A stretch of 64,000 nt of DNA, taken from the NCBI RefSeq assembly GCF_017656495.1, contig NZ_JACDNS010000004.1, positions 62,001 to 126,000 on the forward strand, read 5' to 3'. The notes beneath the pieces were generated by a model. That model did not search any database. It had not been told where the DNA came from and saw only the letters and a program-made list of their open reading frames with translations. The stretch is from Thermococcus sp. (GTDB taxonomy: Archaea > Methanobacteriota_B > Thermococci > Thermococcales > Thermococcaceae). Both the position numbers and the translations under genes were made by a program. Of the stretch, positions 1 through 64,000 are shown piece by piece. Numbering within the stretch: position 1 is the stretch's first letter; the number at the start of each line of letters is the position of its first letter.

Positions 1-651
1 AGCTTTAAGCTCAATCCACTCACCGTTGATTGCTTTAACGCCACCATCCTTGACCATTGAAATTACTCTTTCCGCTATAAGCTCCTTATCGTGAATTACT
101 GCACCTTCCTTGCTCCTTGGAACTAAGGTTCCATCTGGGTTGTAAGCCCTATCAGCAAAAACTTCGTGAGCAACTTTAAGCCCCATCTCCTCGGCAATCT
201 CTAGAGGCTTTGAGAGTGATAATCCTACAAAAATCAGCTTTTTGTCAAAATCTGCTATTCCCTCAAGAACTCCCCTTGCAAGCTCTTCATCTTTGACTAA
301 AGCATTATAGAGAGCTCCATGGGGTTTAACATGTTGCAAAGTTAAGCCCTCTGCTTTAACAAATGCATATAACGCTCCAATTTGGTAAAGAATATAATTT
401 CTTGCTTCCTCTCTTGTTATCTTCATGTATCTCCTGCCAAAGCCCATAAGGTCTGGGTAGCTTGGGTGAGCACCTACTTCAACGCCGTTTTCTTTTGCAA
501 GCTTTACAGTTTTTCTCATTACTAATGGGTCTCCAGCGTGCCAGCCGCATGCAACGTTGGCTGATGTGATGTATTTCATAACTTCCTCGTCCATGCCGAG
601 TTTGTATCTTCCAAAGCTTTCGCCGAGATCAGAATTGAGGTCAACTTTCAT
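1..651 (-). CDS. pxpA: 5-oxoprolinase subunit A (LamB/YcsF family), 3' end outside window
   Basis: Partial gene: 217 residues from the start, with the C-terminus lost at the window edge (family length about 250). The PxpABC enzyme hydrolyses 5-oxoproline (pyroglutamate) to glutamate with ATP. Family motifs are all visible: the N-terminus [40 protein letters not shown] and [10 protein letters not shown]. The ATG at 651 follows a strong GGAGGTGAT. It is the last visible gene of a minus-strand run behind a symporter and its small partner; pxpB and pxpC would be expected just outside the window (inference). Confidence 0.93.
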
Positions 652-701
652 AATTATCACCTCCACCAAAAGAATGTAAAAATTGAAAGATTAAAAAGGT
701 A

Positions 702-2243
702 TCATGCCTGAAGAACTTTCTTATATGCTTCCATGATTTCAATTTCTTTTTCACTTGGCTTTGTTAGAGCACTGATTATAAGAGCAATTACAACATTTGC
801 GATAACTCCAACAAGTCCCGCAACTGCTGGATGTTCAAGAACTGGAAGGTGCAACTTTCCTCCTATCTGTGGTGATAGAAATGCTGCCAAGATGCTTCCT
901 ACTATTAGTCCCCAGATTGCCCCATTCTTGTTTATATACTTCTTTGTTGTTGGAATGACAGCTTGTAATACTAAAGGTAAGAACTGCAATCCACCAGCAC
1001 ATGCTATTGCAGCTATGTTGAAAATTAAACCTGGCTTAAGTAGAGCGAAGTACCATCCTACAAGGGCCCAGATTATCATGAAAATCCTACTTACGAATAT
1101 ATAGTGGCCCTCATCAGCATCAGGCTTGATGTATTTCTGATAGATATCCCTAACTAAAATCATTGAAGTTGATCCTAAGAATGAGTCGAGAGTTGACATT
1201 GCAGCAGCTGTTGCACCTGCAAGGAGGAAACCTGCTAAAACTGGATTGAGAAGCTTGTATATCATCACTGCAGCAACAGCATCTGCACTTCCATATTGGG
1301 CCTTAAGTGCTGAAATAAACCCTGGTTGTAGTACTCCTGGGACTCCCTTAACATTGGCAACTGCAGCTGAGAGACCTATTAATGCTGCTGCAATGTAGTA
1401 TGTGCTGAGATAAATTGCAGTTCCAATAGCAGAAGCTTTAAGAGACCTTTCATCTTTGGCAATGTAGTATTTAATCCATAAGTGTTGCAAGAGCATCAAA
1501 CCAGGACCATAGATCAAAATTGCTCCCAATGTCTTTTGAGGTGTCCAGTTCATTGTCAAGAGTTTTGGATTGACAGCCCTGACTGAGTCCATTAGAGCTG
1601 TGAATCCTCCTGGAACAAGTTTTCCAACAATTAGAGCAGCTGCAAGGAAGATTCCCAGATACATCCAAATACCCTGCAGAACATCTGTCCAATAGGCCGC
1701 TCTAAGACCTCCGAGGAAGAGGTAAACTGCTGCAACTAAGATTAAAACAAGGGATGCCCACTGGTATGGAATATGCCCCTGGCTTGCAACATCTAAAATT
1801 ATACCCAGTCCCACTGCTTGAACAACTATGTATGCAATGATGAAGAGTGCCATGACAATTGCAGTTATGAGACCAAGAGTTTTACTGTCATAGAAGTCAC
1901 TGAGCATATCTGCAGGTGTTATATGCCCTCTGGCTTTTCCAATCCTGTAGATTCTAGGGCCAACGAGATACATGAATACCCCAGCCAAAACTGTCCAAGC
2001 AGAAGCTACGATCCAGAAGGTAATTCCCGCCGTTGCAAATACTGCTACACTTGTTAAAAAGGCAAATGCACTGTGGTATGTAGCCGCTGTTGCTAAGAAT
2101 GTAACCAGAGTGCTTCCCTTTCTACCAAGAACATAGAAATCTTCCATGGATCTTTTAAGAACTCTACCAGCGAAAATACCAATGCCTATCACAAGAATAC
2201 TGTAAATTACTATAATTGTTGTGGCAATTTGCCATGTCTCCAT
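702..2243 (-). CDS. Sodium:solute symporter (SSS) family permease
   Basis: Polytopic membrane protein of about 513 residues and roughly 13 hydrophobic segments, with SSS-family features (FYVLGRKGSTL near the N-terminus; SAMSTLDS-like AAAMSTLDSFLG in the second half). It imports a solute driven by Na+. The ATG at 2243 is preferred over an upstream in-frame GTG because GGTGGTGAG sits just before it, overlapping the end of the upstream small gene. Its position between that gene and pxpA suggests 5-oxoproline or a related amino acid as substrate; the substrate itself is inferred from context only. Confidence 0.88.
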   Translation of the reverse strand: METWQIATTIIVIYSILVIGIGIFAGRVLKRSMEDFYVLGRKGSTLVTFLATAATYHSAFAFLTSVAVFATAGITFWIVASAWTVLAGVFMYLVGPRIYRIGKARGHITPADMLSDFYDSKTLGLITAIVMALFIIAYIVVQAVGLGIILDVASQGHIPYQWASLVLILVAAVYLFLGGLRAAYWTDVLQGIWMYLGIFLAAALIVGKLVPGGFTALMDSVRAVNPKLLTMNWTPQKTLGAILIYGPGLMLLQHLWIKYYIAKDERSLKASAIGTAIYLSTYYIAAALIGLSAAVANVKGVPGVLQPGFISALKAQYGSADAVAAVMIYKLLNPVLAGFLLAGATAAAMSTLDSFLGSTSMILVRDIYQKYIKPDADEGHYIFVSRIFMIIWALVGWYFALLKPGLIFNIAAIACAGGLQFLPLVLQAVIPTTKKYINKNGAIWGLIVGSILAAFLSPQIGGKLHLPVLEHPAVAGLVGVIANVVIALIISALTKPSEKEIEIMEAYKKVLQA

Positions 2244-2244
2244 C

Positions 2245-2457
2245 TCACTCACCACCTCTCAGATCGTAATATCCCCAGAGAATAAACATGCCTAAGGCAA
2301 TAATCCACCAGATCACTGAGTAGGCGAAGGGTTTGCTCATACCGAGTATCGAGGGTTCTGGTGTATTGAAGAGATATACTGCAAAGGGGAATATCCACAG
2401 CACTATTGTCAAAATCGCTAAATTTCGGTCATTTATCCAAGAGGGTTTTGCACTCAT
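2245..2457 (-). CDS. Small two-TM membrane protein, symporter partner (DUF3311-like)
   Basis: A 70-residue protein with two predicted transmembrane segments (about 14-30 and 45-62) separated by a short loop containing EPSILGMSKP, which resembles small DUF3311-type proteins encoded next to SSS permeases. AAGGAGGG precedes the ATG. Its stop lies one base before the symporter start, so the two are probably translationally coupled. The likely role is an accessory subunit of the symporter; this rests on size, topology and position. A comparable two-gene arrangement occurs at 50.5 kb. Confidence 0.7.
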   Translation of the reverse strand: MSAKPSWINDRNLAILTIVLWIFPFAVYLFNTPEPSILGMSKPFAYSVIWWIIALGMFILWGYYDLRGGE

Positions 2458-2644
2458 CTAAAATCCCTCCTTGGAAATGGTTGCAAGTTGAATTATTATT
2501 TTGAGGATATATAAAGCTTATTTTAAAAAAAGAACTCTTAAAACAGCCCAAAATTAGGGCTGATTTTAATAGCATCGCCAAAGTTAATCTTCTTTACAAA
2601 GTTAAAGTCCCTTAAATGCAATGTAAAATTTCAACGCTATTGTT

Positions 2645-2666
2645 GAGCATTTATAATCGAATGCTC
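2645..2666. promoter_or_regulatory. Inverted repeat in leader of the oxoproline operon
   Basis: GAGCATT and AATGCTC form a perfect 7-bp inverted repeat around the 8-base spacer TATAATCG. It lies in the 296-bp gap between the Lrp-type regulator gene and the small membrane protein gene. No U-rich tract follows it on the minus strand, so an operator for the adjacent regulator is more likely than a terminator. No other gene was recognised in this gap. Confidence 0.35.
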
Positions 2667-2753
2667 TAAAATGATGATAATTTTTGAAATAAAAAGTGCA
2701 CCAATGCATTACAATGTTCAAAGCTAAATAAAAATGATGATGCATGCTATGCT

Positions 2754-3275
2754 TTATTTTAGTCTCTTATCAAAGGCTTTGGGGCTTTGAGTTACTGGTA
2801 GGATTTCATATTCGGCTATATACGGATACCTAGATAGAAACTCATGTACACTTCTTGTTAATACGTGTAAATTTCGCTCAAAGAATCTAAGTAGAACATC
2901 ATATTTTCCAGCATACTCTGCAATTTCAAAGATTTTGTAGTTTTGCTTGGCATCATTAATGAACTGCTCTATATCCTTCTCTGATGCAGTTTTCTCAAAT
3001 TTAACTAGGACATCGGCATATGCCAGATTAAGCTCTTGTAAAATCAAGATTCCAATAATTTGAAGATATCCTCTCTCCTGTAAGAACAAGCGTCTTCTCC
3101 TAACTGTCGTTGCAGAGACGCCAAGTCTTTTGGCAATTTCAGTATCGCTCATTCGTCCATTTTCTCTAAGCAGAAAGTATATTTTGAGATCTAAGTCATC
3201 CAAAATCCCACCAAAGACCTTTCTCCAGAAGTTAAGTTCATCAGTATTTATTGGATAGCGGAATCTTTTATCCAT
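2754..3275 (-). CDS. Lrp/AsnC family transcriptional regulator
   Basis: A 173-residue protein with an N-terminal winged helix-turn-helix (LDLKIYFLLREN, then MSDTEIAKRLGVSATTVRRR) and a C-terminal AsnC/RAM-like ligand-binding domain. The ATG at 3275 is chosen over one 18 bases upstream because GGGGGTGATCAC directly precedes it. It is transcribed toward the symporter-pxpA genes and is the natural candidate to control them in response to an amino acid (inference). Confidence 0.85.
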   Translation of the reverse strand: MDKRFRYPINTDELNFWRKVFGGILDDLDLKIYFLLRENGRMSDTEIAKRLGVSATTVRRRRLFLQERGYLQIIGILILQELNLAYADVLVKFEKTASEKDIEQFINDAKQNYKIFEIAEYAGKYDVLLRFFERNLHVLTRSVHEFLSRYPYIAEYEILPVTQSPKAFDKRLK

Positions 3276-3344
3276 GTGATCACCCCCTGACATTAGAATT
3301 CATTTGAAGAGATAAAGCTTTAACCCTAACGTTGAACTCTTATC

Positions 3345-3836
3345 ATGTTTGTCATTGATGCTGCGATATTCATTCAAGGAATTGATGTTGAAGGATACAC
3401 AACCCCTAAGGTGATTGAAGAAGTTAAAGACCCTGAGTCAAAGCTTTTTTTGGAGAGTTTAATCAGTGCTGGCAAAGTAAAAGTTTTGATGCCTTCAGAG
3501 GGGAGTATTGAGGCTATTAAGACGAAAGCCCTTGAGACAGGAGAATTAGATGAGCTGAGCGAAGCAGATATTGAAGTCCTTGCCCTTGCTTATGAACTAA
3601 AAGCTGTCCTTTTTACTGATGATTACAATCTCCAGAATATTGCCAAAACTCTTGGAATAAAGTTTAAAACGCTTAAAAGGGGCATAAGAAAAGTAATCCG
3701 CTGGAGATATGTATGCATCGGATGTAACAAAAAATTTGACCGTGAGCCACCAGAAGGTATTTGCCCTGATTGTGGGAGCCCTGTTAGGTTACTCCCAAGA
3801 AAGCAGAAGGGAAAGAGAAAGACTAAGAAATCCTAA
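3345..3836 (+). CDS. nob1: rRNA maturation endonuclease Nob1 (PIN domain plus zinc ribbon)
   Basis: A 163-residue protein matching archaeal Nob1 in length and architecture. An N-terminal PIN domain carries acidic active-site residues ([34 protein letters not shown]). A zinc ribbon follows ([10 protein letters not shown] then CPDCG), and the C-terminal tail is very basic. Nob1 cuts the 3' end of 16S rRNA during small-subunit maturation. No ribosome binding site is evident and a short leader is likely. The 3' end overlaps the convergent mannosidase locus by 14 bases. Confidence 0.93.
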
Positions 3837-6800
3837 TTGTTTTAATCTCAAAGGGCTTTAGATTAACTTTTCTACCAACATTTCCAAGTTCCTTGAGCTC
3901 AATCATGTCCATTTCGATACCTCCCCTTGGCAGTTCAACCTCAAGCTCTTCTTTTGATGGATTGTACAGCCTTAGGATATATCCGTTTCCATCTTCTGCT
4001 TTCTTCAACGCTCCAACTACTGCATCCGTCCTCATAAAACTAAATCTCTTAGCTTTTCCTTCAACTCTTCCGGCCGTAACAACCCTAAGCTTTGACCAAA
4101 CTTCCAGTGCTCTCTTGTAAACTTCTCCCTCAAACCAATCTCCCTTGTGAGGATAGATATAATATGTAAATTCACCTTCTCCTAAGTCGCTCCATGGGTT
4201 TGGATAAATTGGCGACTTGAGCAGACTGAGTCCAATCTTTGAGTCCCAATTTGTGTAGCCATGCCTTGACGTACAAATTATAGCAACTCCGTAATCACCA
4301 TCGTAGACATCTGCCCACCTCAAAGCTGGAACCTCAAATTTGGCCTGCTCCCAGGGAGTGTTTCTTACCGCTGGTCTTTCTATTACACCATAAGGAATAT
4401 CATAAAAGGAACTCCAGTTGTGTGTGTTGAAGTTGAACCATGCCTTAAGCAGAATTTCCTTGTCCTTCCAGTCGACTTTAGTCTCAAATTCCAATAATTT
4501 TGATTCCTTGCGGAGCTTTATGAACTGGGTCACCCTTGAACTGCCATAGCCTTTGACTACTTTGATGACCGCAATTAATGGACTCTGGTAAACCACCTTA
4601 GCTTCTTCAAGTGTTTTGAGCTTTTCACCTTGAATCAGGAAGTCCTCATTTATATCCCAAGCATCCCACATACCTGGCGTATCTATATGAGCCATCAAGA
4701 CATTGCTGGTGCTTCTTAATGCCTCTCTCTTATTCTCTTTGTCATAAAGGGAAATCAACTCTCCATCCTTATTTATAACTGCCCTTAGACACTCGTTCTC
4801 AAGTACTATTTTATCTCCTTCAGCCTTGACTTTAATACCTTCTTTGACTTCAATAGGCTCAAAGGCTTTCCAACCCAGAGGTGGAGCCTCAAGGAGGTAA
4901 TATTTTCCATTAACCTCAACTACCTCTCTCCTCTCCCAAGGCAGGTCATTGAAGACTAGGGCACTGCTTTCCTTCTCAGTAATTCTCTCCAATACACTGT
5001 GAATTATTTCCTCTGCTTCTCTGATTACTTTCTTTAAGTCCTCAATGGCCTCATCATAAACTTCCTTTATTGAGGAGCCGGGTAGAACATCATGGAACTG
5101 ATGCAGCAAAACCCTCTTCCAGAGTTTTTCAAGCTTCTCTTTTGGATATTCAACCAGTCCAAGCATCTCAGCTATTGTGCTCCAGATTTCAGCACTCCTC
5201 AAAACTGATTCAGCATCAGCCATGTACTTCTTCATCTTAAGGTTTGTTGTATACGTCCCTCTGTGTACCTCAACGTAAAGTTCGCCTTCCCATGTGGGCA
5301 TCTTATCACTGCATGATTTAAGCTCTGATATATACTCGTCCTCGTACCCTTTGACTATCTTTGGGATGTGAGGCACTTTGTTCATGTGCTTCATCATTTC
5401 AACCATTTCCCATGTAATTCCCCCGCCGCCGTCGCCGTATCCGTAGACATAGAGTAAAAAGGGAACTTCATATTTGTTCTTATAGCGCTTTCACTGCTTG
5501 TAGAGGCTTTTGGCAGTCATTGAAGACTTGTAGCTCATCATAATGTGAACAGGGATTTCTGTTCCATCAATTCCCTTCCATATGAAGGCATGATATGGGA
5601 ACTCGTTTCTTTCGTTCCATAAGAGCTTATATGTAGCAAAGACTTCAATTCCGCTCTTCTTCATTATCTGTGGCAGAGAAGCAGAGAAGCCAAAGGTATC
5701 AGGAAGCCACCCTATCTTTGCTATTCTCCCGAATTTTTCAAGGAAGTATCTTTGGCCGTACAAGAACTGCCTCACGAGAGATTCACCGTCTATAAGCTGA
5801 ACATCACTTTCGACCCACATTCCTCCAGCCAATATCCATTTTCCTTCTCTGACATACTTTTTAACTTTCTCAAAAAGTTCTTTGTCAAGTTTCTCAAGCC
5901 ATTCATAGTACTGAGCTGAGCTTTGGATATATGTTATTCCGTATCTTCTCATGAGCCTCTCAATTGTCGAAAAAGTTCTCAGAATCTTCTGCTTTGTTTC
6001 GGCATATGTCCATAGCCAAGCAGCATCTATGTGAGAATGTGCGAAAGCGTAAGCTTTGCCAATTTTTGGGAATACCCTTCTCAGTCTGGTAAGTGCATCT
6101 TCAAGCTCTTTAAGAATCCTATCAATTTCTTTTAGGTAGTGTTCTCTCTTCGGCTTGGGGATATCTTCAATTTTTCCTTTCATAGCACCAATTCCATACA
6201 CTGCAGAGAGAAACATATAATCAGGTCTGACCTCTCTTACATCAAAGCGTCCAATTTTGAGCTCTTTAATTCCTAAACCTCCATCATAAAGGAGCATTCT
6301 GAGAAGAGTAATTTGCTTAATACTTGGAACGCTCTTAACCCGAATAAGGATATCTGAGAGTTCCTTCATTAAAGCTTCTTTCAAATCTTCTTCCTGGATT
6401 ACCTCAATGAAGCTCACTAAATCAAGCAGTCTTTGAGCTAGGACATAAGGTTCCCACATAATCCCAACGAGCATTGCATAATCAATTTTAATACGCCATT
6501 TGTGGTATCCAAACATTGTTAGAGGAGATACTATGAGCTCAAGTTTATGCTTTCCAGAACGGATTGGAATGTAAGTGTGAACATCATCTATTGTTCCATA
6601 TGCCATTCCGTCAAGTTTTACTAAAGCATTCCCTTCCATAGAGACTTTCAAAAACCATTTAAGGCCATCGTTAGGAACTTCAATCTCCCTTGAAAAGACT
6701 ACCAATGTATTTGGCTCAGCTTCTCTCTGGAATGGTAGCTTTATGGTTTTTCCCTCTGATTCCCACATATTTAGGAGTTTGTATTTCCTAATAGAAGTGG

Positions 6801-6846
6801 CCATTAAATCAAAAGCTTTTCTCTCAATCTCGGCTAAGCCCATCAT
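3823..6846 (-). pseudogene. Alpha-mannosidase, GH38, interrupted by one in-frame TGA
   Basis: Two ORFs (N-terminal part 5491-6846, C-terminal part 3823-5406) lie in the same frame, separated only by a TGA at 5491-5493. The 28 sense codons between the stop and the next ATG encode good GH38 sequence (YKNKYEVPFLLYVYGYGDGG). Read through, the product is about 1007 residues, the normal GH38 length. The N-part has the zinc motif HSHID (H272, D274) and nucleophile D383 in LPDTFGFSASLPQ. The zinc ligand HQFHDVLPGSS lies after the stop, so neither half alone can be active. The enzyme would release alpha-mannose from glycans. Start: tandem ATGs at 6846/6843 behind GGAG, preferred over GTG at 6855. A nonsense mutation of a TGG Trp codon, or a sequencing error, is the simplest reading. 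Confidence 0.9.
5491..5493 (-). other. Premature in-frame TGA inside GH38 gene
   Basis: Codon context is AAG CAG TGA AAG CGC TAT, and the reading frame is continuous on both sides. One G-to-A change from TGG (Trp) accounts for it. No selenocysteine insertion machinery is expected in Thermococcales, and no frameshift is involved. Confidence 0.85.
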
Positions 6847-6949
6847 AGCTATCACACTCCCAAATTTTAAAAGTAGAAGAAAATAAAGCGTCAGCGCTCA
6901 TAGGGTTCTTCATCGCTCCGCTTAAATTTACTCATCATCCGCTATAATT

Positions 6950-7345
6950 TTATCGGATGTAGTATTCAATAAGTTTTCTAAGCTCAAAATTTGGCTTGAC
7001 CTTTTTCCTTAAAAACCTTCTAAGCTGTGTGTTTTCAGCTAAAAGCCCGCTCAGCTCTATAGCCAAAATTTTATTGTCTTCACTAACCCCATAGGCTTTA
7101 TATCTGAGAGGTGCCCACTTCTTTTCAAGTTCATATACCTTTTTTTCGAGCTCTTGCACTTCTCTCTCAAGATTCTGCACGTCTTCATTTGGGGTTTTGA
7201 ATTCTTCAGTAAGAATTATCCTTAAGATATGCTCCTCACTAACCTTGTATTTTTCGCCGAGATCTTTTATTTTCTTCCAGAGGTCTTCATTAATCTCAAC
7301 CTCAATTTTTCCAAATCCTCTTTCAGGTTTTATTTTCAAGCGCAC
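6950..7345 (-). CDS. Hypothetical coiled-coil protein
   Basis: A 131-residue acidic and basic protein with heptad-like repeats in the middle (about residues 55-80, EREVQELEKKVYELEKK), flanked by alpha-helical sequence. The N-terminus resembles a small ribbon-helix-like segment (IEVEINEDLWKKIKDLGEKY). The GTG at 7345 is chosen because GGAGGAG lies nine bases upstream, inside the preceding gene, which it overlaps by 23 bases. It is probably expressed with the neighbouring coiled-coil gene. No family was recognised. Confidence 0.65.
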   Translation of the reverse strand: MRLKIKPERGFGKIEVEINEDLWKKIKDLGEKYKVSEEHILRIILTEEFKTPNEDVQNLEREVQELEKKVYELEKKWAPLRYKAYGVSEDNKILAIELSGLLAENTQLRRFLRKKVKPNFELRKLIEYYIR

Positions 7346-7649
7346 GCTTTTTCTCCTCCAGCTTTTTTCTCAAAGCTGCGTTTTCTTCTCTTAATTTTTC
7401 ACTCATCTCACGCATGAACTCCCTATCCTGCAAGGCTTTTTCATAAAACCTCTCTAGAGCTTCAAGCTGTTCTTCGATCTCTTTTAGCTTTTCCTCAAGC
7501 TTAACTTTTTTCTCATTAAGAAAGGCTTCTCGTTCAGCTTTTAGGGTTTCTTCGGCTTTTTTGAGATTTTCTTCGATTAATTTTATGATTTCCGTCTCGC
7601 TGAGCTTTTTAAGCTCTTTGAACTTCTCTTTTGGAAGAATTATTTCCAT
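7323..7649 (-). CDS. Hypothetical, nearly entirely coiled-coil protein
   Basis: A 108-residue protein, almost all charged helix rich in Lys and Glu, with leucine heptads from about residue 15 to the end. It has no enzymatic motif. The start follows AGGTGAAAC-like sequence after the DNA glycosylase gene (six-base gap). It overlaps the next gene, also coiled-coil, suggesting a co-translated heteromeric pair (inference). Function unknown. Confidence 0.65.
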   Translation of the reverse strand: MEIILPKEKFKELKKLSETEIIKLIEENLKKAEETLKAEREAFLNEKKVKLEEKLKEIEEQLEALERFYEKALQDREFMREMSEKLREENAALRKKLEEKKRALENKT

Positions 7650-7655
7650 TAGGTT

Positions 7656-8477
7656 TCACCTTTTTCTTTTCATTTCAGTCTTCCTGTCATAGCATAAGAT
7701 GTAGAATGCTAATAAGCTCTTCCACTTTCCATAGGGCTCTATAATTTCTCTCACATCTTTTTCTTTTACTTCTTTAGTTCTCTTTCCAAAAATTTTGGCA
7801 ATCCCTCTTCTTAAGCCCAAATCTCCAGCTGGATAAACATTCTTCCTGAGCCCATACAGCAGGAAAAGCTCAGCGCTCCACTTTCCAATTCCTCGAAACT
7901 TTGTAAGATACTTTATTGCTTCTTGCTCTGTTAAATGTTCAAGGCTTAAATTAAGCTTCCCTTTTAAATGAAGCTCAGTAAGTTCTTTGATGTATTCTGC
8001 TCTGTATCCGAGCTTTGCTTTCTTTAGCTCTTCAACACTCAGCTTTGCTATATTCTCTGGCTTTGGAAAAATATATAAACTTCCAATTTTCTTACCGGCT
8101 AACTCAACCAAGTTCCTAATTGTCCTCATGGCAAATTCAAAGCTAACTTGTTGTTGGGCTATTGTCTCAACCAGAGCTTGATACTTATATGGAGCAGCTG
8201 GAATTGTTAATCCATAAAACTCCTCAATAAGGAATGCAAACTTTGAATCCTGAATTTCACTATAAAATTTCTCCAAATCAGTGTTAAGTCCGAGAATGAA
8301 CCTAATTTTCTCTTTTGCATCTTTCTTTTCTTTCGATGAGAGATAATACGGCAAATAAAAATTCTCTCCATCAAAACCAACTATGCCATAATCTAAAGCC
8401 TGCCAAAATATTCCTTTCTCATATCTCCAAGTTTCGTTCTTTATCATCTCGTGGGTTACTTTTTTGAGGTCTATCAT
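7656..8477 (-). CDS. HhH-GPD DNA glycosylase (AlkA/Ogg-like)
   Basis: About 273 residues with a helix-hairpin-helix (FRGIGKWSAELFLLYGL) followed by the glycosylase loop YPAGDLGLRRG, whose Asp is the expected catalytic residue. IAQQQVSFEFAMRTI matches the conserved helix of AlkA-type enzymes. This base-excision repair enzyme would remove alkylated or oxidised purines. The ATG at 8477 overlaps the stop of the upstream gene (ATGA); an ATG at 8486 is also possible. Substrate class (3-methyladenine or 8-oxoguanine) cannot be decided here. Confidence 0.85.
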   Translation of the reverse strand: MIDLKKVTHEMIKNETWRYEKGIFWQALDYGIVGFDGENFYLPYYLSSKEKKDAKEKIRFILGLNTDLEKFYSEIQDSKFAFLIEEFYGLTIPAAPYKYQALVETIAQQQVSFEFAMRTIRNLVELAGKKIGSLYIFPKPENIAKLSVEELKKAKLGYRAEYIKELTELHLKGKLNLSLEHLTEQEAIKYLTKFRGIGKWSAELFLLYGLRKNVYPAGDLGLRRGIAKIFGKRTKEVKEKDVREIIEPYGKWKSLLAFYILCYDRKTEMKRKR

Positions 8478-8761
8478 TTTAACCATTGATCAAGTTTGAC
8501 TGGATTTTCCTTTATATCCTTTAGGGTAGATACATAAAGGCGTTTCCTATCTTGAGAACGCTTAATTTCCAATTCACCTGCTTCCTCTAAGAACAACATG
8601 ATTTCTTTGATCTCTCTGTCTTTTATTCCAAACTGTTCCCTTAGGAATTCCCAAAATGGCTCTCTATTTGAGTACTTTGCTGCATTTCGTATAACCTTCC
8701 ATGCGATTTTAATTTTTTCATTCCCTTTAACAACCTTAAACTTCTTAATTTCCTCCCTCAT
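8474..8761 (-). CDS. Hypothetical small winged-helix-like protein
   Basis: A 95-residue basic protein; the predicted helices and LEEAGELEIKRSQDRKRLYV resemble a winged-helix wing, but no family was recognised. A TATA-like TTTATAG sits at 8791-8797 on the opposite strand, giving a short or leaderless transcript. It overlaps the DNA glycosylase start by four bases, so the two are probably coupled. A role in nucleic acid binding is possible but unproven. Confidence 0.6.
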   Translation of the reverse strand: MREEIKKFKVVKGNEKIKIAWKVIRNAAKYSNREPFWEFLREQFGIKDREIKEIMLFLEEAGELEIKRSQDRKRLYVSTLKDIKENPVKLDQWLK

Positions 8762-8809
8762 AATCCATCAGTAAAAGATCTCGCTCCTTCTTTATAGTTT
8801 TTTCGAGAT

Positions 8810-8879
8810 TTCAACCTAATTTCAACATGAATCTAAACGTTAGTAAAAAAATCTGAGAGAAAACTTTAATTAGGTTGAA
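8810..8879. repeat. 12-bp inverted repeat in divergent promoter
   Basis: TTCAACCTAATT (8810-8821) and its exact complement AATTAGGTTGAA (8868-8879) flank a 46-base spacer in the 147-bp region between the divergent 8474-8761 and 8909-10258 genes. An extra half copy, TTCAAC, follows the left arm (8821-8826). The right arm overlaps the likely TATA region of the protease operon. A pair of regulator sites is the simplest reading. Confidence 0.5.
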
Positions 8880-8908
8880 GAAACAAATTTTATACAAGGT
8901 GGTGATAA

Positions 8909-10258
8909 ATGCGAAAAGTTTTACTGTTCATAGCATTACTTATCCTTCTCACACCTGGATTTGCTCAGGCTAAGACGGTTTATGTGGCTCAGATTAGGGG
9001 TCAAATAACATCATATACTTATGATCAATTCGATAGATACATAAGCGAAGCAGAAGAGGCTAATGCAAACGCTATAATTATTGAGCTTGACACACCGGGA
9101 GGAAGAGGAGATGCAATGCAGAACATAATACAGAGAATTCAGACAGCAAAAGTTCCAGTAATAATATACGTTTACCCCTCTGGGGCCATGGCAGCTTCTG
9201 CTGGAACATACATAGCATTAGGATCTCATTTAATAGCAATGGCTCCAGGAACTGGTATCGGGGCTTGCAGACCAATTCTTGGTTATTCCCAAAATGGAAG
9301 CATAATTGAAGCACCAAACAAGATTGTAAACTTTTACATAGCTTATATTAGGAGCTTGGCACAGGCAAGCGGAAGAAATGCAACAATGGCTGAAAAATTC
9401 ATAACCGAAGATTTAAGCCTAACCCCTGAAGAGGCATTGAAATATCATGTCATCGAGGTCATAGCGTATGATTTGAACGACCTTCTTAACAAAGCAGACG
9501 GCATGAAGACAAAGCTCCCAGTTAATGGGAGATATATAACCCTAGATCTGAAAGGTGCACAGATTGTATACTTGCAACCCACTTTTAAGGACAAGTTAAT
9601 TACTTACATCACAGATCCAGTTGTTGCATATGTTCTCTTAACTCTCGGAATCTGGGCGCTGATTCTAGGATTCTTAAGTCCAGGATGGCACGTCCCAGAA
9701 ACCGCTGGGGCAATAATGATTGTTCTTGCAATAATTGGCTTGGGATACTTCGGCTACAGAAGTGCTGGGCTTTTGCTAATATTCCTAGCAATACTGTTCT
9801 TCATAGCTGAGGCATTAACTCCAACATTTGGTCTGTTCACAGTCGCTGGCTTTATATCATTTGTTTTGGGAAGCATATTCCTTTTCAGTGGAGGTGGTGG
9901 CGTGGATTATTTAGTAAGCAAAGAAGTATACACACAGCTTAGACTAGTGATAATAACAATTGGCGTTTTATTAGCATTGTTCTTTGCCTTCGGAATGGCG
10001 GCAGTGATAAGAGCCCACAGAAGAAAGGCGCAGACTGGAAAAGAAGAGATGATAGGTCTCAGTGGGGAGGTCATTGAACCACTTGTGCCTGAAGGCATGA
10101 TAAAAATCAGGGGTGAGCTTTGGAGGGCAGTTAGTAAAACTGGAGAAAGTATAAACATCGGAGAAAAGGTTAAAGTTGTAGGAATGGAGGGATTGAAACT
10201 CATTGTAGTTAGAGAAAAAGAGAAAAAGCTTGAAGAAGAAAGTGAAGGTGGTGAATGA
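8909..10258 (+). CDS. NfeD-type membrane-bound serine protease (ClpP class, STOPP)
   Basis: A 449-residue protein matching the Pyrococcus horikoshii PH1510 protease. A signal peptide (1-21) is followed by a ClpP/SppA-like domain with catalytic Ser97 (in AMAASAGTY) and Lys138 (in IIEAPNK), the same numbers as the PH1510 Ser-Lys dyad. Four to five transmembrane segments (about 230-360) follow, then a C-terminal NfeD OB-fold domain. The known P. horikoshii enzyme cleaves the hydrophobic C-terminus of its partner stomatin. GGTGGTGAT precedes the ATG, and the downstream stomatin gene confirms the pairing. Confidence 0.93.
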   Translation: MRKVLLFIALLILLTPGFAQAKTVYVAQIRGQITSYTYDQFDRYISEAEEANANAIIIELDTPGGRGDAMQNIIQRIQTAKVPVIIYVYPSGAMAASAGTYIALGSHLIAMAPGTGIGACRPILGYSQNGSIIEAPNKIVNFYIAYIRSLAQASGRNATMAEKFITEDLSLTPEEALKYHVIEVIAYDLNDLLNKADGMKTKLPVNGRYITLDLKGAQIVYLQPTFKDKLITYITDPVVAYVLLTLGIWALILGFLSPGWHVPETAGAIMIVLAIIGLGYFGYRSAGLLLIFLAILFFIAEALTPTFGLFTVAGFISFVLGSIFLFSGGGGVDYLVSKEVYTQLRLVIITIGVLLALFFAFGMAAVIRAHRRKAQTGKEEMIGLSGEVIEPLVPEGMIKIRGELWRAVSKTGESINIGEKVKVVGMEGLKLIVVREKEKKLEEESEGGE

Positions 10259-10260
10259 AA

Positions 10261-11100
10261 ATGGTAAGCTTTATTGGTGGAAGCTATATAGTTACAGCAA
10301 TTGTTTTGTTGTTTATTTTAGTGTTTTTGGGTTCAGCACTGAAAATAGTTAAGGAATATGAAAGGGCAGTAATTTTTAGACTGGGTAGAGTTGTTGGAGC
10401 TAGAGGTCCAGGTTTGTTCTTCATAATACCAATTTTTGAAAAAGCAGTTATAGTGGATTTGAGAACCCAAGTTTTAGACGTTCCAGTGCAGGAAACAATA
10501 ACAAGGGACAACGTTCCAGTTAGGGTTAATGCAGTCGTTTACTTTAGGGTTGTTGACCCAATTAAGGCAGTTACACAAGTTAAGAACTTTATTATGGCAA
10601 CTTCTCAAATTGCCCAGACGACCTTGAGAAGTGTAATAGGCCAGGCACATTTGGATGAGCTTTTGAGTGAAAGAGAAAAACTGAACAGAGAATTACAGAG
10701 AATTATAGATGAGGCTACAGATCCATGGGGAATCAAGGTAACAACCGTTGAGTTAAAAGATGTTGAATTACCAAGTGGAATGCAGAGGGCAATGGCAAGA
10801 CAGGCTGAAGCAGAGAGAGAAAGAAGAGCAAGGATAACACTTGCTGAGGCTGAGAGACAGGCAGCAGAGAAGCTTAGAGAAGCTGCCGAGATAATCTCAG
10901 AACACCCAATGGCACTGCAATTGAGAACACTGCAAACGATTAGCGACGTTGCAAGTGATAAGAGTAATGTTATCGTGCTTACACTCCCAATGGAAATGCT
11001 TAAACTCTTCAGAAGCCTGGCTGATACCTCAGAGGTCGCTAGAAAGAAACTTGAAAAAGAGATAGAGGAAGAGAAAACGAGAGAAGAGTCTGAGCAGTGA
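10261..11100 (+). CDS. Stomatin/prohibitin-like SPFH domain protein
   Basis: About 279 residues. One N-terminal membrane hairpin or helix (about 5-25) precedes an SPFH domain (ERAVIFRLGRVVG, GPGLFFIIPIFEK, VPVQETITRDNVPVRV) and an alanine-rich coiled coil (RQAEAERERRARITLAEAER) that mediates oligomerisation. The hydrophobic segment VIVLTLPMEML near the C-terminus corresponds to the region cut by the partner protease in P. horikoshii. It starts at 10261 (GGTGGTGA seven bases upstream) or at 10255, which overlaps the protease stop; the two genes form an operon. Confidence 0.92.
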   Translation: MVSFIGGSYIVTAIVLLFILVFLGSALKIVKEYERAVIFRLGRVVGARGPGLFFIIPIFEKAVIVDLRTQVLDVPVQETITRDNVPVRVNAVVYFRVVDPIKAVTQVKNFIMATSQIAQTTLRSVIGQAHLDELLSEREKLNRELQRIIDEATDPWGIKVTTVELKDVELPSGMQRAMARQAEAERERRARITLAEAERQAAEKLREAAEIISEHPMALQLRTLQTISDVASDKSNVIVLTLPMEMLKLFRSLADTSEVARKKLEKEIEEEKTREESEQ

Positions 11101-11127
11101 CCTTTTCGTTTCTTTTTAATGTTTTTC
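11101..11127 (+). terminator. U-rich terminator after stomatin gene
   Basis: Directly after the stop, two pyrimidine-rich tracts (CCTTTTCGTTTCTTTTT, then TGTTTTTC) occur without a hairpin, the usual form of archaeal transcription terminators. Confidence 0.5.
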
Positions 11128-11189
11128 TAATAGTTTTGTGAAGTCTTTTTCTTACAGTAGTAATTCTGCTCAAATTTCAAAACCGTTAC

Positions 11190-11381
11190 CTTAATATATG
11201 TCGAATGCGAAAAGGGGATAGTGTAACGCAGATAGGACAGATGTAAACCTTAGTACATTGACATCCCTACTCTTGTAAAATGTCTCTAGTCTGGACATCA
11301 ATGGTTCAAGAGAAAGCTATTTAATGAGATAGCACATATAGGAAGGAGTAGTATTAACGGTAAACAACTGGGGGTGTAAAC
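11190..11381 (+). other. Possible long leader or small RNA ahead of MinD gene
   Basis: A TATA-like TTAATATATG at about 11191-11200 would start a transcript near 11220, about 160 bases before the MinD start. A second box (CTATTTAATG, near 11317) would give a short leader. The stretch in between has no ORF and is richer in G and C than the surrounding spacers. No known RNA family was recognised. Confidence 0.25.
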
Positions 11382-12164
11382 GTGGAAGGAAGATCAATCG
11401 TATTTGCTTCTGGTAAAGGTGGAACAGGTAAAACCACGACAGTTGCAAATTTGGGTGTTGCTTTAGCTCAATTTGGAAAAGAGGTAATATTGATAGATGC
11501 TGATATTACAATGGCTAACTTGAGTCTCATTCTTGGAATGGAAGACATACCGATAACCCTCCATGATGTCCTAGCTGGAGAAGCGGATTTAAGGGATGCA
11601 ATATATGAAGGACCTGCAGGAGTTAAAGTAATACCTGGTGGATTGAGCTTAGAAAAAGTCAAAAAGGCAAAACCTGAGAGATTAAGGGAATTAATCAGAG
11701 AAATATCTCAAATGGGAGATTTTATTCTAATTGATGCACCAGCTGGATTAGAGATTACATCAGTTACAGCTTTGCTCATTGGTAAAGAGCTTATAGTTGT
11801 CACAAATCCAGAAATTTCAGCTATTACGGACTCTCTTAAGACAAAGCTTGTTGCAGAGAAACTTGGAACTCTTCCACTTGGGGCAGTGCTCAACAGAGTT
11901 ACAAACGAGAAGACTGAGCTTACAAAAGAAGAAATTGAGGCAATTCTTGAAGTTCCAGTTTTAGCAGTAATTCCAGAAGATCCGGAGGTCAAGAGGGCTT
12001 CAGCCTATGGCGTTCCACTAGTTGTAAAGAACCCAATGTCACCAGCTGCCATAGCAATCAAACAATTAGCGGCAAAACTTGCAGGAATTAAATGGCAGCC
12101 ACCTGAACCTGAAAGTCCCATTAAAAGAGTGTTTAGAGCACTCTTTGGGGGGAAGAGGCGATGA
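11382..12164 (+). CDS. minD: MinD-family cell-division / positioning ATPase
   Basis: A 260-residue deviant Walker ATPase: P-loop [16 protein letters not shown] (about 10-25), switch I/II residues ([23 protein letters not shown]) and a C-terminal amphipathic basic tail ([14 protein letters not shown]) suited to membrane association. Archaeal MinD homologues position chemoreceptor arrays and archaella. The GTG start at 11382 follows GGGGGTG. The next gene overlaps it by four bases and encodes a small membrane protein, a possible partner. Confidence 0.88.
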
Positions 12165-12406
12165 ATGCGATAATTTATGGTATCATTGTCATTCTCTTTA
12201 TGCTTAATATTGTGTTAGCACTTCTCTATTTATCGGCAAGGAGGAGCCCCTATTATGTCGTTTATGATGAAGAGACAAAAAATGCCTTAAAGAGAAGAGT
12301 CCTCCACCTAAAGGAAGACCTAGAATCAGAGCTTGTGGATTTCGACATAGTGGAATGGGAAAAAACACTTGAGGAATCTATTGAAGAGGAAATTAGGAAC
12401 CTTTAA
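12161..12406 (+). CDS. Small single-pass membrane protein coupled to MinD
   Basis: An 81-residue protein with one hydrophobic segment (about 4-25), a basic stop-transfer sequence (SARRSP) and an acidic helical cytoplasmic tail ([19 protein letters not shown]). The ATG overlaps the MinD stop (ATGA), so the genes are translationally coupled. No family was recognised. A membrane anchor or activator for the MinD ATPase is an inference from coupling only. Confidence 0.7.
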
Positions 12407-12520
12407 TTTTCTGTTTTGTATCTTATTTATATTATATACAACTTTTCGTAACTAAAACTTCTGCAGCGTTAATTTTAAAAATGGGCTATTATTGTTAATT
12501 ATATATTGGAGGTGGGGGGC

Positions 12521-12772
12521 ATGAAGGTGAAACTGGTGTATCCAGACCATATAGTAGAAATAACAGAAAAGGAAGTATATCTATTCAACGGTAGACTTGT
12601 GAGTGCCCCCCTCGATGAAGTGCTTTATTATGCCTATGGTAAAGATGCTGTTCTCCCAGAAGAATTAAAGAGAGTTGCATATGATGTTCTGAGAGTATTT
12701 AATGTTCTTTCTGGAGAAAGCAATGTTTTAAAATTTGCTCTGCCGAATTTTTCAAAAGGAGTTACTGCCTAA
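12521..12772 (+). CDS. Hypothetical small protein
   Basis: An 83-residue soluble protein of mixed alpha/beta composition. The ATG at 12521 directly follows GGAGGTGGGG, so the longer in-frame start 15 bases upstream is rejected. Its own promoter is suggested by TTATATATT (12499-12507). No recognised domain; function unknown. Confidence 0.6.
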   Translation: MKVKLVYPDHIVEITEKEVYLFNGRLVSAPLDEVLYYAYGKDAVLPEELKRVAYDVLRVFNVLSGESNVLKFALPNFSKGVTA

Positions 12773-12909
12773 GTTGAATTTCTAGTTTCTTTACAGATTT
12801 TTGTGACTATTTAACGTAGTTCTTCTTAAATTTTTCACAATTTAGTCAAAAATCTTTAAGTAGTGTTTTTTTCAATATGAAGTATTGCCAGCCTTTTGGA
12901 GGGATGAAT

Positions 12910-14421
12910 ATGAAGGCGAAAATAAGGATTCTCGATGTATACACCGGGAGATTTGTTGTGGTTATAAATGAGAAGGATGCTAAAAAAGTTAAATTACATC
13001 CAGAAGATTTAGTTAAAATTGAGAGTGGCAAAAAAACAGTATATGGAGATGTTGTGATAAGCAATATGGTTGAAGAAGGGGAAATTGGATTAAGCAAGGA
13101 TATTCTCCAAGTACACAGCTTTTCCCAAGGAGAGATTGTTAACATAGCCCCAGCAGGGACCCCAGAAAGCATACGTTACATAAAGAAAAAGATGCATGGA
13201 GCAAAGCTGAGAAAAGTTGAGATTGAGAGCATAATTAAAGATATTGTTGATAGGAAGCTTAGAGAAATTGAAATTAGTGCATTTGTCACTGCTCTCGAGA
13301 TTAATGGTCTTGATATGGATGAAATTGCTGCTCTTACCGTTGCAATGGCAGAGACAGGTGACATGTTGGACATAGACAGAAAGCCGATTATGGATGTTCA
13401 CAGCATTGGTGGAGTCCCAGGAAACAAGACAAACATTCTTGTTGTTCCAATTGTCGCCGCCGCTGGATTAACAATTCCAAAGACATCATCAAGAGCCATC
13501 ACTAGTGCGGCAGGAACAGCTGATGTTGTTGAAGTGCTTACAAATGTCTCACTTAGCTTGGATGAGATTAAGAGGATTGTTGAAAAGATTGGTGCTTGCC
13601 TCGTGTGGGGAGGAGCATTGAACTTAGCCCCAGCTGATGATATAACAATTAAGGCAGAGAGAGCCCTAAGCATTGACCCAAGAGGATTAATGCTTGCAAG
13701 CATTATGTCAAAGAAGTATGCAATGGGTTCTCAGTACATTTTAATTGACATTCCAACTGGTAAGGGAGTCAAAGTCGAAACAATGGAAGAAGCTAGGTCA
13801 TTAGCAAGAGACTTCATTGAGCTTGGAAAGAGATTGGGACAGTATGTTGAGGTTGCAATAACTTATGGTGGACAGCCAGTTGGACACACAGTTGGTCCAG
13901 CCCTTGAAGCTAAAGAAGCACTGCAGACACTCATGACCGGAAAAGGTCCTGGAAGCCTCGTTGAGAAGGCAACGGGCTTGGCAGGAATTCTCTTAGAGAT
14001 GGGTGGTGTTGCACCAGCTGGAATGGGTAAGAAAATGGCAAGAGAAATTCTCGAGAGCGGAAAAGCTTACCAGAAGATGAGAGAAATCATCGAGGAGCAA
14101 GGAGGAAATCCAGATATTAAGCCAGAGGAAATTCCAATTGGAGACAAGACGTACACATTCACAGCACCAACAAGCGGATATATAACATTTATTGACAACA
14201 AAGCTATAACAGGAATTGCAAGAGCAGCTGGAGCGCCAGAGGACAAGGGAGCTGGACTTGAGCTTTATGTTAAGGTTGGGGAGAAAGTCAAAGAAGGAGA
14301 TCCATTGTTCACAATATATGCTGAGAGCGAGGCAAGGCTTGACCAAGCTATTGTCTATGCAAGAAGGACAGAGCCAATAAGAATTGAGGGGATGGTTCTT
14401 CAGAGGATAGGAAATATTTGA
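12910..14421 (+). CDS. deoA: AMP phosphorylase
   Basis: A 503-residue protein, the same length as the T. kodakarensis AMP phosphorylase. It has the thymidine-phosphorylase-type fold: an archaeal N-terminal extension (about 1-85), glycosyltransferase helices ([42 protein letters not shown]) and a C-terminal domain. It converts AMP plus phosphate to adenine and ribose-1,5-bisphosphate, feeding the archaeal type III RuBisCO nucleotide pathway. The ATG at 12910 lies six bases after GGAGGG; upstream in-frame ATGs at 12877 and 12904 are worse placed. Confidence 0.95.
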
Positions 14422-14435
14422 CTTCTTTCCCTCTT

Positions 14436-14834
14436 TTAATGCTTTCCATGTCTTTCGTACCAGCCCCACTCTTTCTTTGGTCCAAAAGCTCTGACTCCTT
14501 TCTTGACAAGAGTAATCCTCAAATCCTTAGCCATCTCGTGAGTTATTTCCCCTCTTTCCTCAAGCCAGTTGATAATTTCTAAAGCCTCTTCATCGGTTTC
14601 ACATCTTCTTAAGAAATCAATCACTGTAGGGTTATATCCTGAAAAGTCTATCTTCTCTTCTTCAAGCTCCTCCTCTTCAAGAACTTGGAATTCATCTACA
14701 CGATAACCTTCAATAACAATACCTTCCCTTTTTTCAAGCTCTTCAGCTAAAGCCGGGAATTTTTCTCTAAACTCCTCCTTATCATATTCCTGCCAAGCGA
14801 ATTCATCCACAGGTTTCTTCTTTTTCTTATCCAT
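14436..14834 (-). CDS. DUF2095 family protein
   Basis: A 132-residue, very acidic protein with a basic start (MDKKKKKPVDEF). It matches the archaeal DUF2095 family in length and in the segment INWLEERGEITHEMAKDLR. The start is the ATG at 14834 because the upstream in-frame GTG is part of the AGGTGG ribosome binding site. It is convergent with deoA (14-base gap). Function unknown. Confidence 0.75.
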   Translation of the reverse strand: MDKKKKKPVDEFAWQEYDKEEFREKFPALAEELEKREGIVIEGYRVDEFQVLEEEELEEEKIDFSGYNPTVIDFLRRCETDEEALEIINWLEERGEITHEMAKDLRITLVKKGVRAFGPKKEWGWYERHGKH

Positions 14835-14895
14835 TAATTCCACCTAATAATGGGTTGAAGGTTAGTTTATAAAACCTTCTTTGCAAGGTGATATT

Positions 14896-15339
14896 ATGAG
14901 AGGTTCATATTTCCTAGTCATTAAAGTCGAAAGAGACATGATTGTACGAACCAAAAGAAAAGAGTTCGCCCTTAAAGCGGGGTATTACGTTTATGTGGGC
15001 TCTGCAATGAACTCCCTTGAGAAGAGAGTTGAGAGGCACTTTAAAAAAGACAAAAAGCTTCACTGGCATATTGATTTTCTTCTTAAAGAATCCGAGCTTC
15101 TGAGAGCCTACTTAATTCCAAGTGATGCAAAGATCGAAGAAGAACTCTCAGGAGAAGTCGCAAAATTTGGAAAGCCCGTTGAAGGATTTGGGGCAAGCGA
15201 TTTAAGAATAGGCTCAAATCTCTATTATTTCAAAGATGAGCCGGATAAAATCTTAACTAGTATTCTCCGAAAATTGGGATTGAAGTGGAAAAGTGTTAAA
15301 AGTCCCAATGAAGTTAGAGAATTGGAGGGAGAGAAATGA
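14896..15339 (+). CDS. GIY-YIG / DUF123 domain nuclease-like protein
   Basis: A 147-residue protein with a DUF123 (Uri-superfamily) GIY-YIG arrangement: GSYFLVIKVE, then GYYVYVGSAMNSLEKRVERH (the YYVYVG core and the conserved Arg) and HWHIDFLL. It is a putative DNA-processing endonuclease, so far without a defined substrate. The ATG at 14896 follows AAGGTGAT. The stop overlaps the start of the GGGP synthase gene by four bases. Confidence 0.8.
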   Translation: MRGSYFLVIKVERDMIVRTKRKEFALKAGYYVYVGSAMNSLEKRVERHFKKDKKLHWHIDFLLKESELLRAYLIPSDAKIEEELSGEVAKFGKPVEGFGASDLRIGSNLYYFKDEPDKILTSILRKLGLKWKSVKSPNEVRELEGEK

Positions 15340-16097
15340 AACTGAAGCTTGGAAAGGTTGAATCATATATTCACGAAAAGCTTGAAAAAGAAAAGCTGCA
15401 CTTTGTTCTGCTTGATCCTGATGATGTTTCACCAGAAGAGGCTTCAAAAATAGCTCAAATGTGCGAGGAAGTTGGAGTAGATGCAATAATGGTTGGAGGC
15501 TCAACTGGTGCTGAAGGCGAGGTTCTTGATGAAGTAGTCAAAGCAATAAAAGAAAGCTCCTCTCTACCCGTAATACTCTTCCCTGGTTCACATGGAGGGA
15601 TTACGAAATACGCTGATGCAATCTTTTTCATGAGCCTTCTCAATTCGAGAAATCCATTCTTTATTACGGGTGCCCAAGCTTTAGGTGCATTTACTGTAAA
15701 AAGATATGGCATTGAACCAATTCCTATGGCATATCTCATCATAGAGCCCGGTGAAACTGTTGGCTGGGTTGGAGATGCAAAACCAATTCCCAGACACAAG
15801 CCAAAGATAGCAGCAGCTTATGCTTTGGCTGGCCAATATTTGGGGATGAGATTAGTATACCTTGAGGCTGGAAGCGGTGCACCAAAGCATGTTCCAAATG
15901 AGATGATCAGAGTTGTCAAGAGCATTATTGATGTTCCACTCATCGTTGGAGGTGGAATAAGAACTTATGAAGATGCCAAAGAGGTTGCTCAGAGCGGGGC
16001 AGATATTATTGTTACTGGGACAGCTATTGAAAAAGCTGGTTCTTTGGAAGAGGCTAGGAAAAGGCTTGAGAGTTTAATTAAAGGTGTTAAAGGCTGA
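15336..16097 (+). CDS. Geranylgeranylglyceryl phosphate synthase
   Basis: A 253-residue TIM-barrel prenyltransferase that makes the first ether bond of archaeal membrane lipids from sn-glycerol-1-phosphate and geranylgeranyl diphosphate. Signature segments are HFVLLDPDD, VGGSTGAEG, PVILFPGSHGGI, YLEAGSGAP, PLIVGGGIRTYE and the phosphate-binding VTGTAIE. It is cotranscribed with the upstream GIY-YIG gene (four-base overlap). This is a strong archaeal marker gene. Confidence 0.95.
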   Translation: MKLKLGKVESYIHEKLEKEKLHFVLLDPDDVSPEEASKIAQMCEEVGVDAIMVGGSTGAEGEVLDEVVKAIKESSSLPVILFPGSHGGITKYADAIFFMSLLNSRNPFFITGAQALGAFTVKRYGIEPIPMAYLIIEPGETVGWVGDAKPIPRHKPKIAAAYALAGQYLGMRLVYLEAGSGAPKHVPNEMIRVVKSIIDVPLIVGGGIRTYEDAKEVAQSGADIIVTGTAIEKAGSLEEARKRLESLIKGVKG

Positions 16098-16154
16098 ATC
16101 CTTTCACCACAAAACTTTTCTTTTATCGTTTCGATATTTGTCTTGGTGATGTAA

Positions 16155-16997
16155 ATGAAAGCCTTTATCTCCATAGATTTAGAGGGCATGCCTTTCGTCG
16201 TCAGCAGAGAGCATCTCTTTGTTAAAGGAGCCTTATATAATGAGGCAAGAAAGATAGCAACCAAAATAACGTTGATTGTCGCAGAAGCACTTCATGAAAA
16301 AGGTTTTGATGAGATTATCATAGCAGACAGTCATGGCCCTATGGTCAACCTCTTGGTTGATGAACTGCCAGAATATGTTGAGCTTGTGAGAGGGTTTCCA
16401 AGACCTTTAAGCATGGTGGCTTTTGCTAAAGGAAGCGACATTGCAATGTTCTTAGGCTATCATGCAAAAGCCGGAACTCCCTATGCAACTTTTGATCACA
16501 CTTACAGTGGTGCGACAGTTGATTATCTCGAGATAAATGGTGTCAAAGTAAGTGAATTTCTCCTCAACAGTTACCTCCTAGGTAGCTGGGACATTCCAGT
16601 TGTTCTTGTTGGTGGAGATGCAAAGCTGATTGAAGAAGACGTGAAAAGTTTCACCCCTTGGGCTGAGGGTGTTGTATTTAAAGACGCTTTGTCAAGATAT
16701 GCAGCAAAGAGTCCAAGCTTAGCGAAGCTTGAAAGGGAGCTAAGGGAAGCAGTAGATAGAGCTGTTGAAAAGTTTAAGCGTGGAGAAACTAAACCGTTAA
16801 AAACAGAAGAGCCTGTGAAGGTTAAGCTTCGCTTCTTAGGAAGTGAGATGGCAGACACGGCTGAGCTCTTACCTACTGTGAAGAGAATTGATGGAAAAAC
16901 TGTGGAATTTGAAGCAAAGAATGTAGAAGAGGTATACAAGCTCTTTGAGCTTTTAGTGTTTGCAGCGGCAGGAGTTAGGGCGATAGTTCAGCGTTAA
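16155..16997 (+). CDS. M55 family metallopeptidase (D-aminopeptidase DppA-like)
   Basis: A 280-residue protein with the M55 zinc-site motifs: SIDLEGM (Asp-x-Glu) at the N-terminus, IIADSHGP, GYHAKAGTP and FDHTYSG. DppA-type enzymes are self-compartmentalising, oligomeric peptidases. Archaeal members are annotated as D-aminopeptidases or amidohydrolases; the physiological substrate here is unknown. GGTGATGTAA precedes the ATG. Confidence 0.88.
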   Translation: MKAFISIDLEGMPFVVSREHLFVKGALYNEARKIATKITLIVAEALHEKGFDEIIIADSHGPMVNLLVDELPEYVELVRGFPRPLSMVAFAKGSDIAMFLGYHAKAGTPYATFDHTYSGATVDYLEINGVKVSEFLLNSYLLGSWDIPVVLVGGDAKLIEEDVKSFTPWAEGVVFKDALSRYAAKSPSLAKLERELREAVDRAVEKFKRGETKPLKTEEPVKVKLRFLGSEMADTAELLPTVKRIDGKTVEFEAKNVEEVYKLFELLVFAAAGVRAIVQR

Positions 16998-16999
16998 AG

Positions 17000-17239
17000 T
17001 TAAGCCTCAGCCAAGACTTTGAAGCTTATTTTCCCTTCTTTTATGATCCTCTTCAAGTCTTGGAGAAGTTTTTGAACGTTTTCAGTCTCAACTTCCATCT
17101 TTATTTCGCTTATTCCACAAGCTGTGGGTGGGAAGAAGTGTATATCCTTAATCTTACCCCTAACCCTATCACATAATTTGCTTAGAATTTTCCCTCTTTT
17201 GTCATATGGTAACTTAATGTCTAATTCAACGATTTTCAT
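17000..17239 (-). CDS. Hypothetical small protein
   Basis: A 79-residue alpha/beta protein (MKIVELDIKLPYDKRGKIL) with a Cys-containing segment FFPPTACGISEI. GGTGATAT precedes the ATG at 17239, and a good TATA box lies at 17269-17280. It is convergent with the M55 peptidase. No family was recognised. Confidence 0.6.
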   Translation of the reverse strand: MKIVELDIKLPYDKRGKILSKLCDRVRGKIKDIHFFPPTACGISEIKMEVETENVQKLLQDLKRIIKEGKISFKVLAEA

Positions 17240-17268
17240 ACATATCACCACTCTATTTTAAGAAAAAA

Positions 17269-17280
17269 GCTTTATATAAC
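17269..17280 (-). promoter_or_regulatory. TATA box for the 17000-17239 gene
   Basis: On the minus strand TTATATAAAG lies about 30 bases before the start codon, correct spacing for an archaeal box A and a very short leader. Confidence 0.6.
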
Positions 17281-17370
17281 CTTTTTCATGAGCCGTGATT
17301 ATTACCGTTCTTCATAAATATTCCTGAGAGTTATGAAAAAAGCTTAAGTTTGAATGTGTGGAATTTATAA

Positions 17371-17439
17371 TGCCCCGGGCAACCGTGGGGAATGAGCGCG
17401 GAGGCGAGCTGTGAGTTCCCTCCGCTCCCCCGGGGCACA
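17371..17439 (+). ncRNA. GC-rich structured RNA, H/ACA-like
   Basis: A roughly 69-base island of very high GC in an AT-rich spacer. GCCCCGGG (17372-17379) pairs perfectly with CCCGGGGC (17429-17436). An inner hairpin pairs GAGC and GGAGG with CCTCC and GCTC (about 17394-17427), with a GTGAG-containing loop like a K-turn/K-loop (17411-17415). The trinucleotide ACA (17437-17439) follows directly on the closing stem. This is the layout of a single-hairpin archaeal H/ACA guide RNA, and GC-rich islands in Thermococcales often mark small RNAs. The guide pocket spacing is not ideal, so the class is provisional. Nothing supports a protein. Confidence 0.65.
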
Positions 17440-17490
17440 GTTTGACAATGAAGAAGAGTAATTCTTATAAACATTTGTAGTTAAATTACT

Positions 17491-18237
17491 ATGGGATTAG
17501 CAATGAAGGCCCCAAAATTTTTTGTTGCTGGGATTGTCCTTGGTCTAATTGTCGGAATGGTGCTTTCAACGTCTTTTTACAATCCCCCTATCTCTGTATG
17601 CCCTATAGTTGACTCAATGAAAGTTGAAGAGCACATAGCTCATGCACAAATCTTGTCGAATGGAACATCGGTTGCAAAAATTCTCGTGGAATCCTACAAA
17701 GAATATAACACTCCGAATTATCCCCTTGAAATAGTCAGAGAGCTTTACACCTACAAGGTTCCGGCATCTCAGTTCTGGGGCATGTCATATGAGTTTAAAG
17801 ATAATCACATGAGGTATGGTCGTCTTACTATTCGTAACAGAACTGAAACCCGCGATATGGACTTTACCTATGTCTCCCTGACTCCAGAACAGACGCAGAG
17901 AATTGATGGGGTTGGTTTAGTAACCTCAAACTGGGCAGTTTTCTTTGTGAGCTTGGTTGATTTTGGTGGAATAAACAATATAAAAAGAATAGAAGTTAGA
18001 TTTCCCGAAAAATGGGAACTTGATTACAGCGAAAGTAGTGGAAGAATTGAAATTGGAGAAAGCAACATTATTCGAGTCCACTTTTCCAAATTCAGACGCA
18101 GAAACTATTTCACCCTCGTGTTCAGCACAAATGAACACAGGATAACGCTGGACAAAAACATTTGTATCTTAGTTGTAATGAGTGATGGTTCTGATTACAG
18201 GCTTTCCTGTTTTCACTCTTCTTCGTCCTCAACGTAG
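17491..18237 (+). CDS. Hypothetical membrane-anchored extracellular protein
   Basis: A 248-residue protein with an N-terminal hydrophobic anchor (about 8-28, FFVAGIVLGLIVGMVL) and a predicted outside beta-rich domain with several N-glycosylation sequons (NGT, NRT). A TATA box (CTTATAAAC, near 17464) places the transcription start at the ATG, suggesting a leaderless mRNA. The Ser-rich C-terminus overlaps the convergent hef gene by 25 bases. No family was recognised. Confidence 0.65.
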   Translation: MGLAMKAPKFFVAGIVLGLIVGMVLSTSFYNPPISVCPIVDSMKVEEHIAHAQILSNGTSVAKILVESYKEYNTPNYPLEIVRELYTYKVPASQFWGMSYEFKDNHMRYGRLTIRNRTETRDMDFTYVSLTPEQTQRIDGVGLVTSNWAVFFVSLVDFGGINNIKRIEVRFPEKWELDYSESSGRIEIGESNIIRVHFSKFRRRNYFTLVFSTNEHRITLDKNICILVVMSDGSDYRLSCFHSSSSST

Positions 18238-20534
18238 GGAGCAGTAATAACCCTCCTAATTTCTCTTGCTATTTTCTCTCCAATGCCTTCGACTTCCATG
18301 AGCTCGCTTTCTTTTGCTGTGAAAACCCTTTCAACGCTTCCAAAATGCCTAAGCAAACGCTTTGCTAAAGTTGCTGAAACATAAGGTAAGCCTTCAACTA
18401 TCAGCCTCTGCCTATCCGCTAAAGTCAATGCCTTCTTCTCACTCCTAACAGCAACTTCCTTTTTCCTCTCCTCTTGCTCTCTCTTTGCGATTAAGTAGAT
18501 GAACTGTGCTGTCTCTTTAGCATCAGCAGAAAAGAGAATCGGCACACCCCAATCGATGGTTACGGCAGCTAAAGCACCTCTAATTGCATTGGGATGAACA
18601 TTCCTAATCCCATAAAGCTGTCCCTCAATGATTATCACAGGTCTTGCATAGGCCTCTGTTAACCTCTTCACTTGGTCAAAGAGACGGCCGTCAATTATGG
18701 ACTGAATAAAATCATTTGCTGACTTTCTCTCAACAGCTACATCCCCGCTGACTATGTAATCACCGACATCCAGAGTTTTGACTTCAATATGGGCTCCAAG
18801 TTCCTTGAGATACTTAGGCACTTGACTCTTCAGCTCACGGGAATCAACATAGATAACGATCCCTTTAGGCTTTTTCACAAAAATTGGCTTAACTGGAAGT
18901 TTCTCATAAACCGCCTCCTTTGAAACTTCGGCTTTCTGCTGTTCTTTCTCTTCTTCAACAATAATTTCCCCTTTTTCTTCTTCCTCCTTTTTGGGCTTGA
19001 CAAATCCCAAAAGGGAAGCCTGTTTTTCTTTTTTAACCATTTCACTCACCTTCTTAAGGACAGCTATCATTTGCTTTTCTTTGTGCCGTGAACTCCAGTA
19101 GTATGCTTCGTCCCTCGTTCCTTTTGCCATTAAAATCACAACTCTGCCGGGCTTGTGCCTTCCAGTCCTTCCCCTTCTTTGTATGCTCCTAATTGCTGAG
19201 GGTACCGGCTCATAGAATACAACCAAATCTACTTCTGGAACATCCAAACCTTCCTCACCAACACTTGTAGCCACTAGAACGTTGAATACCCCTTGAGAGA
19301 AGAGGTCAAGAATTTCTTTCTGCTTCTTCTGGCTCATTCCCTTGTCATTCTCTCTGCTTGCTTGTCCGACAAAACGTGAAACTTTAATTCCCATATCAAC
19401 TAACTCTTTAACTATTTTCTTCGCGGTGTCTCTATAATTCGTGAAAACAATTATCTTTGAGTTTGGTTTTTTCTCAAGCTGCTCTTTTATAAGCTCCTTT
19501 AGCTTGTCCATTTTTGGATGGTCTAGCCCCAAATCCCTGGCTTGAATTAAGAGCGATATTGCCTTCTTCATTCTTGGATCGCTCATGAGCTCTTTGTTTG
19601 ATTTCGTCTGCCTCTCTTCGTAAAGCTTTTTTAGATAAGCTCTCAGTGCTGTTAATCCCTGCGTCTCCAAAAGCTCAATGGCATGGTGAAGCTTCATAGC
19701 TTTAGCTTGATAGAGCATGAGTTTCCCGACTTCATAATTACCTTTTGCAACTTCGGCATTGATTATCTGCCCCGCTTTGAGGACGTCTTTCTTTGGTATG
19801 TCTGGAGAGTAGGAATCAACTAAGCCAGCTTCGGCCAAAGGTTTTAGGGCATCTTTAAGCATTTCCCTCAAGAGCTTTCTAACCTCCTTGTAAATTCCAG
19901 GCAGTTCAACTTTAATCCACTCAAATCTGATGCCCTGAACATAAGGTCTAACATCTGGAGAGTTCTCAGTTCTCACCTCAACATGCTCGATGTACAAATT
20001 CTTTAGAACTTGTCTTATTTTTTCCTCATCATTACCCGGTGAGGCGGTTAGACCTAAAATGAGGGGGTGCTTTGCCTGCTGCATGTATTCTTTGGCAATG
20101 TAAACATATGCATAGTTGCCAACAGCTCTATGAGCTTCGTCAAAGACAAGCAGAACAACATCTTCTAAGCTTATTCTTCCAACCAGCAGATCATTTTCAA
20201 TCGTCTGGGGAGTTGCCGTGATGATTATGCTCCTCTCCCAGATTTTGGCTCGCTGCTCTGGTGGAAGCTCACCAGTTAAAACGTTGATTTTCTCGGGTGG
20301 CAGGTTAAAAAGCCTAACGAAGCTTTCTCTGTGCTGAAGAGCAAGAGGCTTTGTAGGGGCGAGCATTAAAACCTTCCCACCGTATTTTGACAGTCTATAA
20401 TCAGCAATCATCATTGCAATGAGCGTTTTTCCTAAACCGGTTGGAAGAACAATTAAACTATTCTTATCCTTGCACTTAGCATAGATGACTTCCTGATAGA
20501 CACGAGGTTGGATTAAATCCCTTCGTAAGTACAT
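18213..20534 (-). CDS. hef: Hef helicase/nuclease (FANCM-XPF homologue)
   Basis: A 773-residue protein. The N-terminal SF2 helicase has Walker A PTGLGKT (31-37), FDEAHRAVG, LGLTASPGN, and later SVGEEGLDVPEVD and QRRGRTGRHKPG. A charged linker follows, then an XPF-type nuclease with VYVDSRE, GDYIVSGDVAVERKSANDF and two C-terminal helix-hairpin-helix motifs (VEGLPYVSATLAKRLL, VEGIGEKIAREI). Archaeal Hef acts on stalled replication forks. The ERKxxxD nuclease site is intact and there is no intein. TATA at 20563-20573 gives a nearly leaderless transcript. Confidence 0.96.
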   Translation of the reverse strand: MYLRRDLIQPRVYQEVIYAKCKDKNSLIVLPTGLGKTLIAMMIADYRLSKYGGKVLMLAPTKPLALQHRESFVRLFNLPPEKINVLTGELPPEQRAKIWERSIIITATPQTIENDLLVGRISLEDVVLLVFDEAHRAVGNYAYVYIAKEYMQQAKHPLILGLTASPGNDEEKIRQVLKNLYIEHVEVRTENSPDVRPYVQGIRFEWIKVELPGIYKEVRKLLREMLKDALKPLAEAGLVDSYSPDIPKKDVLKAGQIINAEVAKGNYEVGKLMLYQAKAMKLHHAIELLETQGLTALRAYLKKLYEERQTKSNKELMSDPRMKKAISLLIQARDLGLDHPKMDKLKELIKEQLEKKPNSKIIVFTNYRDTAKKIVKELVDMGIKVSRFVGQASRENDKGMSQKKQKEILDLFSQGVFNVLVATSVGEEGLDVPEVDLVVFYEPVPSAIRSIQRRGRTGRHKPGRVVILMAKGTRDEAYYWSSRHKEKQMIAVLKKVSEMVKKEKQASLLGFVKPKKEEEEKGEIIVEEEKEQQKAEVSKEAVYEKLPVKPIFVKKPKGIVIYVDSRELKSQVPKYLKELGAHIEVKTLDVGDYIVSGDVAVERKSANDFIQSIIDGRLFDQVKRLTEAYARPVIIIEGQLYGIRNVHPNAIRGALAAVTIDWGVPILFSADAKETAQFIYLIAKREQEERKKEVAVRSEKKALTLADRQRLIVEGLPYVSATLAKRLLRHFGSVERVFTAKESELMEVEGIGEKIAREIRRVITAPYVEDEEE

Positions 20535-20562
20535 GGTTATCTCAATTATTTTCTCCTATCTG

Positions 20563-20573
20563 GTATTTATAAA
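20563..20573 (-). promoter_or_regulatory. TATA box of hef
   Basis: On the minus strand TTTATAAATA sits about 30 bases before the hef ATG at 20534. Confidence 0.55.
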
Positions 20574-20581
20574 CCAGTATG

Positions 20582-20595
20582 TTAGGCCAACCGAA
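20582..20595. promoter_or_regulatory. TTAGG-N4-CCTAA-type palindrome, copy 1 (one mismatch)
   Basis: TTAGGCCAACCGAA differs by one base from the perfect TTAGG-N4-CCTAA element found at 21518-21531 and 28914-28927. It stands 29 bases (centre to centre) from the GCATATGC palindrome at 20607-20628, in the spacer between hef and the first NifX-like gene. Confidence 0.45.
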
Positions 20596-20606
20596 AAGCT
20601 TTTAAG

Positions 20607-20628
20607 ATTTTGTGCATATGCACAAAAT
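20607..20628. promoter_or_regulatory. Perfect 22-bp palindrome, GCATATGC operator copy 1
   Basis: Perfectly symmetric; its inner 20 bases are TTTTGTGCATATGCACAAAA. It lies about 30 bases before the start of the first NifX-like gene and downstream of a TATA-like CTTTTAAG, a typical repressor position. The same core recurs at 21493-21508 and 28939-28958. Confidence 0.7.
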
Positions 20629-20659
20629 AGAAAATGGTTAAGAATTGGAGGTGATGAGT

Positions 20660-21235
20660 ATGGTGAGGATGAAAATTGCAGTTCCAAGCTCAGCTAATGG
20701 GGGATTAGAGGACACAATTGCACCAGTTTTCGCTAGAGCTCCAGTTTTCACTATAATCGAAGTTGAAAATGGTGAAATAAAGGATGTCAAGACAATTCAG
20801 AATCCGGCAGTTAGTGCTCCCAGTGGAGCAGGTCCAATGGCTGTGCAAATGCTCATAAATGAAGGTGTTGATACAGTAATTGCCCCCTCACTTGGACCAA
20901 ACGCTTTAGGAGCAATCCAAGCTGCAGGAATTAATGTTTACACATTCCCACCAGGAATACCAATTAGAGAAGCTGTTGAGAGTGTGATTAATGGCGCTCC
21001 TCAAACAGTTCAGCCTCAAGTTGCGGCACCAGCATATCCAATTCCACCAGCATCAGCCTATGGGCCAGCTTACCCGATCCCAGCTTATGGCTTTGGTTAT
21101 GGCTGGGGTAGAGGCCGTGGTTGGGGAAGAGGTGGCGGCAGAGGAGGAAGAGGCTGGGGTGCTCGGTTAGGATACTGTCCGTGGACAGGAATGCCCAGCA
21201 GGAGAACACTTAGATGGCTTTATGGCTGGTGGTGA
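20660..21235 (+). CDS. NifX/NifB-like (dinitrogenase FeMo-cofactor family) protein with Gly-Arg-Trp tail
   Basis: A 191-residue protein. Residues about 3-110 form the RNase-H-like NifX/NifB fold (KIAVPSSANGGLEDTIAPVFARAPVFTIIE, then GAGPMAVQMLINEGVDTVIA). A Pro/Ala/Tyr linker and a low-complexity tail of Gly, Arg and Trp follow (GWGRGRGWGRGGGRGGRGWG). Family members bind Mo-, Fe- or Cu-S clusters. Thermococcales lack nitrogenase in this context, so a different metal-cluster role resembling ORP is likely (inference). GGAGGTGAT precedes the ATG at 20660. The promoter has both shared palindromes. Confidence 0.85.
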   Translation: MVRMKIAVPSSANGGLEDTIAPVFARAPVFTIIEVENGEIKDVKTIQNPAVSAPSGAGPMAVQMLINEGVDTVIAPSLGPNALGAIQAAGINVYTFPPGIPIREAVESVINGAPQTVQPQVAAPAYPIPPASAYGPAYPIPAYGFGYGWGRGRGWGRGGGRGGRGWGARLGYCPWTGMPSRRTLRWLYGWW

Positions 21236-21266
21236 TTTCCTATTTTCCCATTTTTGAGGTGGTACA

Positions 21267-21473
21267 ATGCCGAGATGGATAAGTAGAGGATATGGAAGGG
21301 GATATGGGAGAAGCTTCTGGGGCTCTAGGAGATTCGGCGGATTCTTTGGAATCGTAGACCTTTTGTTTCTAATTGCGATACTCTACATCTTAATTAAGCT
21401 GTTCCTCGTTGCAGCGCCGTATGTGATAGCTTTGATTGTTTTATTGGTGTTATGGGAGTTTTTCAAACCTTAA
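21267..21473 (+). CDS. Small membrane protein with Arg/Gly-rich head
   Basis: A 68-residue protein: an N-terminal basic, aromatic, Gly-rich segment (RGYGRGYGRSFWGSRRFGG) followed by two adjacent hydrophobic helices (about 28-46 and 48-64). It lies between the two NifX-like genes, 31 bases after the first, with GAGGTGG before its ATG. The head resembles the low-complexity tails of its neighbours, suggesting a shared physical context such as membrane recruitment (inference). No family was recognised. Confidence 0.65.
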   Translation: MPRWISRGYGRGYGRSFWGSRRFGGFFGIVDLLFLIAILYILIKLFLVAAPYVIALIVLLVLWEFFKP

Positions 21474-21492
21474 ATGAGAGAAAGTTTAGTTT

Positions 21493-21508
21493 TTTTGCAT
21501 ATGCAAAA
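21493..21508. promoter_or_regulatory. GCATATGC operator copy 2
   Basis: TTTTGCATATGCAAAA is a perfect 16-bp palindrome just upstream of a TATA-like CTTTTTAAG, 44 bases before the second NifX-like gene. Its position upstream of the TATA box differs from copy 1. Confidence 0.65.
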
Positions 21509-21517
21509 CTTTTTAAG

Positions 21518-21531
21518 TTAGGTTGTCCTAA
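21518..21531. promoter_or_regulatory. TTAGG-N4-CCTAA palindrome, copy 2
   Basis: TTAGGTTGTCCTAA lies between the TATA-like box and the ribosome binding site of the second NifX-like gene, i.e. near the expected transcription start. The following ATTCTG is also shared with the 28.9-kb promoter. Confidence 0.55.
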
Positions 21532-21551
21532 TTCTGAGCGGAGGTGAGAAG

Positions 21552-22028
21552 ATGAGGGTTGTTGTAGCCACTATAAGAGGTGGACTGGATGACTTTGTAA
21601 GCCGAGCCTTTGGGAGAGCTCCAACATTCACAATCGTTGATGTTGACGAGAACGGGAACATAATAAACGTTCAGGTGGCTCAAAATCCTGCTTACAGTGC
21701 TCCAAGAGGTGCGGGTATTCAGGCAGCCCAATTTTGTATAAATGAAGGTGCAGATGTTGTTATAGCTGGGCAGTTTGGCCCAAATTCCTTCCAAGTTCTT
21801 CAGACTGCCGGGATTAAAACCGTCTCAGCACCACCAACTATGACGGTCGAACAAGCTGTTCAGGCTTATCTCAGAGGGGAATTGACACAGCCAATCCTTG
21901 GAGCTGAAGGTAGTGGAATTGGTCCAGGAAGGGGCATGGGTGGAGGTTACGGTAGAGGAATGGGAAAAGGTCGAGGAAAAGGAATGGGACGTGGTATGGG
22001 TAGAGGGCGTGGTGTGAACGACTGGTGA
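21552..22028 (+). CDS. NifX/NifB-like (dinitrogenase FeMo-cofactor family) protein with Gly-Arg-Met tail
   Basis: A 158-residue paralogue of the 20660 gene: NifX-like fold (MRVVVATIRGGLDDFVSRAF, GAGIQAAQFCINEGADVVIA) and a tail of repeated GMGRGRGK units from about residue 123. Some family members bind a mixed metal-sulfur cluster; here one Cys (QFCINEG) is visible. GGAGGTGAG precedes the ATG. It has its own promoter with both palindromes, so it need not be cotranscribed with the upstream small membrane protein gene. Confidence 0.85.
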   Translation: MRVVVATIRGGLDDFVSRAFGRAPTFTIVDVDENGNIINVQVAQNPAYSAPRGAGIQAAQFCINEGADVVIAGQFGPNSFQVLQTAGIKTVSAPPTMTVEQAVQAYLRGELTQPILGAEGSGIGPGRGMGGGYGRGMGKGRGKGMGRGMGRGRGVNDW

Positions 22029-22229
22029 AACAAGCTTACCTCTTTCTTTGGCATTTTTACTAAGAATAATGGCTTATGATAACACTAAATGGAAGACAAC
22101 ATTTCTTGAAGAACAACAATAGGGAACATACCCACAGAAATAACATTTCAATGAAAAGTCTATCATTCGTGAGCGTTGTGGCATTAGTTTTTAATATCAT
22201 AAAGTTCACTAGGTAAAGTGGGTGATATT

Positions 22230-22538
22230 TTGGCAATTATGAGATTGTGGCATGGAAAGGTTTCAATTGAAAAAGCTGATGAATACGAGAGGTTTTTGAT
22301 TGAAAGGGCAGTACCGGATTATAGCTCTGTTGATGGTTTGATAAAACTATATTTCACGCGAAGAGACGAGGGAGAGGTGGCACATTTCCTTCTCGTAACC
22401 ATCTGGGACTCAATGGAGTCAATTAAAAAGTTCCCGGGTGAAAATCCCGAACTCGCAAAGTACTACCCGGAAGACAACGACTTTCTGCTGGAAAAGGAGA
22501 AATACGTTCAGCACTATAGGGTGTTCTATGAGAAGTAG
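22230..22538 (+). CDS. ABM-domain (antibiotic biosynthesis monooxygenase-like) protein
   Basis: About 102 residues with the dimeric alpha/beta-barrel ABM pattern: IMRLWHGKV at the start, a central DGLIKLYFTRR, and VTIWDSMESIKKFPGENPE. Many members are small heme- or quinone-related oxygenases or of unknown role. The start is unclear: TTG at 22230 follows GGTGAT at good spacing; ATG at 22239 is the alternative. Confidence 0.65.
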   Translation: MAIMRLWHGKVSIEKADEYERFLIERAVPDYSSVDGLIKLYFTRRDEGEVAHFLLVTIWDSMESIKKFPGENPELAKYYPEDNDFLLEKEKYVQHYRVFYEK

Positions 22539-22618
22539 TGCATGCTGTGGATTTGAAGCCCATCAGAAGCTCTAATAGGCGTTAAAGTTATAGGTAGAAG
22601 GGGAATATTAAACCAGTG

Positions 22619-22861
22619 ATGCCAATGAGAAGAAGCCAACAACTGGCTGGTCTCTGTGCACCGTTGATCGGATTAGGTGGGATATTCACAGCAATATTCA
22701 TACATCGCTCTTGGTGGAGCCTCACAGACAACGCCATAAGTGACCTCGGAAAAGTGGGCCTACCCTACAATTGGGTGATGAATGTTCCACTTGTAGTTGC
22801 GGCGGTTTTAGGTATCTATTATGCCTTAGGGCTTTTCAAGGAGGTAAACATCCTACAATGA
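22619..22861 (+). CDS. DUF998-like membrane protein, N-terminal part
   Basis: 80 residues with two hydrophobic helices (LCAPLIGLGGIFTAIFI; VPLVVAAVLGIYYALGL) and the DUF998 hallmark SLTDNAISDLG. DUF998 proteins are normally about 190 residues with six helices. Here the frame ends after helix two, and the remaining four helices are encoded in another frame from 22858. TATA-like AAAGTTATAG near 22583 fits a leaderless start at 22619 (22625 is also possible). Confidence 0.6.
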   Translation: MPMRRSQQLAGLCAPLIGLGGIFTAIFIHRSWWSLTDNAISDLGKVGLPYNWVMNVPLVVAAVLGIYYALGLFKEVNILQ

Positions 22862-23196
22862 AGTTTGGAATTTGGATTTTTATCCTTGGCTTGGTGTTCT
22901 TGGCGGGAATTGGGATTTTCCCTGAAGGGACTTCCCCTCACTATTATGTCAGTTGGGGTTTCTTCATTACGGCAAGTCTTGGGATAATGGTGGCTGGAGT
23001 TGGGTTATATCTTGGAGGAGAGAAACAACTTGGGATTATAACTGCCATAATATTTGTTCTCAGCTGGGTCCTTGGGCTTTGGGCAATGGAGGTCTTTAAA
23101 GGGGTGGCAGTTTCAGAGTTCATAGGTATCTTTGGAATATTAACATGGCACTATATGGTACTCGCAAAAATCTTAAAGAAAGGGAAGAAAGTATGA
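22858..23196 (+). CDS. DUF998-like membrane protein, C-terminal part (split gene or frameshift)
   Basis: 112 residues with four hydrophobic helices and the DUF998 segment GIGIFPEGTSPHYYVSWGFF. The ATG overlaps the stop of the upstream part (ATGA), and a GGAGGT lies 12 bases upstream, so it could be translated as a coupled second gene. The alternative is a one-base frameshift in a formerly single gene. Role unknown. Confidence 0.6.
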   Translation: MKFGIWIFILGLVFLAGIGIFPEGTSPHYYVSWGFFITASLGIMVAGVGLYLGGEKQLGIITAIIFVLSWVLGLWAMEVFKGVAVSEFIGIFGILTWHYMVLAKILKKGKKV

Positions 23197-23212
23197 GAGT
23201 TTTCTGCTCTTT

Positions 23213-23635
23213 TTAAATTTCTTCTGTATCCCAAAGCATCAGCCCGTTTTCTTGGGGCTTTCTTTCCAGTGGTTCTCCAAGTAGTTCATGAATGATAATT
23301 TCAGCAACAAGTACCTCTCCTTCAATTAAGTGGCCACCCCACACCTTGCCTTCTTTGTCCCCCAAAGTTACATGAATATGAGCATACGGCTTGCCATCTT
23401 TCAGGCTGATATTACCCAGCGCAGAAAGGAGTTCATAAGTGCCGCTTAATTCAATTACCTTATATTTGCCTTTTTCCTCTTCAAAATACCCGATTTTTGG
23501 GTTTCTAAGTGTTCCAATTGCACTCACGGTTCCGATAAGGACGTTGTTCTTTTCTGCAAATTTGTTAATGAATGTTAGGAACTCTTCCCCTTCGGGGATT
23601 CTAAACATAAAGTTTCTTCCCCTTGAGAATCTCAT
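23213..23635 (-). CDS. PPC / DUF296 domain protein
   Basis: A 140-residue protein spanning the whole PPC (plants-and-prokaryotes-conserved) domain: GEEFLTFINKFAEKN, IGTVSAIGTLRNPKIGYF, and the conserved AHIHVTLGD ... GGHL metal-site residues. Prokaryotic members form trimers; the archaeal role is unknown and DNA binding is not proven. GAGGTGAAAG precedes the ATG. Confidence 0.82.
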   Translation of the reverse strand: MRFSRGRNFMFRIPEGEEFLTFINKFAEKNNVLIGTVSAIGTLRNPKIGYFEEEKGKYKVIELSGTYELLSALGNISLKDGKPYAHIHVTLGDKEGKVWGGHLIEGEVLVAEIIIHELLGEPLERKPQENGLMLWDTEEI

Positions 23636-23721
23636 GTTCTTTCACCTCAAAAGAAATAAGACAAACAAGATTTAATTTTTTTGGAACAAAATTATCAAAA
23701 TAATGTCCAAAAATTAAAACG

Positions 23722-24177
23722 TTAACGTTCTAAAACTATTTCAGCATAGCTCCTTGGGTCTTCCCAGACTTTGACTTTTATCCGTTTTACATTTTTTCCA
23801 GCTTTTTCTGCTATCTTTTTGGCAAACCACTCCGCTATAAGCTCAGCAGTAACATTGGGAGCATCAATTAGAACTACTTCTTTTTTTGGAAGTTTGAGCT
23901 CTTTGTCATTTTGAACTATGATTATGTAGTCTCCATCCTCTTTGATCCACTCGATACTTGTTAAAATGCGGTGATCAACTTCCTTAATGAGATTGCTTAA
24001 GTGATTGAAGTCAAAAATCATACCTCTCTCATCTAAGTCTCCCCAAATCTCAACATCAACGTTGTAAGTATGCCCATGAATTCTCAAACATTTGCTGTCA
24101 TAGGGCAGAGCTAAAAAATGCGAACTATCAAAGTCTTTGTGCCATCCTATCTTTCTCTCTACAACTTTAAATTCCAT
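23722..24177 (-). CDS. 6-pyruvoyl-tetrahydropterin synthase / QueD-like enzyme
   Basis: A 151-residue member of the PTPS/QueD family. Zinc histidines are in SSHFLALP and IHGHTYNV; Cys in SKCLRIHGH is the expected catalytic residue; EIVLER ends the protein. Such enzymes act on dihydroneopterin triphosphate in the deazapurine (archaeosine) or a pterin pathway. The start is the ATG at 24177 behind GGTGAGTGAG. Confidence 0.85.
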   Translation of the reverse strand: MEFKVVERKIGWHKDFDSSHFLALPYDSKCLRIHGHTYNVDVEIWGDLDERGMIFDFNHLSNLIKEVDHRILTSIEWIKEDGDYIIIVQNDKELKLPKKEVVLIDAPNVTAELIAEWFAKKIAEKAGKNVKRIKVKVWEDPRSYAEIVLER

Positions 24178-24235
24178 CTCACTCACCACAGAAAGTTCTT
24201 TTTGAGAAGTTATTAACCTTTCTAAGAACTTTGCA

Positions 24236-24388
24236 TTAAATCTTGATGAATCTAGGACCTCTAATATCTTCTCTATTGAGGGTGTGCCTTTCTAAAATAT
24301 GTTGTTTAAGCTCTTCAAGGCTCTTTGCTCTATATCCACAGAAAGGACACACAAATTCAAAGCTCTGAGGCTTTGTAAATTTTCTCAT
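24236..24388 (-). CDS. 50-residue C2H2 zinc-finger protein
   Basis: A short ORF with a clear finger: C-x2-C (FVCPFCGYR), then 12 residues, H-x4-H (KQHILERH). The C-terminal tail is GPRFIKI. It starts 32 bases inside the 3' end of the upstream gene 24357-24623, in another frame. GATGATGG stands just before the ATG. Small single-finger proteins of this type are common in Thermococcales. A nucleic-acid or protein-binding role is inferred from the fold. Confidence 0.7.
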   Translation of the reverse strand: MRKFTKPQSFEFVCPFCGYRAKSLEELKQHILERHTLNREDIRGPRFIKI

Positions 24389-24623
24389 TGCCATCATCAA
24401 AAATTAATTCTGCCTCATATCTCTTAACATTTCCGTTGGTGTCAACTTCCATAATGACTTTAGCCGGAAACTCGTCAACTTCTGCTTTAACTTCCTTCTT
24501 TACTATTGCTTGAGTAAAGAAGTCTCCAATTCGCTTGAATTTGAAAACTAAAGTGTTTCCTTGCATTTCATATCCCTCATAAGTTATGCCTCCCATTCTG
24601 AATGTGGCTTTAACTATGATCAC
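24357..24623 (-). CDS. Hypothetical small beta-rich protein
   Basis: An 88-residue, mainly beta protein (VKATFRMGGITYEGYEMQGN, VIMEVDTNGNVKRYEAEL). It uses a GTG start at 24623 behind GGGGGAAG. It is followed by, and overlaps, the small zinc-finger gene. No family was recognised. Confidence 0.6.
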   Translation of the reverse strand: MIIVKATFRMGGITYEGYEMQGNTLVFKFKRIGDFFTQAIVKKEVKAEVDEFPAKVIMEVDTNGNVKRYEAELIFDDGNEKIYKASEL

Positions 24624-24826
24624 TTTCTTCTTCCCCCTATTGTAGTTCTAAGCAACCATTAATCCCGCAATAATTAGTATGGTAATGACTGCTAATAACC
24701 TTTTCATTTTTCTCACGTCTAACTTAAGTTTTTATGTTAATTATGCTAAAAGGCATTTGATTACTTCAAACAAACTTGAAGGGAAATCTCTATAAATCCT
24801 GATGAGAATTCTTGTTTGGTGTTAAA

Positions 24827-25180
24827 ATGCCTTGGGGAATGGGAAGGGGTAGAGGCAGAGGACGAAGGAGAAAGATGCGCTTTATTGGTCTTATCCCGGA
24901 GATTAGACACTTCTATCCAGCGCGCCCGCCTATTGGGCCCCCTCAGCCGCCGATTTTCATGACATACGAGGAGTTTGAGGCATTGAGATTAGTGGATTAT
25001 GAAGGACTAACTCAAGAAGAGGCAGGAAAGAGAATGGGCGTTTCAAGAGGAACGGTCTGGAGAGCTTTAAGCTCAGCAAGGAAGAAAGTTGCACAAATGC
25101 TCGTTGAGGGGAGAGAGCTAATAATTTTGGCTCAGGGAAATGAGGTACCAAAGACTCAAAGCTCAGATAACGAGGAATAG
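24827..25180 (+). CDS. DUF134 (UPF0251) predicted DNA-binding regulator
   Basis: A 117-residue protein. A Gly-Arg head (MPWGMGRGRGRGRRRK) precedes the DUF134 core: YEEFEALRLVDYEGLTQEEA, then the recognition region GKRMGVSRGTVWRALSSARK. DUF134 proteins occur next to, or fused with, NifX-like proteins in anaerobes. This makes it the best candidate to bind the palindromes upstream of the NifX-like genes and the ferredoxin-MinD ATPases (inference). The start is the ATG at 24827 (GGTGTT upstream). No GCATATGC palindrome was seen in its own promoter. Confidence 0.85.
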   Translation: MPWGMGRGRGRGRRRKMRFIGLIPEIRHFYPARPPIGPPQPPIFMTYEEFEALRLVDYEGLTQEEAGKRMGVSRGTVWRALSSARKKVAQMLVEGRELIILAQGNEVPKTQSSDNEE

Positions 25181-26278
25181 TTATCTCAGTAGCCACGGAT
25201 TCCCGATGTAAATGTTTTTTAACCCCGCCTCTTGAGCTGCTTGGTAAACCTTTTTCATTTGCCTCCTGCTTGTTGTTAGGACATCATGCATTAAGTGCTG
25301 GGGAGCAAAAGCTAACACTACATAAGGCGTTTCTGGATTTATTTCAGCTATATAGCTCGCAATATTAAATACCTCATGCTCATCAACATAGTGGGGGAGT
25401 ACAAGAGTGCTGACAACTAAAAGAGGTGGCTCTCTTCCCTCTCCCATCTTTAAGACAAGCCTAACGTTCTCCTTTATCCTTTCGATGGCTTTTTCCCCAT
25501 TTATCCCTGTCAGAGCCTGATAAACAGTTGGTGTATATGCTTTCCAGTCAATCTTAACAATTCCTCCGCTTTTAAGGCTGAGCTCTGCCATTTTCATCAT
25601 AATCTTTGGATTTTCCAAGCCATTTGTCTCCCAGCAGATTCTTTTTGTTTCCTTACTCTCTTCAGCCCGCTTTAGAATTTCCCTTGAGACTTTTAGAGCA
25701 TAGATGCTGTGCGGCGTTGGATCCCCTCCAAAATAGCAGACACAAGTAGTCCGTCTCTGCAAAGCAATATTTGCAAGCTCCTCTGTGCTTAATACAACGC
25801 CTTCTCCCAAGTCAATTTTGCCTTCTTTTATCATGTATTTGTGCTGAACATTCTGGCAGAAGAGACAGTCCAAGTTGCATCCAGCAAAAAATACAGCTAA
25901 GTTGTAAAAGCCGTAATGCTCCCGCTCAGGGCAGATAGGCTCAGCAACACAGTTTGTTGGGTGAGGGTCGAGATACCAGTGAAGATACGCTTTGTCAAAT
26001 GTCCCAGTTATTCTGGTTAACCTTCCATCTTTGTTCCATATTATTCCGCAGTAACCTGAACTGCCTCTTGGAATCTTGCACTCATTAACACAGATTTTGC
26101 ATTGGAGTTCTCCATCCTTTGGCGGCTCTGGGGGAAGCCCTACAAGCTCACGCCACTTGAAGTGGCTCTTCATTGCTGTTTTCAAAGCTTGATCATCTTT
26201 TCTAAGGCAGTTAACACATACTCCAATTGATTTGCTTATCTCTTCGGACTCATAACCACACAACTTGCACTTTGTCAT
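25181..26278 (-). CDS. Radical SAM protein (PFL-activase-like)
   Basis: A 365-residue enzyme. An N-terminal zinc-ribbon-like segment (CKLCGYES, CVNC) and a second Cys set (CKICVNECKIP, GYCG) precede the radical SAM cluster motif C-x3-C-x2-C in FAGCNLDCLFCQN. YFGGDPTPH follows, corresponding to the SAM-binding GGE-like motif. The family is annotated as AmmeMemoRadiSam or pyruvate-formate-lyase-activating-like, and the target is unknown. The start at 26278 is preferred (MTKCKLCG); 26299 is also open. Its 3' end abuts the convergent DUF134 gene. Confidence 0.82.
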   Translation of the reverse strand: MTKCKLCGYESEEISKSIGVCVNCLRKDDQALKTAMKSHFKWRELVGLPPEPPKDGELQCKICVNECKIPRGSSGYCGIIWNKDGRLTRITGTFDKAYLHWYLDPHPTNCVAEPICPEREHYGFYNLAVFFAGCNLDCLFCQNVQHKYMIKEGKIDLGEGVVLSTEELANIALQRRTTCVCYFGGDPTPHSIYALKVSREILKRAEESKETKRICWETNGLENPKIMMKMAELSLKSGGIVKIDWKAYTPTVYQALTGINGEKAIERIKENVRLVLKMGEGREPPLLVVSTLVLPHYVDEHEVFNIASYIAEINPETPYVVLAFAPQHLMHDVLTTSRRQMKKVYQAAQEAGLKNIYIGNPWLLR

Positions 26279-26311
26279 TTCATGTAATATTGCACCCATA
26301 TAGCTTTAGGC

Positions 26312-27097
26312 TTATCGGTAGTGTTTAACAACTAAGACCAGTGATACAACACAGATTAAGGTCCTAAAAACAAGCAAGATCAAAAAGGCCATCTCAATGT
26401 TATCAAAACTCGCTGCTATCGTCCACCATAAGGGATTTTCGTTCAGTAGATATGCCCCTATAATTCCTACACTATTTCTCGTTTTGTGATAAATCCATGT
26501 AAAGAGGAAGCCAAACAAGAGAACATCAACTGGGTCAAGCTTTCCAGTTAGTAGAGGCGTATTGTATAACCCTGACCATAAAATCGCTATCAAAAGTATT
26601 GCAAATTTGGGAGAAATGCCATGCATGAGCTCATAGGGAAAAGCCTGCCAGAGAGCAAACGCAACAATGCCAATTAAAGTCCAGAACACTATTGCAAATA
26701 CCACAGCATTTAATGAAACCGGAAAGGCTACCCAAGAAGGTTTGGCAGCAACTAATAATGTATCAATACCCACAATTTTAATACCCATAAGCCATGATAA
26801 TGGAATAGGCGTTGAAACGGCTGCAGCTAACAGAAAGCTTTCTTTTATTCCTTTTTTCTTAAACCCAAAAACTGAGGGGGCCAACTTTTTGCGGTTCAAT
26901 TTTAACGTGAGAAAAGCTGATAAAAAGCTTCCTGCAAGGGTTGCAATAGCTATGATGGATAGGTACAACATGATGTCAAATGTTTTCAAGTACGATTTTA
27001 TAAAAAGGGCTGAGCCATAAACAGCTGAGTAAGTGAAAAAGTAAAACAACAATACACCCTTTGTTCTTTGGCCATTTATAAAAGTGAAGACTTGCAT
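26312..27097 (-). CDS. CPBP-like membrane protein with altered catalytic motifs
   Basis: A 261-residue protein with about seven membrane helices. The C-terminal half follows the CPBP (Abi/Rce1-like) pattern, but the expected EExxxR motif reads WQAFPYEL. The helix that normally carries FxxxH reads LWSGLYNTP, and the last helix (VGIIGAYLLNEN) has Tyr where His is usual. It is probably a non-peptidase relative; assignment rests on helix pattern and spacing and is uncertain. Confidence 0.5.
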   Translation of the reverse strand: MQVFTFINGQRTKGVLLFYFFTYSAVYGSALFIKSYLKTFDIMLYLSIIAIATLAGSFLSAFLTLKLNRKKLAPSVFGFKKKGIKESFLLAAAVSTPIPLSWLMGIKIVGIDTLLVAAKPSWVAFPVSLNAVVFAIVFWTLIGIVAFALWQAFPYELMHGISPKFAILLIAILWSGLYNTPLLTGKLDPVDVLLFGFLFTWIYHKTRNSVGIIGAYLLNENPLWWTIAASFDNIEMAFLILLVFRTLICVVSLVLVVKHYR

Positions 27098-27149
27098 AAA
27101 TTGATAATTGTAGGGATTCTATTTAAAAATTAGTGAGAAGAAAGCTATT

Positions 27150-28031
27150 TCAAAATCTCATTTCTACAGCTTTTGCAATTTCCTTAAGCGCTTTGCTAGC
27201 TTTTGACTCTGGAAATGCTTCAACAAAGGGCTTAAGCATAGCCATACTATATGGAATTGCCCTATCGTAAGGTATTTCACCCAAAATTGGTATTCCCTCC
27301 TGCTCTGCAAACTCATAAAGTCCTTCAAAGCTAGGGTTTATGTCTGCTTTGTTGATTATCAAGTAAGCAGGCTCTCTGAAGTGTTGGACAACCTTATAAA
27401 CCCTTTTAACATCGCTCAGTGATGCTGGAGTAGGCTCTGCAACAAGGATAGCGACATCTGCTCCACCAACGCTGGCAATCACTTGACATCCAATTCCAGC
27501 CGCTGAATCGACTATCATGTGATCCAGTTCTTGCTCCTGCATTATCTTCTTTGCCCACTCTTTTTCCTCTGTAACGAGCTTTCCAGAGTTTGGTCTTCCC
27601 ACATCTAATTGAGCCGAAATCAATGGAAATCCATACCTTGTTGTTGTCTTCCTAATCACTCCAGAGCGAGCTTCTTCGAGGATTATTGTCCCTCTAACTG
27701 GGCACACGAGTTTACACACTCCACAGCCTTCACATGTGAGCTCATTCACAACGTATTTTCCATCCACAAGCTTTATGCTTTCATAGGGACATCTCTCATA
27801 GCAAATACCGCATCTAATGCACGTATCTTGATTTATCCTCGCAACTTTAGCCCCTGTTAGCTCTTTCTCTTCTTCCCACTTTTTGACTCCAAAGAGCAGG
27901 TGGAGGTTTGGAGCATCAGCATCAGCGTCAACCGCTATAAGCCTGTACTTGTCCTTAAGCAGATATATGAGTGAAGCCGCAACTGTTGATTTCCCAACTC
28001 CGCCTTTACCGCTTGCAATGACAATCTGCAT
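27150..28031 (-). CDS. MinD-family ATPase with inserted 2[4Fe-4S] ferredoxin domain
   Basis: A 293-residue protein: P-loop SGKGGVGKSTVAASL (about 6-20); an insertion with two 4Fe-4S motifs (CIRCGICYERCP and CEGCGVCKLVCP); then switch region VDSAAGIG. It is the second gene of a tandem pair, starting five bases after its paralogue, with GAGGTGA overlapping that stop. Pairs of this kind are components of the bacterial orange protein complex, alongside NifX-like proteins. A role in metal-sulfur cluster assembly or cell positioning is likely but unproven here. Confidence 0.88.
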   Translation of the reverse strand: MQIVIASGKGGVGKSTVAASLIYLLKDKYRLIAVDADADAPNLHLLFGVKKWEEEKELTGAKVARINQDTCIRCGICYERCPYESIKLVDGKYVVNELTCEGCGVCKLVCPVRGTIILEEARSGVIRKTTTRYGFPLISAQLDVGRPNSGKLVTEEKEWAKKIMQEQELDHMIVDSAAGIGCQVIASVGGADVAILVAEPTPASLSDVKRVYKVVQHFREPAYLIINKADINPSFEGLYEFAEQEGIPILGEIPYDRAIPYSMAMLKPFVEAFPESKASKALKEIAKAVEMRF

Positions 28032-28036
28032 TTTAA

Positions 28037-28897
28037 TCACCTCAAATAGTTGGCAACCTCTTCGGCAAGCTTTCTGAAAATTTCCGCTTCCTCACAATCG
28101 CTCAAAACAATTGGCTTTCCTTCAATGTAGGTCTTGAGTATGTTTTCACTATAGGGAATCTCAGCAATAATTCTGGCATTATATCTTCTTGCGAGTTCTT
28201 TCACATCCTCCTTCTTTCCTAAATCGCTTCTGTTGATAACAACCCATGCCTTAATTCCCATAATATCTGCGAGCTTGAGAATTAGTTCTAAGTCATGAAG
28301 ACCTAATGGCGTAGGTTCAGTGACAGCAATAATAAGCTGGGAATCCTCTAAAGCTTTAGAAACAGTGTTGCTCGTTCCTGCAGCGGTATCAACAATCAAA
28401 AGTTCTTTATTGAGTGCTTTTGCCCTTTTCTTTGCTGCAACGACAACAGGCATCGCTCTTTCTTCACCCTCCAATAGTTTACCCGTAACTAGGGGGAATC
28501 CATATGGAGTCTCGGTTAGATATGTGTGTCCCATCAGCTTTTTACCTTCCAAAATTGCTCCTTCAACGGGACAGACTATCTGACAGGCACCACAGCTAGA
28601 ACATAGTGTTGGCATCAAAAAGGGTGTTCCATCTTTCATAGCAATTATTGCATGTTCTTCACAGACTTCAACACATTTGCGACATCTAATACATTTGGAG
28701 TAATCAAAGCGCGGTATGAAAAGCTCGACGGGTTCTTCATTTTGAAGTTCTATCCCTAAGAGTATATGGTCGTTGGGAGCTTCCACATCTAAATCCGCCA
28801 AAGTTAGGTCAAAGTAATTCCTCAGAGCAATAGCCAAGTTAATTGCAATCGTTGACTTCCCAGTTCCCCCTTTTCCTCCGCTAACTGCTATCTGCAT
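28037..28897 (-). CDS. MinD-family ATPase with inserted 2[4Fe-4S] ferredoxin domain (first of pair)
   Basis: A 286-residue paralogue of the following gene: P-loop SGGKGGTGKSTIAINL; ferredoxin motifs CIRCRKCVEVCE and CSSCGACQIVCP; switch VDTAAGTS. The start is the ATG at 28897 directly behind GGAGGTG. The longer frame to 28954 is rejected because it reads through the operator-like palindrome. The promoter carries the same two palindromes as the NifX-like genes, linking the loci. Confidence 0.88.
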   Translation of the reverse strand: MQIAVSGGKGGTGKSTIAINLAIALRNYFDLTLADLDVEAPNDHILLGIELQNEEPVELFIPRFDYSKCIRCRKCVEVCEEHAIIAMKDGTPFLMPTLCSSCGACQIVCPVEGAILEGKKLMGHTYLTETPYGFPLVTGKLLEGEERAMPVVVAAKKRAKALNKELLIVDTAAGTSNTVSKALEDSQLIIAVTEPTPLGLHDLELILKLADIMGIKAWVVINRSDLGKKEDVKELARRYNARIIAEIPYSENILKTYIEGKPIVLSDCEEAEIFRKLAEEVANYLR

Positions 28898-28913
28898 CTT
28901 GGCACCTCCAGAA

Positions 28914-28927
28914 TTAGGGAAACCTAA
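28914..28927. promoter_or_regulatory. TTAGG-N4-CCTAA palindrome, copy 3
   Basis: On the plus strand TTAGGGAAACCTAA; read toward the ATPase gene it is TTAGGTTTCCCTAA followed by TTCTGGAGG, nearly the same as the 21.52-kb promoter. Confidence 0.55.
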
Positions 28928-28938
28928 AAGTTTAAAAA

Positions 28939-28958
28939 TTTTGTGCATATGCAAAAAT
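28939..28958. promoter_or_regulatory. GCATATGC operator copy 3 (imperfect)
   Basis: TTTTGTGCATATGCAAAAAT on the plus strand; core GCATATGC with T-rich and A-rich arms and one main mismatch. It lies 42 bases upstream of the first ferredoxin-MinD gene and just upstream of a TATA-like TTTTTAAAC on the minus strand, as in copy 2. Confidence 0.6.
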
Positions 28959-29347
28959 TGTGAAATTATCTCTCAGAATTTTGTGAGAATTTTAACGTTA
29001 ATTATGAGTAATTTTTAGCATCTGTAATAATCTTGTATTATTTACGAGCTATAATATCTGCTAAATGTAATATTTAAATATATAACTTTTTAGTTCATTG
29101 TAACTAGTTATAAAATTGAATTTATTTAAATAGTAAAAATTACGGAAATTTTACAAATAGTAATAATAATTCTTTTACGTTATTGGGATTTTAGATAATT
29201 TATTTGTTTCCTGCCCAGGAGCATCAGCAAAGAGTCATATGTTCATGTCGCATTATTTGAATAGCATATTTTTATTCTTTAACCCCCCTTCAACACCACA
29301 AAAAATGGTTACGATTCATGGTAGTATAAAAACCCAAATTATTCCTC
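28959..29347. other. AT-rich spacer without recognisable genes
   Basis: About 390 bases, extremely AT-rich in the first 250 (TAATATTTAAATATATAAC), with no ORF of coding character on either strand. The short palindrome AACTAGTT is present near 29103. No RNA-like GC island was seen. Confidence 0.5.
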
Positions 29348-29626
29348 TCATTCATGCCCACATTCTAGCCATCGGTACTTGTATCTGCTAACAATAATTA
29401 CTGGACCTTGAGTCCTTCCATCAATAGGTGGGACAAACCACCACTACACAGGAATTTTTTCAATAGATGCGGGTCTACATTTTGGTAGTCCGTAACTTTC
29501 TTTAAGCCAGAAAGGGGAGAGACCCAAAACTCCTTCAAGGGGTGTAGTATCACTAAAGGGCTTTAATAGAGAAATCAGTAATGTAAAATGATCAACTACA
29601 ATGATGTAGGGAAACACTAAACATAG
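29348..29626 (-). pseudogene. Decayed ORF, possibly a transposase remnant
   Basis: One minus-strand frame stays open from 29626 to 29348 except for a TAG at 29444-29446 and reads like real protein: LLISLLKPFSDTTPLEGVLG, SPFWLKESYGLPKCRP, then after the stop VPPIDGRTQGPVIIVSRYKY and LECGHE. No start codon or ribosome binding site is evident and both ends are truncated. A transposase N-terminal relic is possible from style and setting, but no family was identified. Confidence 0.4.
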
Positions 29627-29783
29627 TTACAGTTTTTAGAGTTTAATAGTATCAATATCCCTGGCTGTGCTGTTTAGGTCCTGATTCTCATGTTCATTAT
29701 TGTGCATGAAATTTAGATATAAGGTTCATTATATCTAAAATCTTTGAACAAATGAATACAAAGAAACATGTAAGGGGACAAGG

Positions 29784-29801
29784 TGAAAAGAAAAAGAAAA
29801 C
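29784..29801 (-). terminator. U-rich terminator after 29807-30190 gene
   Basis: On the minus strand, a few bases after the stop, the sequence is TTTTCTTTTTCTTTTCA, a typical archaeal U-rich terminator. Confidence 0.45.
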
Positions 29802-29806
29802 AAGAG

Positions 29807-30190
29807 TCAATGGCCCTTATAGCTCTTCCAAAGTCCAATGACAAAGGCAGGACCAAGTAGTAAAGCTGGTGTTGCAATGCTTTTCATGTAAATATAGAAC
29901 GATACTGCTCCTAAAGTGAAGGAAATTATATTCAATACAAGCATTAGTCTTTTATCTCTGTTCTGCCCTCTTGAAACTATATCGGCTCCCACCTGCTCTA
30001 TTGACCAAAATGCAAGGAGCATATATCCTATTGCCGCTGGTAGTGCTAGTATTCTTGAAATTCCTCCAGAAAATGCCGCTACGAACAGTATTACCAATGC
30101 TGCTCCAGCGTAGAATATAAACCCCAATATCTCCAGCATCTTTGGCACCTTAATTCCATTGATGGTTATATTTTTAACTTTATTCGTCAT
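29807..30190 (-). CDS. Hypothetical four-TM membrane protein
   Basis: A 127-residue protein with four hydrophobic helices (about 20-42, 44-64, 82-100, 105-122) and charged ends. It starts six bases after the stop of the RNA methyltransferase gene and is probably cotranscribed. No family was recognised. It sits between AT-rich spacers. Confidence 0.6.
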   Translation of the reverse strand: MTNKVKNITINGIKVPKMLEILGFIFYAGAALVILFVAAFSGGISRILALPAAIGYMLLAFWSIEQVGADIVSRGQNRDKRLMLVLNIISFTLGAVSFYIYMKSIATPALLLGPAFVIGLWKSYKGH

Positions 30191-30196
30191 ATACGT

Positions 30197-31594
30197 TCAT
30201 TCAACTTTTTCTAGAAGAGCATAGAAAAATCCTATAGTCTCGTGCTTATGGGGATAAGCTCTCATAGTACCTTCTAGCAGTGGGGAGTTGTCATACGGAC
30301 CGTTTAATGGTATTAATCGGAAGTTATCATGTATCTCTAAAAACCACTCTATATTCTCTTCATTTTCTTCAGGGAAAAGGCTGCATGTTGCATACAATAG
30401 CCTACCTCCTGGCTTTAAAAGCTGAGCAGCGGCTTTAAGCAAGTCTTTTTGTAGCTCAGCAATCTCTGAGATCTTATCTTCCCTTAATCTCCATCTCAAT
30501 TCTGGATTCTTACCTATGGTCCCAGATGATGTGCAGGGAGCATCTAGTAGAACTCTATCTGCAATTTCTTTTCCAAGGATTTTAGGGGCTTTTCTACCGT
30601 CTTTTTTGATTATTCTGACTATATTTATACCCATTCTTTTTAGGATTTCTCTCATCCGCTTTATTCTGAATTCATCGATATCAAAAGCATAAATCTTTCC
30701 TTTATTCTTCATAAGTTCCGCAATGTGACTTGTTTTACCTCCTGGAGCTGCAGCCAAATCCACAACAGTCATCCCTGGCTTAGGATCGAGAATTGGAGAA
30801 GCCACTGCACTTGCTTCCTCCTGCACTAAAATCTTGCCTTCCCTGAAGAGTTTACTTTTATCAAAATCATATGGTCCCTTTATTTTCACTATGGTTGAAA
30901 CTCTTTCGCTTACTTTTACTTCCTTTCCTTCGCTTCTTAGAGTTTCCACTACCTCGTCTACGGTAGCTTTGAGGGTATTTACTCTAATGCTTGTCCAGCT
31001 GTGTTTTGAGTTCACAGCTTGGAAGAACTGCTCTGTTTCTTCCCCCAATAGTCTTTTAATCCTATTTATAAACCAAATAGGTCCAATATACTTCCATTCG
31101 AGGAATTCATATTTACTCTTGGGTCTTGGCTTATAGTTAATGAGTTTATCAAAGATGTCCCAATAATACATGCCAACATAAGGATGTGTCTTGGAGGATA
31201 TAAAGTCTGATCCTTTCCATTTTAAAGCCTTGAGCGTACTGGGTTTAGAAGGATAAAAGAGCGACACATCTATTACAACCCTAAGAGCTGCCCTTAACCA
31301 GGGATCCAGAATTAGAGGATTGACACCAACAATGTCTTCAATTGCTCTGTCAATTAGTCCTTGCTTCTTCATGATGTCATAAAAAAGCATTGTAAGCATT
31401 CTGTTTAGATAGTACTCATCAATTTGGTGTTTTTTAAACGCCTCCCTCTTTGCATATTGGCTGGGCTTTATAATCTCCGCTAATCTAACTGCTTCAATTA
31501 ATGCTCTGATTCCTTTTGGAGGGATAGATAATTTCCTCTCTTCCTCTTTTTCTTTCTCAATGAGCTGTATTATGGCATTTGAGAGCTCTTCCAT
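30197..31594 (-). CDS. RsmB/NSUN-family RNA m5C methyltransferase
   Basis: A 465-residue protein. An N-terminal NusB-like helical RNA-binding part (about 1-160) is followed by a Rossmann methyltransferase with SAM motif VDLAAAPGGKTSH, DAPCTSSG (motif IV Cys, product release) and YATCSLFPEENE (motif VI catalytic Cys). It transfers a methyl group to C5 of cytosine in tRNA or rRNA; the target is undefined. All catalytic residues are intact. It is the first gene of a two-gene unit. Confidence 0.88.
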   Translation of the reverse strand: MEELSNAIIQLIEKEKEEERKLSIPPKGIRALIEAVRLAEIIKPSQYAKREAFKKHQIDEYYLNRMLTMLFYDIMKKQGLIDRAIEDIVGVNPLILDPWLRAALRVVIDVSLFYPSKPSTLKALKWKGSDFISSKTHPYVGMYYWDIFDKLINYKPRPKSKYEFLEWKYIGPIWFINRIKRLLGEETEQFFQAVNSKHSWTSIRVNTLKATVDEVVETLRSEGKEVKVSERVSTIVKIKGPYDFDKSKLFREGKILVQEEASAVASPILDPKPGMTVVDLAAAPGGKTSHIAELMKNKGKIYAFDIDEFRIKRMREILKRMGINIVRIIKKDGRKAPKILGKEIADRVLLDAPCTSSGTIGKNPELRWRLREDKISEIAELQKDLLKAAAQLLKPGGRLLYATCSLFPEENEENIEWFLEIHDNFRLIPLNGPYDNSPLLEGTMRAYPHKHETIGFFYALLEKVE

Positions 31595-31911
31595 ATTATT
31601 CTCCTCATTTTTGAGTTCCTGGGCATGTTATTAAATCTTTTTGTTAAATTTAATATTTTATGTCGTAATTTTCTCAGATTTTTTACTATTCTAAATTTAA
31701 TATTTCATAATAAGCCTTTGAGGTTTAACTTTTATAATTTGCCAAAATCTGTAAATACTCTAAATGTAAGTTTTTAATTAAAATTTATAGAAATACAAAC
31801 TAAACAATCATCATACGTAAAAATTCTCTGAAAATATTGAGAGATGCCCAATAATGAGACCATAAAATAACAAAAAGTTAATAAAAATGGATACAGCAAG
31901 AAAACAGATGC
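31595..31911. other. AT-rich spacer without recognisable genes
   Basis: 317 bases between the methyltransferase start and purB stop, mostly A and T, with motifs such as CTAAATTTAATATTT that nearly repeat one in the 28.96-29.15 kb spacer (CTAAATGTAATATTT). The promoter of the methyltransferase must lie at its left end. Nothing else recognised. Confidence 0.45.
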
Positions 31912-33273
31912 CTAATATTCTTGAGCTTCTTTTTGTTCAATTTCCTCTATATACTGAATTACATCATCTACTATCTGAGGAGCAAGCCCAATGTAGTTCT
32001 CCGGCTTTAACTCCTTAAAATCCTTATCGTTTAAGTATTCTCTCACAATTTCATTTTCTCTAGCAACCTCGATTAAGTCTCTTTTTTCATTGAATGCTTT
32101 CATAGCGATTTGTCTAACAATTTCATGAGCTTCTTGTCTTCCCATCCCCTTTTCTGTTAGCTTTAGCATTAGTGGTTCTGCCATTATAAGGTTGTTTGTT
32201 AAGTAGAGGTTACGTTTTATGTTTTCCGGGAAAAACTCCAAGCCAGAGAGCACTTTTTTCATATTTTTTAGCATTTCATCTAACAGCATGAATGTTTCTG
32301 GAAGGATTACTCTCTCCACCGAAGAGTTTGTTAAGTCTCTCTCGTGCCATAGTGGGTTGTTCAGAAGTGCTGGGATAACATTAGAGTATATAATTCTCGC
32401 AAGTCCACAGATTTTTTCGCTCCTTATTGGATTCCTCTTGTGAGGCATTGTTGATGAGCCAACTTGCTTCTTTCCAAAAGGCTCGCTAACCTCAAGGATT
32501 TCAGTTCTTTGGAGGTTTCTAATCTCAAGAGCAATTTTATCAAGAGTGGATGCAATTAAAGCTAGAATCATCATGAGTTCGGCATAAACATCCCTCTGGA
32601 TTATCTGATTGGTTATTCTTGCAGGTTTTAGTCCTAAATCTTCCATAACTAAGCGTTGGATTTCTAGCCCTTTTTCTCCGAAAGATGCCATAGTACCAAC
32701 AGCACCGCTCATCTGTCCCACTAAAATTCTTTCTTTTGCTTGCTCTATCCTTTCAATGTGTCTCTGTATCTCATCAAGCCATATAGCAAACTTCATCCCG
32801 TAAGTTGTAGGAACAGCATGCTGTCCATGAGTTCTCCCAATACAAACAGTGTATTTATGCTCTTTTGCGAGCTTCTTTAGAGTTGTTCTTAACTCTTTTA
32901 GATCTTTAAGAACTATCTCCAAGGATTCCTTAATAAGAAGAGCATTTGCTGTATCAATTATGTCATTTGAAGTGGCTCCAAGGTGAACATACTTACTGTG
33001 CTCACCACAAACTTCGCTTAAAGCTTTTACAACAGCCATAATATCGTGATGAATTTCAGCCTCGATTTCTTTCACTCTTTCAAGCTTGACGTATTTTGTA
33101 TTGGCCTTTTCGCTTATTACTTCTGCACTTTTTTTCGGGATATTTCCAACTTTCGCATGTGCTCTCGCCAAAGCCGCTTCAACATCAAGGAGTTTCTGCA
33201 GCTTATTTTCTTCTTCCCAAATCTCCCTCATTTCTTTACTACCATAGCGATAATCAATCGGATGAACTGCCAT
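31912..33273 (-). CDS. purB: Adenylosuccinate lyase
   Basis: A 453-residue fumarase/aspartase-superfamily enzyme: N-terminal IDYRYGSKEM, HLGATSNDI, GRTHGQHAVPT, and the signature loop GSSTMPHKRNP with the catalytic Ser. It cleaves SAICAR and adenylosuccinate, releasing fumarate, in purine synthesis. GGTGATATC precedes the ATG. It appears to be a single-gene unit. Confidence 0.95.
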   Translation of the reverse strand: MAVHPIDYRYGSKEMREIWEEENKLQKLLDVEAALARAHAKVGNIPKKSAEVISEKANTKYVKLERVKEIEAEIHHDIMAVVKALSEVCGEHSKYVHLGATSNDIIDTANALLIKESLEIVLKDLKELRTTLKKLAKEHKYTVCIGRTHGQHAVPTTYGMKFAIWLDEIQRHIERIEQAKERILVGQMSGAVGTMASFGEKGLEIQRLVMEDLGLKPARITNQIIQRDVYAELMMILALIASTLDKIALEIRNLQRTEILEVSEPFGKKQVGSSTMPHKRNPIRSEKICGLARIIYSNVIPALLNNPLWHERDLTNSSVERVILPETFMLLDEMLKNMKKVLSGLEFFPENIKRNLYLTNNLIMAEPLMLKLTEKGMGRQEAHEIVRQIAMKAFNEKRDLIEVARENEIVREYLNDKDFKELKPENYIGLAPQIVDDVIQYIEEIEQKEAQEY

Positions 33274-33447
33274 GATATCACCAAATACATGTAATAATAC
33301 CCCTTAAAAGCATTTGCTATGAACATTTTTATGTTAAGCAGTTCGAACCCCTCATGGTACATTTTTGCTGAAATATTCAAGCAACCGAAAAGTATTTAAC
33401 GTAAAAACCACGAAAAGGCTATGACAAAACTTTCGGAGGTGCCAAAG

Positions 33448-33723
33448 GTGGCAGAGGAGCATGTTGTTTACATCGGAAAGAAGCCTGTTATGAACTACGT
33501 CCTTGCCGTTATAACCCAGTTCAACGAGGGTGCAAAGGAGGTCTCAATTAAAGCAAGAGGAAGGGCTATCAGCAGAGCTGTTGACGTTGCAGAGATCGTC
33601 AGGAACAGGTTCTTGCCAGAGGTTAGAGTTAAGGAGATCAAAATCGGTACAGAGGAACTTCCAACCGCAGACGGAAGAACAGCAAACACCTCAACAATTG
33701 AGATCATTTTGGAGAAGCCATGA
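33448..33723 (+). CDS. albA: DNA/RNA-binding protein Alba
   Basis: A 91-residue Alba (Sac10b) chromatin protein: [20 protein letters not shown] (with the Lys-Lys/Lys-Pro nucleic acid contact), [20 protein letters not shown] and [10 protein letters not shown]. The GTG at 33448 lies six bases after GGAGGTG and gives the normal family length. The ATG at 33421 would add nine residues, including the ribosome binding site sequence, and is rejected. The TATA-like TATTTAACG lies about 60 bases upstream. Confidence 0.93.
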
Positions 33724-33850
33724 ATTTAGTAGTTTAGCTTTTCTTTCCTTTTCATCACTTTACTAAATTTTCAAGTTTTAGTTCAGTTTATGTTGAAGTG
33801 AAAGGAAATCTTAATATTTGTTGTCTGCTTAGTTCTATTGGTGAAGTTTT

Positions 33851-34519
33851 GTGGAATTTGAGACGATTAGCGTTGATGATGAGAGAGCTAAGGAGCTTGC
33901 TCAAATATTGATGAATGAGAAATCACTGGCTATTCTGAGGCTTCTTCAAGAGAAAACGCTCTCACTTTCTGAGATTGCTCGAGAGTTGGATCTTCCTCTC
34001 TCAACAGTCTCATATCACATTGATAAGATGGTCAAAGTAGGATTAGTGGAGGTTGTAGGTAAAAAATATGGAAAAAGATTACAAGAAGTTAAACTTTACC
34101 GTGCATCTCCAAAGCCAATACTCCTTCTCCCAAGGAGAATATCTGTAAAGGATAGAATATTGAGAACTTTTGAGAAAATTCAGGTTATCAGCTTGAGTAT
34201 CGCAGGTTTAATTGCTTATGGAGTTTATAATTTGTCAAAAGTAGTGCTTACTCCTGCTGGACAAGCTCCAAAAGTCATGAAAGAGGAGCTCGTTAGGAAT
34301 CTCACTCAAACTGCAGTTGAAAATGCCACTCAAGTAATGACGATAGAAAGAGTTCCTGAAGCCACAACCACAACAACCACCGTGACTTCTACCACTGTAC
34401 CAACACTCCAGAAGGCCGTAACTCCGCAGTTGGCTTATCTTCCCTACATAATTGGGATTATAACGTTTGTAATCCTTTTCTTAGCGTTTACACACTGGTT
34501 TGCAAGGAGAAACCTCTAA
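33851..34519 (+). CDS. Membrane-bound winged-helix regulator
   Basis: A 222-residue protein. An N-terminal ArsR-type winged helix (about 10-90; LSEIARELDLPLSTVSYHIDKM) is followed by a transmembrane helix (about 109-130), a roughly 60-residue outside segment with a Thr-rich stretch (171-185) and sequons, then a second helix (about 195-215) and a short basic tail. This architecture fits a one-component transmembrane transcription regulator sensing an external signal. GTG start behind GGTGAAG. Target genes unknown. Confidence 0.78.
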   Translation: MEFETISVDDERAKELAQILMNEKSLAILRLLQEKTLSLSEIARELDLPLSTVSYHIDKMVKVGLVEVVGKKYGKRLQEVKLYRASPKPILLLPRRISVKDRILRTFEKIQVISLSIAGLIAYGVYNLSKVVLTPAGQAPKVMKEELVRNLTQTAVENATQVMTIERVPEATTTTTTVTSTTVPTLQKAVTPQLAYLPYIIGIITFVILFLAFTHWFARRNL

Positions 34520-34576
34520 TCCCAAAACATTTTTAAGTTTCTTCTCATATCTCCACATGAATAGGAGGGAATAGCA

Positions 34577-35116
34577 ATGATGCCAAAAATAACTGTGGAA
34601 CAAGTGCTTAAGAGAAGGGCAGTGGTTGTTGGGCCAGATGATACAATTGATAAAGTTGCCAAGATATTGGCTAAAAATAAAGTTAGCAGTGCAGTTGTCG
34701 TTGAGAATGAAGAAATAGTGGGCATAGTAACTGACAGAGATATTTTGGATAAGGTTGTCGCTAAAGGAAAGAGCCCCAAAGAGGTTAAAGTCAAGGAAAT
34801 AATGACTAAAAATCCAGTTAGGATTGAATACGACTATGATATCCAGGATGCAATTGAGCTCATGATGGACAAGGGAGTTAGAAGAATCCTCATTACAAAA
34901 TTAGGCAGGCCCATAGGGTTTGTAACTGCAGCTGACTTGCTTGCAGCATTGGCAGCATATAATAGCGAGGAAAAAGAAGCAGAAGAGATGGAAACTGAGA
35001 CTGAAGTCTATGGAATCTGCGAGGTGTGTGGACAATACGGGCCTTTATACAAGGTTTACATTGGCGGGCAAGAGAAGTGGGTCTGTGAGAACTGTAAAGA
35101 TTCAATGGAACAGTAG
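34577..35116 (+). CDS. CBS-domain pair protein with C-terminal zinc-ribbon-like motif
   Basis: A 179-residue protein with two CBS motifs (about 8-60 and 75-125; [20 protein letters not shown]) that typically bind adenosine nucleotides. An acidic linker leads to a C-terminal C-x2-C ... C-x2-C ribbon ([15 protein letters not shown]). GGAGGG lies upstream of the ATG. A regulatory or energy-sensing role is likely by family; the partner is unknown. Confidence 0.85.
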
Positions 35117-35240
35117 ATTTCTAATTACTGCTTTTAAATTCTCTTTTAGGTTAGTGGGTTTCTTGCATCTTCTTGAGTCACTTGCCTTTAAGCCAAACTT
35201 TAAAAACTTCTCTTGTTTACCCAAATTTAGGGGTGAGATT

Positions 35241-35840
35241 ATGGAAAAGAAAACTGGAACCACAACTGTCGGAATTAAAGTTAAGGAAGGTGTTGTTTTA
35301 GCAGCTGATACTCAAGCTTCACTTGAGCACATGATTGAGACGCTCAACATCAGGAAAATCCTCCCAATCACAGATAAAATTGCAATAACAACTGCGGGGA
35401 GCGTTGGAGATGTTCAGATGCTTGCGAGAATGCTTGAGGCAGAGGCTCGTTATTATCAGTTCACATGGGGAAGGCCAATGACTGCAAAAGCAATGGCAAA
35501 TCTCTTGAGCAATATCTTGAATGAAAATAAATGGTTCCCTTATCTTGTGCAGATAATTATCGGTGGATACGTTGAGGAGCCAACTCTAGCAAATCTCGAC
35601 CCACTTGGGGGCTTAATATTTGATGACTACACAGCAACGGGTTCAGGTTCACCTTTTGCAATAGCCATTCTTGAAGAAGGGTATAAGAAGGATATGAGCA
35701 TTGAAGAGGCAAGAGAATTGGCAATTAGAGCTGTCAGAACAGCTGGTAAGAGAGACGTTTACACTGGAGATAGGAAAATCCAAGTGGTTGTAATTACAAA
35801 AGACGGTATGAGAGAGGAGTTTGTGGAGTTCAAAGAATAA
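35241..35840 (+). CDS. psmB: Proteasome subunit beta
   Basis: A 199-residue 20S proteasome beta subunit. The short propeptide MEKKTG is removed before Thr7 ([20 protein letters not shown]), the N-terminal nucleophile. Lys and Asp of the active site and the [13 protein letters not shown] segment are present. Together with alpha subunits it forms the degradative core. The ATG at 35241 follows GGGGTGAG; a longer frame running upstream into the CBS gene region is not used. Confidence 0.95.
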
Positions 35841-35857
35841 AGATAAAACAAAAGCAC

Positions 35858-37483
35858 TTAGCCGAGTGCTTCTTTGATTTCCTCTTTCAATCCCATTTTT
35901 CCTGCTAGGAACAACCTTTTGTCCATTTCTTTTAGCACTGGACTTACTTTAGGTTCAAATTCCATTTTTGCCAAGATGTCTTTTTCTACATCCACACTCG
36001 GGGCAACTTCCTCAAGGATTAATCCCTCTTTTGTAAGCCTAAACACAGCCCTTTCTGTTACATATATAACTTTCTGACCCCTTTCTAAGCCAACTTTACC
36101 ATTGTAAACTATCTTGTAAACTTGATTTACGAATTTGATAATGCTGCCATCTTTAATAATTTTCAGTTGTCCATCTTCAACTCTGATATCTCTCTTTCCT
36201 GCAGTAAATCCTCCAGCAAAGATTATCCTTGGAGAGCCAAATGATATCACTGGAAAACCTCCAGGTCCGGGTAATCTACCTGGCAAGATTGAAGGATTGA
36301 CATTTCCATACTGGTCCACTTGCATGAATCCTAAGCTCGCAGCATCAATAACGCCACCTTCATAATTGGCAAACTGGTCTGCCATGGAGATTATTGCAAA
36401 TGGTCCTATTGATGCTCCAAAATCTGGCCCACCCAGTGCGACACCTCCAAAAGGCCCTGATTCGACTGTAGTGAAGAGATAATCTTGAACACCTTCTTCA
36501 GTTGCAATTGCGGCTACTTCTGATGGGACGCCAATTCCTAAGTTGACTAAGATTGGTCTACCAAGCTTTTTGATAATCTCAACCATCTCAAGCAGGATTC
36601 TTCTTGCAATGACTTTTCGGATATTTAGTGGGATCTCTGGAACTCTTGGTTTAGCTGGAGGGATAATCTCACCGGAAATTCTTGGGTCATACTGAATGTT
36701 TGCACTCTGCTTGTGGTATTCTTTTGGAGCGATGACTACATAATCCACTAAAGGTGCTGGAACTTTCACATCTTGAGGGTGAAGAGAGCCAAATCTTGCA
36801 ATCCTTTCAACTTGGGCTATTACAATTCCCGGATTTGGTAGAGATTTAGCAGCCTGAGCCATATTCAAAATGTCTGTAAATGCTCCTTCTCTCTCTGTTG
36901 TTATGTTCCCAATCTCATCGCTCGTTGTTCCTCTTATGAATGTAACATTTGGCTTCGGAGCGGTGTATAGGAGATATTCATCTCCGTTAATTTCGATCGG
37001 CTGAACTTTACATCTCTTCTTTTCTTTTGCGAGGTCATTTAAATACCCGGCGTCTTGTCTTCCATCAAGAAACGTCCCTATTCCAACTTTCGTTATAACT
37101 CCTGGAAAACCTCTCGCAACTTCTCTGAAAAACCATGAAGCCGTTCCAATTGACCATGTATACCCCTCGATTCTGTTTTCTTGAATCAGCTTTTGCAGAT
37201 AGGGAGACCAGCCTGGATATGTAACAAGTATTCCTGAGAGGAAATCTTGATCTGGATCATTGTAGAGTTCTTCCATTATCCTGTCGAGAACACCATTGGG
37301 GGCTGTTGGAATTGGATTGACTTCCAAGAAAATATTCTTCGGATGTCCTGTTTCTTTGTAGTGCTCGAACAGTTTGAGGATCAGATACTCTGGGGCTATA
37401 AGCAGATTAAAGCCTGAAACAGCTATCACTGAATTGTCTGGAATTTCATCAATTGCCTCATTTACATCCACAATCCTTCCCAT
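35858..37483 (-). CDS. Family I CoA-transferase (YdiF/acetate-propionate type), fused subunits
   Basis: A 541-residue protein with alpha- and beta-like halves in one chain. The catalytic Glu is in FTTVESGPFGG; LGIGVPSEVA and GGFTAG precede the C-terminus. These enzymes exchange CoA between short-chain acyl donors and acceptors through a glutamyl-CoA intermediate. The true acyl substrates are unknown. Convergent with psmB; GGTG lies upstream of the start. Confidence 0.87.
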   Translation of the reverse strand: MGRIVDVNEAIDEIPDNSVIAVSGFNLLIAPEYLILKLFEHYKETGHPKNIFLEVNPIPTAPNGVLDRIMEELYNDPDQDFLSGILVTYPGWSPYLQKLIQENRIEGYTWSIGTASWFFREVARGFPGVITKVGIGTFLDGRQDAGYLNDLAKEKKRCKVQPIEINGDEYLLYTAPKPNVTFIRGTTSDEIGNITTEREGAFTDILNMAQAAKSLPNPGIVIAQVERIARFGSLHPQDVKVPAPLVDYVVIAPKEYHKQSANIQYDPRISGEIIPPAKPRVPEIPLNIRKVIARRILLEMVEIIKKLGRPILVNLGIGVPSEVAAIATEEGVQDYLFTTVESGPFGGVALGGPDFGASIGPFAIISMADQFANYEGGVIDAASLGFMQVDQYGNVNPSILPGRLPGPGGFPVISFGSPRIIFAGGFTAGKRDIRVEDGQLKIIKDGSIIKFVNQVYKIVYNGKVGLERGQKVIYVTERAVFRLTKEGLILEEVAPSVDVEKDILAKMEFEPKVSPVLKEMDKRLFLAGKMGLKEEIKEALG

Positions 37484-37544
37484 GTAACGACACCAAATGG
37501 ATTATAAGAGTATTCCACTAAATAACCTTTCGAAGGTGAGTGAT

Positions 37545-38663
37545 GTGAAAAAGAAATCTGGGTTAATAGCATTGACATTAATTGTCATTCTTATTGCATC
37601 ATTTTATCAAATCAGAGTTGGTTCAATAGATGAGAGGGCAAAACAAGTACTCCAGAAGGTTCAAGAGATTGAGGGTGAAGTTCAGGAGATTAGAAATCTC
37701 ACATTCAAAGAATCGCCTAAAATAATTGTGATTACAAGGCAAGAAGCTTTAGAAAAATGGGGCCCTTCGAAGGAAGATATATATGAGCTCAGAATGTGGG
37801 AAGCAATCTATAAGATGACCTTTCTTGTTCCTCCTAGCTATAATTTAACAAAAGAGAAAAAAGAGCAAACAGCCTCATGGATTGCTGCAACCATAGGGAA
37901 TAAAGTCTATATCATTGAGGAAAACTTCTTGGAAAGTGGAGAAACTGCTTATAGAGTTGTTGCTCATGAGCTAACTCATGTTTTGCAGAAGCAGAATTTT
38001 AATGCTCCTTATTCTGGGCCAACTCTGGATTCAACCCTCGCTATAAGGGCCTTGGTCGAAGGAGATGCCGACTTAGTCGCTGATTTGTACTGCAAAAGGC
38101 ACCACTTTCTAATAGAAAAGATAACAGCTCTATACCTTGAAAACCCTGTTTGGAGCTTGAACGCTTTTCCTTATGTTTTTGGCGATAAATTTGTGCAGTA
38201 TCTCTACGAGAAAGGTGGTTGGGGTTTGGTTAATGGGGCTTACTCAAAGTTACCAGTCACAACTCAGCAAGTAATGAACCCAGAAATGTATCTGAGCTAT
38301 ACATTGCCAGAAAATGTGAGTTTAAGTGTTAGAAATGGTGAGGTAATCCATGAAGACACAATGGGGGAATTTTATGTCTATTTGCTCTTACTTGTTCACA
38401 ATTATGAGGAAAAAGAAGCAAAGAAAATCGCAGATGGATGGAGGGGAGATAAGTTAATTTTGGCTCAAAATTCTACAAGCTTAATCTTAGCTTGGAAAAC
38501 TGCTTGGAAAGATGAGAGCAGTGCTAAGGAGTTCTATAATGCACTCAAGACAATCGGAGATAACTACGTTAAGGCACATCCAGAATTTGAGTTATCGTTT
38601 ACAATTAAGCAAGAAGGAAGATATGTTATTTTTACAGCGGTTAGGAGGCTGAAGAATGCTTAG
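37545..38663 (+). CDS. Membrane-anchored zinc metalloprotease-like protein (HExxH)
   Basis: About 372 residues: an N-terminal membrane anchor (about 5-25) and a large outside domain with the zinc motif VVAHELTHVLQ and, about 35 residues later, EGDAD, whose Glu could be the third ligand. The GTG at 37545 follows AAGGTGAG and gives a classical signal-anchor; an upstream ATG at 37497 adds 16 residues without a ribosome binding site. It overlaps thrC by eight bases. The substrate is unknown. Confidence 0.75.
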   Translation: MKKKSGLIALTLIVILIASFYQIRVGSIDERAKQVLQKVQEIEGEVQEIRNLTFKESPKIIVITRQEALEKWGPSKEDIYELRMWEAIYKMTFLVPPSYNLTKEKKEQTASWIAATIGNKVYIIEENFLESGETAYRVVAHELTHVLQKQNFNAPYSGPTLDSTLAIRALVEGDADLVADLYCKRHHFLIEKITALYLENPVWSLNAFPYVFGDKFVQYLYEKGGWGLVNGAYSKLPVTTQQVMNPEMYLSYTLPENVSLSVRNGEVIHEDTMGEFYVYLLLLVHNYEEKEAKKIADGWRGDKLILAQNSTSLILAWKTAWKDESSAKEFYNALKTIGDNYVKAHPEFELSFTIKQEGRYVIFTAVRRLKNA

Positions 38664-39804
38664 ATGTACAGCTTGTGGTAGAGAATATTCTTTGAGAAAG
38701 CCATATCAGAGGTGTGAATGTGGAGAGCCTTTAGAGCTTGAGCTTTTTGAAGGCTTTGCTGGAATCGGGAAAAGTGTTTGGGAGCGCTTTGTTCAGTTCT
38801 TTCCTTTTGAACTTGACTTAGATTTAAGCCTGGGGGAGGGGGATACCCCACTTATAAGAGCTAGGAGACTCTCAAAAAAGCTTGGAGTTCAGCTTTATTT
38901 AAAAAACGAAACTGTTAATCCGACTTGGAGCTTTAAGGATAGAGGAACGTTTTTAGGAATCCATAGGGCTTTACAGCTAGGCTTTGACAAAGTTGGAACT
39001 GTTTCAACGGGCAATATGGCTGCAAGTGTTGCAGCTTATGCATCGAGAGCAGGGCTGAAAGCTTACATTCTCGTCTCTCCAAACATAGCAGAGGAAAAGC
39101 TCAAGCAGATTGCTGTTTATGGAGCTGAAGTTATAAAAGTTAGAGGTGATTATGGAAAACTCTACTATGAAAGCCTTAAGCTTGGACAAAAACTTGGCAT
39201 TTACTTCATAAATTCTGACGATCCATTCCGCATAGAGGGATATAAGAGTATAAGCTTTGAGATTGTTGAGGAGATAATGCCAGACTATGTCATAGTTCCA
39301 ACAAGCTCTGGTGGACTGATTAGAGGAATCATAAAGGGTTTCCTTGAGCTCAAAAAGAGTGAGCTTATTGATAGGCTGCCTACATTTGTTTGTGTCCAAG
39401 CTGAAGGCTGCTCACCGATTTACAGAGCCTTTGTTGAAGGGAGAGAGAAAATTGAAAGATTTGAAAATCCACACACAATAGCGCATGCTATTGAAAATCC
39501 ATATCCGCCGAGCGGGAATGCTGTATTGAGGCTTTTGAAAAAACTTAATGGTATTTGTATCGCTGTCAGTGATGAGGAAATTCTTGAAGCCCAGAGAACG
39601 CTTGCCCAAGAGGCCGTATTTGTTCAACCAGCTTCTGCAACAGGTATAGCAGCTGTGAAAAAGCTCAGAGAAGAAGGCAGAATCAAGGAAGACGAAAAGA
39701 TTGTGAGCATACTAACGGGAGCTGGACTCAAAACACTGCATCAGTTGGGAAGATTTGACGTTAAAGAATTTGAAATGGAAAAGCTGAAAGATTGTTTGGT
39801 ATGA
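38656..39804 (+). CDS. thrC: Threonine synthase
   Basis: A 382-residue PLP enzyme. An N-terminal zinc-ribbon-like segment (RCTACGREY, RCECG) is followed by a fold-type II PLP domain with Lys94 in NPTWSFKDRGTF, STGNMAASVAAYA and PTSSGGLIRG. It converts O-phosphohomoserine to threonine. A few related proteins with this layout act on other substrates, but threonine synthase is the best fit. The start overlaps the upstream metalloprotease gene. Confidence 0.88.
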   Translation: MLRCTACGREYSLRKPYQRCECGEPLELELFEGFAGIGKSVWERFVQFFPFELDLDLSLGEGDTPLIRARRLSKKLGVQLYLKNETVNPTWSFKDRGTFLGIHRALQLGFDKVGTVSTGNMAASVAAYASRAGLKAYILVSPNIAEEKLKQIAVYGAEVIKVRGDYGKLYYESLKLGQKLGIYFINSDDPFRIEGYKSISFEIVEEIMPDYVIVPTSSGGLIRGIIKGFLELKKSELIDRLPTFVCVQAEGCSPIYRAFVEGREKIERFENPHTIAHAIENPYPPSGNAVLRLLKKLNGICIAVSDEEILEAQRTLAQEAVFVQPASATGIAAVKKLREEGRIKEDEKIVSILTGAGLKTLHQLGRFDVKEFEMEKLKDCLV

Positions 39805-39843
39805 GCGGTCAAAAAGAATATTGAGTACCAAGGAGGGGTAGCT

Positions 39844-40593
39844 ATGAGAAAAATTGGCACCATTTTGATTATAGCAATGTTGCTTGTTGTCTTCTCTGCG
39901 GGATGCACGGATGAACCGAATCCAAAGGCTGATCTTATGGAACTTAATTCTGCAGATAGCTTAACAACAAGTTTTTCAATCAAAATGTTTGATCCCAACA
40001 GTGCTGGAGTTTACGACATGGTTGATATGTGGGTTAGCGTTGAGTCTAAAAACGGTAAGATCGTCAGGGAGGCGATAAACTTTACAGTCTCTCTGATAAC
40101 GGAAACCCACGGTTATGTGTACTTTGAGAACGAGAGTAACTTTAGAGGCTACTTTGCAATCGATGATCCAAAAAATGCAATCCTATATACTTCTGAAAAA
40201 GAGTTCATGAACAAAGTTGGTACATTTGTGACACTCACAGTTCCAAGGGACAATCAAGGATGGATAATCAACAACGACATCCTCGAAAAGCTCACGTTCA
40301 GGAAAACCGGAGAAAACGAGTACACTGCAATAATGAACGTCACAAATAGGGAAGATCTTTCAAAAATTATGGGGGCTGAGGTTACAGAGGAAGACATGAA
40401 GAAACTCGAAAGCTTTCAATATAAGGTTGAGGTTGTCTACAAGGAGGGTAAACTTGACACTGTGAGGCATTATCTCATCTTTAAGGCTCCAAACATTGAA
40501 AAGCCTTTGATGTATATAATCACCTACAGTGGACTGAAAAAGGGCTTTATGAAGCCGGAGTGGGTTGATAAAATGATGAGCTCTGGGGAGTGA
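39844..40593 (+). CDS. Predicted lipoprotein
   Basis: A 249-residue protein with an N-terminal lipobox (LLVVFSAGC, Cys at about 21) followed by a beta-rich outside domain with sequons. GGAGGGG precedes the ATG. Resembles Thermococcales lipoproteins of unknown function; no ligand-binding family identified. Confidence 0.72.
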   Translation: MRKIGTILIIAMLLVVFSAGCTDEPNPKADLMELNSADSLTTSFSIKMFDPNSAGVYDMVDMWVSVESKNGKIVREAINFTVSLITETHGYVYFENESNFRGYFAIDDPKNAILYTSEKEFMNKVGTFVTLTVPRDNQGWIINNDILEKLTFRKTGENEYTAIMNVTNREDLSKIMGAEVTEEDMKKLESFQYKVEVVYKEGKLDTVRHYLIFKAPNIEKPLMYIITYSGLKKGFMKPEWVDKMMSSGE

Positions 40594-40608
40594 TGCATAA
40601 GTTAACAC

Positions 40609-41064
40609 TTATAGAACATCAAAGCTAATCTCGAGCAACTCTTTGCTCTTTCTAAATCTCACCTTCTTGATTTTTATCTCTCCAACTTCTCCCGTTGTTT
40701 TTGTGTGCTGTTTGTTGCATGCATTTACGTTCCAATCCTCAATAACCACGACCTTCAGAGTCTTAATCTCTGGAGGAATTGGAAATAAATCATACATATC
40801 TTCACCAAATCTCCTTTCAGCTTCTTCTCTTGGCAGTTCATACACATGAATGGGAGCGTTCTCATTAACTTTTTCATTTGCTAACCTTTCGATTTCAGCA
40901 ATCTCTTCGAGAGTAGGTTTTCTGCCAAATTTAACTGTTAGCCTTCCGTGATTTCCACTAACGTAAACGCTTGCAGTCCATTTTGCTTGCTCTCCTAATA
41001 CTTTAACAACTGCACCTTTAACAATATGGAGGGCAGTATGGGTTTTGACCTCAATCTCATTCAT
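40609..41064 (-). CDS. alaX: Alanyl-tRNA editing protein AlaX-S
   Basis: A 150-residue stand-alone editing domain with zinc ligands HTALH (HxxxH) and ACNKQH (CxxxH), the length of the short AlaX class (P. horikoshii PH0108 type). It hydrolyses mischarged Ser-tRNA(Ala) and Gly-tRNA(Ala). The ATG at 41064 is preferred to an in-frame start 12 bases upstream. Convergent with the lipoprotein gene. Confidence 0.9.
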
Positions 41065-41276
41065 CAGAGATCCCAAAAATTAGAGAATTTTTAAAATTAT
41101 TAAGTTTGCTGGTAATTGTAAATCAAAGATTGCCACTTGATTTTCGAAGCTTCTTCCAATTTAAAAATGCACATCCAAAGAATTTTTGTCAATTTCTTTC
41201 ATTATTCAACGAAAATGGTTATAAATGCCAAAATTGATACCTTTTTGCCGATATGGAATATTTTGAGGTGATTGAA

Positions 41277-42629
41277 ATGGCTGAGAAGAAAAGGAGAAGA
41301 GTTATTATTCTGGGAGCTGCTGGAAGAGATTTCCACAACTTCAACGTCTTCTTTAGGAACAACCCTGATTATGAAGTCGTTGCATTTACAGCCACTCAGA
41401 TTCCAGATATTGAGGGTAGAATTTACCCACCAGAATTAGCCGGCCCACTTTATCCAAATGGAATTCCAATCTGGAGCGAGGATGATTTAGAGAAAATCAT
41501 CAAAGAGCACAACATTGATATTGCAGTCTTCGCTTACTCTGACGTATCACATGAACACGTTATGCACTTAGCATCAAGGGTTCATGCTGCTGGAGCTGAT
41601 TTCTGGCTTCTTGGACCTAAGAGCACAATGCTCAAGTCAAGCAAACCAGTTATAGCTGTTACAGCTGTCAGAACTGGTTCAGGAAAGAGCCAGACATCAA
41701 GAAAAGTTGCCAAGATTTTGAAGGATCTTGGATACAAGGTTGCTGTCATAAGACACCCAATGCCCTATGGTGACTTGAGGAAGCAAGTTGTCCAGAGATT
41801 TGCAACCTATGAAGACCTCGACAAGTACGAATGTACAATCGAGGAGAGAGAGGAGTATGAGCCACACATTGATTATGGTCACGTAGTTTATGCTGGTGTT
41901 GACTACGAGAAGATTCTTAAAGAGGCAGAGAAAGAGGCTGACATAATCCTCTGGGATGGAGGAAACAATGACTTCCCGTTCTATGAGCCAGATCTCTGGA
42001 TTGTTGTAGCGGACCCACACAGACCCGGACACGAGCTCAAGTACCACCCAGGTGAGACCAACTTCAGGGCTGCCGATGTTATAATCATTAACAAGATTGA
42101 GACTGCATATCCGGAGAATGTGCAGAAAGTTAGAGAGAACATCGAGAAAGTCAATCCAAACGCTATTGTTATTGAGGCAGCCTCCCCAATCTTCGTTGAC
42201 AAGCCAGAATTAATTAAGGGCAAGAGAGTTCTTGTTGTTGAAGACGGTCCAACACTCACACACGGTGGCATGAAGTACGGTGCCGGTTATGTTGCTGCCA
42301 AGAAGTTTGGAGCTAAGGAAATCATTGACCCAAGACCATATGCAGTTGGTTCAATAGTTGAAACCTACAAGAAGTACCCACACTTAGATGTTATCCTCCC
42401 AGCAATGGGTTACAGTCCAAAGCAGATAAAGGAGCTTGAAGAAACTATCAACAGAGCAGATGCTGACGTCGTCGTCATTGGAACACCAATTGACTTGAGA
42501 AGAATCCTCAACATCAACAAGCCAGCTGTTCGTGTTAGATATGAGCTCGAGGAAATTGGACAGCCAAAGCTCTACGACATCCTCAAGGACTTCGTCGAGA
42601 AGTGTGAGAAGCTTAAGAAGAAGGAGTGA
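41277..42629 (+). CDS. Cyclic 2,3-diphosphoglycerate synthetase family protein
   Basis: A 450-residue P-loop protein (VRTGSGKSQTSRKVAK) with the family's N-terminal Rossmann-like domain (RRVIILGAAGRDFHNFN) and C-terminal segments (GPTLTHGGMKYGAGYVAA). Methanogen homologues make the thermoprotectant cyclic 2,3-diphosphoglycerate. Thermococcales have close homologues but their product is not established, so the name gives the family rather than a proven activity. The start is the ATG at 41277 behind GAGGTGATT. Confidence 0.8.
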   Translation: MAEKKRRRVIILGAAGRDFHNFNVFFRNNPDYEVVAFTATQIPDIEGRIYPPELAGPLYPNGIPIWSEDDLEKIIKEHNIDIAVFAYSDVSHEHVMHLASRVHAAGADFWLLGPKSTMLKSSKPVIAVTAVRTGSGKSQTSRKVAKILKDLGYKVAVIRHPMPYGDLRKQVVQRFATYEDLDKYECTIEEREEYEPHIDYGHVVYAGVDYEKILKEAEKEADIILWDGGNNDFPFYEPDLWIVVADPHRPGHELKYHPGETNFRAADVIIINKIETAYPENVQKVRENIEKVNPNAIVIEAASPIFVDKPELIKGKRVLVVEDGPTLTHGGMKYGAGYVAAKKFGAKEIIDPRPYAVGSIVETYKKYPHLDVILPAMGYSPKQIKELEETINRADADVVVIGTPIDLRRILNINKPAVRVRYELEEIGQPKLYDILKDFVEKCEKLKKKE

Positions 42630-42720
42630 CTTCCTTTAGTCTTTTTCACTTTTCTAAATTCATTTTTATGCAGTTGAGTTTTTATACCTTATTATGTAAT
42701 TATTATCTGGTGGTGCAGTT

Positions 42721-43572
42721 ATGAAACCTATAATAGGCATTGTTGCTCAGTTTGACTGGGAAACTGGTGCTCTGACAATAAATGATATGTACGTTAAAAG
42801 AATTAAAAAAGCTGGGGGAATACCCGTAGCAATTCCTCCCCTTGTTGGAATAACGGACGTTCTTGAGGCAATAGATGGTTTGATTTTTCCAGAAGGCCCA
42901 GATATACACCCCAAATACTATGGAGGTGAGCTGACAACAAAAATAAGAAGTTTGGATGTGCAGAGGGATGAATTTGAGCTTACTTTAATCAGAGCAGCTC
43001 TTGAAAAGAACCTCCCTATCTTAGGGATTGGAAGAGGTGCTCAAGCCCTAAACGTTGCTCTTGGAGGTACTCTTTATCAAGATGTCGTTAGTGAAATTCC
43101 AAAGGCAATAAAGCATGACTGGACAAGCGGTGGCAAATTTTTAGTGCATCCCAGCTGCAAAGTCCATGAAGTCAGGATAAAAACTAACTCAATGCTGTTT
43201 GAAATTCTAAAGGAAAAATTAAACATTGAAGGGACAAACGAAGTTTTCATTGGGGTTAATAGTTTCCATCATCAAGCAATTAGAAAGCTGGGTGAAGGTA
43301 TTAAACCCGTTGCCTATGCTGACGATGGGATAATTGAAGGGATTGAAATCCCAGAAAAATTTGCAATTGGTGTTCAGTGGCTCGCTGAATATTTAGACGA
43401 AATGCAGCCTCTATTTGATGCTTTGGTTGAAAAGGCGTTAGAATACAAGAAGAGCAAAATTAAAGAAGAACTAAGAGAGGAAATTAGAAGACAAGAGAGC
43501 GAGACAGGAAAAGCTGCGGAAAAAATAGTTGAGGAAATCATAGAGGAACTAAGTGAGAACCATCGCACGTAG
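42721..43572 (+). CDS. Class I glutamine-amidotransferase-like (peptidase C26) protein lacking catalytic Cys
   Basis: A 283-residue protein of the PuuD/C26 family (GIVAQFDWETGAL, GLIFPEGPDIHPKYYGG, VNSFHHQAI). The nucleophile elbow reads LGIGRGAQ: residue 104 is Gly (codon GGA) where active enzymes have Cys (GICRG). The His of GVQWHPE is also replaced (GVQWLAE, Leu221). A roughly 45-residue charged coiled-coil tail follows. It is probably a pseudoenzyme or binding protein. It overlaps the convergent radical SAM gene by 35 bases. Confidence 0.85.
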   Translation: MKPIIGIVAQFDWETGALTINDMYVKRIKKAGGIPVAIPPLVGITDVLEAIDGLIFPEGPDIHPKYYGGELTTKIRSLDVQRDEFELTLIRAALEKNLPILGIGRGAQALNVALGGTLYQDVVSEIPKAIKHDWTSGGKFLVHPSCKVHEVRIKTNSMLFEILKEKLNIEGTNEVFIGVNSFHHQAIRKLGEGIKPVAYADDGIIEGIEIPEKFAIGVQWLAEYLDEMQPLFDALVEKALEYKKSKIKEELREEIRRQESETGKAAEKIVEEIIEELSENHRT

Positions 43573-44380
43573 GATAAGAATAATAGCCTTCTCTGCATGA
43601 GCCAAAGGAGATCCCTTTCTCTTCAATGATTCTTCTTGCTTCTTCCAGAATCTTCAATCTGAAATTTCTTGGCAGGTAATAATATCCACTAATTCTTTCC
43701 CCTCTCTTATATAGCGGCTCAAGCTTTTCCATAAGCTCTGGAAATTTTGCCTTCATTCTTTTCCATGAATCTGCTCTGAGCTTCAGAGTTGAAACTGTTA
43801 TATGGGAGACAAAGCTTAATGCATTGACAGTTTCCTCAAAGTCTTCCCATGTGTAAAAGGGTATTATTGGATCTATCCTTGCATAAACTGGAATTCTAGC
43901 ATCTTTTGCATTTTTTAAAGCTTTTATTCTGTCTTTGGGTAGAGGGGCATTGGGTTCTAATGCCTTAGCCTTTTCTTCATCTATTGTCGTCACTGTTATG
44001 CCAACAGCACATTTGAGTTCTCTTAGAATGTCCAAATCACGCTTAAAAATGTCTGATTTTGTTAAGATCATGCACCTTACGTTGTATCTTTTGAAGAGCT
44101 GGAGAACTTTTCGTGTAATGCCAAATTGCCTCTCAATCGTTGGGTACGGATCAGAGGAGTAGGAGAGCGAGATTATAAACCTTTTATCAAATTTTCTGAG
44201 TTCCCTTTCTAGTGTAGGGAGGAGATTTTCTTTAATTCTAACCTTAAAAGCTTTGGGAATATAAGCGGTTATGTAGCAGTAGACACAGGCATGGTCACAG
44301 CCAGTATAAACGTTTAGCGTATATTTGAAAGGACATGTGCAGAGCTTCGATTTCCAGGGGTCAAACGGCCTTATATACAT
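43538..44380 (-). CDS. Radical SAM protein, SPL/photolyase-like
   Basis: A 280-residue protein with the radical SAM motif TGCDHACVYCY (C-x3-C-x2-C) and an additional Cys pair near the start (LCTCPFKYTLNVYTGC). RIDPIIPFYTWEDF matches the spore-photoproduct-lyase-related (Rv2578c/SplB-like) group. No substrate is known for the archaeal members. Its 3' end overlaps the amidotransferase-like gene. Confidence 0.8.
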   Translation of the reverse strand: MYIRPFDPWKSKLCTCPFKYTLNVYTGCDHACVYCYITAYIPKAFKVRIKENLLPTLERELRKFDKRFIISLSYSSDPYPTIERQFGITRKVLQLFKRYNVRCMILTKSDIFKRDLDILRELKCAVGITVTTIDEEKAKALEPNAPLPKDRIKALKNAKDARIPVYARIDPIIPFYTWEDFEETVNALSFVSHITVSTLKLRADSWKRMKAKFPELMEKLEPLYKRGERISGYYYLPRNFRLKILEEARRIIEEKGISFGSCREGYYSYPTCDGSHLVPL

Positions 44381-44440
44381 GAAAGAAAGTTTACAAAGTT
44401 ATTTAAAAAGCATTTTCCCTACTATTTGGTGGGTGGTCAA

Positions 44441-44836
44441 ATGATAGCAGGAAAAGTTAAGTGGCTTGGAGATGAAAAATTTGAAGCAAGTGTTGAAGAG
44501 GGAGAAAAGATAATCTTTGGCGAAAAGGGTATCTCTCCTATGAGAACTTTGCTTTTAGCTGTTGCTGGATGCACTGCTATCGATGTTGTCATGATTCTCC
44601 AAAAGATGAGAGAGCCAATTGAGGGACTTGAGGTTGAGATACGCGGGGAAAGGAGAGAAGAACATCCAAGGATTTACAAAAAGGTTAACATCCACTATAA
44701 AATCTATGGAAATGTAAGGCCAGAGAAGGCTAAGCGAGCAATAGAACTCAGTCAAAACAAATATTGCTCAGCCTCAGCTCATTTGAAGCTCAGTGGGACT
44801 GAGGTTACATACACGTTTGAGGTCATCAATGAATGA
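44441..44836 (+). CDS. OsmC family peroxiredoxin-like protein
   Basis: A 131-residue OsmC-fold protein with the first family Cys in VAGCTAIDVVMIL and the second in KYCSASAHLK, the usual dithiol pair for hydroperoxide reduction. The ATG at 44441 follows GGTGGGTGG. It may protect from oxidants in this anaerobe (by family). Confidence 0.85.
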   Translation: MIAGKVKWLGDEKFEASVEEGEKIIFGEKGISPMRTLLLAVAGCTAIDVVMILQKMREPIEGLEVEIRGERREEHPRIYKKVNIHYKIYGNVRPEKAKRAIELSQNKYCSASAHLKLSGTEVTYTFEVINE

Positions 44837-44899
44837 AGTTTTACAAGCATGAAAAACTTTAAATGTTTGGACTTCATAGACTATTTCAAGGTGGGCTGA

Positions 44900-45184
44900 A
44901 TGAGAGGAGAGCTGATTAGGGTTTTAAGTGCAGTTGAAGAAAAAGCCAACGAACTTAAGATGGATGGTTTTGATCCAGATATTGTTCTCTTTGGAAAAGA
45001 GGCCTATGAGTTCTTAAAGGCTCAAGTTGATGAGGAATTTGGCGGAGATGAAAAGGTCACAGAGATTTCAGGCTTAAAGGTAAAACTCCTTGAAGAGCTT
45101 GGTAAAGATGCCGTTGTTATAGATTCCAAAATGCTTGGAGTTGGACAGGGAGGGGCAAAGAGGATAAGGGTAATTAAAGATTAA
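44900..45184 (+). CDS. DUF1884 protein, family 4 (A-domain) encapsulin-like
   Basis: A 94-residue protein matching the P. furiosus PF0899/DUF1884 type (RGELIRVLSAVEEKANELKM, PDIVLFGKEAYEFL, DAVVIDSKMLG). DUF1884 proteins have a truncated HK97 A-domain fold and have been classified as family 4 encapsulins. It ends 11 bases inside the convergent CitG-like gene. The expected enzyme cargo is usually adjacent; here OsmC is upstream. Self-assembly is not shown by the sequence. Confidence 0.75.
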   Translation: MRGELIRVLSAVEEKANELKMDGFDPDIVLFGKEAYEFLKAQVDEEFGGDEKVTEISGLKVKLLEELGKDAVVIDSKMLGVGQGGAKRIRVIKD

Positions 45185-46064
45185 GTTTGTAGCCATCAAG
45201 AATCAGTAAACTCAAAGCAATCGCCATTATATCTGCCAAACTCCCAGGATTCCTTAAATCTCCTTTTTCTCTCAAGAATGAATCGAATTCATCGATGCTG
45301 GGATTTCCGTCCAATACTTCTTTTGCTTTTCTCATTACGAGTTCAGCCTCAGCCTTTCCAGCTTTTCTAATAATAAGGGTGTCTGGCGTTGATGCTAAGA
45401 GCTCAATAAATACCCTTACAACAGCTTCTTCAAGGCTAAATTCTTCGGTTAGTTCTTTGAGTCTTAGGAATGTTTTGTAACTGAGCCCATAACCATTTAT
45501 CCATTCACAAAAGATTAGCTCCCTTTCACAGCTGATTTCCGCTAAACGCTTGAGGTTAATCCTGTCTTTAAAAAGTTCATCAAAAACATTCTCATTATAA
45601 ACGTCGTATTTAACTCCGCTCTTTATTCCTTTGGGATTGGCGATTCTTATGGCCTTATAGAACTCCATTGTGTCTCTAACTGTTGAGTGTTCAATTAATC
45701 TTTTTACAACTTCTCTGGCATCATAGATATGCCTTGAGATAACTAAAGCAATTACAAGAGGAATCTCTAGAGTTATTATTCCAAAATTGGGATTTGCATC
45801 TTGCACAGCTTTTGCATTTTGGACTGCCCTCTTTATCATTTCTCCAATGTTAGCTTCACTCAGCTGATAATCCCCTCGCCTAATTAATTTACCAACCTCT
45901 GTTGCCTCATAAAGGATATCAATAACAGCAACATTTCCAAAGAGAAAATGATAAAGAGTCAAATCCTCGAAATCTCTAAAGCGGTTTACATTGCCAGGTT
46001 TTGGAATTGTAGCTTCTAGTAAAGGCCCAAGTGTGAAGGCTTTTATTATCTTCCACCTCTCCAT
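45174..46064 (-). CDS. CitG/MdcB-family triphosphoribosyl-dephospho-CoA synthase-like protein
   Basis: A 296-residue helical protein with the CitG motifs: LLEATIPKPGNVNRFRDF, QDANPNFGIITLEIPL and GDLRNPGSLADIMAIAL. Bacterial relatives make the prosthetic group precursor of citrate and malonate lyases. Those enzymes were not seen in the window, so the archaeal role is open. The five-base gap to the upstream membrane gene suggests an operon with 46070-47405. Confidence 0.8.
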   Translation of the reverse strand: MERWKIIKAFTLGPLLEATIPKPGNVNRFRDFEDLTLYHFLFGNVAVIDILYEATEVGKLIRRGDYQLSEANIGEMIKRAVQNAKAVQDANPNFGIITLEIPLVIALVISRHIYDAREVVKRLIEHSTVRDTMEFYKAIRIANPKGIKSGVKYDVYNENVFDELFKDRINLKRLAEISCERELIFCEWINGYGLSYKTFLRLKELTEEFSLEEAVVRVFIELLASTPDTLIIRKAGKAEAELVMRKAKEVLDGNPSIDEFDSFLREKGDLRNPGSLADIMAIALSLLILDGYKLNL

Positions 46065-46069
46065 TTCTC

Positions 46070-46939
46070 TCAGCTCACCTTAACTCTTCCTATTATGCTG
46101 TCAATTATCAGCTCTAATGTCTTTGTGCCGCTTTCATTGGAATTGATTTCAAGCTTTGTTGCAGAATCTCTTATGATGGGTACAACTTTATATTCTGATG
46201 GTACATCAATTGTTACATCGCCGATTCCATCTTCTATGGTAACTTGAGAGCAATCTTCAATCTCTATGTTGAAATCCCCAACGAAGTCACTCAGATAAAG
46301 CTCTTCACTTTTCATTTGTGAAATACTGAATCTTCCAACGGTGTTTTTTATTGTGATTTGGCTTAGGCTGTCTTCGAGGTTTATGTAATAATCTCCAACA
46401 GTATTGCTTATTTCAAGGCTTTTTAAAAGTCCTTTGCCTATCTCCACAATCAGCTTGCCGTTTTTATATCTGCTACATATCTCAGTGCATTTCAGAATAA
46501 GGGTATTCCCACTTATTTCTGCCTGAACAGGAAGATTTGAGGTGACTTTTATTGAGTTCCCATCAGTGCTTACTATTTTAGCTTCAGCTACGATGTCTTG
46601 AATAATCAGCTCAGAGGCTTGAAATTCTCCAACGGTATGCATTTCTCCCTCAATTTTCTCCTCAAACCAATCTCCTATCGAGTACCAAGAAGTAGTGCCA
46701 ACGTCAGGAGTTACTAGGTAAAGGGCAACATAGAGGACGAAGATTACACTAATCGTAGTTCTCCAAGCTTTGTTCTTTGAGAGCAGGTATAAACCAAAGC
46801 AAACAAGAGCAACACCCCAAAATGATGCCTTTATATAATGAGCATAGGGAGCTAAATATGTTAGCATCTCGGGGTAGAACTTTTTGAGGAGTATTAGTGC
46901 TCCAAGGAACAAAAGGAAAAGTCCAAGTGTTCTCCCCAT
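46070..46939 (-). CDS. Membrane protein with three N-terminal helices and outside beta-solenoid-like domain
   Basis: A 289-residue protein: three hydrophobic helices within the first 80 residues, then a repetitive beta-rich domain with recurring ISNTVGDYYI, IKNTVGRFSI, LSDFVGDFNI and EDGIGDVTIDV units, like the DUF4097/toastrack-type proteins that accompany PspC. It is coupled to the PspC gene (four-base gap). Envelope-stress function by analogy with bacterial PspC/LiaF systems. Confidence 0.72.
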   Translation of the reverse strand: MGRTLGLFLLFLGALILLKKFYPEMLTYLAPYAHYIKASFWGVALVCFGLYLLSKNKAWRTTISVIFVLYVALYLVTPDVGTTSWYSIGDWFEEKIEGEMHTVGEFQASELIIQDIVAEAKIVSTDGNSIKVTSNLPVQAEISGNTLILKCTEICSRYKNGKLIVEIGKGLLKSLEISNTVGDYYINLEDSLSQITIKNTVGRFSISQMKSEELYLSDFVGDFNIEIEDCSQVTIEDGIGDVTIDVPSEYKVVPIIRDSATKLEINSNESGTKTLELIIDSIIGRVKVS

Positions 46940-46943
46940 GTTT

Positions 46944-47405
46944 TCACCCCCTCATCAGCAAGTATATTCCAAATAGGAGTAACAGTGCTGCTAAAAGAAC
47001 GTCTCCTTGAAGATACCACATGAAGGGAGCTATCTTTCTTAAAATCAGAACTCCACCGAGAATAATTAAAATTATTGCAAGGAGCTTTTCATTGTTGTGA
47101 TCTTTAACTGTTGGAGCTGGCTTTTTAGAGCTAAATGCTTGTGTTAGTGTCTCATCAATCTCTTTTGCAATTTTTTCCGCTTTTTCAGGGAGCTTGTCAA
47201 GAGATATCTCTTCCTCAGGTTCTTCTGGCATTATGAGGGCTAGAATGAAGTAGAGCAGTATTGCCGTTACAGGAGCCAAAAAGAGTAGAACAATGTAGAT
47301 TATCCTTACAAGTGTGGGATCAACATCAAGATACTTTGCTATTCCTCCCAAAACCCCCAAAAATACTCTCTCATCCTTTGCACGACAAAGCCTTTTCTTT
47401 TCCAT
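46944..47405 (-). CDS. PspC domain membrane protein
   Basis: A 153-residue protein with an N-terminal PspC domain (KDERVFLGVLGGIAKYLDVD, PTLVRIIYIVLLFLAP), a charged linker and further helices near the C-terminus (about 105-150). GGAGGTG precedes the ATG. It likely forms an envelope-stress or membrane-structure module with the next gene. Confidence 0.85.
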   Translation of the reverse strand: MEKKRLCRAKDERVFLGVLGGIAKYLDVDPTLVRIIYIVLLFLAPVTAILLYFILALIMPEEPEEEISLDKLPEKAEKIAKEIDETLTQAFSSKKPAPTVKDHNNEKLLAIILIILGGVLILRKIAPFMWYLQGDVLLAALLLLFGIYLLMRG

Positions 47406-47524
47406 TTTTACACCTCCATATATACAAGTCTAGTGATCACAGTTTATATAAACAGTGGTTATTCCTAGCCATAAAATCTCAAGAAAAGTATATAAAAATT
47501 ACCATTAAAGAAAGTCATAAAGTA

Positions 47525-48025
47525 TCACTTTAGCAGCTTAACAAACTCTCTCATCCAAGCATATAAGTCACCAGGGTGCCTTGAGCTTACCCAATTTCCA
47601 TCGACGACAACTTCTTTGTCGATGAACTCTGCACCGGCGTTGATCAAATCGTCTTTAATTGTTATTACGCATGTTCCCTTTCTGCCTTTTAGAACACCAG
47701 CTGAGATTAGAATTTGAGCCCCATGACAGATTGTCGCCACTGGCTTTCCATCATTGAATATCTTTCTTGCTATTGCCACAGCTTTTTCATTAATCCTGAC
47801 TCTCTCTGGTGCTTTTCCTCCTGGGAGAACAAGAGCGTCGAATTCGTCCGGGTCAACTTCATCAAAAGTTAAATCAACCTTAACTTTGTAGCCGTGCTTT
47901 CCAGTTATGTAATCCTTCTTGTTGCTTGCTACAAACACTTCATGACCTTCTTCCTTTATGCGATGGAGGGGATAAATCAGCTCAATATCTTCAAAATCAT
48001 CTGCACTCAAAAATAGCACTTTCAT
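47525..48025 (-). CDS. pfpI: PfpI intracellular protease (DJ-1/PfpI family)
   Basis: A 166-residue protein, exactly the size of P. furiosus PfpI, with catalytic Cys100-His101 in ATICHGAQ and the partner Glu in the N-terminal region (FLSADDFEDIEL). PfpI forms ring-like hexamers; homologues also act as deglycases. The ATG at 48025 follows GGGGGTG. Confidence 0.93.
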   Translation of the reverse strand: MKVLFLSADDFEDIELIYPLHRIKEEGHEVFVASNKKDYITGKHGYKVKVDLTFDEVDPDEFDALVLPGGKAPERVRINEKAVAIARKIFNDGKPVATICHGAQILISAGVLKGRKGTCVITIKDDLINAGAEFIDKEVVVDGNWVSSRHPGDLYAWMREFVKLLK

Positions 48026-48119
48026 TCTGTACACCCCCATAATAACGTTTAGATAAAATTAGAATTGATACCTTATAAGCATTTTTCATTCAAGAAGGGA
48101 CAAAAATGAGTAATAAAGT

Positions 48120-48575
48120 TTAGAGTGGTAATTCAGTAGTTTCTTTGTGGACTTTGAGAACTACCATTGTGTGTGTTGCTTCGACTCCATCAATCTCTCC
48201 AATCCTATCAAGGAATTCATTCAGCTCTTCGCTACCTCTTGTTCTGATCTTAACTATCATATCGTAATCTCCTGTGGTTTCGTAAATTTCAACAATTTCG
48301 GGATATTTAACGAGTTCTTTAGCAACGTAGGCGTATTTTCCGGCTTTTGCTTTAATCAAAATGAATGACAACATTGTAAACCCGAGGGCTTCTGGGTCGA
48401 GGATGACGGTGAACTTCTTAATTACGCCGTTTTCTTTAAGCTTCTTTATCCTCTCATAAATAGTTGATTCGGCCAATCCGACAGCCTTAGAAATCTCCCT
48501 TAGAGGGGTTCGGCTGTTCTTTTGAAGTATTCCTAAAATTTTTTTGTCGGTTTCATCTAGAGTAGCTCTCACCAT
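48120..48575 (-). CDS. Lrp/AsnC family regulator, FL11-like
   Basis: A 151-residue feast/famine regulator: helix-turn-helix (TPLREISKAVGLAESTIYERIKKL) and RAM domain (VEIYETTGDYDMIVKIRTRG), closely resembling P. horikoshii FL11, which responds to lysine and represses many metabolic promoters. The minus-strand TATA (TTTATATAG, near 48607-48615) precedes it at the right distance. GGTGAG upstream of the ATG. Confidence 0.9.
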   Translation of the reverse strand: MVRATLDETDKKILGILQKNSRTPLREISKAVGLAESTIYERIKKLKENGVIKKFTVILDPEALGFTMLSFILIKAKAGKYAYVAKELVKYPEIVEIYETTGDYDMIVKIRTRGSEELNEFLDRIGEIDGVEATHTMVVLKVHKETTELPL

Positions 48576-48716
48576 CGCTCACCATTCTAAAATTTTTCGA
48601 CAAACTATATAAATTTGACGATATTTAGACGAAAGGCTTTGGGAACCATATCTTTATAAAACCACTCTATTAACATCTAATGGCGAGAGTAGAGCTTTTA
48701 GAGAGAGGTGATTTCT

Positions 48717-49880
48717 ATGCCGACTAATGTTACAGCAGAGTACTTAGCAGCCGAGGAAGAGTATAGGAACGCAAGGACAATTGCAGAAAAAATTAGGGCA
48801 CTTGAAAAAATGTATGCAACTGTTCCAAAGCACAAAGGAACAGAAAAGCTCAGACTCCAAATAAAGCGAAGATTAGCAGAGCTTAGGAAGGAGCTTGAAA
48901 AACAGCAGAGTTTAAAAAAAGGGGGAGGATATTCTTTCAGTGTTAAAAAAGAAGGTGCGGCTCAAATAGTCTTAGCTGGTTTGCCAAATGTGGGGAAATC
49001 GTCTCTCCTGAGGCAGCTTACAGGAGTAGATATTGATGTTGCTAGCTATCCTTTTACAACTGTTGAGCCCATTCCAGGGATGATGAAACATAAAGATGTT
49101 CAAATCCAGGTAGTTGAGGTTCCAGGTTTAGTTGAAGGTGCAGCGTTAGGGAAGGGTATGGGGACTCAGCTTCTGGCTGTGATTAGGAATGCTGATGCTA
49201 TTGCCATTGTTGTTGACCTCTCACAGGATCCTCTCAAGCAAATGGAAATAGTTCTGAAAGAATTTGAGAGGGCTGGAATTAAAGTCAACAAGAGAAGGCC
49301 TAGGGTTGAGATAAAGAGAACCCCTATGGGAGGAATTGTAATCAACGGTCAAGAGAACATTAAAGGTGATATCAGCGATGTCATGAGGATGCTGAGAGAA
49401 GAAAGGATACACAGTGCGGAGATAACTGTTAAAGAGCCCGTGACTCTTGAAGAATTTGCAGATGCTCTAGATGACAGTTTAGTTTGGAGAAGGGCTATTA
49501 TCATAGCAAATAAGGGAGATGCTCCCGGAAGCAAAGAAAATTATGAAAAATTAGTCAAAGCCTATGGAGACCGATTTAGAATAGTTCCGGTTTCAGCAGA
49601 AAAGGGAATAAACATTGACAAGCTTAAAGATGCTCTCTATGAGTTGGCTGGTATAATTAGAGTTTTCACTAAATCACCTGGAGAGGAACCGGCTTATCCT
49701 CCAATTGCCCTTAAGAAAGGTGCAACTGTTTTGGATGTTGCAAAGAGGATTCATAAGGATTTTGCTAAAAACTTCAAATATGCAAGAGTATGGGGTAAGA
49801 GCGTGAAATTCCCAGGGCAGAGGGTTGGAGCTGACCATGTATTAGAGGATGGTGACATTGTTGAAATTCACGCTAGATGA
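48717..49880 (+). CDS. drg: DRG-type GTPase (Obg superfamily)
   Basis: A 387-residue translation-associated GTPase: N-terminal helical region, G1 LAGLPNVGKSS, G3 VEVPGLVEGA, G4-like IIIANKGDAPG and a C-terminal TGS domain (ALKKGATVLDVAKRIHKDF). DRG proteins bind ribosomes/polysomes. The ATG at 48717 follows GAGAGGTGAT. Confidence 0.92.
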   Translation: MPTNVTAEYLAAEEEYRNARTIAEKIRALEKMYATVPKHKGTEKLRLQIKRRLAELRKELEKQQSLKKGGGYSFSVKKEGAAQIVLAGLPNVGKSSLLRQLTGVDIDVASYPFTTVEPIPGMMKHKDVQIQVVEVPGLVEGAALGKGMGTQLLAVIRNADAIAIVVDLSQDPLKQMEIVLKEFERAGIKVNKRRPRVEIKRTPMGGIVINGQENIKGDISDVMRMLREERIHSAEITVKEPVTLEEFADALDDSLVWRRAIIIANKGDAPGSKENYEKLVKAYGDRFRIVPVSAEKGINIDKLKDALYELAGIIRVFTKSPGEEPAYPPIALKKGATVLDVAKRIHKDFAKNFKYARVWGKSVKFPGQRVGADHVLEDGDIVEIHAR

Positions 49881-50328
49881 GATCCTTAAGTTTGAACTTA
49901 TCTCCTGTTAAGCTGTCCATCACATAAACTTCTCCTTCTTTTTCAAATATCCAGAAGACCTTATACACCTCCACTTCTTGTACCACCTCAATTTTCGGTG
50001 TCCACCAACTTATAACCATTAAATTCCCCCAATTAAATGCGCTTTCTACAGCTTTTTGCCTTGCCTCTTCTTCTGTTATGTTTGGACTCATAATTACATC
50101 TTTTGGAACTTTCCATTCTTGGATTTCTATAATTCCGTCTCCTCTTTCAACTCCAAAGCGATAGCAATCAACATATGCAAAATAATCCACAACCCTATCT
50201 GACATCTTTAGACGTTTGTACAAGAGTTTTATATGGTATATCCTGTAGGGATAAAGAATAAACTTTGCACGATTTTGATCTTCTGGTTTAAATATTGGCC
50301 TCATTACTTGAACCAATATGCTCTCCAT
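49873..50328 (-). CDS. Hypothetical protein
   Basis: A 151-residue soluble protein (RIYHIKLLYKRLKMSDRVVD, then WTPKIEVVQEVEVYKVFWIF) with a Cys-poor alpha/beta composition. GGGGGTAG precedes the ATG at 50328. The 3' end overlaps drg by eight bases. No family was recognised. Confidence 0.55.
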   Translation of the reverse strand: MESILVQVMRPIFKPEDQNRAKFILYPYRIYHIKLLYKRLKMSDRVVDYFAYVDCYRFGVERGDGIIEIQEWKVPKDVIMSPNITEEEARQKAVESAFNWGNLMVISWWTPKIEVVQEVEVYKVFWIFEKEGEVYVMDSLTGDKFKLKDLI

Positions 50329-50431
50329 TTGACTACCCCCGTAACAGTTTAACATATTTCTTATTTATAACTCTAATTGATGAATCATAATTCATAAAAT
50401 TCTGTTGCATATGTTCAAATTTTCTACGGCG

Positions 50432-50443
50432 TTAATTTTATAT
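50432..50443 (+). promoter_or_regulatory. TATA box of the proline symporter operon
   Basis: TTTTATATATG lies about 70 bases before the small membrane gene at 50509; the expected transcription start is near 50465. Confidence 0.5.
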
Positions 50444-50508
50444 ATGTAAAGTACATAAATGAAAATTGCAGTACACTAGTGCTGCACTTCGTTATGGGAG
50501 GTGGAAAA

Positions 50509-50685
50509 ATGGGCCTCAGTGGTGCTGCTTGGGCAACGTTAATTGTACCAACTCTTTTGGGAATTTTAGTGATGGTACTATATGGCTTTTGGGACAAAAT
50601 AACAGGCAAGGAGTACTATGTTGACGACGAAATATTGGCATACGACGAAGAGTTACTAAAAGAGCTTGAGGGGGGTAAGAAATGA
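50509..50685 (+). CDS. Small single-TM protein, partner of the downstream symporter
   Basis: A 58-residue protein with one N-terminal transmembrane helix (about 3-24) and an acidic cytoplasmic tail (YVDDEILAYDEELLKELE). The ATG at 50509 follows GGAGGTGG; the in-frame ATG at 50479 is rejected. It overlaps the symporter start by four bases. Like the 2245-2457 gene it precedes an SSS permease and is probably an accessory subunit. Confidence 0.68.
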   Translation: MGLSGAAWATLIVPTLLGILVMVLYGFWDKITGKEYYVDDEILAYDEELLKELEGGKK

Positions 50686-52289
50686 ACGCTGGGATACTAA
50701 TTGGTTTCTTGGCTTACTTGGCTCTTTTGGCATATATCGGCTGGTGGGCAAACAGATTTACAAAAACCGAAGACCAGTATTTCGTTGGTGGAAGAAAAGT
50801 TCACATTCTTGCTGCTGCTCTCAGTGATAAAGCAAGTGACTTTTCTGGCTGGCTGATGCTTGGTTATCCAGGAAGTGCATTTAAAGCAGGTTTAGGTGCA
50901 TTTTGGGCAGCAATTGGATGTCTCTTTGGAACCTTGGCAGACTATGTGTTAATTGGTCCAAGATTGAGAATTTATGCAGGTAAATTCAGGGCAATTACAG
51001 TCCCAGACTACTTAGAAGCAAGACTTAAGGATGATACAAAGCTGATTAGAATCCTTGGTGCTGCAATTATATTGGTTTTCATGACAGCTTATGTGGCAGC
51101 ACAATTTGCAGCAGGTGGAAAAGCACTAGCCCAGGCGTTTGATATCAGTGTTAACACCGGTATACTAATAACTGTGATTATACTAACTGCCTATGTTATT
51201 ACGGGAGGATTCTTTGCAGTTGTCTGGACCGACGTAGTGCAGGCATTGTTCATGGTATTGACACTCATTATAGTGCCTATCTTAGCCCTTGCAAAGATTG
51301 GTGGACTTGACAAGGCAACCCAATACATGGAACCTGCAAAGCTACATCCATTCGGAGGTGCTGTCGGCTTCGCTGCATTAATCTTTGCCATTGGTTACGC
51401 TTCATGGATTGTTGGTTATCTAGGCCAGCCTCACATAGTCACAAGATACATGAGTGTTGAAGACCCAAGAAAGCTCAGGAGGCCGGGTATCTTTATCAGC
51501 GGTATATGGACAATTATCGTCCTTTGGGGTGCATTCTTTGCTGGATTCCTCGGATATGCTATGGTTAAGGCAGGTATTTTACAAGTTAGTGATCCAGAGA
51601 GAGTCATTCCTGCAATGGCTGTTGAGCTCATGCCGTCTTGGCTAGCAGGATTTGTTATCGCAGGTATAATTTCAGCAATAATGAGTACAGCTGATTCTCA
51701 GCTCCTAGTAGCTTCTTCAGCAGTTACTAGAGATTTATATCACAAAGTTCTTGGAAAGGAGCTTGGGAAGAAGCAGATAGTCAATATTGGTAGAATAGTC
51801 GTCTTGGGCGTTGCACTCTTTGCTCTCTATGGGGCATTAACAGGAAGCAAATTCATCTATGGTATGGTTGCGACTGCATGGGGTGGCTTGGCTGTTGGAT
51901 TTGGTCCAATATTAACCCTAAGCCTTTGGTGGAAGCGTGTTACAAAAGAAGCTGGAATTATAGGAATGGCATATGGTTTAATCTCTGAAGTAATCCTTGA
52001 GTCAAAGATTTATGGTTGGGCATTTAATCCAGATGCTCCAGGATTCTTTGGAACTCTCGGCTCAATCTTTAATGGAGTCCCGGTGTTTTTCATAAACTTC
52101 TTCGTTACACTGTTCATAATAATCATTGTCAGTTTACTTACAAAGCCACCGGAAGATGTCGTTAAGCTCCATGACCAGCTCTTCAAGAAAGTTCCAATTC
52201 AGGAAAGTGGTAAGAAGGTCATGGAGGCAAGAGCAAAAAGTCAGGTTGAAAATGTTGCTGCTTTCATTAAAGCTAGGGGCCTTGCTTGA
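50682..52289 (+). CDS. putP: Sodium/proline symporter, PutP-like (SSS family)
   Basis: A 535-residue permease with about 13 membrane helices and the PutP signatures ALSDKASDFSGWLMLGYPG and AIMSTADSQLLVASSA. It is coupled by a four-base overlap to the small upstream gene and lies directly before the proline dehydrogenase cluster, supporting proline as substrate (context plus family). The C-terminus is a charged amphipathic tail. Confidence 0.87.
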   Translation: MNAGILIGFLAYLALLAYIGWWANRFTKTEDQYFVGGRKVHILAAALSDKASDFSGWLMLGYPGSAFKAGLGAFWAAIGCLFGTLADYVLIGPRLRIYAGKFRAITVPDYLEARLKDDTKLIRILGAAIILVFMTAYVAAQFAAGGKALAQAFDISVNTGILITVIILTAYVITGGFFAVVWTDVVQALFMVLTLIIVPILALAKIGGLDKATQYMEPAKLHPFGGAVGFAALIFAIGYASWIVGYLGQPHIVTRYMSVEDPRKLRRPGIFISGIWTIIVLWGAFFAGFLGYAMVKAGILQVSDPERVIPAMAVELMPSWLAGFVIAGIISAIMSTADSQLLVASSAVTRDLYHKVLGKELGKKQIVNIGRIVVLGVALFALYGALTGSKFIYGMVATAWGGLAVGFGPILTLSLWWKRVTKEAGIIGMAYGLISEVILESKIYGWAFNPDAPGFFGTLGSIFNGVPVFFINFFVTLFIIIIVSLLTKPPEDVVKLHDQLFKKVPIQESGKKVMEARAKSQVENVAAFIKARGLA

Positions 52290-52412
52290 TTTTCTCTTCT
52301 TTTTAACTTTTAGTGTAAAACTATAGGTTTTAACATTAAGGTTTATAAGTTTTCGAGGAGTTCTATGATTACGAAACCATCTACTAAGAGCAAAGTCAAA
52401 GAAGGTGATATT

Positions 52413-53627
52413 ATGCGCCTTTTGGATTTGTATGAGAAAGATCCTTCTAAAAAAGTCACAATTTATTTTGAAGGAAAATCCTTGGAGGCATATAAAGGAG
52501 AGCCAATCCACGTTGCACTGCTTGCGAATGGGATAAAATGGATTACAACGAGCGGGCATGGGAGGAAAAGAGGTGCATTTACTTTTGGTCCAGTTCTTGT
52601 TACCATTAATGGTATCAGAAACTATGATGGCAGAAAAACCAAAGTTTGGAATGGAATGAAAATTGAAATGCAGAGCTACATGGAACCATTGCCAGAGCGT
52701 TTAGGAGAGATTGGAAAAGTGAGACGATATTACACAGATATTGTGATTGTTGGCAGTGGTGCTGCGGGATTAGGGGCTGCTTTGGAAATGCAAGATGATC
52801 TAGAAGTAATGGTCTTTGAAGAAAAAGGAAGATTAGGCTGGGGCTTGCTGAAGAGGAGTGTGCTCCTTAGTAATGGCAAGAAACCAAAAGAATTTAGAGA
52901 GGAACTTGTTGAACAGCTCAGAGCTAAAACATTTACGAGAACACCTGTTCTTGGTGTCTTTCGTGATGGGGAATATTTTATTGTGGTTGCAAATAGGGGA
53001 AATGATCTAATAGAAGTCACAGCTAAGAGAGTCGTTATCTCAACAGGAGGAATAGCAAAATTCACTCTCTTTGAGAACAACGAGATGCCTGGTGTATTTA
53101 GGGAGGACTTTGTTCTTGAATTGCTAAACATTTGGGGTGTCAAACCTGGGAACAAGGTAACAATCTATGGTAGCAATTCTCAAAACATTGCCAGAGAACT
53201 TGAAAATCACGGTTTGAACTATACACTCATTGAGAATCCAATACTAAGAGCAGAAGGTGAAAATGAAGTTGAAAGAGTCGTAGATGCAGAAGGAATTGTG
53301 TACGAAACGGATGCTCTAATTATAGCTGAGGGATACAGGCCAGACATACACTTAGCACAGCAAGTTGGAGGAGAAATAGCGTACATTGAAGAGCTTGGAG
53401 GTTACCTTCCTCTTAGGAACAAAAGGAATGAGATTGTTGATGGAATTTATATTGCTGGAAATGCTTCTTGGATTAAAGGAAGTTATGAAAACTATCTTGA
53501 GGGCAGATTAGTTGGAGCTTATATCATTGAGGAATTTGGGCTCAGAGGTAATGTTGATCAAATAAAGAGAGAATTCCTCAAGAAAATTGGGGATAAAGCA
53601 TCTCTTCTTGAGGAGGTGATTTTATGA
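52413..53627 (+). CDS. PdhA-paralogue flavoprotein without [2Fe-2S] cysteines
   Basis: A 404-residue FAD/NAD(P)-type oxidoreductase subunit related to the proline dehydrogenase alpha subunit at 55223. The N-terminal beta-grasp domain (about 12-88) aligns with the [2Fe-2S] domain of PdhA, but all four ligands are lost; the region reads KRGAFTFGPVLVTINGI. The entire protein has no cysteine. An FAD motif (IVIVGSGAAGLGAAL) is intact. The start is the ATG at 52413 behind GAAGGTGAT. It is cotranscribed with the next two genes. Partner enzyme and substrate unknown. Confidence 0.82.
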   Translation: MRLLDLYEKDPSKKVTIYFEGKSLEAYKGEPIHVALLANGIKWITTSGHGRKRGAFTFGPVLVTINGIRNYDGRKTKVWNGMKIEMQSYMEPLPERLGEIGKVRRYYTDIVIVGSGAAGLGAALEMQDDLEVMVFEEKGRLGWGLLKRSVLLSNGKKPKEFREELVEQLRAKTFTRTPVLGVFRDGEYFIVVANRGNDLIEVTAKRVVISTGGIAKFTLFENNEMPGVFREDFVLELLNIWGVKPGNKVTIYGSNSQNIARELENHGLNYTLIENPILRAEGENEVERVVDAEGIVYETDALIIAEGYRPDIHLAQQVGGEIAYIEELGGYLPLRNKRNEIVDGIYIAGNASWIKGSYENYLEGRLVGAYIIEEFGLRGNVDQIKREFLKKIGDKASLLEEVIL

Positions 53628-53920
53628 TTAAGCTCAATATTGATTTGGAAAAGGTTAATCCGGAGGAAGTTTTCATCTGTGGATGTGATGTTACGCTAAA
53701 AGACATTCTCGACTTAATTGATCAAGGAATTACGGATATCCAGCTGATTAAAAGGTTAACCCATGTTGGTATGGGGTTCTGTCAAGGGAGGTACTGCATT
53801 GACACAGTGGCTCAGGTAATTGCATGGAAGACAGAAAAGGATTTGAAGGAAATAAAGCTGCCAGATGCTAGAATGCCAGTCAGACCAGTGAAAATGAAGG
53901 TGATGGCAAATGAGAAGTGA
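53624..53920 (+). CDS. BFD-like [2Fe-2S] protein (PdhX paralogue)
   Basis: A 98-residue protein with the BFD cluster Cys pattern C19-x-C21 ... C53-x4-C58 (FICGCDV, FCQGRYC). Electron-transfer subunit by analogy with PdhX. The ATG overlaps the preceding stop by four bases. Confidence 0.82.
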   Translation: MIKLNIDLEKVNPEEVFICGCDVTLKDILDLIDQGITDIQLIKRLTHVGMGFCQGRYCIDTVAQVIAWKTEKDLKEIKLPDARMPVRPVKMKVMANEK

Positions 53921-55049
53921 GATTGTTATCATTGGTGGAGGGATTATTGGAGTTACACTTGCCCATGAGCTTGCGAAAAGGGGAGAGCAGGTTACAGTAT
54001 TGGAAAAAAAGTACATTGGCTCAGGCTCAACTTTTAGGTGCGGAACTGGAATAAGACAGCAGTTTACTGATGAAGCCAACATTAAGGTTATGAAGCGTTC
54101 GGTTGAGCTGTGGAAGAAATACAGTGAAGAATTTGGTTTTCCGTTTAAGCAAACGGGATATCTGTTTCTTCTCTATGACGATGAGGAAGTGAGGGAGTTT
54201 AAGAGAAATATCAAGCTTCAGAACAAATTTGGAGTCCCAACGAGGCTTATAACACCTGAGGAGGCTAAGGAGATAGTTCCTATTTTGGATATAAGTGAAG
54301 TCGTTGCAGCATCATGGAACCCAACTGATGGAAAAGCTGACCCCTTCTTTGCTACAACTGCGTTTGCAAGAGAAGCAGAAAAACTTGGTGCTAAAATTTT
54401 TGAATATACCGAAGCCAAGGATATAATAGTTGAAAATGGCGAGATAAGGGGAGTTAAGACAAATAAAGGTATAATTAAAACTGAAATCGTTATTAATGCA
54501 GCAAATGCATGGGCTAAGCTGATTAATGCAATGGCCAAAATCCCAATTAAAATCCCGATTGAACCGTATAAGCATCAAGGAGTTATTACACAGCCGCTCA
54601 AAGGAGGAGAAATTAATCCAATGATAATTTCTTTGAAATATAACGATGCATATCTAACTCAAACAGAGCATGGGGGCATTATTGGTGGAGTAGGGGTTGA
54701 ATATGGTCCTACCTACGATTTGACACCTACTTATGAGTTCCTAAGGGAAGTCAGCAAGGCATTTACAAAGATAATCCCAGTTCTTGGTGAGCTTTTGATA
54801 CTTAGAACATGGGCGGGGTTCTATGCAAAAACACCAGACAGCAATCCAGCAATTGGGAGGATAGAGGAGATTAATGAATTCTACATTGCTGCTGGCTTTA
54901 GTGGGCACGGTTTCATGATGGCTCCAGCTGTTGCTGAGATGCTTGCAGATTTAATAACAAGAGGAAAGACTGAGTTACCAATTGAATGGTATGACCCATA
55001 TCGTTTTGAGCGTGGAGAGTTGAGAGAAACTGCACTCCAGATGGGATGA
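53910..55049 (+). CDS. PdhB paralogue, FAD-dependent amine/imino-acid dehydrogenase
   Basis: A 379-residue DAO-family flavoprotein: N-terminal dinucleotide motif VIIGGGIIGVTLAHELAKRG, GSGSTFRCGTGIRQQF, and the C-terminal GFSGHGFMMAP. It is a clear paralogue of PdhB at 57445 and would oxidise an amino or imino acid. With its two upstream neighbours it forms a three-gene unit lacking a PdhF-type ferredoxin. It overlaps the upstream gene by 11 bases. Confidence 0.85.
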   Translation: MRSEIVIIGGGIIGVTLAHELAKRGEQVTVLEKKYIGSGSTFRCGTGIRQQFTDEANIKVMKRSVELWKKYSEEFGFPFKQTGYLFLLYDDEEVREFKRNIKLQNKFGVPTRLITPEEAKEIVPILDISEVVAASWNPTDGKADPFFATTAFAREAEKLGAKIFEYTEAKDIIVENGEIRGVKTNKGIIKTEIVINAANAWAKLINAMAKIPIKIPIEPYKHQGVITQPLKGGEINPMIISLKYNDAYLTQTEHGGIIGGVGVEYGPTYDLTPTYEFLREVSKAFTKIIPVLGELLILRTWAGFYAKTPDSNPAIGRIEEINEFYIAAGFSGHGFMMAPAVAEMLADLITRGKTELPIEWYDPYRFERGELRETALQMG

Positions 55050-55090
55050 TTTTTGCCTTATAATCCTTTTTATTGAAAAATTTTCGTCTA

Positions 55091-55137
55091 TTCTCAGATT
55101 AATTAGACATTGTTATATTCTGAAATCTTAATTAGGC
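55091..55137. repeat. Near-identical direct repeat upstream of pdhA
   Basis: TTCTCAGATTAATTAGAC (55091-55108) and TTCTGAAATCTTAATTAGGC (55118-55137) are two similar copies in the 173-bp spacer before the pdhA promoter. They may be tandem binding sites for a regulator. The TTAATTAGG core also occurs in the 8.87-kb inverted repeat arm. Confidence 0.4.
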
Positions 55138-55222
55138 AAAAGAAAGGCAACCAAAGGTGCAAAACTTTTTTATCAAAAAATCCTCATAAACAAGTTTTAC
55201 ATATTTCATGCTGGTGAAACTT

Positions 55223-56659
55223 ATGAGGCTCACTGAACATCCTATTCTAAATTTTCAAGAAAAACGTGGCAGAAAAATCACAATCTATTTTGAAGGACAA
55301 CCAATTGAGGCATATGAAGGAGAAACAATAGTCATGGCCTTACATGCTGCCGGTATAAGAGTCCTTGGATACAGTGTTCACAAACATAGACCCCGTGGCT
55401 TGTTCTGTGCAATTGGAAAGTGTGCTTCGTGTTTAATGACAGTAAATGGAATTCCGAATGTAAGAACATGTATAACACTCGTTGAAGATGGCATGAAAAT
55501 AGAGAGGCAGAAAGACAAACCAAAGCTCCCCCCAACGGTTAAACCACCTAAATTCAAGGAAGCTAAAAAAGTTTCTGGTGATATAGTGATTATTGGTGGG
55601 GGACCTGCTGGACTTATGGCTGCAATAAATGCTGCCGATGCCGGAGCCAAGGTCATTCTTCTTGATGAAAACCCAATGCTCGGAGGTCAGTTGGTGAAGC
55701 AAACTCATAAGTTCTTTGGAAAGAGAGAGCAGTTTGCGGGGGTTAGGGGAGTTAAGATAGCAGAAATTTTGGAGGAAGAGGTTAGAAAAAGAGAAAACAT
55801 TGAGATTTTCCTTGAAACTTCAGCGATAATGCTTCTCCAGGATGGAGATGAAAAGCTCGTAGTTGGGGTTAGGAAAAATAAAGAGCTCATTGAATTCAGG
55901 GGAAAAGCCGTTATTGTTGCAACTGGAGCAATGGAAAAGATGATACCTTTTGAGGGCAATGATTTGCCTGGTGTTTATGGGGCAGGAGCTATTCAGACAT
56001 TAATGAACACATATGGAGTCAAACCGGGGGATAGAGTTCTCATTGTTGGTGCCGGAAACGTTGGATTAATCTTAGCTTATCAGCTAATCCAAGCTGGCGT
56101 TGACGTAAAAGCTATAGTAGAAGCGATGCCAAAGATTGGAGGCTATTTCGTTCACGCAGCAAAGATTAGAAGATTAGGCGTCCCAATTCTGACAAGGCAC
56201 ACTATTCTTAGAGCTGAAGGGAAAGAAAAAGTTGAGAGAGCAGTTGTTGCTCAAATTGACGAAAAGTGGAGATCAATTCCGGGAACCGAGAAAGTATTTG
56301 ATGTTGATGTAATTGCCCTAGCTGTTGGACTAAGGCCAAGCATAGAGCTCCTTCATCAGGTCGGCTGTCAAATTAAATACGTCCCAGAACTTGGAGGGCA
56401 TGTTGTGATTAGAGACAGCAGAATGGAAACGACAATTAAGGGAATCTTTGTTGCAGGAGATTCAGCAGGAATTGAGGAGGCAACAACGGCAATGCTTGAA
56501 GGAAAGATAGCTGGAATTGCTGCTGCTCTGGAAATTGGTACTGCTTCATCAGAATGGTTCAAAGAGATAGAAAAAGCCCAGAAAGAGCTTGATGAGTTTA
56601 GAGCTGGGCCATTTGGTAGGAAAGTTCTTGAGGGTATTAAGAAGGTGGTGGTAGAATGA
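55223..56659 (+). CDS. pdhA: Dye-linked L-proline dehydrogenase alpha subunit
   Basis: A 478-residue subunit: N-terminal [2Fe-2S] domain with C62-x4-C67-x2-C70-x12-C83 (LFCAIGKCASC), then an FAD/NADH-type domain (IVIIGGGPAGLMAAINAA) and a C-terminal nucleotide fold (VLIVGAGNVGL). In Thermococcales PDH1 it is part of an alpha-beta-gamma-delta complex, pdhA-F-X-B. The start is the ATG at 55223 behind GGTGAAAC; the ATG at 55208 would enclose the ribosome binding site. Confidence 0.92.
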   Translation: MRLTEHPILNFQEKRGRKITIYFEGQPIEAYEGETIVMALHAAGIRVLGYSVHKHRPRGLFCAIGKCASCLMTVNGIPNVRTCITLVEDGMKIERQKDKPKLPPTVKPPKFKEAKKVSGDIVIIGGGPAGLMAAINAADAGAKVILLDENPMLGGQLVKQTHKFFGKREQFAGVRGVKIAEILEEEVRKRENIEIFLETSAIMLLQDGDEKLVVGVRKNKELIEFRGKAVIVATGAMEKMIPFEGNDLPGVYGAGAIQTLMNTYGVKPGDRVLIVGAGNVGLILAYQLIQAGVDVKAIVEAMPKIGGYFVHAAKIRRLGVPILTRHTILRAEGKEKVERAVVAQIDEKWRSIPGTEKVFDVDVIALAVGLRPSIELLHQVGCQIKYVPELGGHVVIRDSRMETTIKGIFVAGDSAGIEEATTAMLEGKIAGIAAALEIGTASSEWFKEIEKAQKELDEFRAGPFGRKVLEGIKKVVVE

Positions 56660-57162
56660 GTGAAATCCCACACTACCTCAGAGAGGGATTCATAACGGTT
56701 GAAGAGCTCAAGCAAGTTATAGAACTTCCTAGCGAGGAGCGCTTGAGGAAAAGACCTGTTGCAATTCCTGAATGTCCTCAGGAAATTCCGTGTACGCCGT
56801 GTAAGGAAATCTGTCCTACAAACGCTGTTCTTATGGAAAATCCAAATGCAATTCCGATCGTTGATTACGAAAAATGCATTGGCTGTTCTTTGTGTGTGCA
56901 GATTTGTCCCGGCTTGGCATTCTTCATGATTCACTACGTTGGTGATAAAGCCAGAGTGACCATGCCACATGAGCTTTTACCAGTTCCAAAGGTTGGGGAG
57001 GAAGTGATTTTGCTCAACAGGGTCGGAGAAGAAGTGGGAAGAGGGAAAGTGATTACAGTAGTGCCAAGAGAGAAAAGCAAGGGAGATACGCCAATAATAA
57101 CGGTTGAAATGCCAATTGAACTCGCTTGGGATGTTAGGGCTGTCAAGGTGGTGAGAAAATGA
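56656..57162 (+). CDS. pdhF: Proline dehydrogenase gamma subunit (ferredoxin-like)
   Basis: A 168-residue protein with two iron-sulfur motifs: CPQEIPCTPCKEICP and CIGCSLCVQICP. A C-terminal beta-rich domain follows. Electron-transfer subunit of the complex; overlaps pdhA and pdhX by four bases each. Confidence 0.9.
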   Translation: MSEIPHYLREGFITVEELKQVIELPSEERLRKRPVAIPECPQEIPCTPCKEICPTNAVLMENPNAIPIVDYEKCIGCSLCVQICPGLAFFMIHYVGDKARVTMPHELLPVPKVGEEVILLNRVGEEVGRGKVITVVPREKSKGDTPIITVEMPIELAWDVRAVKVVRK

Positions 57163-57461
57163 GTGAGAAAAACCCAAAGAAAAACATCATAATTTGTCGC
57201 TGTAATGAAGTAACTCAAGAGGAAATCGAGGCTCTAATAGACCAGGGAGTCACTGACATCGAAATGATAAAGAGGCTTTTAAGGATAGGCATGGGGCCGT
57301 GTCAAGGGAGGACCTGCCTTCCAATGGTTATTTCGATCCTTGCAAGGAAAACTGGTAAAAAACCAGATGAGATCAAGCTTCCTGCAACAAGAATTCCCGT
57401 GAGACCTGTTCCAGCCGGAGTATTAGTAGGTGAGATGGAGAGTGATGAGAATGAAGAGTAG
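57159..57461 (+). CDS. pdhX: Proline dehydrogenase delta subunit, BFD-like [2Fe-2S]
   Basis: A 100-residue protein with cluster ligands C13-x-C15 ... C48-x4-C53 (IICRCNE, PCQGRTC). It overlaps pdhF and pdhB in a tightly coupled operon and is closely similar to the 53624 paralogue. Confidence 0.88.
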   Translation: MSEKNPKKNIIICRCNEVTQEEIEALIDQGVTDIEMIKRLLRIGMGPCQGRTCLPMVISILARKTGKKPDEIKLPATRIPVRPVPAGVLVGEMESDENEE

Positions 57462-58620
57462 GGCTGAAGTTGTCATTATTGGTGGAGGTGTCATTGGACT
57501 CTCAATAGCTTACCATTTGGGAAAGCTTGGGGTTGAAGACGTTGTTGTCCTTGAGAAGAACTACATAGGTTCAGGTTCAACCTTCAGATGTGCCTCTGGA
57601 ATTAGAGCACAATTTACCGATGAAGCAAATATAAAGCTTCAAAAGTACAACATCGAGAGATGGAAGAGGCTTAGTGATGAGCTTGAGCATGATATAAACT
57701 TCAAACAGAGTGGATATCTATTCTTAGCAACAAGTGAGGAAGAAGTTGAAGTATTTAAGAAAAATATAAAGCTCCAGAACAAGTTTGGAGTTCCTACAAG
57801 GCTCATTAGCATGGACGAGGCAAAGGAAATTGTCCCACCTCTTAATACAGAGCCCTTCCTAGCCGGTGCATGGAACCCTGAAGATGGCAAAGCAAGTCCG
57901 TTCCACGTTGTTTACGGGTTTGCAAAGAAAGCAAAAGAATTTGGTGTTGAGATTTACGAATATACACCAGCAGTTGATATAATAGTGGAAAATTGTGAGA
58001 TAAAAGGAGTTAAAACTGAGAGAGGCATGATAAAGACTGAAACAGTAGTCAATGCTGCAAATGCATGGGCACCTGTGGTAAATGAAATGGCTGGACTAAA
58101 GAGGGACTTTGTCCCAATAAAGCCGTACAAGCATCAACTTGTCAAAACTGAGCCAATAGCAGAGGGACAAATTGAACCATTGACGTGTCCCCCTGCATGG
58201 AATGACTCTTATGTCATCCAAGATGGTGAAGATGGCGGTGTCATCTGCGGAACGGGGCTTGAGAAGCTCACTCATTTAGATGATGTTCAACCTACATATG
58301 ACTTCATAAGGGAAGTCCTTAAGTGGGCAACAAAAATTATTCCTGCTTTGAAGTATGTTCACGTTGTTAGGCAGTGGGCGGGGTTCTATGCCAAAACACC
58401 TGATAAAAACCCAGCAATTGGAAAGATTAATTACATTGATGGATTTTATATAGCTGCAGGTTTCAGTGGGCACGGTTTCATGATGGCACCAGGAGTTGGT
58501 GAAGCTATAGCGGAATTGATTGTCAAAGGAAAATCAAAGGTACCACTTGATTGGGACTGGTACGACCCACACAGATTCGAGCGTGGAGAATTGAGAAGTG
58601 CAGCATTCCAGATTGGTTGA
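57445..58620 (+). CDS. pdhB: Dye-linked L-proline dehydrogenase beta subunit (catalytic)
   Basis: About 391 residues: FAD motif VVIIGGGVIGLSIAYHLGKLG, SGSTFRCASGIRAQF, and C-terminal GFSGHGFMMAPGVGEA. It oxidises proline to pyrroline-5-carboxylate and passes electrons through the other subunits. The start is uncertain (ATG 57445 or 57451; GGAG upstream); overlaps pdhX. Confidence 0.9.
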   Translation: MRMKSRAEVVIIGGGVIGLSIAYHLGKLGVEDVVVLEKNYIGSGSTFRCASGIRAQFTDEANIKLQKYNIERWKRLSDELEHDINFKQSGYLFLATSEEEVEVFKKNIKLQNKFGVPTRLISMDEAKEIVPPLNTEPFLAGAWNPEDGKASPFHVVYGFAKKAKEFGVEIYEYTPAVDIIVENCEIKGVKTERGMIKTETVVNAANAWAPVVNEMAGLKRDFVPIKPYKHQLVKTEPIAEGQIEPLTCPPAWNDSYVIQDGEDGGVICGTGLEKLTHLDDVQPTYDFIREVLKWATKIIPALKYVHVVRQWAGFYAKTPDKNPAIGKINYIDGFYIAAGFSGHGFMMAPGVGEAIAELIVKGKSKVPLDWDWYDPHRFERGELRSAAFQIG

Positions 58621-58652
58621 TTCTTTTGGTTTTTCTTTTTGGGTTTATTGCA
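58621..58652 (+). terminator. U-rich terminator after pdhB
   Basis: The stop is followed by TTCTTTTGGTTTTTCTTTTT, a strong run of uridines typical of archaeal termination. Confidence 0.5.
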
Positions 58653-58892
58653 TTTATTAGGGTGGTTCCTCATTTCTCGCATCTGTAAGACACTTTAGAA
58701 TTTGAGCAAATGATAAGGGGCGAGAGGAGCAGAGCCTCCCGATAATCGAAGAAAGTAAGGAAAGGTGTGAAGAACTTAGTTTTTTCCAGAAGTCCCCGGT
58801 AGATGAGAAAAAGCGAAATGTGGAGCAAAGCTTCACAATGGAGAATTGAGAGTACAGAGAAATAAGAGGTTTCGCTCCTTTGTCTTTCGTTA
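58653..58892. other. Non-coding spacer downstream of tRNA-Leu
   Basis: 240 bases between pdhB and the tRNA 3' end. A minus-strand frame stays open through it but runs in from the tRNA and has no start of its own. A small hairpin (GAGG AGCAGAG CCTC, near 58728) is visible. No gene assigned. Confidence 0.4.
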
Positions 58893-58980
58893 TGGTGCGG
58901 GGGCCGGGATTTGAACCCGGGAACCCCTGCGGGACGGGACCCTAAATCCCGCGCCTTTGACCAGGCTCGGCAACCCCCGC
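58893..58980 (-). tRNA. tRNA-Leu (anticodon UAG)
   Basis: 88 bases including an encoded CCA end. Acceptor GCGGGGG pairs with CCCCCGC. Anticodon stem CGGGA/TCCCG encloses loop TTTAGGG with anticodon UAG (leucine codons CUA/CUG). A long variable arm (type II) and the T-arm GGGTTCAAATCCC are present. The minus-strand TATA at 59005-59012 gives a start next to base 1. No intron. Confidence 0.95.
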
Positions 58981-59004
58981 TCAGCATTAATGAAATGTGC
59001 TGGA

Positions 59005-59012
59005 TATTTAAA
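59005..59012 (-). promoter_or_regulatory. TATA box of tRNA-Leu
   Basis: TTTAAATA on the minus strand, 25 to 32 bases before the tRNA 5' end. Confidence 0.6.
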
Positions 59013-59021
59013 GGTTTCTGA

Positions 59022-60125
<1,104 letters not shown>

Positions 60126-60134
60126 GTGATTACA

Positions 60135-61232
60135 ATGGCAAATGCCCTGGTCTTTCATGCAAACCTCCAGTACGCTGAAATTCCAAAGAGTGAAATTCCA
60201 AGAGTTGTTAAAAAGTCATATATTCCAACAATCTCGGAGCTCATAAAAAGCGAGATTCCTTTTGCTTTGAATATTACGGGTTTTTCTCTCCAGTATTTGC
60301 CAAAAGATCTGGTGATACTCATAAAAGAAGGTATTGAAAGCGATCTAGTTGAGATTACTGGCACGGCTTACACTCATGCTATTCTGCCTCTTCTTTCCTT
60401 GGATAGGGTAGAGGCACAGATAATGAAGGACATAGCAGTCAAAGAGAGAACTTTTGAAGTAAAACCGAAAATCTTCTGGCTTCCCGAATTGGCTTACGAT
60501 CCTATAATACCTGCCATCTTAAGAGACTGTGGTTATGACGAAGTCTTTGTTGATGGGGAAGCGTTGCTTTTCTCAAATCACCTAAATTCAGCAATTAAGC
60601 TCATAAAACCTCTTTATCCGCATTTAATTAAAGCACAAAGAAGAGAGGGATTCCTATATTGGAATTACCTTCTCGGTCTGAGAGAGCTAAAAAATGCAAT
60701 AAAGCTTGTATTTGGTGGAAAAGTGACTCTTAAAGCGGTAAAAGGAATAACAGGCATCCCAGTGTGGGTAGCAGTTAACACTGCCGTCATGCTCGGAATA
60801 GGCGGGTTTCCGCTGATGAACATTAAGAAAGCCGTGAAGTGGATTAAAGGATTGGATGAAATAATATTATACGGCACTGACTTGGAGTTTTTCGGATACA
60901 GGGATTTAGCAGGTTATGTTTTGAATATTCAGAGGCTTAAAGAACTGATAAATGAGCTTAACAATGAGATTGTTCTTCCAAGCAAGCTGAAACACAGCGG
61001 AAGGAATCTTTACCTAAGAACTTCAAGCTGGGCACCGGATAAAAGTTTAGATATTTGGACAAAAGATTGGGGGAATCAGAGATTGAACATGCTTTCGTGG
61101 GAGTTAAAGTGGGAACATGCGTTTTTAGCTGAAAACAGTGATGCTCGCGGTTGGGAACCACTGGCTGAGAGAAGGTTGGACGCCTTTAGGGCTATTTATC
61201 AAGCTTGGAGGGAAGGAGATGGGAAATACTAG
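60135..61232 (+). CDS. galA: GH57 alpha-galactosidase (GalA type)
   Basis: A 365-residue GH57 protein matching the P. furiosus PF0444 alpha-galactosidase in size and in linkage to galK. The nucleophile is Glu118 in FWLPELAYDP (Glu117 in the characterised enzyme). Asp in YGTDLEFFGYR is the likely acid/base. AGGTGATTACA precedes the ATG; the MFS gene begins inside its last codons. Confidence 0.9.
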   Translation: MANALVFHANLQYAEIPKSEIPRVVKKSYIPTISELIKSEIPFALNITGFSLQYLPKDLVILIKEGIESDLVEITGTAYTHAILPLLSLDRVEAQIMKDIAVKERTFEVKPKIFWLPELAYDPIIPAILRDCGYDEVFVDGEALLFSNHLNSAIKLIKPLYPHLIKAQRREGFLYWNYLLGLRELKNAIKLVFGGKVTLKAVKGITGIPVWVAVNTAVMLGIGGFPLMNIKKAVKWIKGLDEIILYGTDLEFFGYRDLAGYVLNIQRLKELINELNNEIVLPSKLKHSGRNLYLRTSSWAPDKSLDIWTKDWGNQRLNMLSWELKWEHAFLAENSDARGWEPLAERRLDAFRAIYQAWREGDGKY

Positions 61233-62562
61233 GCGTAAATTTTCTATTGTGCTTCTTATTTTAATGGCTGCTTTCTTAATGGCTGACCAAAATCTTCTCC
61301 CTCCAAACTATCAGCAGATTATGCAGGAGTTTGGCATAAGCGAAACCCAAATGGGATTAGTTTCAACAATCTTTGTTGCAACAAGTGCATTAATAACCCT
61401 TATTTGGGGGTTTCTTTCAGACATTGGACGTAGGAAAAAGCTTCTTGTAATTGGCGTCCTAATCGGAGAAATTCCCTGTTTTTTAACAGCATTTGTTCAC
61501 AGCTATTGGCAGCTTTTGCTCATGCGTCTTTTTACTGGAATTGGGGTTGGTTCAATAATTCCGATAGGATATTCTTTGATAGCGGATATGTTTGAGGAAG
61601 AGCATAGAGGAAAAGGCTATGCATACATTCAAACTGCTTTCGGATTTGGAACACTTTTTGGAATGATAATCGCTGGACTAATAGTGAGCTGGAGACCACC
61701 GTTTATAATAGCATCAGTTCCAAACTTTATCCTCGCACCTCTGTTCTATCTGATAGCAGAAGAACCTAAGAGAGGCGAGGGAGAGAAAGTTCTGAAAGAG
61801 GTTCTCGAAAAAGGTTACGAGTACACTTACAAGCTCAGCTGGGATGTTGTTAAAAAGTCGTTCCAAACAAAGACAAATCTCTTGATATTCCTCCAAGGGT
61901 TAAGTGGGACTGTTCCATGGGGCGTTTTAATGTATTGGCTGGTTTCATTCCTCATTGTTACGAGAGGAATGGCAAAAGATACAGCGACGTTTGTTCTGCT
62001 AATCTTGGGGATTGCGACAGTTATAGGAACTCTTGTTGGAGGTTTTGTAGGAGATTACTTTGAAAGAAAGATGAGAGGAGGTAGAGCAATAGTAACGGGC
62101 TTGGCGATATTCTTAGGTATGCTCGCGACTATAGGAGTAATCCTCTATCCGCTTCCAAGTCAGCTCAGTATTAAAGGTTGGATTGCCCTTACAGTTTATT
62201 CGCTTCTCTTTCTCCAGCTGGTGAGCTTTGCTGGGCCGAACGTTACGGCAATAATTTCTCAGGTTAACCTCCCTGAAGACAGAGGCACTGTCTTTGGAGT
62301 TTTCAACATAATAGACAATATCGGAAAAGCTCTTGGTCCTCTCTTCGGAGGATTTTTGATAGAAACGCTCAGAAATGCTGGCTACTCAAATGCTTTGGCT
62401 TATGAATATGCTCTCATAATTGGCTCGCTCTTCTGGATTCCCTGTGCTTTGGTCTGGCTTTGGATTAAAAGGCAATATCCAGAGGATAGGGAGAGAATTC
62501 AAGAGATTTTGAAAAAGAGAGCTGAAGAAATCGTTGGGAGGGGGAAATATGACGCCGTTTGA
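61219..62562 (+). CDS. MFS transporter
   Basis: A 447-residue protein with 12 predicted helices and the MFS loop GFLSDIGRRKKLL after the second. The ATG at 61219 follows GGAGGGAAGGAG; overlaps galA by 14 bases. A sugar or oligosaccharide substrate is inferred from its neighbours (alpha-galactosides). Confidence 0.85.
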   Translation: MGNTRRKFSIVLLILMAAFLMADQNLLPPNYQQIMQEFGISETQMGLVSTIFVATSALITLIWGFLSDIGRRKKLLVIGVLIGEIPCFLTAFVHSYWQLLLMRLFTGIGVGSIIPIGYSLIADMFEEEHRGKGYAYIQTAFGFGTLFGMIIAGLIVSWRPPFIIASVPNFILAPLFYLIAEEPKRGEGEKVLKEVLEKGYEYTYKLSWDVVKKSFQTKTNLLIFLQGLSGTVPWGVLMYWLVSFLIVTRGMAKDTATFVLLILGIATVIGTLVGGFVGDYFERKMRGGRAIVTGLAIFLGMLATIGVILYPLPSQLSIKGWIALTVYSLLFLQLVSFAGPNVTAIISQVNLPEDRGTVFGVFNIIDNIGKALGPLFGGFLIETLRNAGYSNALAYEYALIIGSLFWIPCALVWLWIKRQYPEDRERIQEILKKRAEEIVGRGKYDAV

Positions 62563-63373
62563 AATGCTTAATCAGATGGTCGGAAGTTTAGACCAGAAAA
62601 GGGCTGTTAGGCTTTTACTCCAAAATATGCTTGGAGTTGATTTGGACAATCCTTTTGAAAATGTCAAAAAGGTTCTATGCATCCAGCCACATCCAGACGA
62701 CTGTGAGCTTGCAATTGGAGGGATTTTGGCTAAGCTTTTCTTGGAAGGAAAGGAAATTGTGTATTTAACTCTGACAGACGGGGCTATGGGGACTAGAGAC
62801 TTAAGCATCTCTCCCAAAGAGCTTGCTGAGATTAGAAAGAAGGAGCAAGAGAGAGCTGCAAAAGTTATTGGGGTTAAAAAGCTGATATGGTTCGATTATA
62901 GGGACACAGAGCTTCCCTATTCCCTCGAAGTAAGAAACAGAATAATAAGCGTAATCCGTGAAGAAAAGCCTGATATTGTCCTAGCTCCGGATCCTTGGCT
63001 CCCATATGAGGCTCATCCGGACCATAAGAATGCTGGTCTTCTGGCTTTGGAAGCTGTCTTTTTTGCTTCATTACCTCACATAAATAAGAGTGATCTTGAG
63101 AAAGGTTTAACTCCTCATGAAGTCCCACTGATTGGTTTATACTACACTGCAAGGCCCAATTATATCGAGGATGTGACGGATGTTTTTGACATAAAACTTA
63201 AAGCCTTAAGAGAGCACAGAAGTCAATTTGAAAGGAACTGGCAACAATGGGAGCTTTTTATTAGGATTGTTGGAATGTTCTATGGGAAGAGAATTGGAGC
63301 AATGTATGGGGAAGGAATTAAAGTTCTTCCAAAGCTGCTGTTGCATGTTACTCCCTTCGCAGAGGTGATTTAA
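62549..63373 (+). CDS. PIG-L/LmbE deacetylase, Dac-like
   Basis: A 274-residue zinc hydrolase resembling Thermococcales diacetylchitobiose deacetylase: zinc motif QPHPDDCELAIGG, YRDTELPYS, DPWLPYEAHPDH and the C-terminal HVTPFAEVI. It would remove an N-acetyl group from GlcNAc-containing saccharides or a related sugar. Its place in a galactoside cluster is unusual. GGAGGGGG precedes the ATG at 62549; the start overlaps the MFS gene. Confidence 0.85.
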   Translation: MTPFEMLNQMVGSLDQKRAVRLLLQNMLGVDLDNPFENVKKVLCIQPHPDDCELAIGGILAKLFLEGKEIVYLTLTDGAMGTRDLSISPKELAEIRKKEQERAAKVIGVKKLIWFDYRDTELPYSLEVRNRIISVIREEKPDIVLAPDPWLPYEAHPDHKNAGLLALEAVFFASLPHINKSDLEKGLTPHEVPLIGLYYTARPNYIEDVTDVFDIKLKALREHRSQFERNWQQWELFIRIVGMFYGKRIGAMYGEGIKVLPKLLLHVTPFAEVI

Positions 63374-64000
63374 TGAGGATAGCCTTTATTGGGGCTGGAA
63401 GTATTTTTACCCCTTTAGCCATCTATACGATAGCGAACAGCGAAATTTTGAGCGAAGCAGAGATTTATCTCGTTGATATTGATAAAGAGCGGCTGGAATT
63501 TATTGAAGCTGTAGGGAGAAAAATTGGCAAAGTTTTTAAGAAGGAGCTGAAAATTTGGACTTTCCGAGACATCCGAGGACTTGAGAAGTTTGGTATTGAT
63601 TATGCAGTTATATCAGTTGAGAAAGAGCGCTACAAGCGCTGGAGGCTGGATTTTGAGATTCCCCATAAATACGGCATAAAGCAAGTTCTGGGAGAGAATG
63701 GCGGTATTGGGGGTTTAAGTCACACCTTACGGGTTGTTCCCTTAGTCTTAGATATCGCAAAAGAGCTGGAGGATATAAACAGTGATGCTCGTGTTTTTAT
63801 CTATTCAAATCCCGAGCCAAGAGTTACGTATGCTGTCTTAAATTACACCAAGCTTAAGCATGTCTATGGGCTGTGCACGGGCTATCTTGAGAGGAAGGAA
63901 ACCTTGGCTCAGCTGTTGAATGTGAAAGAGAACAAAATAAGGTTTACCGCAGCTGGACTCAATCACTTCACATGGATTAGGGAGCTGAGAGTTGGTGGGG
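63373..64000 (+). CDS. GH4-family NAD-dependent glycosidase, 3' end outside window
   Basis: The N-terminal 209 residues: NAD motif MRIAFIGAGSIFTPLAI, later SNPEPRVTYAV, GLCTGYLERKE and AAGLNHFTWIRE, which carry the Cys and His metal ligands of GH4. GH4 enzymes cleave alpha- or beta-glycosides by an NAD-dependent redox mechanism. An alpha-galactosidase or alpha-glucosidase role is likely given the neighbours. The TAATG junction overlaps the PIG-L stop; GAGGTGAT upstream. Confidence 0.85.
   Translation, partial: MRIAFIGAGSIFTPLAIYTIANSEILSEAEIYLVDIDKERLEFIEAVGRKIGKVFKKELKIWTFRDIRGLEKFGIDYAVISVEKERYKRWRLDFEIPHKYGIKQVLGENGGIGGLSHTLRVVPLVLDIAKELEDINSDARVFIYSNPEPRVTYAVLNYTKLKHVYGLCTGYLERKETLAQLLNVKENKIRFTAAGLNHFTWIRELRVGG

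What the first reader, a model, noticed from the sequence alone, without database searches (positions are those of the whole stretch)
52413..55049. Cysteine-free PdhA paralogue with PdhX- and PdhB-like partners
The N-terminal ferredoxin-like domain of the 404-residue protein aligns with the PdhA [2Fe-2S] domain but lacks all four ligands (and the whole protein lacks Cys), while its BFD-like partner keeps its own four cysteines. No PdhF is present. The unit is probably a distinct amino/imino-acid dehydrogenase with a shorter electron path, or a regulatory paralogue.
Basis: partly seen in the sequence, partly recalled or inferred. Interest (0 to 1): 0.7.

Follow-up and report, generated by a model that had tools for sequence, protein, structure and literature searches.

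The report
Archaeal proline dehydrogenase with unfused alpha
The three genes encode a heat-loving archaeon's version of an already crystallised L-proline-oxidising enzyme (Pyrococcus horikoshii PDH1); the missing cysteines are normal for that enzyme, and the only unusual point is that its large subunit is made as two separate proteins instead of one.

Summary
In detail: the 404-aa protein (52413-53627) has no cysteine, its ferredoxin-like domain lacks all four ligands, the 98-aa partner keeps four cysteines, and PdhF is absent from the trio. The reading as a distinct or regulatory paralogue mostly fails. The trio is the positional and sequence counterpart of the alpha4beta4 L-proline dehydrogenase (PDH1, PDB 1Y56, PH1363/PH1364) of Pyrococcus horikoshii. 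1Y56 chain A matches the 404-aa protein and the 98-aa protein in tandem; chain B is 81% identical to the 379-aa protein. The cysteine loss was described for 1Y56 in 2007 and holds in all 41 Thermococcales PDH1-type alphas checked. The T. litoralis layout (PDH1 next to alpha-beta-gamma-delta PDH2) is also published. What differs is that alpha is encoded by two overlapping genes here and in six related genomes (three GTDB genera), whereas it is one fused gene elsewhere. Trees and outgroups suggest the separate state is ancestral. Likely mechanism: the beta FAD oxidises L-proline, electrons pass to an interface FMN, then perhaps to the four-cysteine site of the 98-aa protein and an acceptor; the cysteine-free subunit is a nucleotide-binding scaffold. 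Substrate, cofactors and stoichiometry are inferred. Interest is low.

The parts
50682..52289 (+). PutP-like Na+/proline symporter (SSF), next to PDH1 in most Thermococcales
   Evidence: Pfam SSF E 5e-81; best NCBIfam hit sodium/proline symporter, 394 bits, below its 515.5 cut-off; synteny
52342..52349 (+). TATA-box-like TTTATAAG upstream of the trio (inferred promoter)
   Evidence: sequence printed; not tested
52404..52409 (+). GGTGAT Shine-Dalgarno of the 404-aa gene
   Evidence: sequence
52413..53627 (+). PDH1-type alpha, N-terminal part: cysteine-free ferredoxin-like domain plus degenerate flavin/nucleotide-binding domain (404 aa)
   Evidence: 1Y56_A residues 3-379, E 3e-110; 0 Cys; fold search top hit 1Y56_A
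53615..53620 (+). GGTGAT Shine-Dalgarno of the 98-aa gene, inside the end of the 404-aa gene
   Evidence: sequence
53624..53920 (+). BFD-like four-cysteine protein (98 aa), the unfused C-terminal domain of PDH1 alpha
   Evidence: 1Y56_A residues 402-492, E 1e-28; Fer2_BFD and SO_alpha_A3
53899..53904 (+). GGTGAT Shine-Dalgarno of the beta gene, inside the 98-aa gene
   Evidence: sequence
53910..55049 (+). PDH1-type beta, FAD-dependent L-proline dehydrogenase subunit (379 aa)
   Evidence: 1Y56_B E 2e-213; 81% identical to the P. horikoshii gene; RTW motif
55208..56659 (+). PdhA of the neighbouring alpha-beta-gamma-delta enzyme (context, not part of the trio)
   Evidence: Fer2_4 E 2e-30 and Pyr_redox_2
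56656..57162 (+). PdhF, 4Fe-4S ferredoxin-like (context)
   Evidence: Fer4
57159..57461 (+). PdhX, BFD-like (context)
   Evidence: Fer2_BFD
57448..58620 (+). PdhB, DAO-family beta subunit (context)
   Evidence: DAO; 58% identical to the trio's beta

Best explanation
The trio is the Thermococcales dye-linked L-proline dehydrogenase of the alpha4beta4 type (PDH1 of P. horikoshii, PH1363/PH1364, PDB 1Y56) with its alpha subunit encoded by two overlapping genes. Shown here: homology over the full length of both 1Y56 chains, conserved gene position, general cysteine loss, and degeneration of the FAD and NAD(P)H motifs in alpha. Inferred from the characterised enzyme: beta oxidises L-proline with FAD, passes electrons to FMN held at the alpha/beta interface, and from there possibly to the four-cysteine site of the 98-aa protein and an external acceptor (ferredoxin or a dye). 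The 404-aa protein is then a scaffold that binds a nucleotide (ATP in 1Y56) and completes the FMN site, not an electron carrier. Probable composition (alpha, 98-aa subunit, beta) times four. The separate 98-aa gene is probably ancestral and the one-gene alpha a later fusion.
For: 1Y56_A matches both proteins in tandem (E 3e-110 and 1e-28) and 1Y56_B matches beta (E 2e-213). Genome G006 encodes the 1Y56_A segment and has the same order DUF-PutP-alpha-beta. All 41 PDH1-type alphas lack Cys in the ferredoxin-like domain, as published for 1Y56 (PMC1949818). PDH1-type alphas also lose the Asp of the C-terminal FAD-site GD motif and about 25 residues around the second dinucleotide motif. Tree: PDH1-type alphas one clade (100/99), fused ones one clade inside (99/93), and cysteine-bearing outgroups have a separate BFD gene where the contig extends far enough. 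Beta keeps the Arg-x-Trp proposed for FMN (PMC4575208). Neighbours are PutP or proline racemase plus an OCD-family protein. PMC4364671 reports the same PDH1-PDH2 layout in T. litoralis.
Against: Alpha is only about 50% identical to P. horikoshii alpha, while beta is 81%, so alpha has drifted and its ATP or FMN binding may differ. The alpha and beta trees conflict: alpha rejects grouping the genus's split copies with the main fused group (p 6e-6), whereas the beta tree favours that grouping. The split group itself is weakly supported (85/56). The AlphaFold model is of moderate quality (pLDDT 79, pTM 0.65; TM 0.47 to 1Y56_A). No biochemistry exists for any split form that I could find.
Confidence: 0.92

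Rival explanations
1. A PDH1-derived enzyme whose substrate has shifted to another imino or amino acid (D-proline, hydroxyproline, pipecolate, sarcosine).
For: Alpha of the split group is fast-evolving (long stem 0.35-0.39). [quoted passage not shown]
Against: Beta, the catalytic subunit in 1Y56, is 81% identical to the P. horikoshii beta and keeps its position in the locus. The adjacent transporter's best model is the proline symporter.
Confidence: 0.05
2. A regulatory or non-catalytic paralogue of PdhA that assembles with the neighbouring PDH2 subunits.
For: Adjacent operons; alpha has no FeS ligands and degenerate FAD/NAD motifs.
Against: The trio carries its own intact beta and BFD proteins under purifying selection. 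P. horikoshii (G006) has the PDH1 locus about 300 kb from its second beta homologue. Published alpha4beta4 and alpha-beta-gamma-delta enzymes are separate active complexes (PMC8704557).
Confidence: 0.02
3. The split is a recent frameshift or stop in a normally fused alpha gene, or an assembly error.
For: In most genomes the two parts are one gene.
Against: Same boundary in seven genomes of three genera; each gene has its own GGTGAT Shine-Dalgarno; the 98-aa protein is 91-95% identical in the genus with dN/dS 0.03-0.12; the split copies fall outside the fused clade.
Confidence: 0.01

Closest known systems
Pyrococcus horikoshii PDH1 (PH1363/PH1364, PDB 1Y56), alpha4beta4 dye-linked L-proline dehydrogenase
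   Same: Full-length homology of both chains, cysteine-free ferredoxin-like domain, four-cysteine BFD domain, locus neighbours (PutP, DUF)
   Different: Alpha is one 493-aa chain there and two chains (404 + 98) here; alpha about 50% identical
Thermococcus litoralis OCC_00357/OCC_00352 followed by OCC_00347-00332 (PMC4364671)
   Same: PDH1-type unit directly followed by the alpha-gamma-delta-beta unit
   Different: Described as two genes (alpha and beta) there; three here
Thermococcus profundus pdhA-F-X-B, alpha-beta-gamma-delta L-proline dehydrogenase
   Same: Subunit families; separate BFD-like subunit
   Different: PdhA of this type keeps the [2Fe-2S] cysteines, FAD motif and second dinucleotide site (seen in the window's own PdhA), and it has PdhF
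Opine dehydrogenase OdhABC and D-hydroxyproline dehydrogenase (PMC4575208), HcnABC
   Same: Three-protein complexes; OpnDH is alpha4beta4gamma4 with FAD in alpha and beta, interface FMN and an Fe-S cluster
   Different: Different domain partition; the ferredoxin-like part is the separate gamma subunit and carries the cluster

Membership tests
alpha4beta4-type L-proline dehydrogenase (PDH1) | alpha homologous to PH1363 over its whole length | tested here: met
   1Y56_A 3-379 and 402-492 covered by two adjacent genes
alpha4beta4-type L-proline dehydrogenase (PDH1) | beta homologous to PH1364 | tested here: met
   E 2e-213, 81% identity
alpha4beta4-type L-proline dehydrogenase (PDH1) | ferredoxin-like domain without cysteine ligands | tested here: met
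   PMC1949818
alpha4beta4-type L-proline dehydrogenase (PDH1) | two-chain (alpha, beta) composition | tested here: not met
   Three genes here; alpha split. The domains are all present; only the gene organisation differs, so it is filed as a variant of PDH1, not as a standard alpha4beta4 member
alpha4beta4-type L-proline dehydrogenase (PDH1) | FAD, FMN and ATP bound; L-proline:dye activity; hetero-octamer | not testable with these tools
   only sequence motifs seen (RTW in beta)
alpha-beta-gamma-delta L-proline dehydrogenase (PDH2) | PdhA with four [2Fe-2S] cysteines, FAD GD motif and second dinucleotide motif | tested here: not met
alpha-beta-gamma-delta L-proline dehydrogenase (PDH2) | PdhF subunit in the operon | tested here: not met
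   absent between 52413 and 55049
Heterotetrameric sarcosine oxidase | full SoxA/SoxB model scores | tested here: not met
   109.6 and 187.4 bits against cut-offs 1164 and 529

The most novel reading that the evidence does not exclude
The split lineage preserves an ancestral three-subunit intermediate between PDH2-like complexes and the fused PDH1, in which the ferredoxin-like cluster and NADH site of alpha were lost before the BFD domain was fused; its detachable 98-aa redox protein could exchange with the PdhX of the adjacent PDH2.
Probability: 0.12. Interest if true: 0.4.

Novelty: new variant of a known kind. Interest (0 to 1): 0.2.

Why it matters
It corrects a tempting over-reading: the missing cysteines are the hallmark of a crystallised enzyme, not a sign of new chemistry. 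The unfused alpha is a modest, testable clue to the order in which this enzyme lost redox centres and fused subunits.

Tried and rejected
Regulatory paralogue (own intact beta and BFD genes, purifying selection). Broken alpha gene (same boundary in seven genomes). Sarcosine oxidase membership (scores far below cut-offs). Rfam scan of 50000-60000 gave nothing relevant to the trio. The primary papers on 1Y56 and on the two P. horikoshii enzymes were not held, so ATP, FMN and NADH-dehydrogenase statements about PDH1 rest on titles cited in held papers, on secondary descriptions and on my own knowledge. The AlphaFold model was too coarse for pocket analysis.

Full report
Observation. Three overlapping + strand ORFs encode 404, 98 and 379 residues. 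The 404-aa protein has no cysteine, but Pfam still recognises a ferredoxin-like Fer2_4 domain at residues 13-88. Aligned with the PdhA encoded just downstream, the first ligand is lost in a 4-residue deletion and the others become F58, V61 and R74; R74 is invariant and F58 nearly so among 17 PDH1-type alphas. The 98-aa protein keeps CxC...CxxxxC. No PdhF lies between the genes; the one at 56656-57162 belongs to the pdhA-F-X-B operon that follows.

Identity. Search of solved structures settles what it is. Chain A of 1Y56, the L-proline dehydrogenase of Pyrococcus horikoshii, aligns from residue 3 to 379 with the 404-aa protein (E 3e-110) and from 402 to 492 with the 98-aa protein (E 1e-28). Chain B aligns end to end with the 379-aa protein (E 2e-213). 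A predicted structure of the 404-aa protein, of moderate quality (pLDDT 79, pTM 0.65), finds 1Y56_A first by a wide margin in E-value. So the small partner is not a PdhX-like accessory of a PdhA paralogue; it is the C-terminal domain of PDH1 alpha carried on its own gene. (PMC4575208 notes the reverse comparison: the delta subunit of the alpha-beta-gamma-delta enzyme resembles the C-terminal ~90 residues of P. horikoshii alpha.)

The cysteine loss is not new. PMC1949818 (2007) states that the N-terminal domain of 1Y56 derives from 2Fe-2S ferredoxins by loss of the metal-chelating cysteines. In 41 Thermococcales loci I extracted, every PDH1-type alpha lacks cysteine in that domain (the few cysteines are in N-terminal extensions or the C-terminal half), whereas PDH2-type alphas keep four. 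PDH1-type alphas also lose the Asp of the C-terminal FAD-site GD motif and about 25 residues around the second dinucleotide-binding motif. This fits an alpha that holds ATP rather than FAD and lacks NADH dehydrogenase activity, which I recall for P. horikoshii PDH1 but could not re-read.

Gene organisation. Of 94 genomes of the order, the 404-aa form with a separate 98-aa gene occurs in G000, G087, G090, G091 and G092 (same genus), G002 and G093 (two further genera). Elsewhere alpha is a single frame of about 500 residues, including G088 of the same genus; some incomplete genomes show only fragments or no copy. Fusion was verified gene by gene in 34 of them. The locus is the same: Lrp - GTPase - DUF - PutP - alpha - (98 aa) - beta, also in G006, which encodes the 1Y56_A sequence. 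In G088 and G093 the symporter is replaced by an SNF transporter, a proline racemase-family and an ornithine cyclodeaminase-family gene, resembling the T. litoralis cluster of PMC4364671. All point to proline.

Evolution. With PDH2-type and other cysteine-bearing alphas as outgroup, PDH1-type alphas form one clade (100/99) and fused ones a clade within it (99/93), leaving split ones outside. The cysteine-bearing relatives have a separate BFD gene wherever the contig extends far enough. The simplest reading is that separate genes are ancestral and fusion happened once. The split group itself is weak (85/56), the root rests on a long branch, and the beta tree disagrees: it places the genus's split betas with the main fused group (95/97) and rejects a split clade (p 0.018). 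Either subunit histories differ or rates mislead.

Function. All three genes are under purifying selection (dN/dS 0.03-0.12 for the trio genes in within-genus pairs). Each has its own GGTGAT Shine-Dalgarno and overlaps its neighbour, so coupled translation in fixed ratio is likely (inference). Most likely path, by analogy with 1Y56: L-proline to beta FAD, to interface FMN (Arg-x-Trp present; PMC4575208), then perhaps the four-cysteine site of the 98-aa protein, then an acceptor such as ferredoxin. The homology is shown; substrate, cofactors, electron order and stoichiometry are inferred.

Verdict. A positional counterpart of a crystallised enzyme with an unfused alpha: new variant of a known kind, low interest. 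I found no report of the three-gene form in the open papers searched, but the main reviews were not available to me.

Noticed in passing
whole genome G000: No aldehyde dehydrogenase-family (PF00171) gene was found in a 99.95% complete genome although it encodes two proline dehydrogenases, so the usual P5C dehydrogenase is missing; how P5C is used is open.
   Followed up: partly
L083:2761-5339: A contig labelled Candidatus Heimdallarchaeota (MAG) encodes a fused PDH1-type alpha without ferredoxin-domain Cys (38%) and a beta (72%): transfer or mis-binning.
   Followed up: partly
L039 and L040, upstream of alpha: In G093 and G088 the PutP gene is replaced by an SNF transporter, a proline racemase-family and an OCD-family gene.
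   Followed up: yes
L064, L067, L073 (second beta genes): PDH2-unit betas of G021, G001 and G024 form a separate deep branch and are closer to PDH1 beta (65%) than to the window's PdhB, hinting at subunit exchange.
   Followed up: no
alpha versus beta trees: Alpha and beta of the split form give conflicting placements.
   Followed up: partly
58893-58980: tRNA-Leu on the - strand after pdhB; the 10-kb Rfam scan with gathering thresholds missed it.
   Followed up: yes
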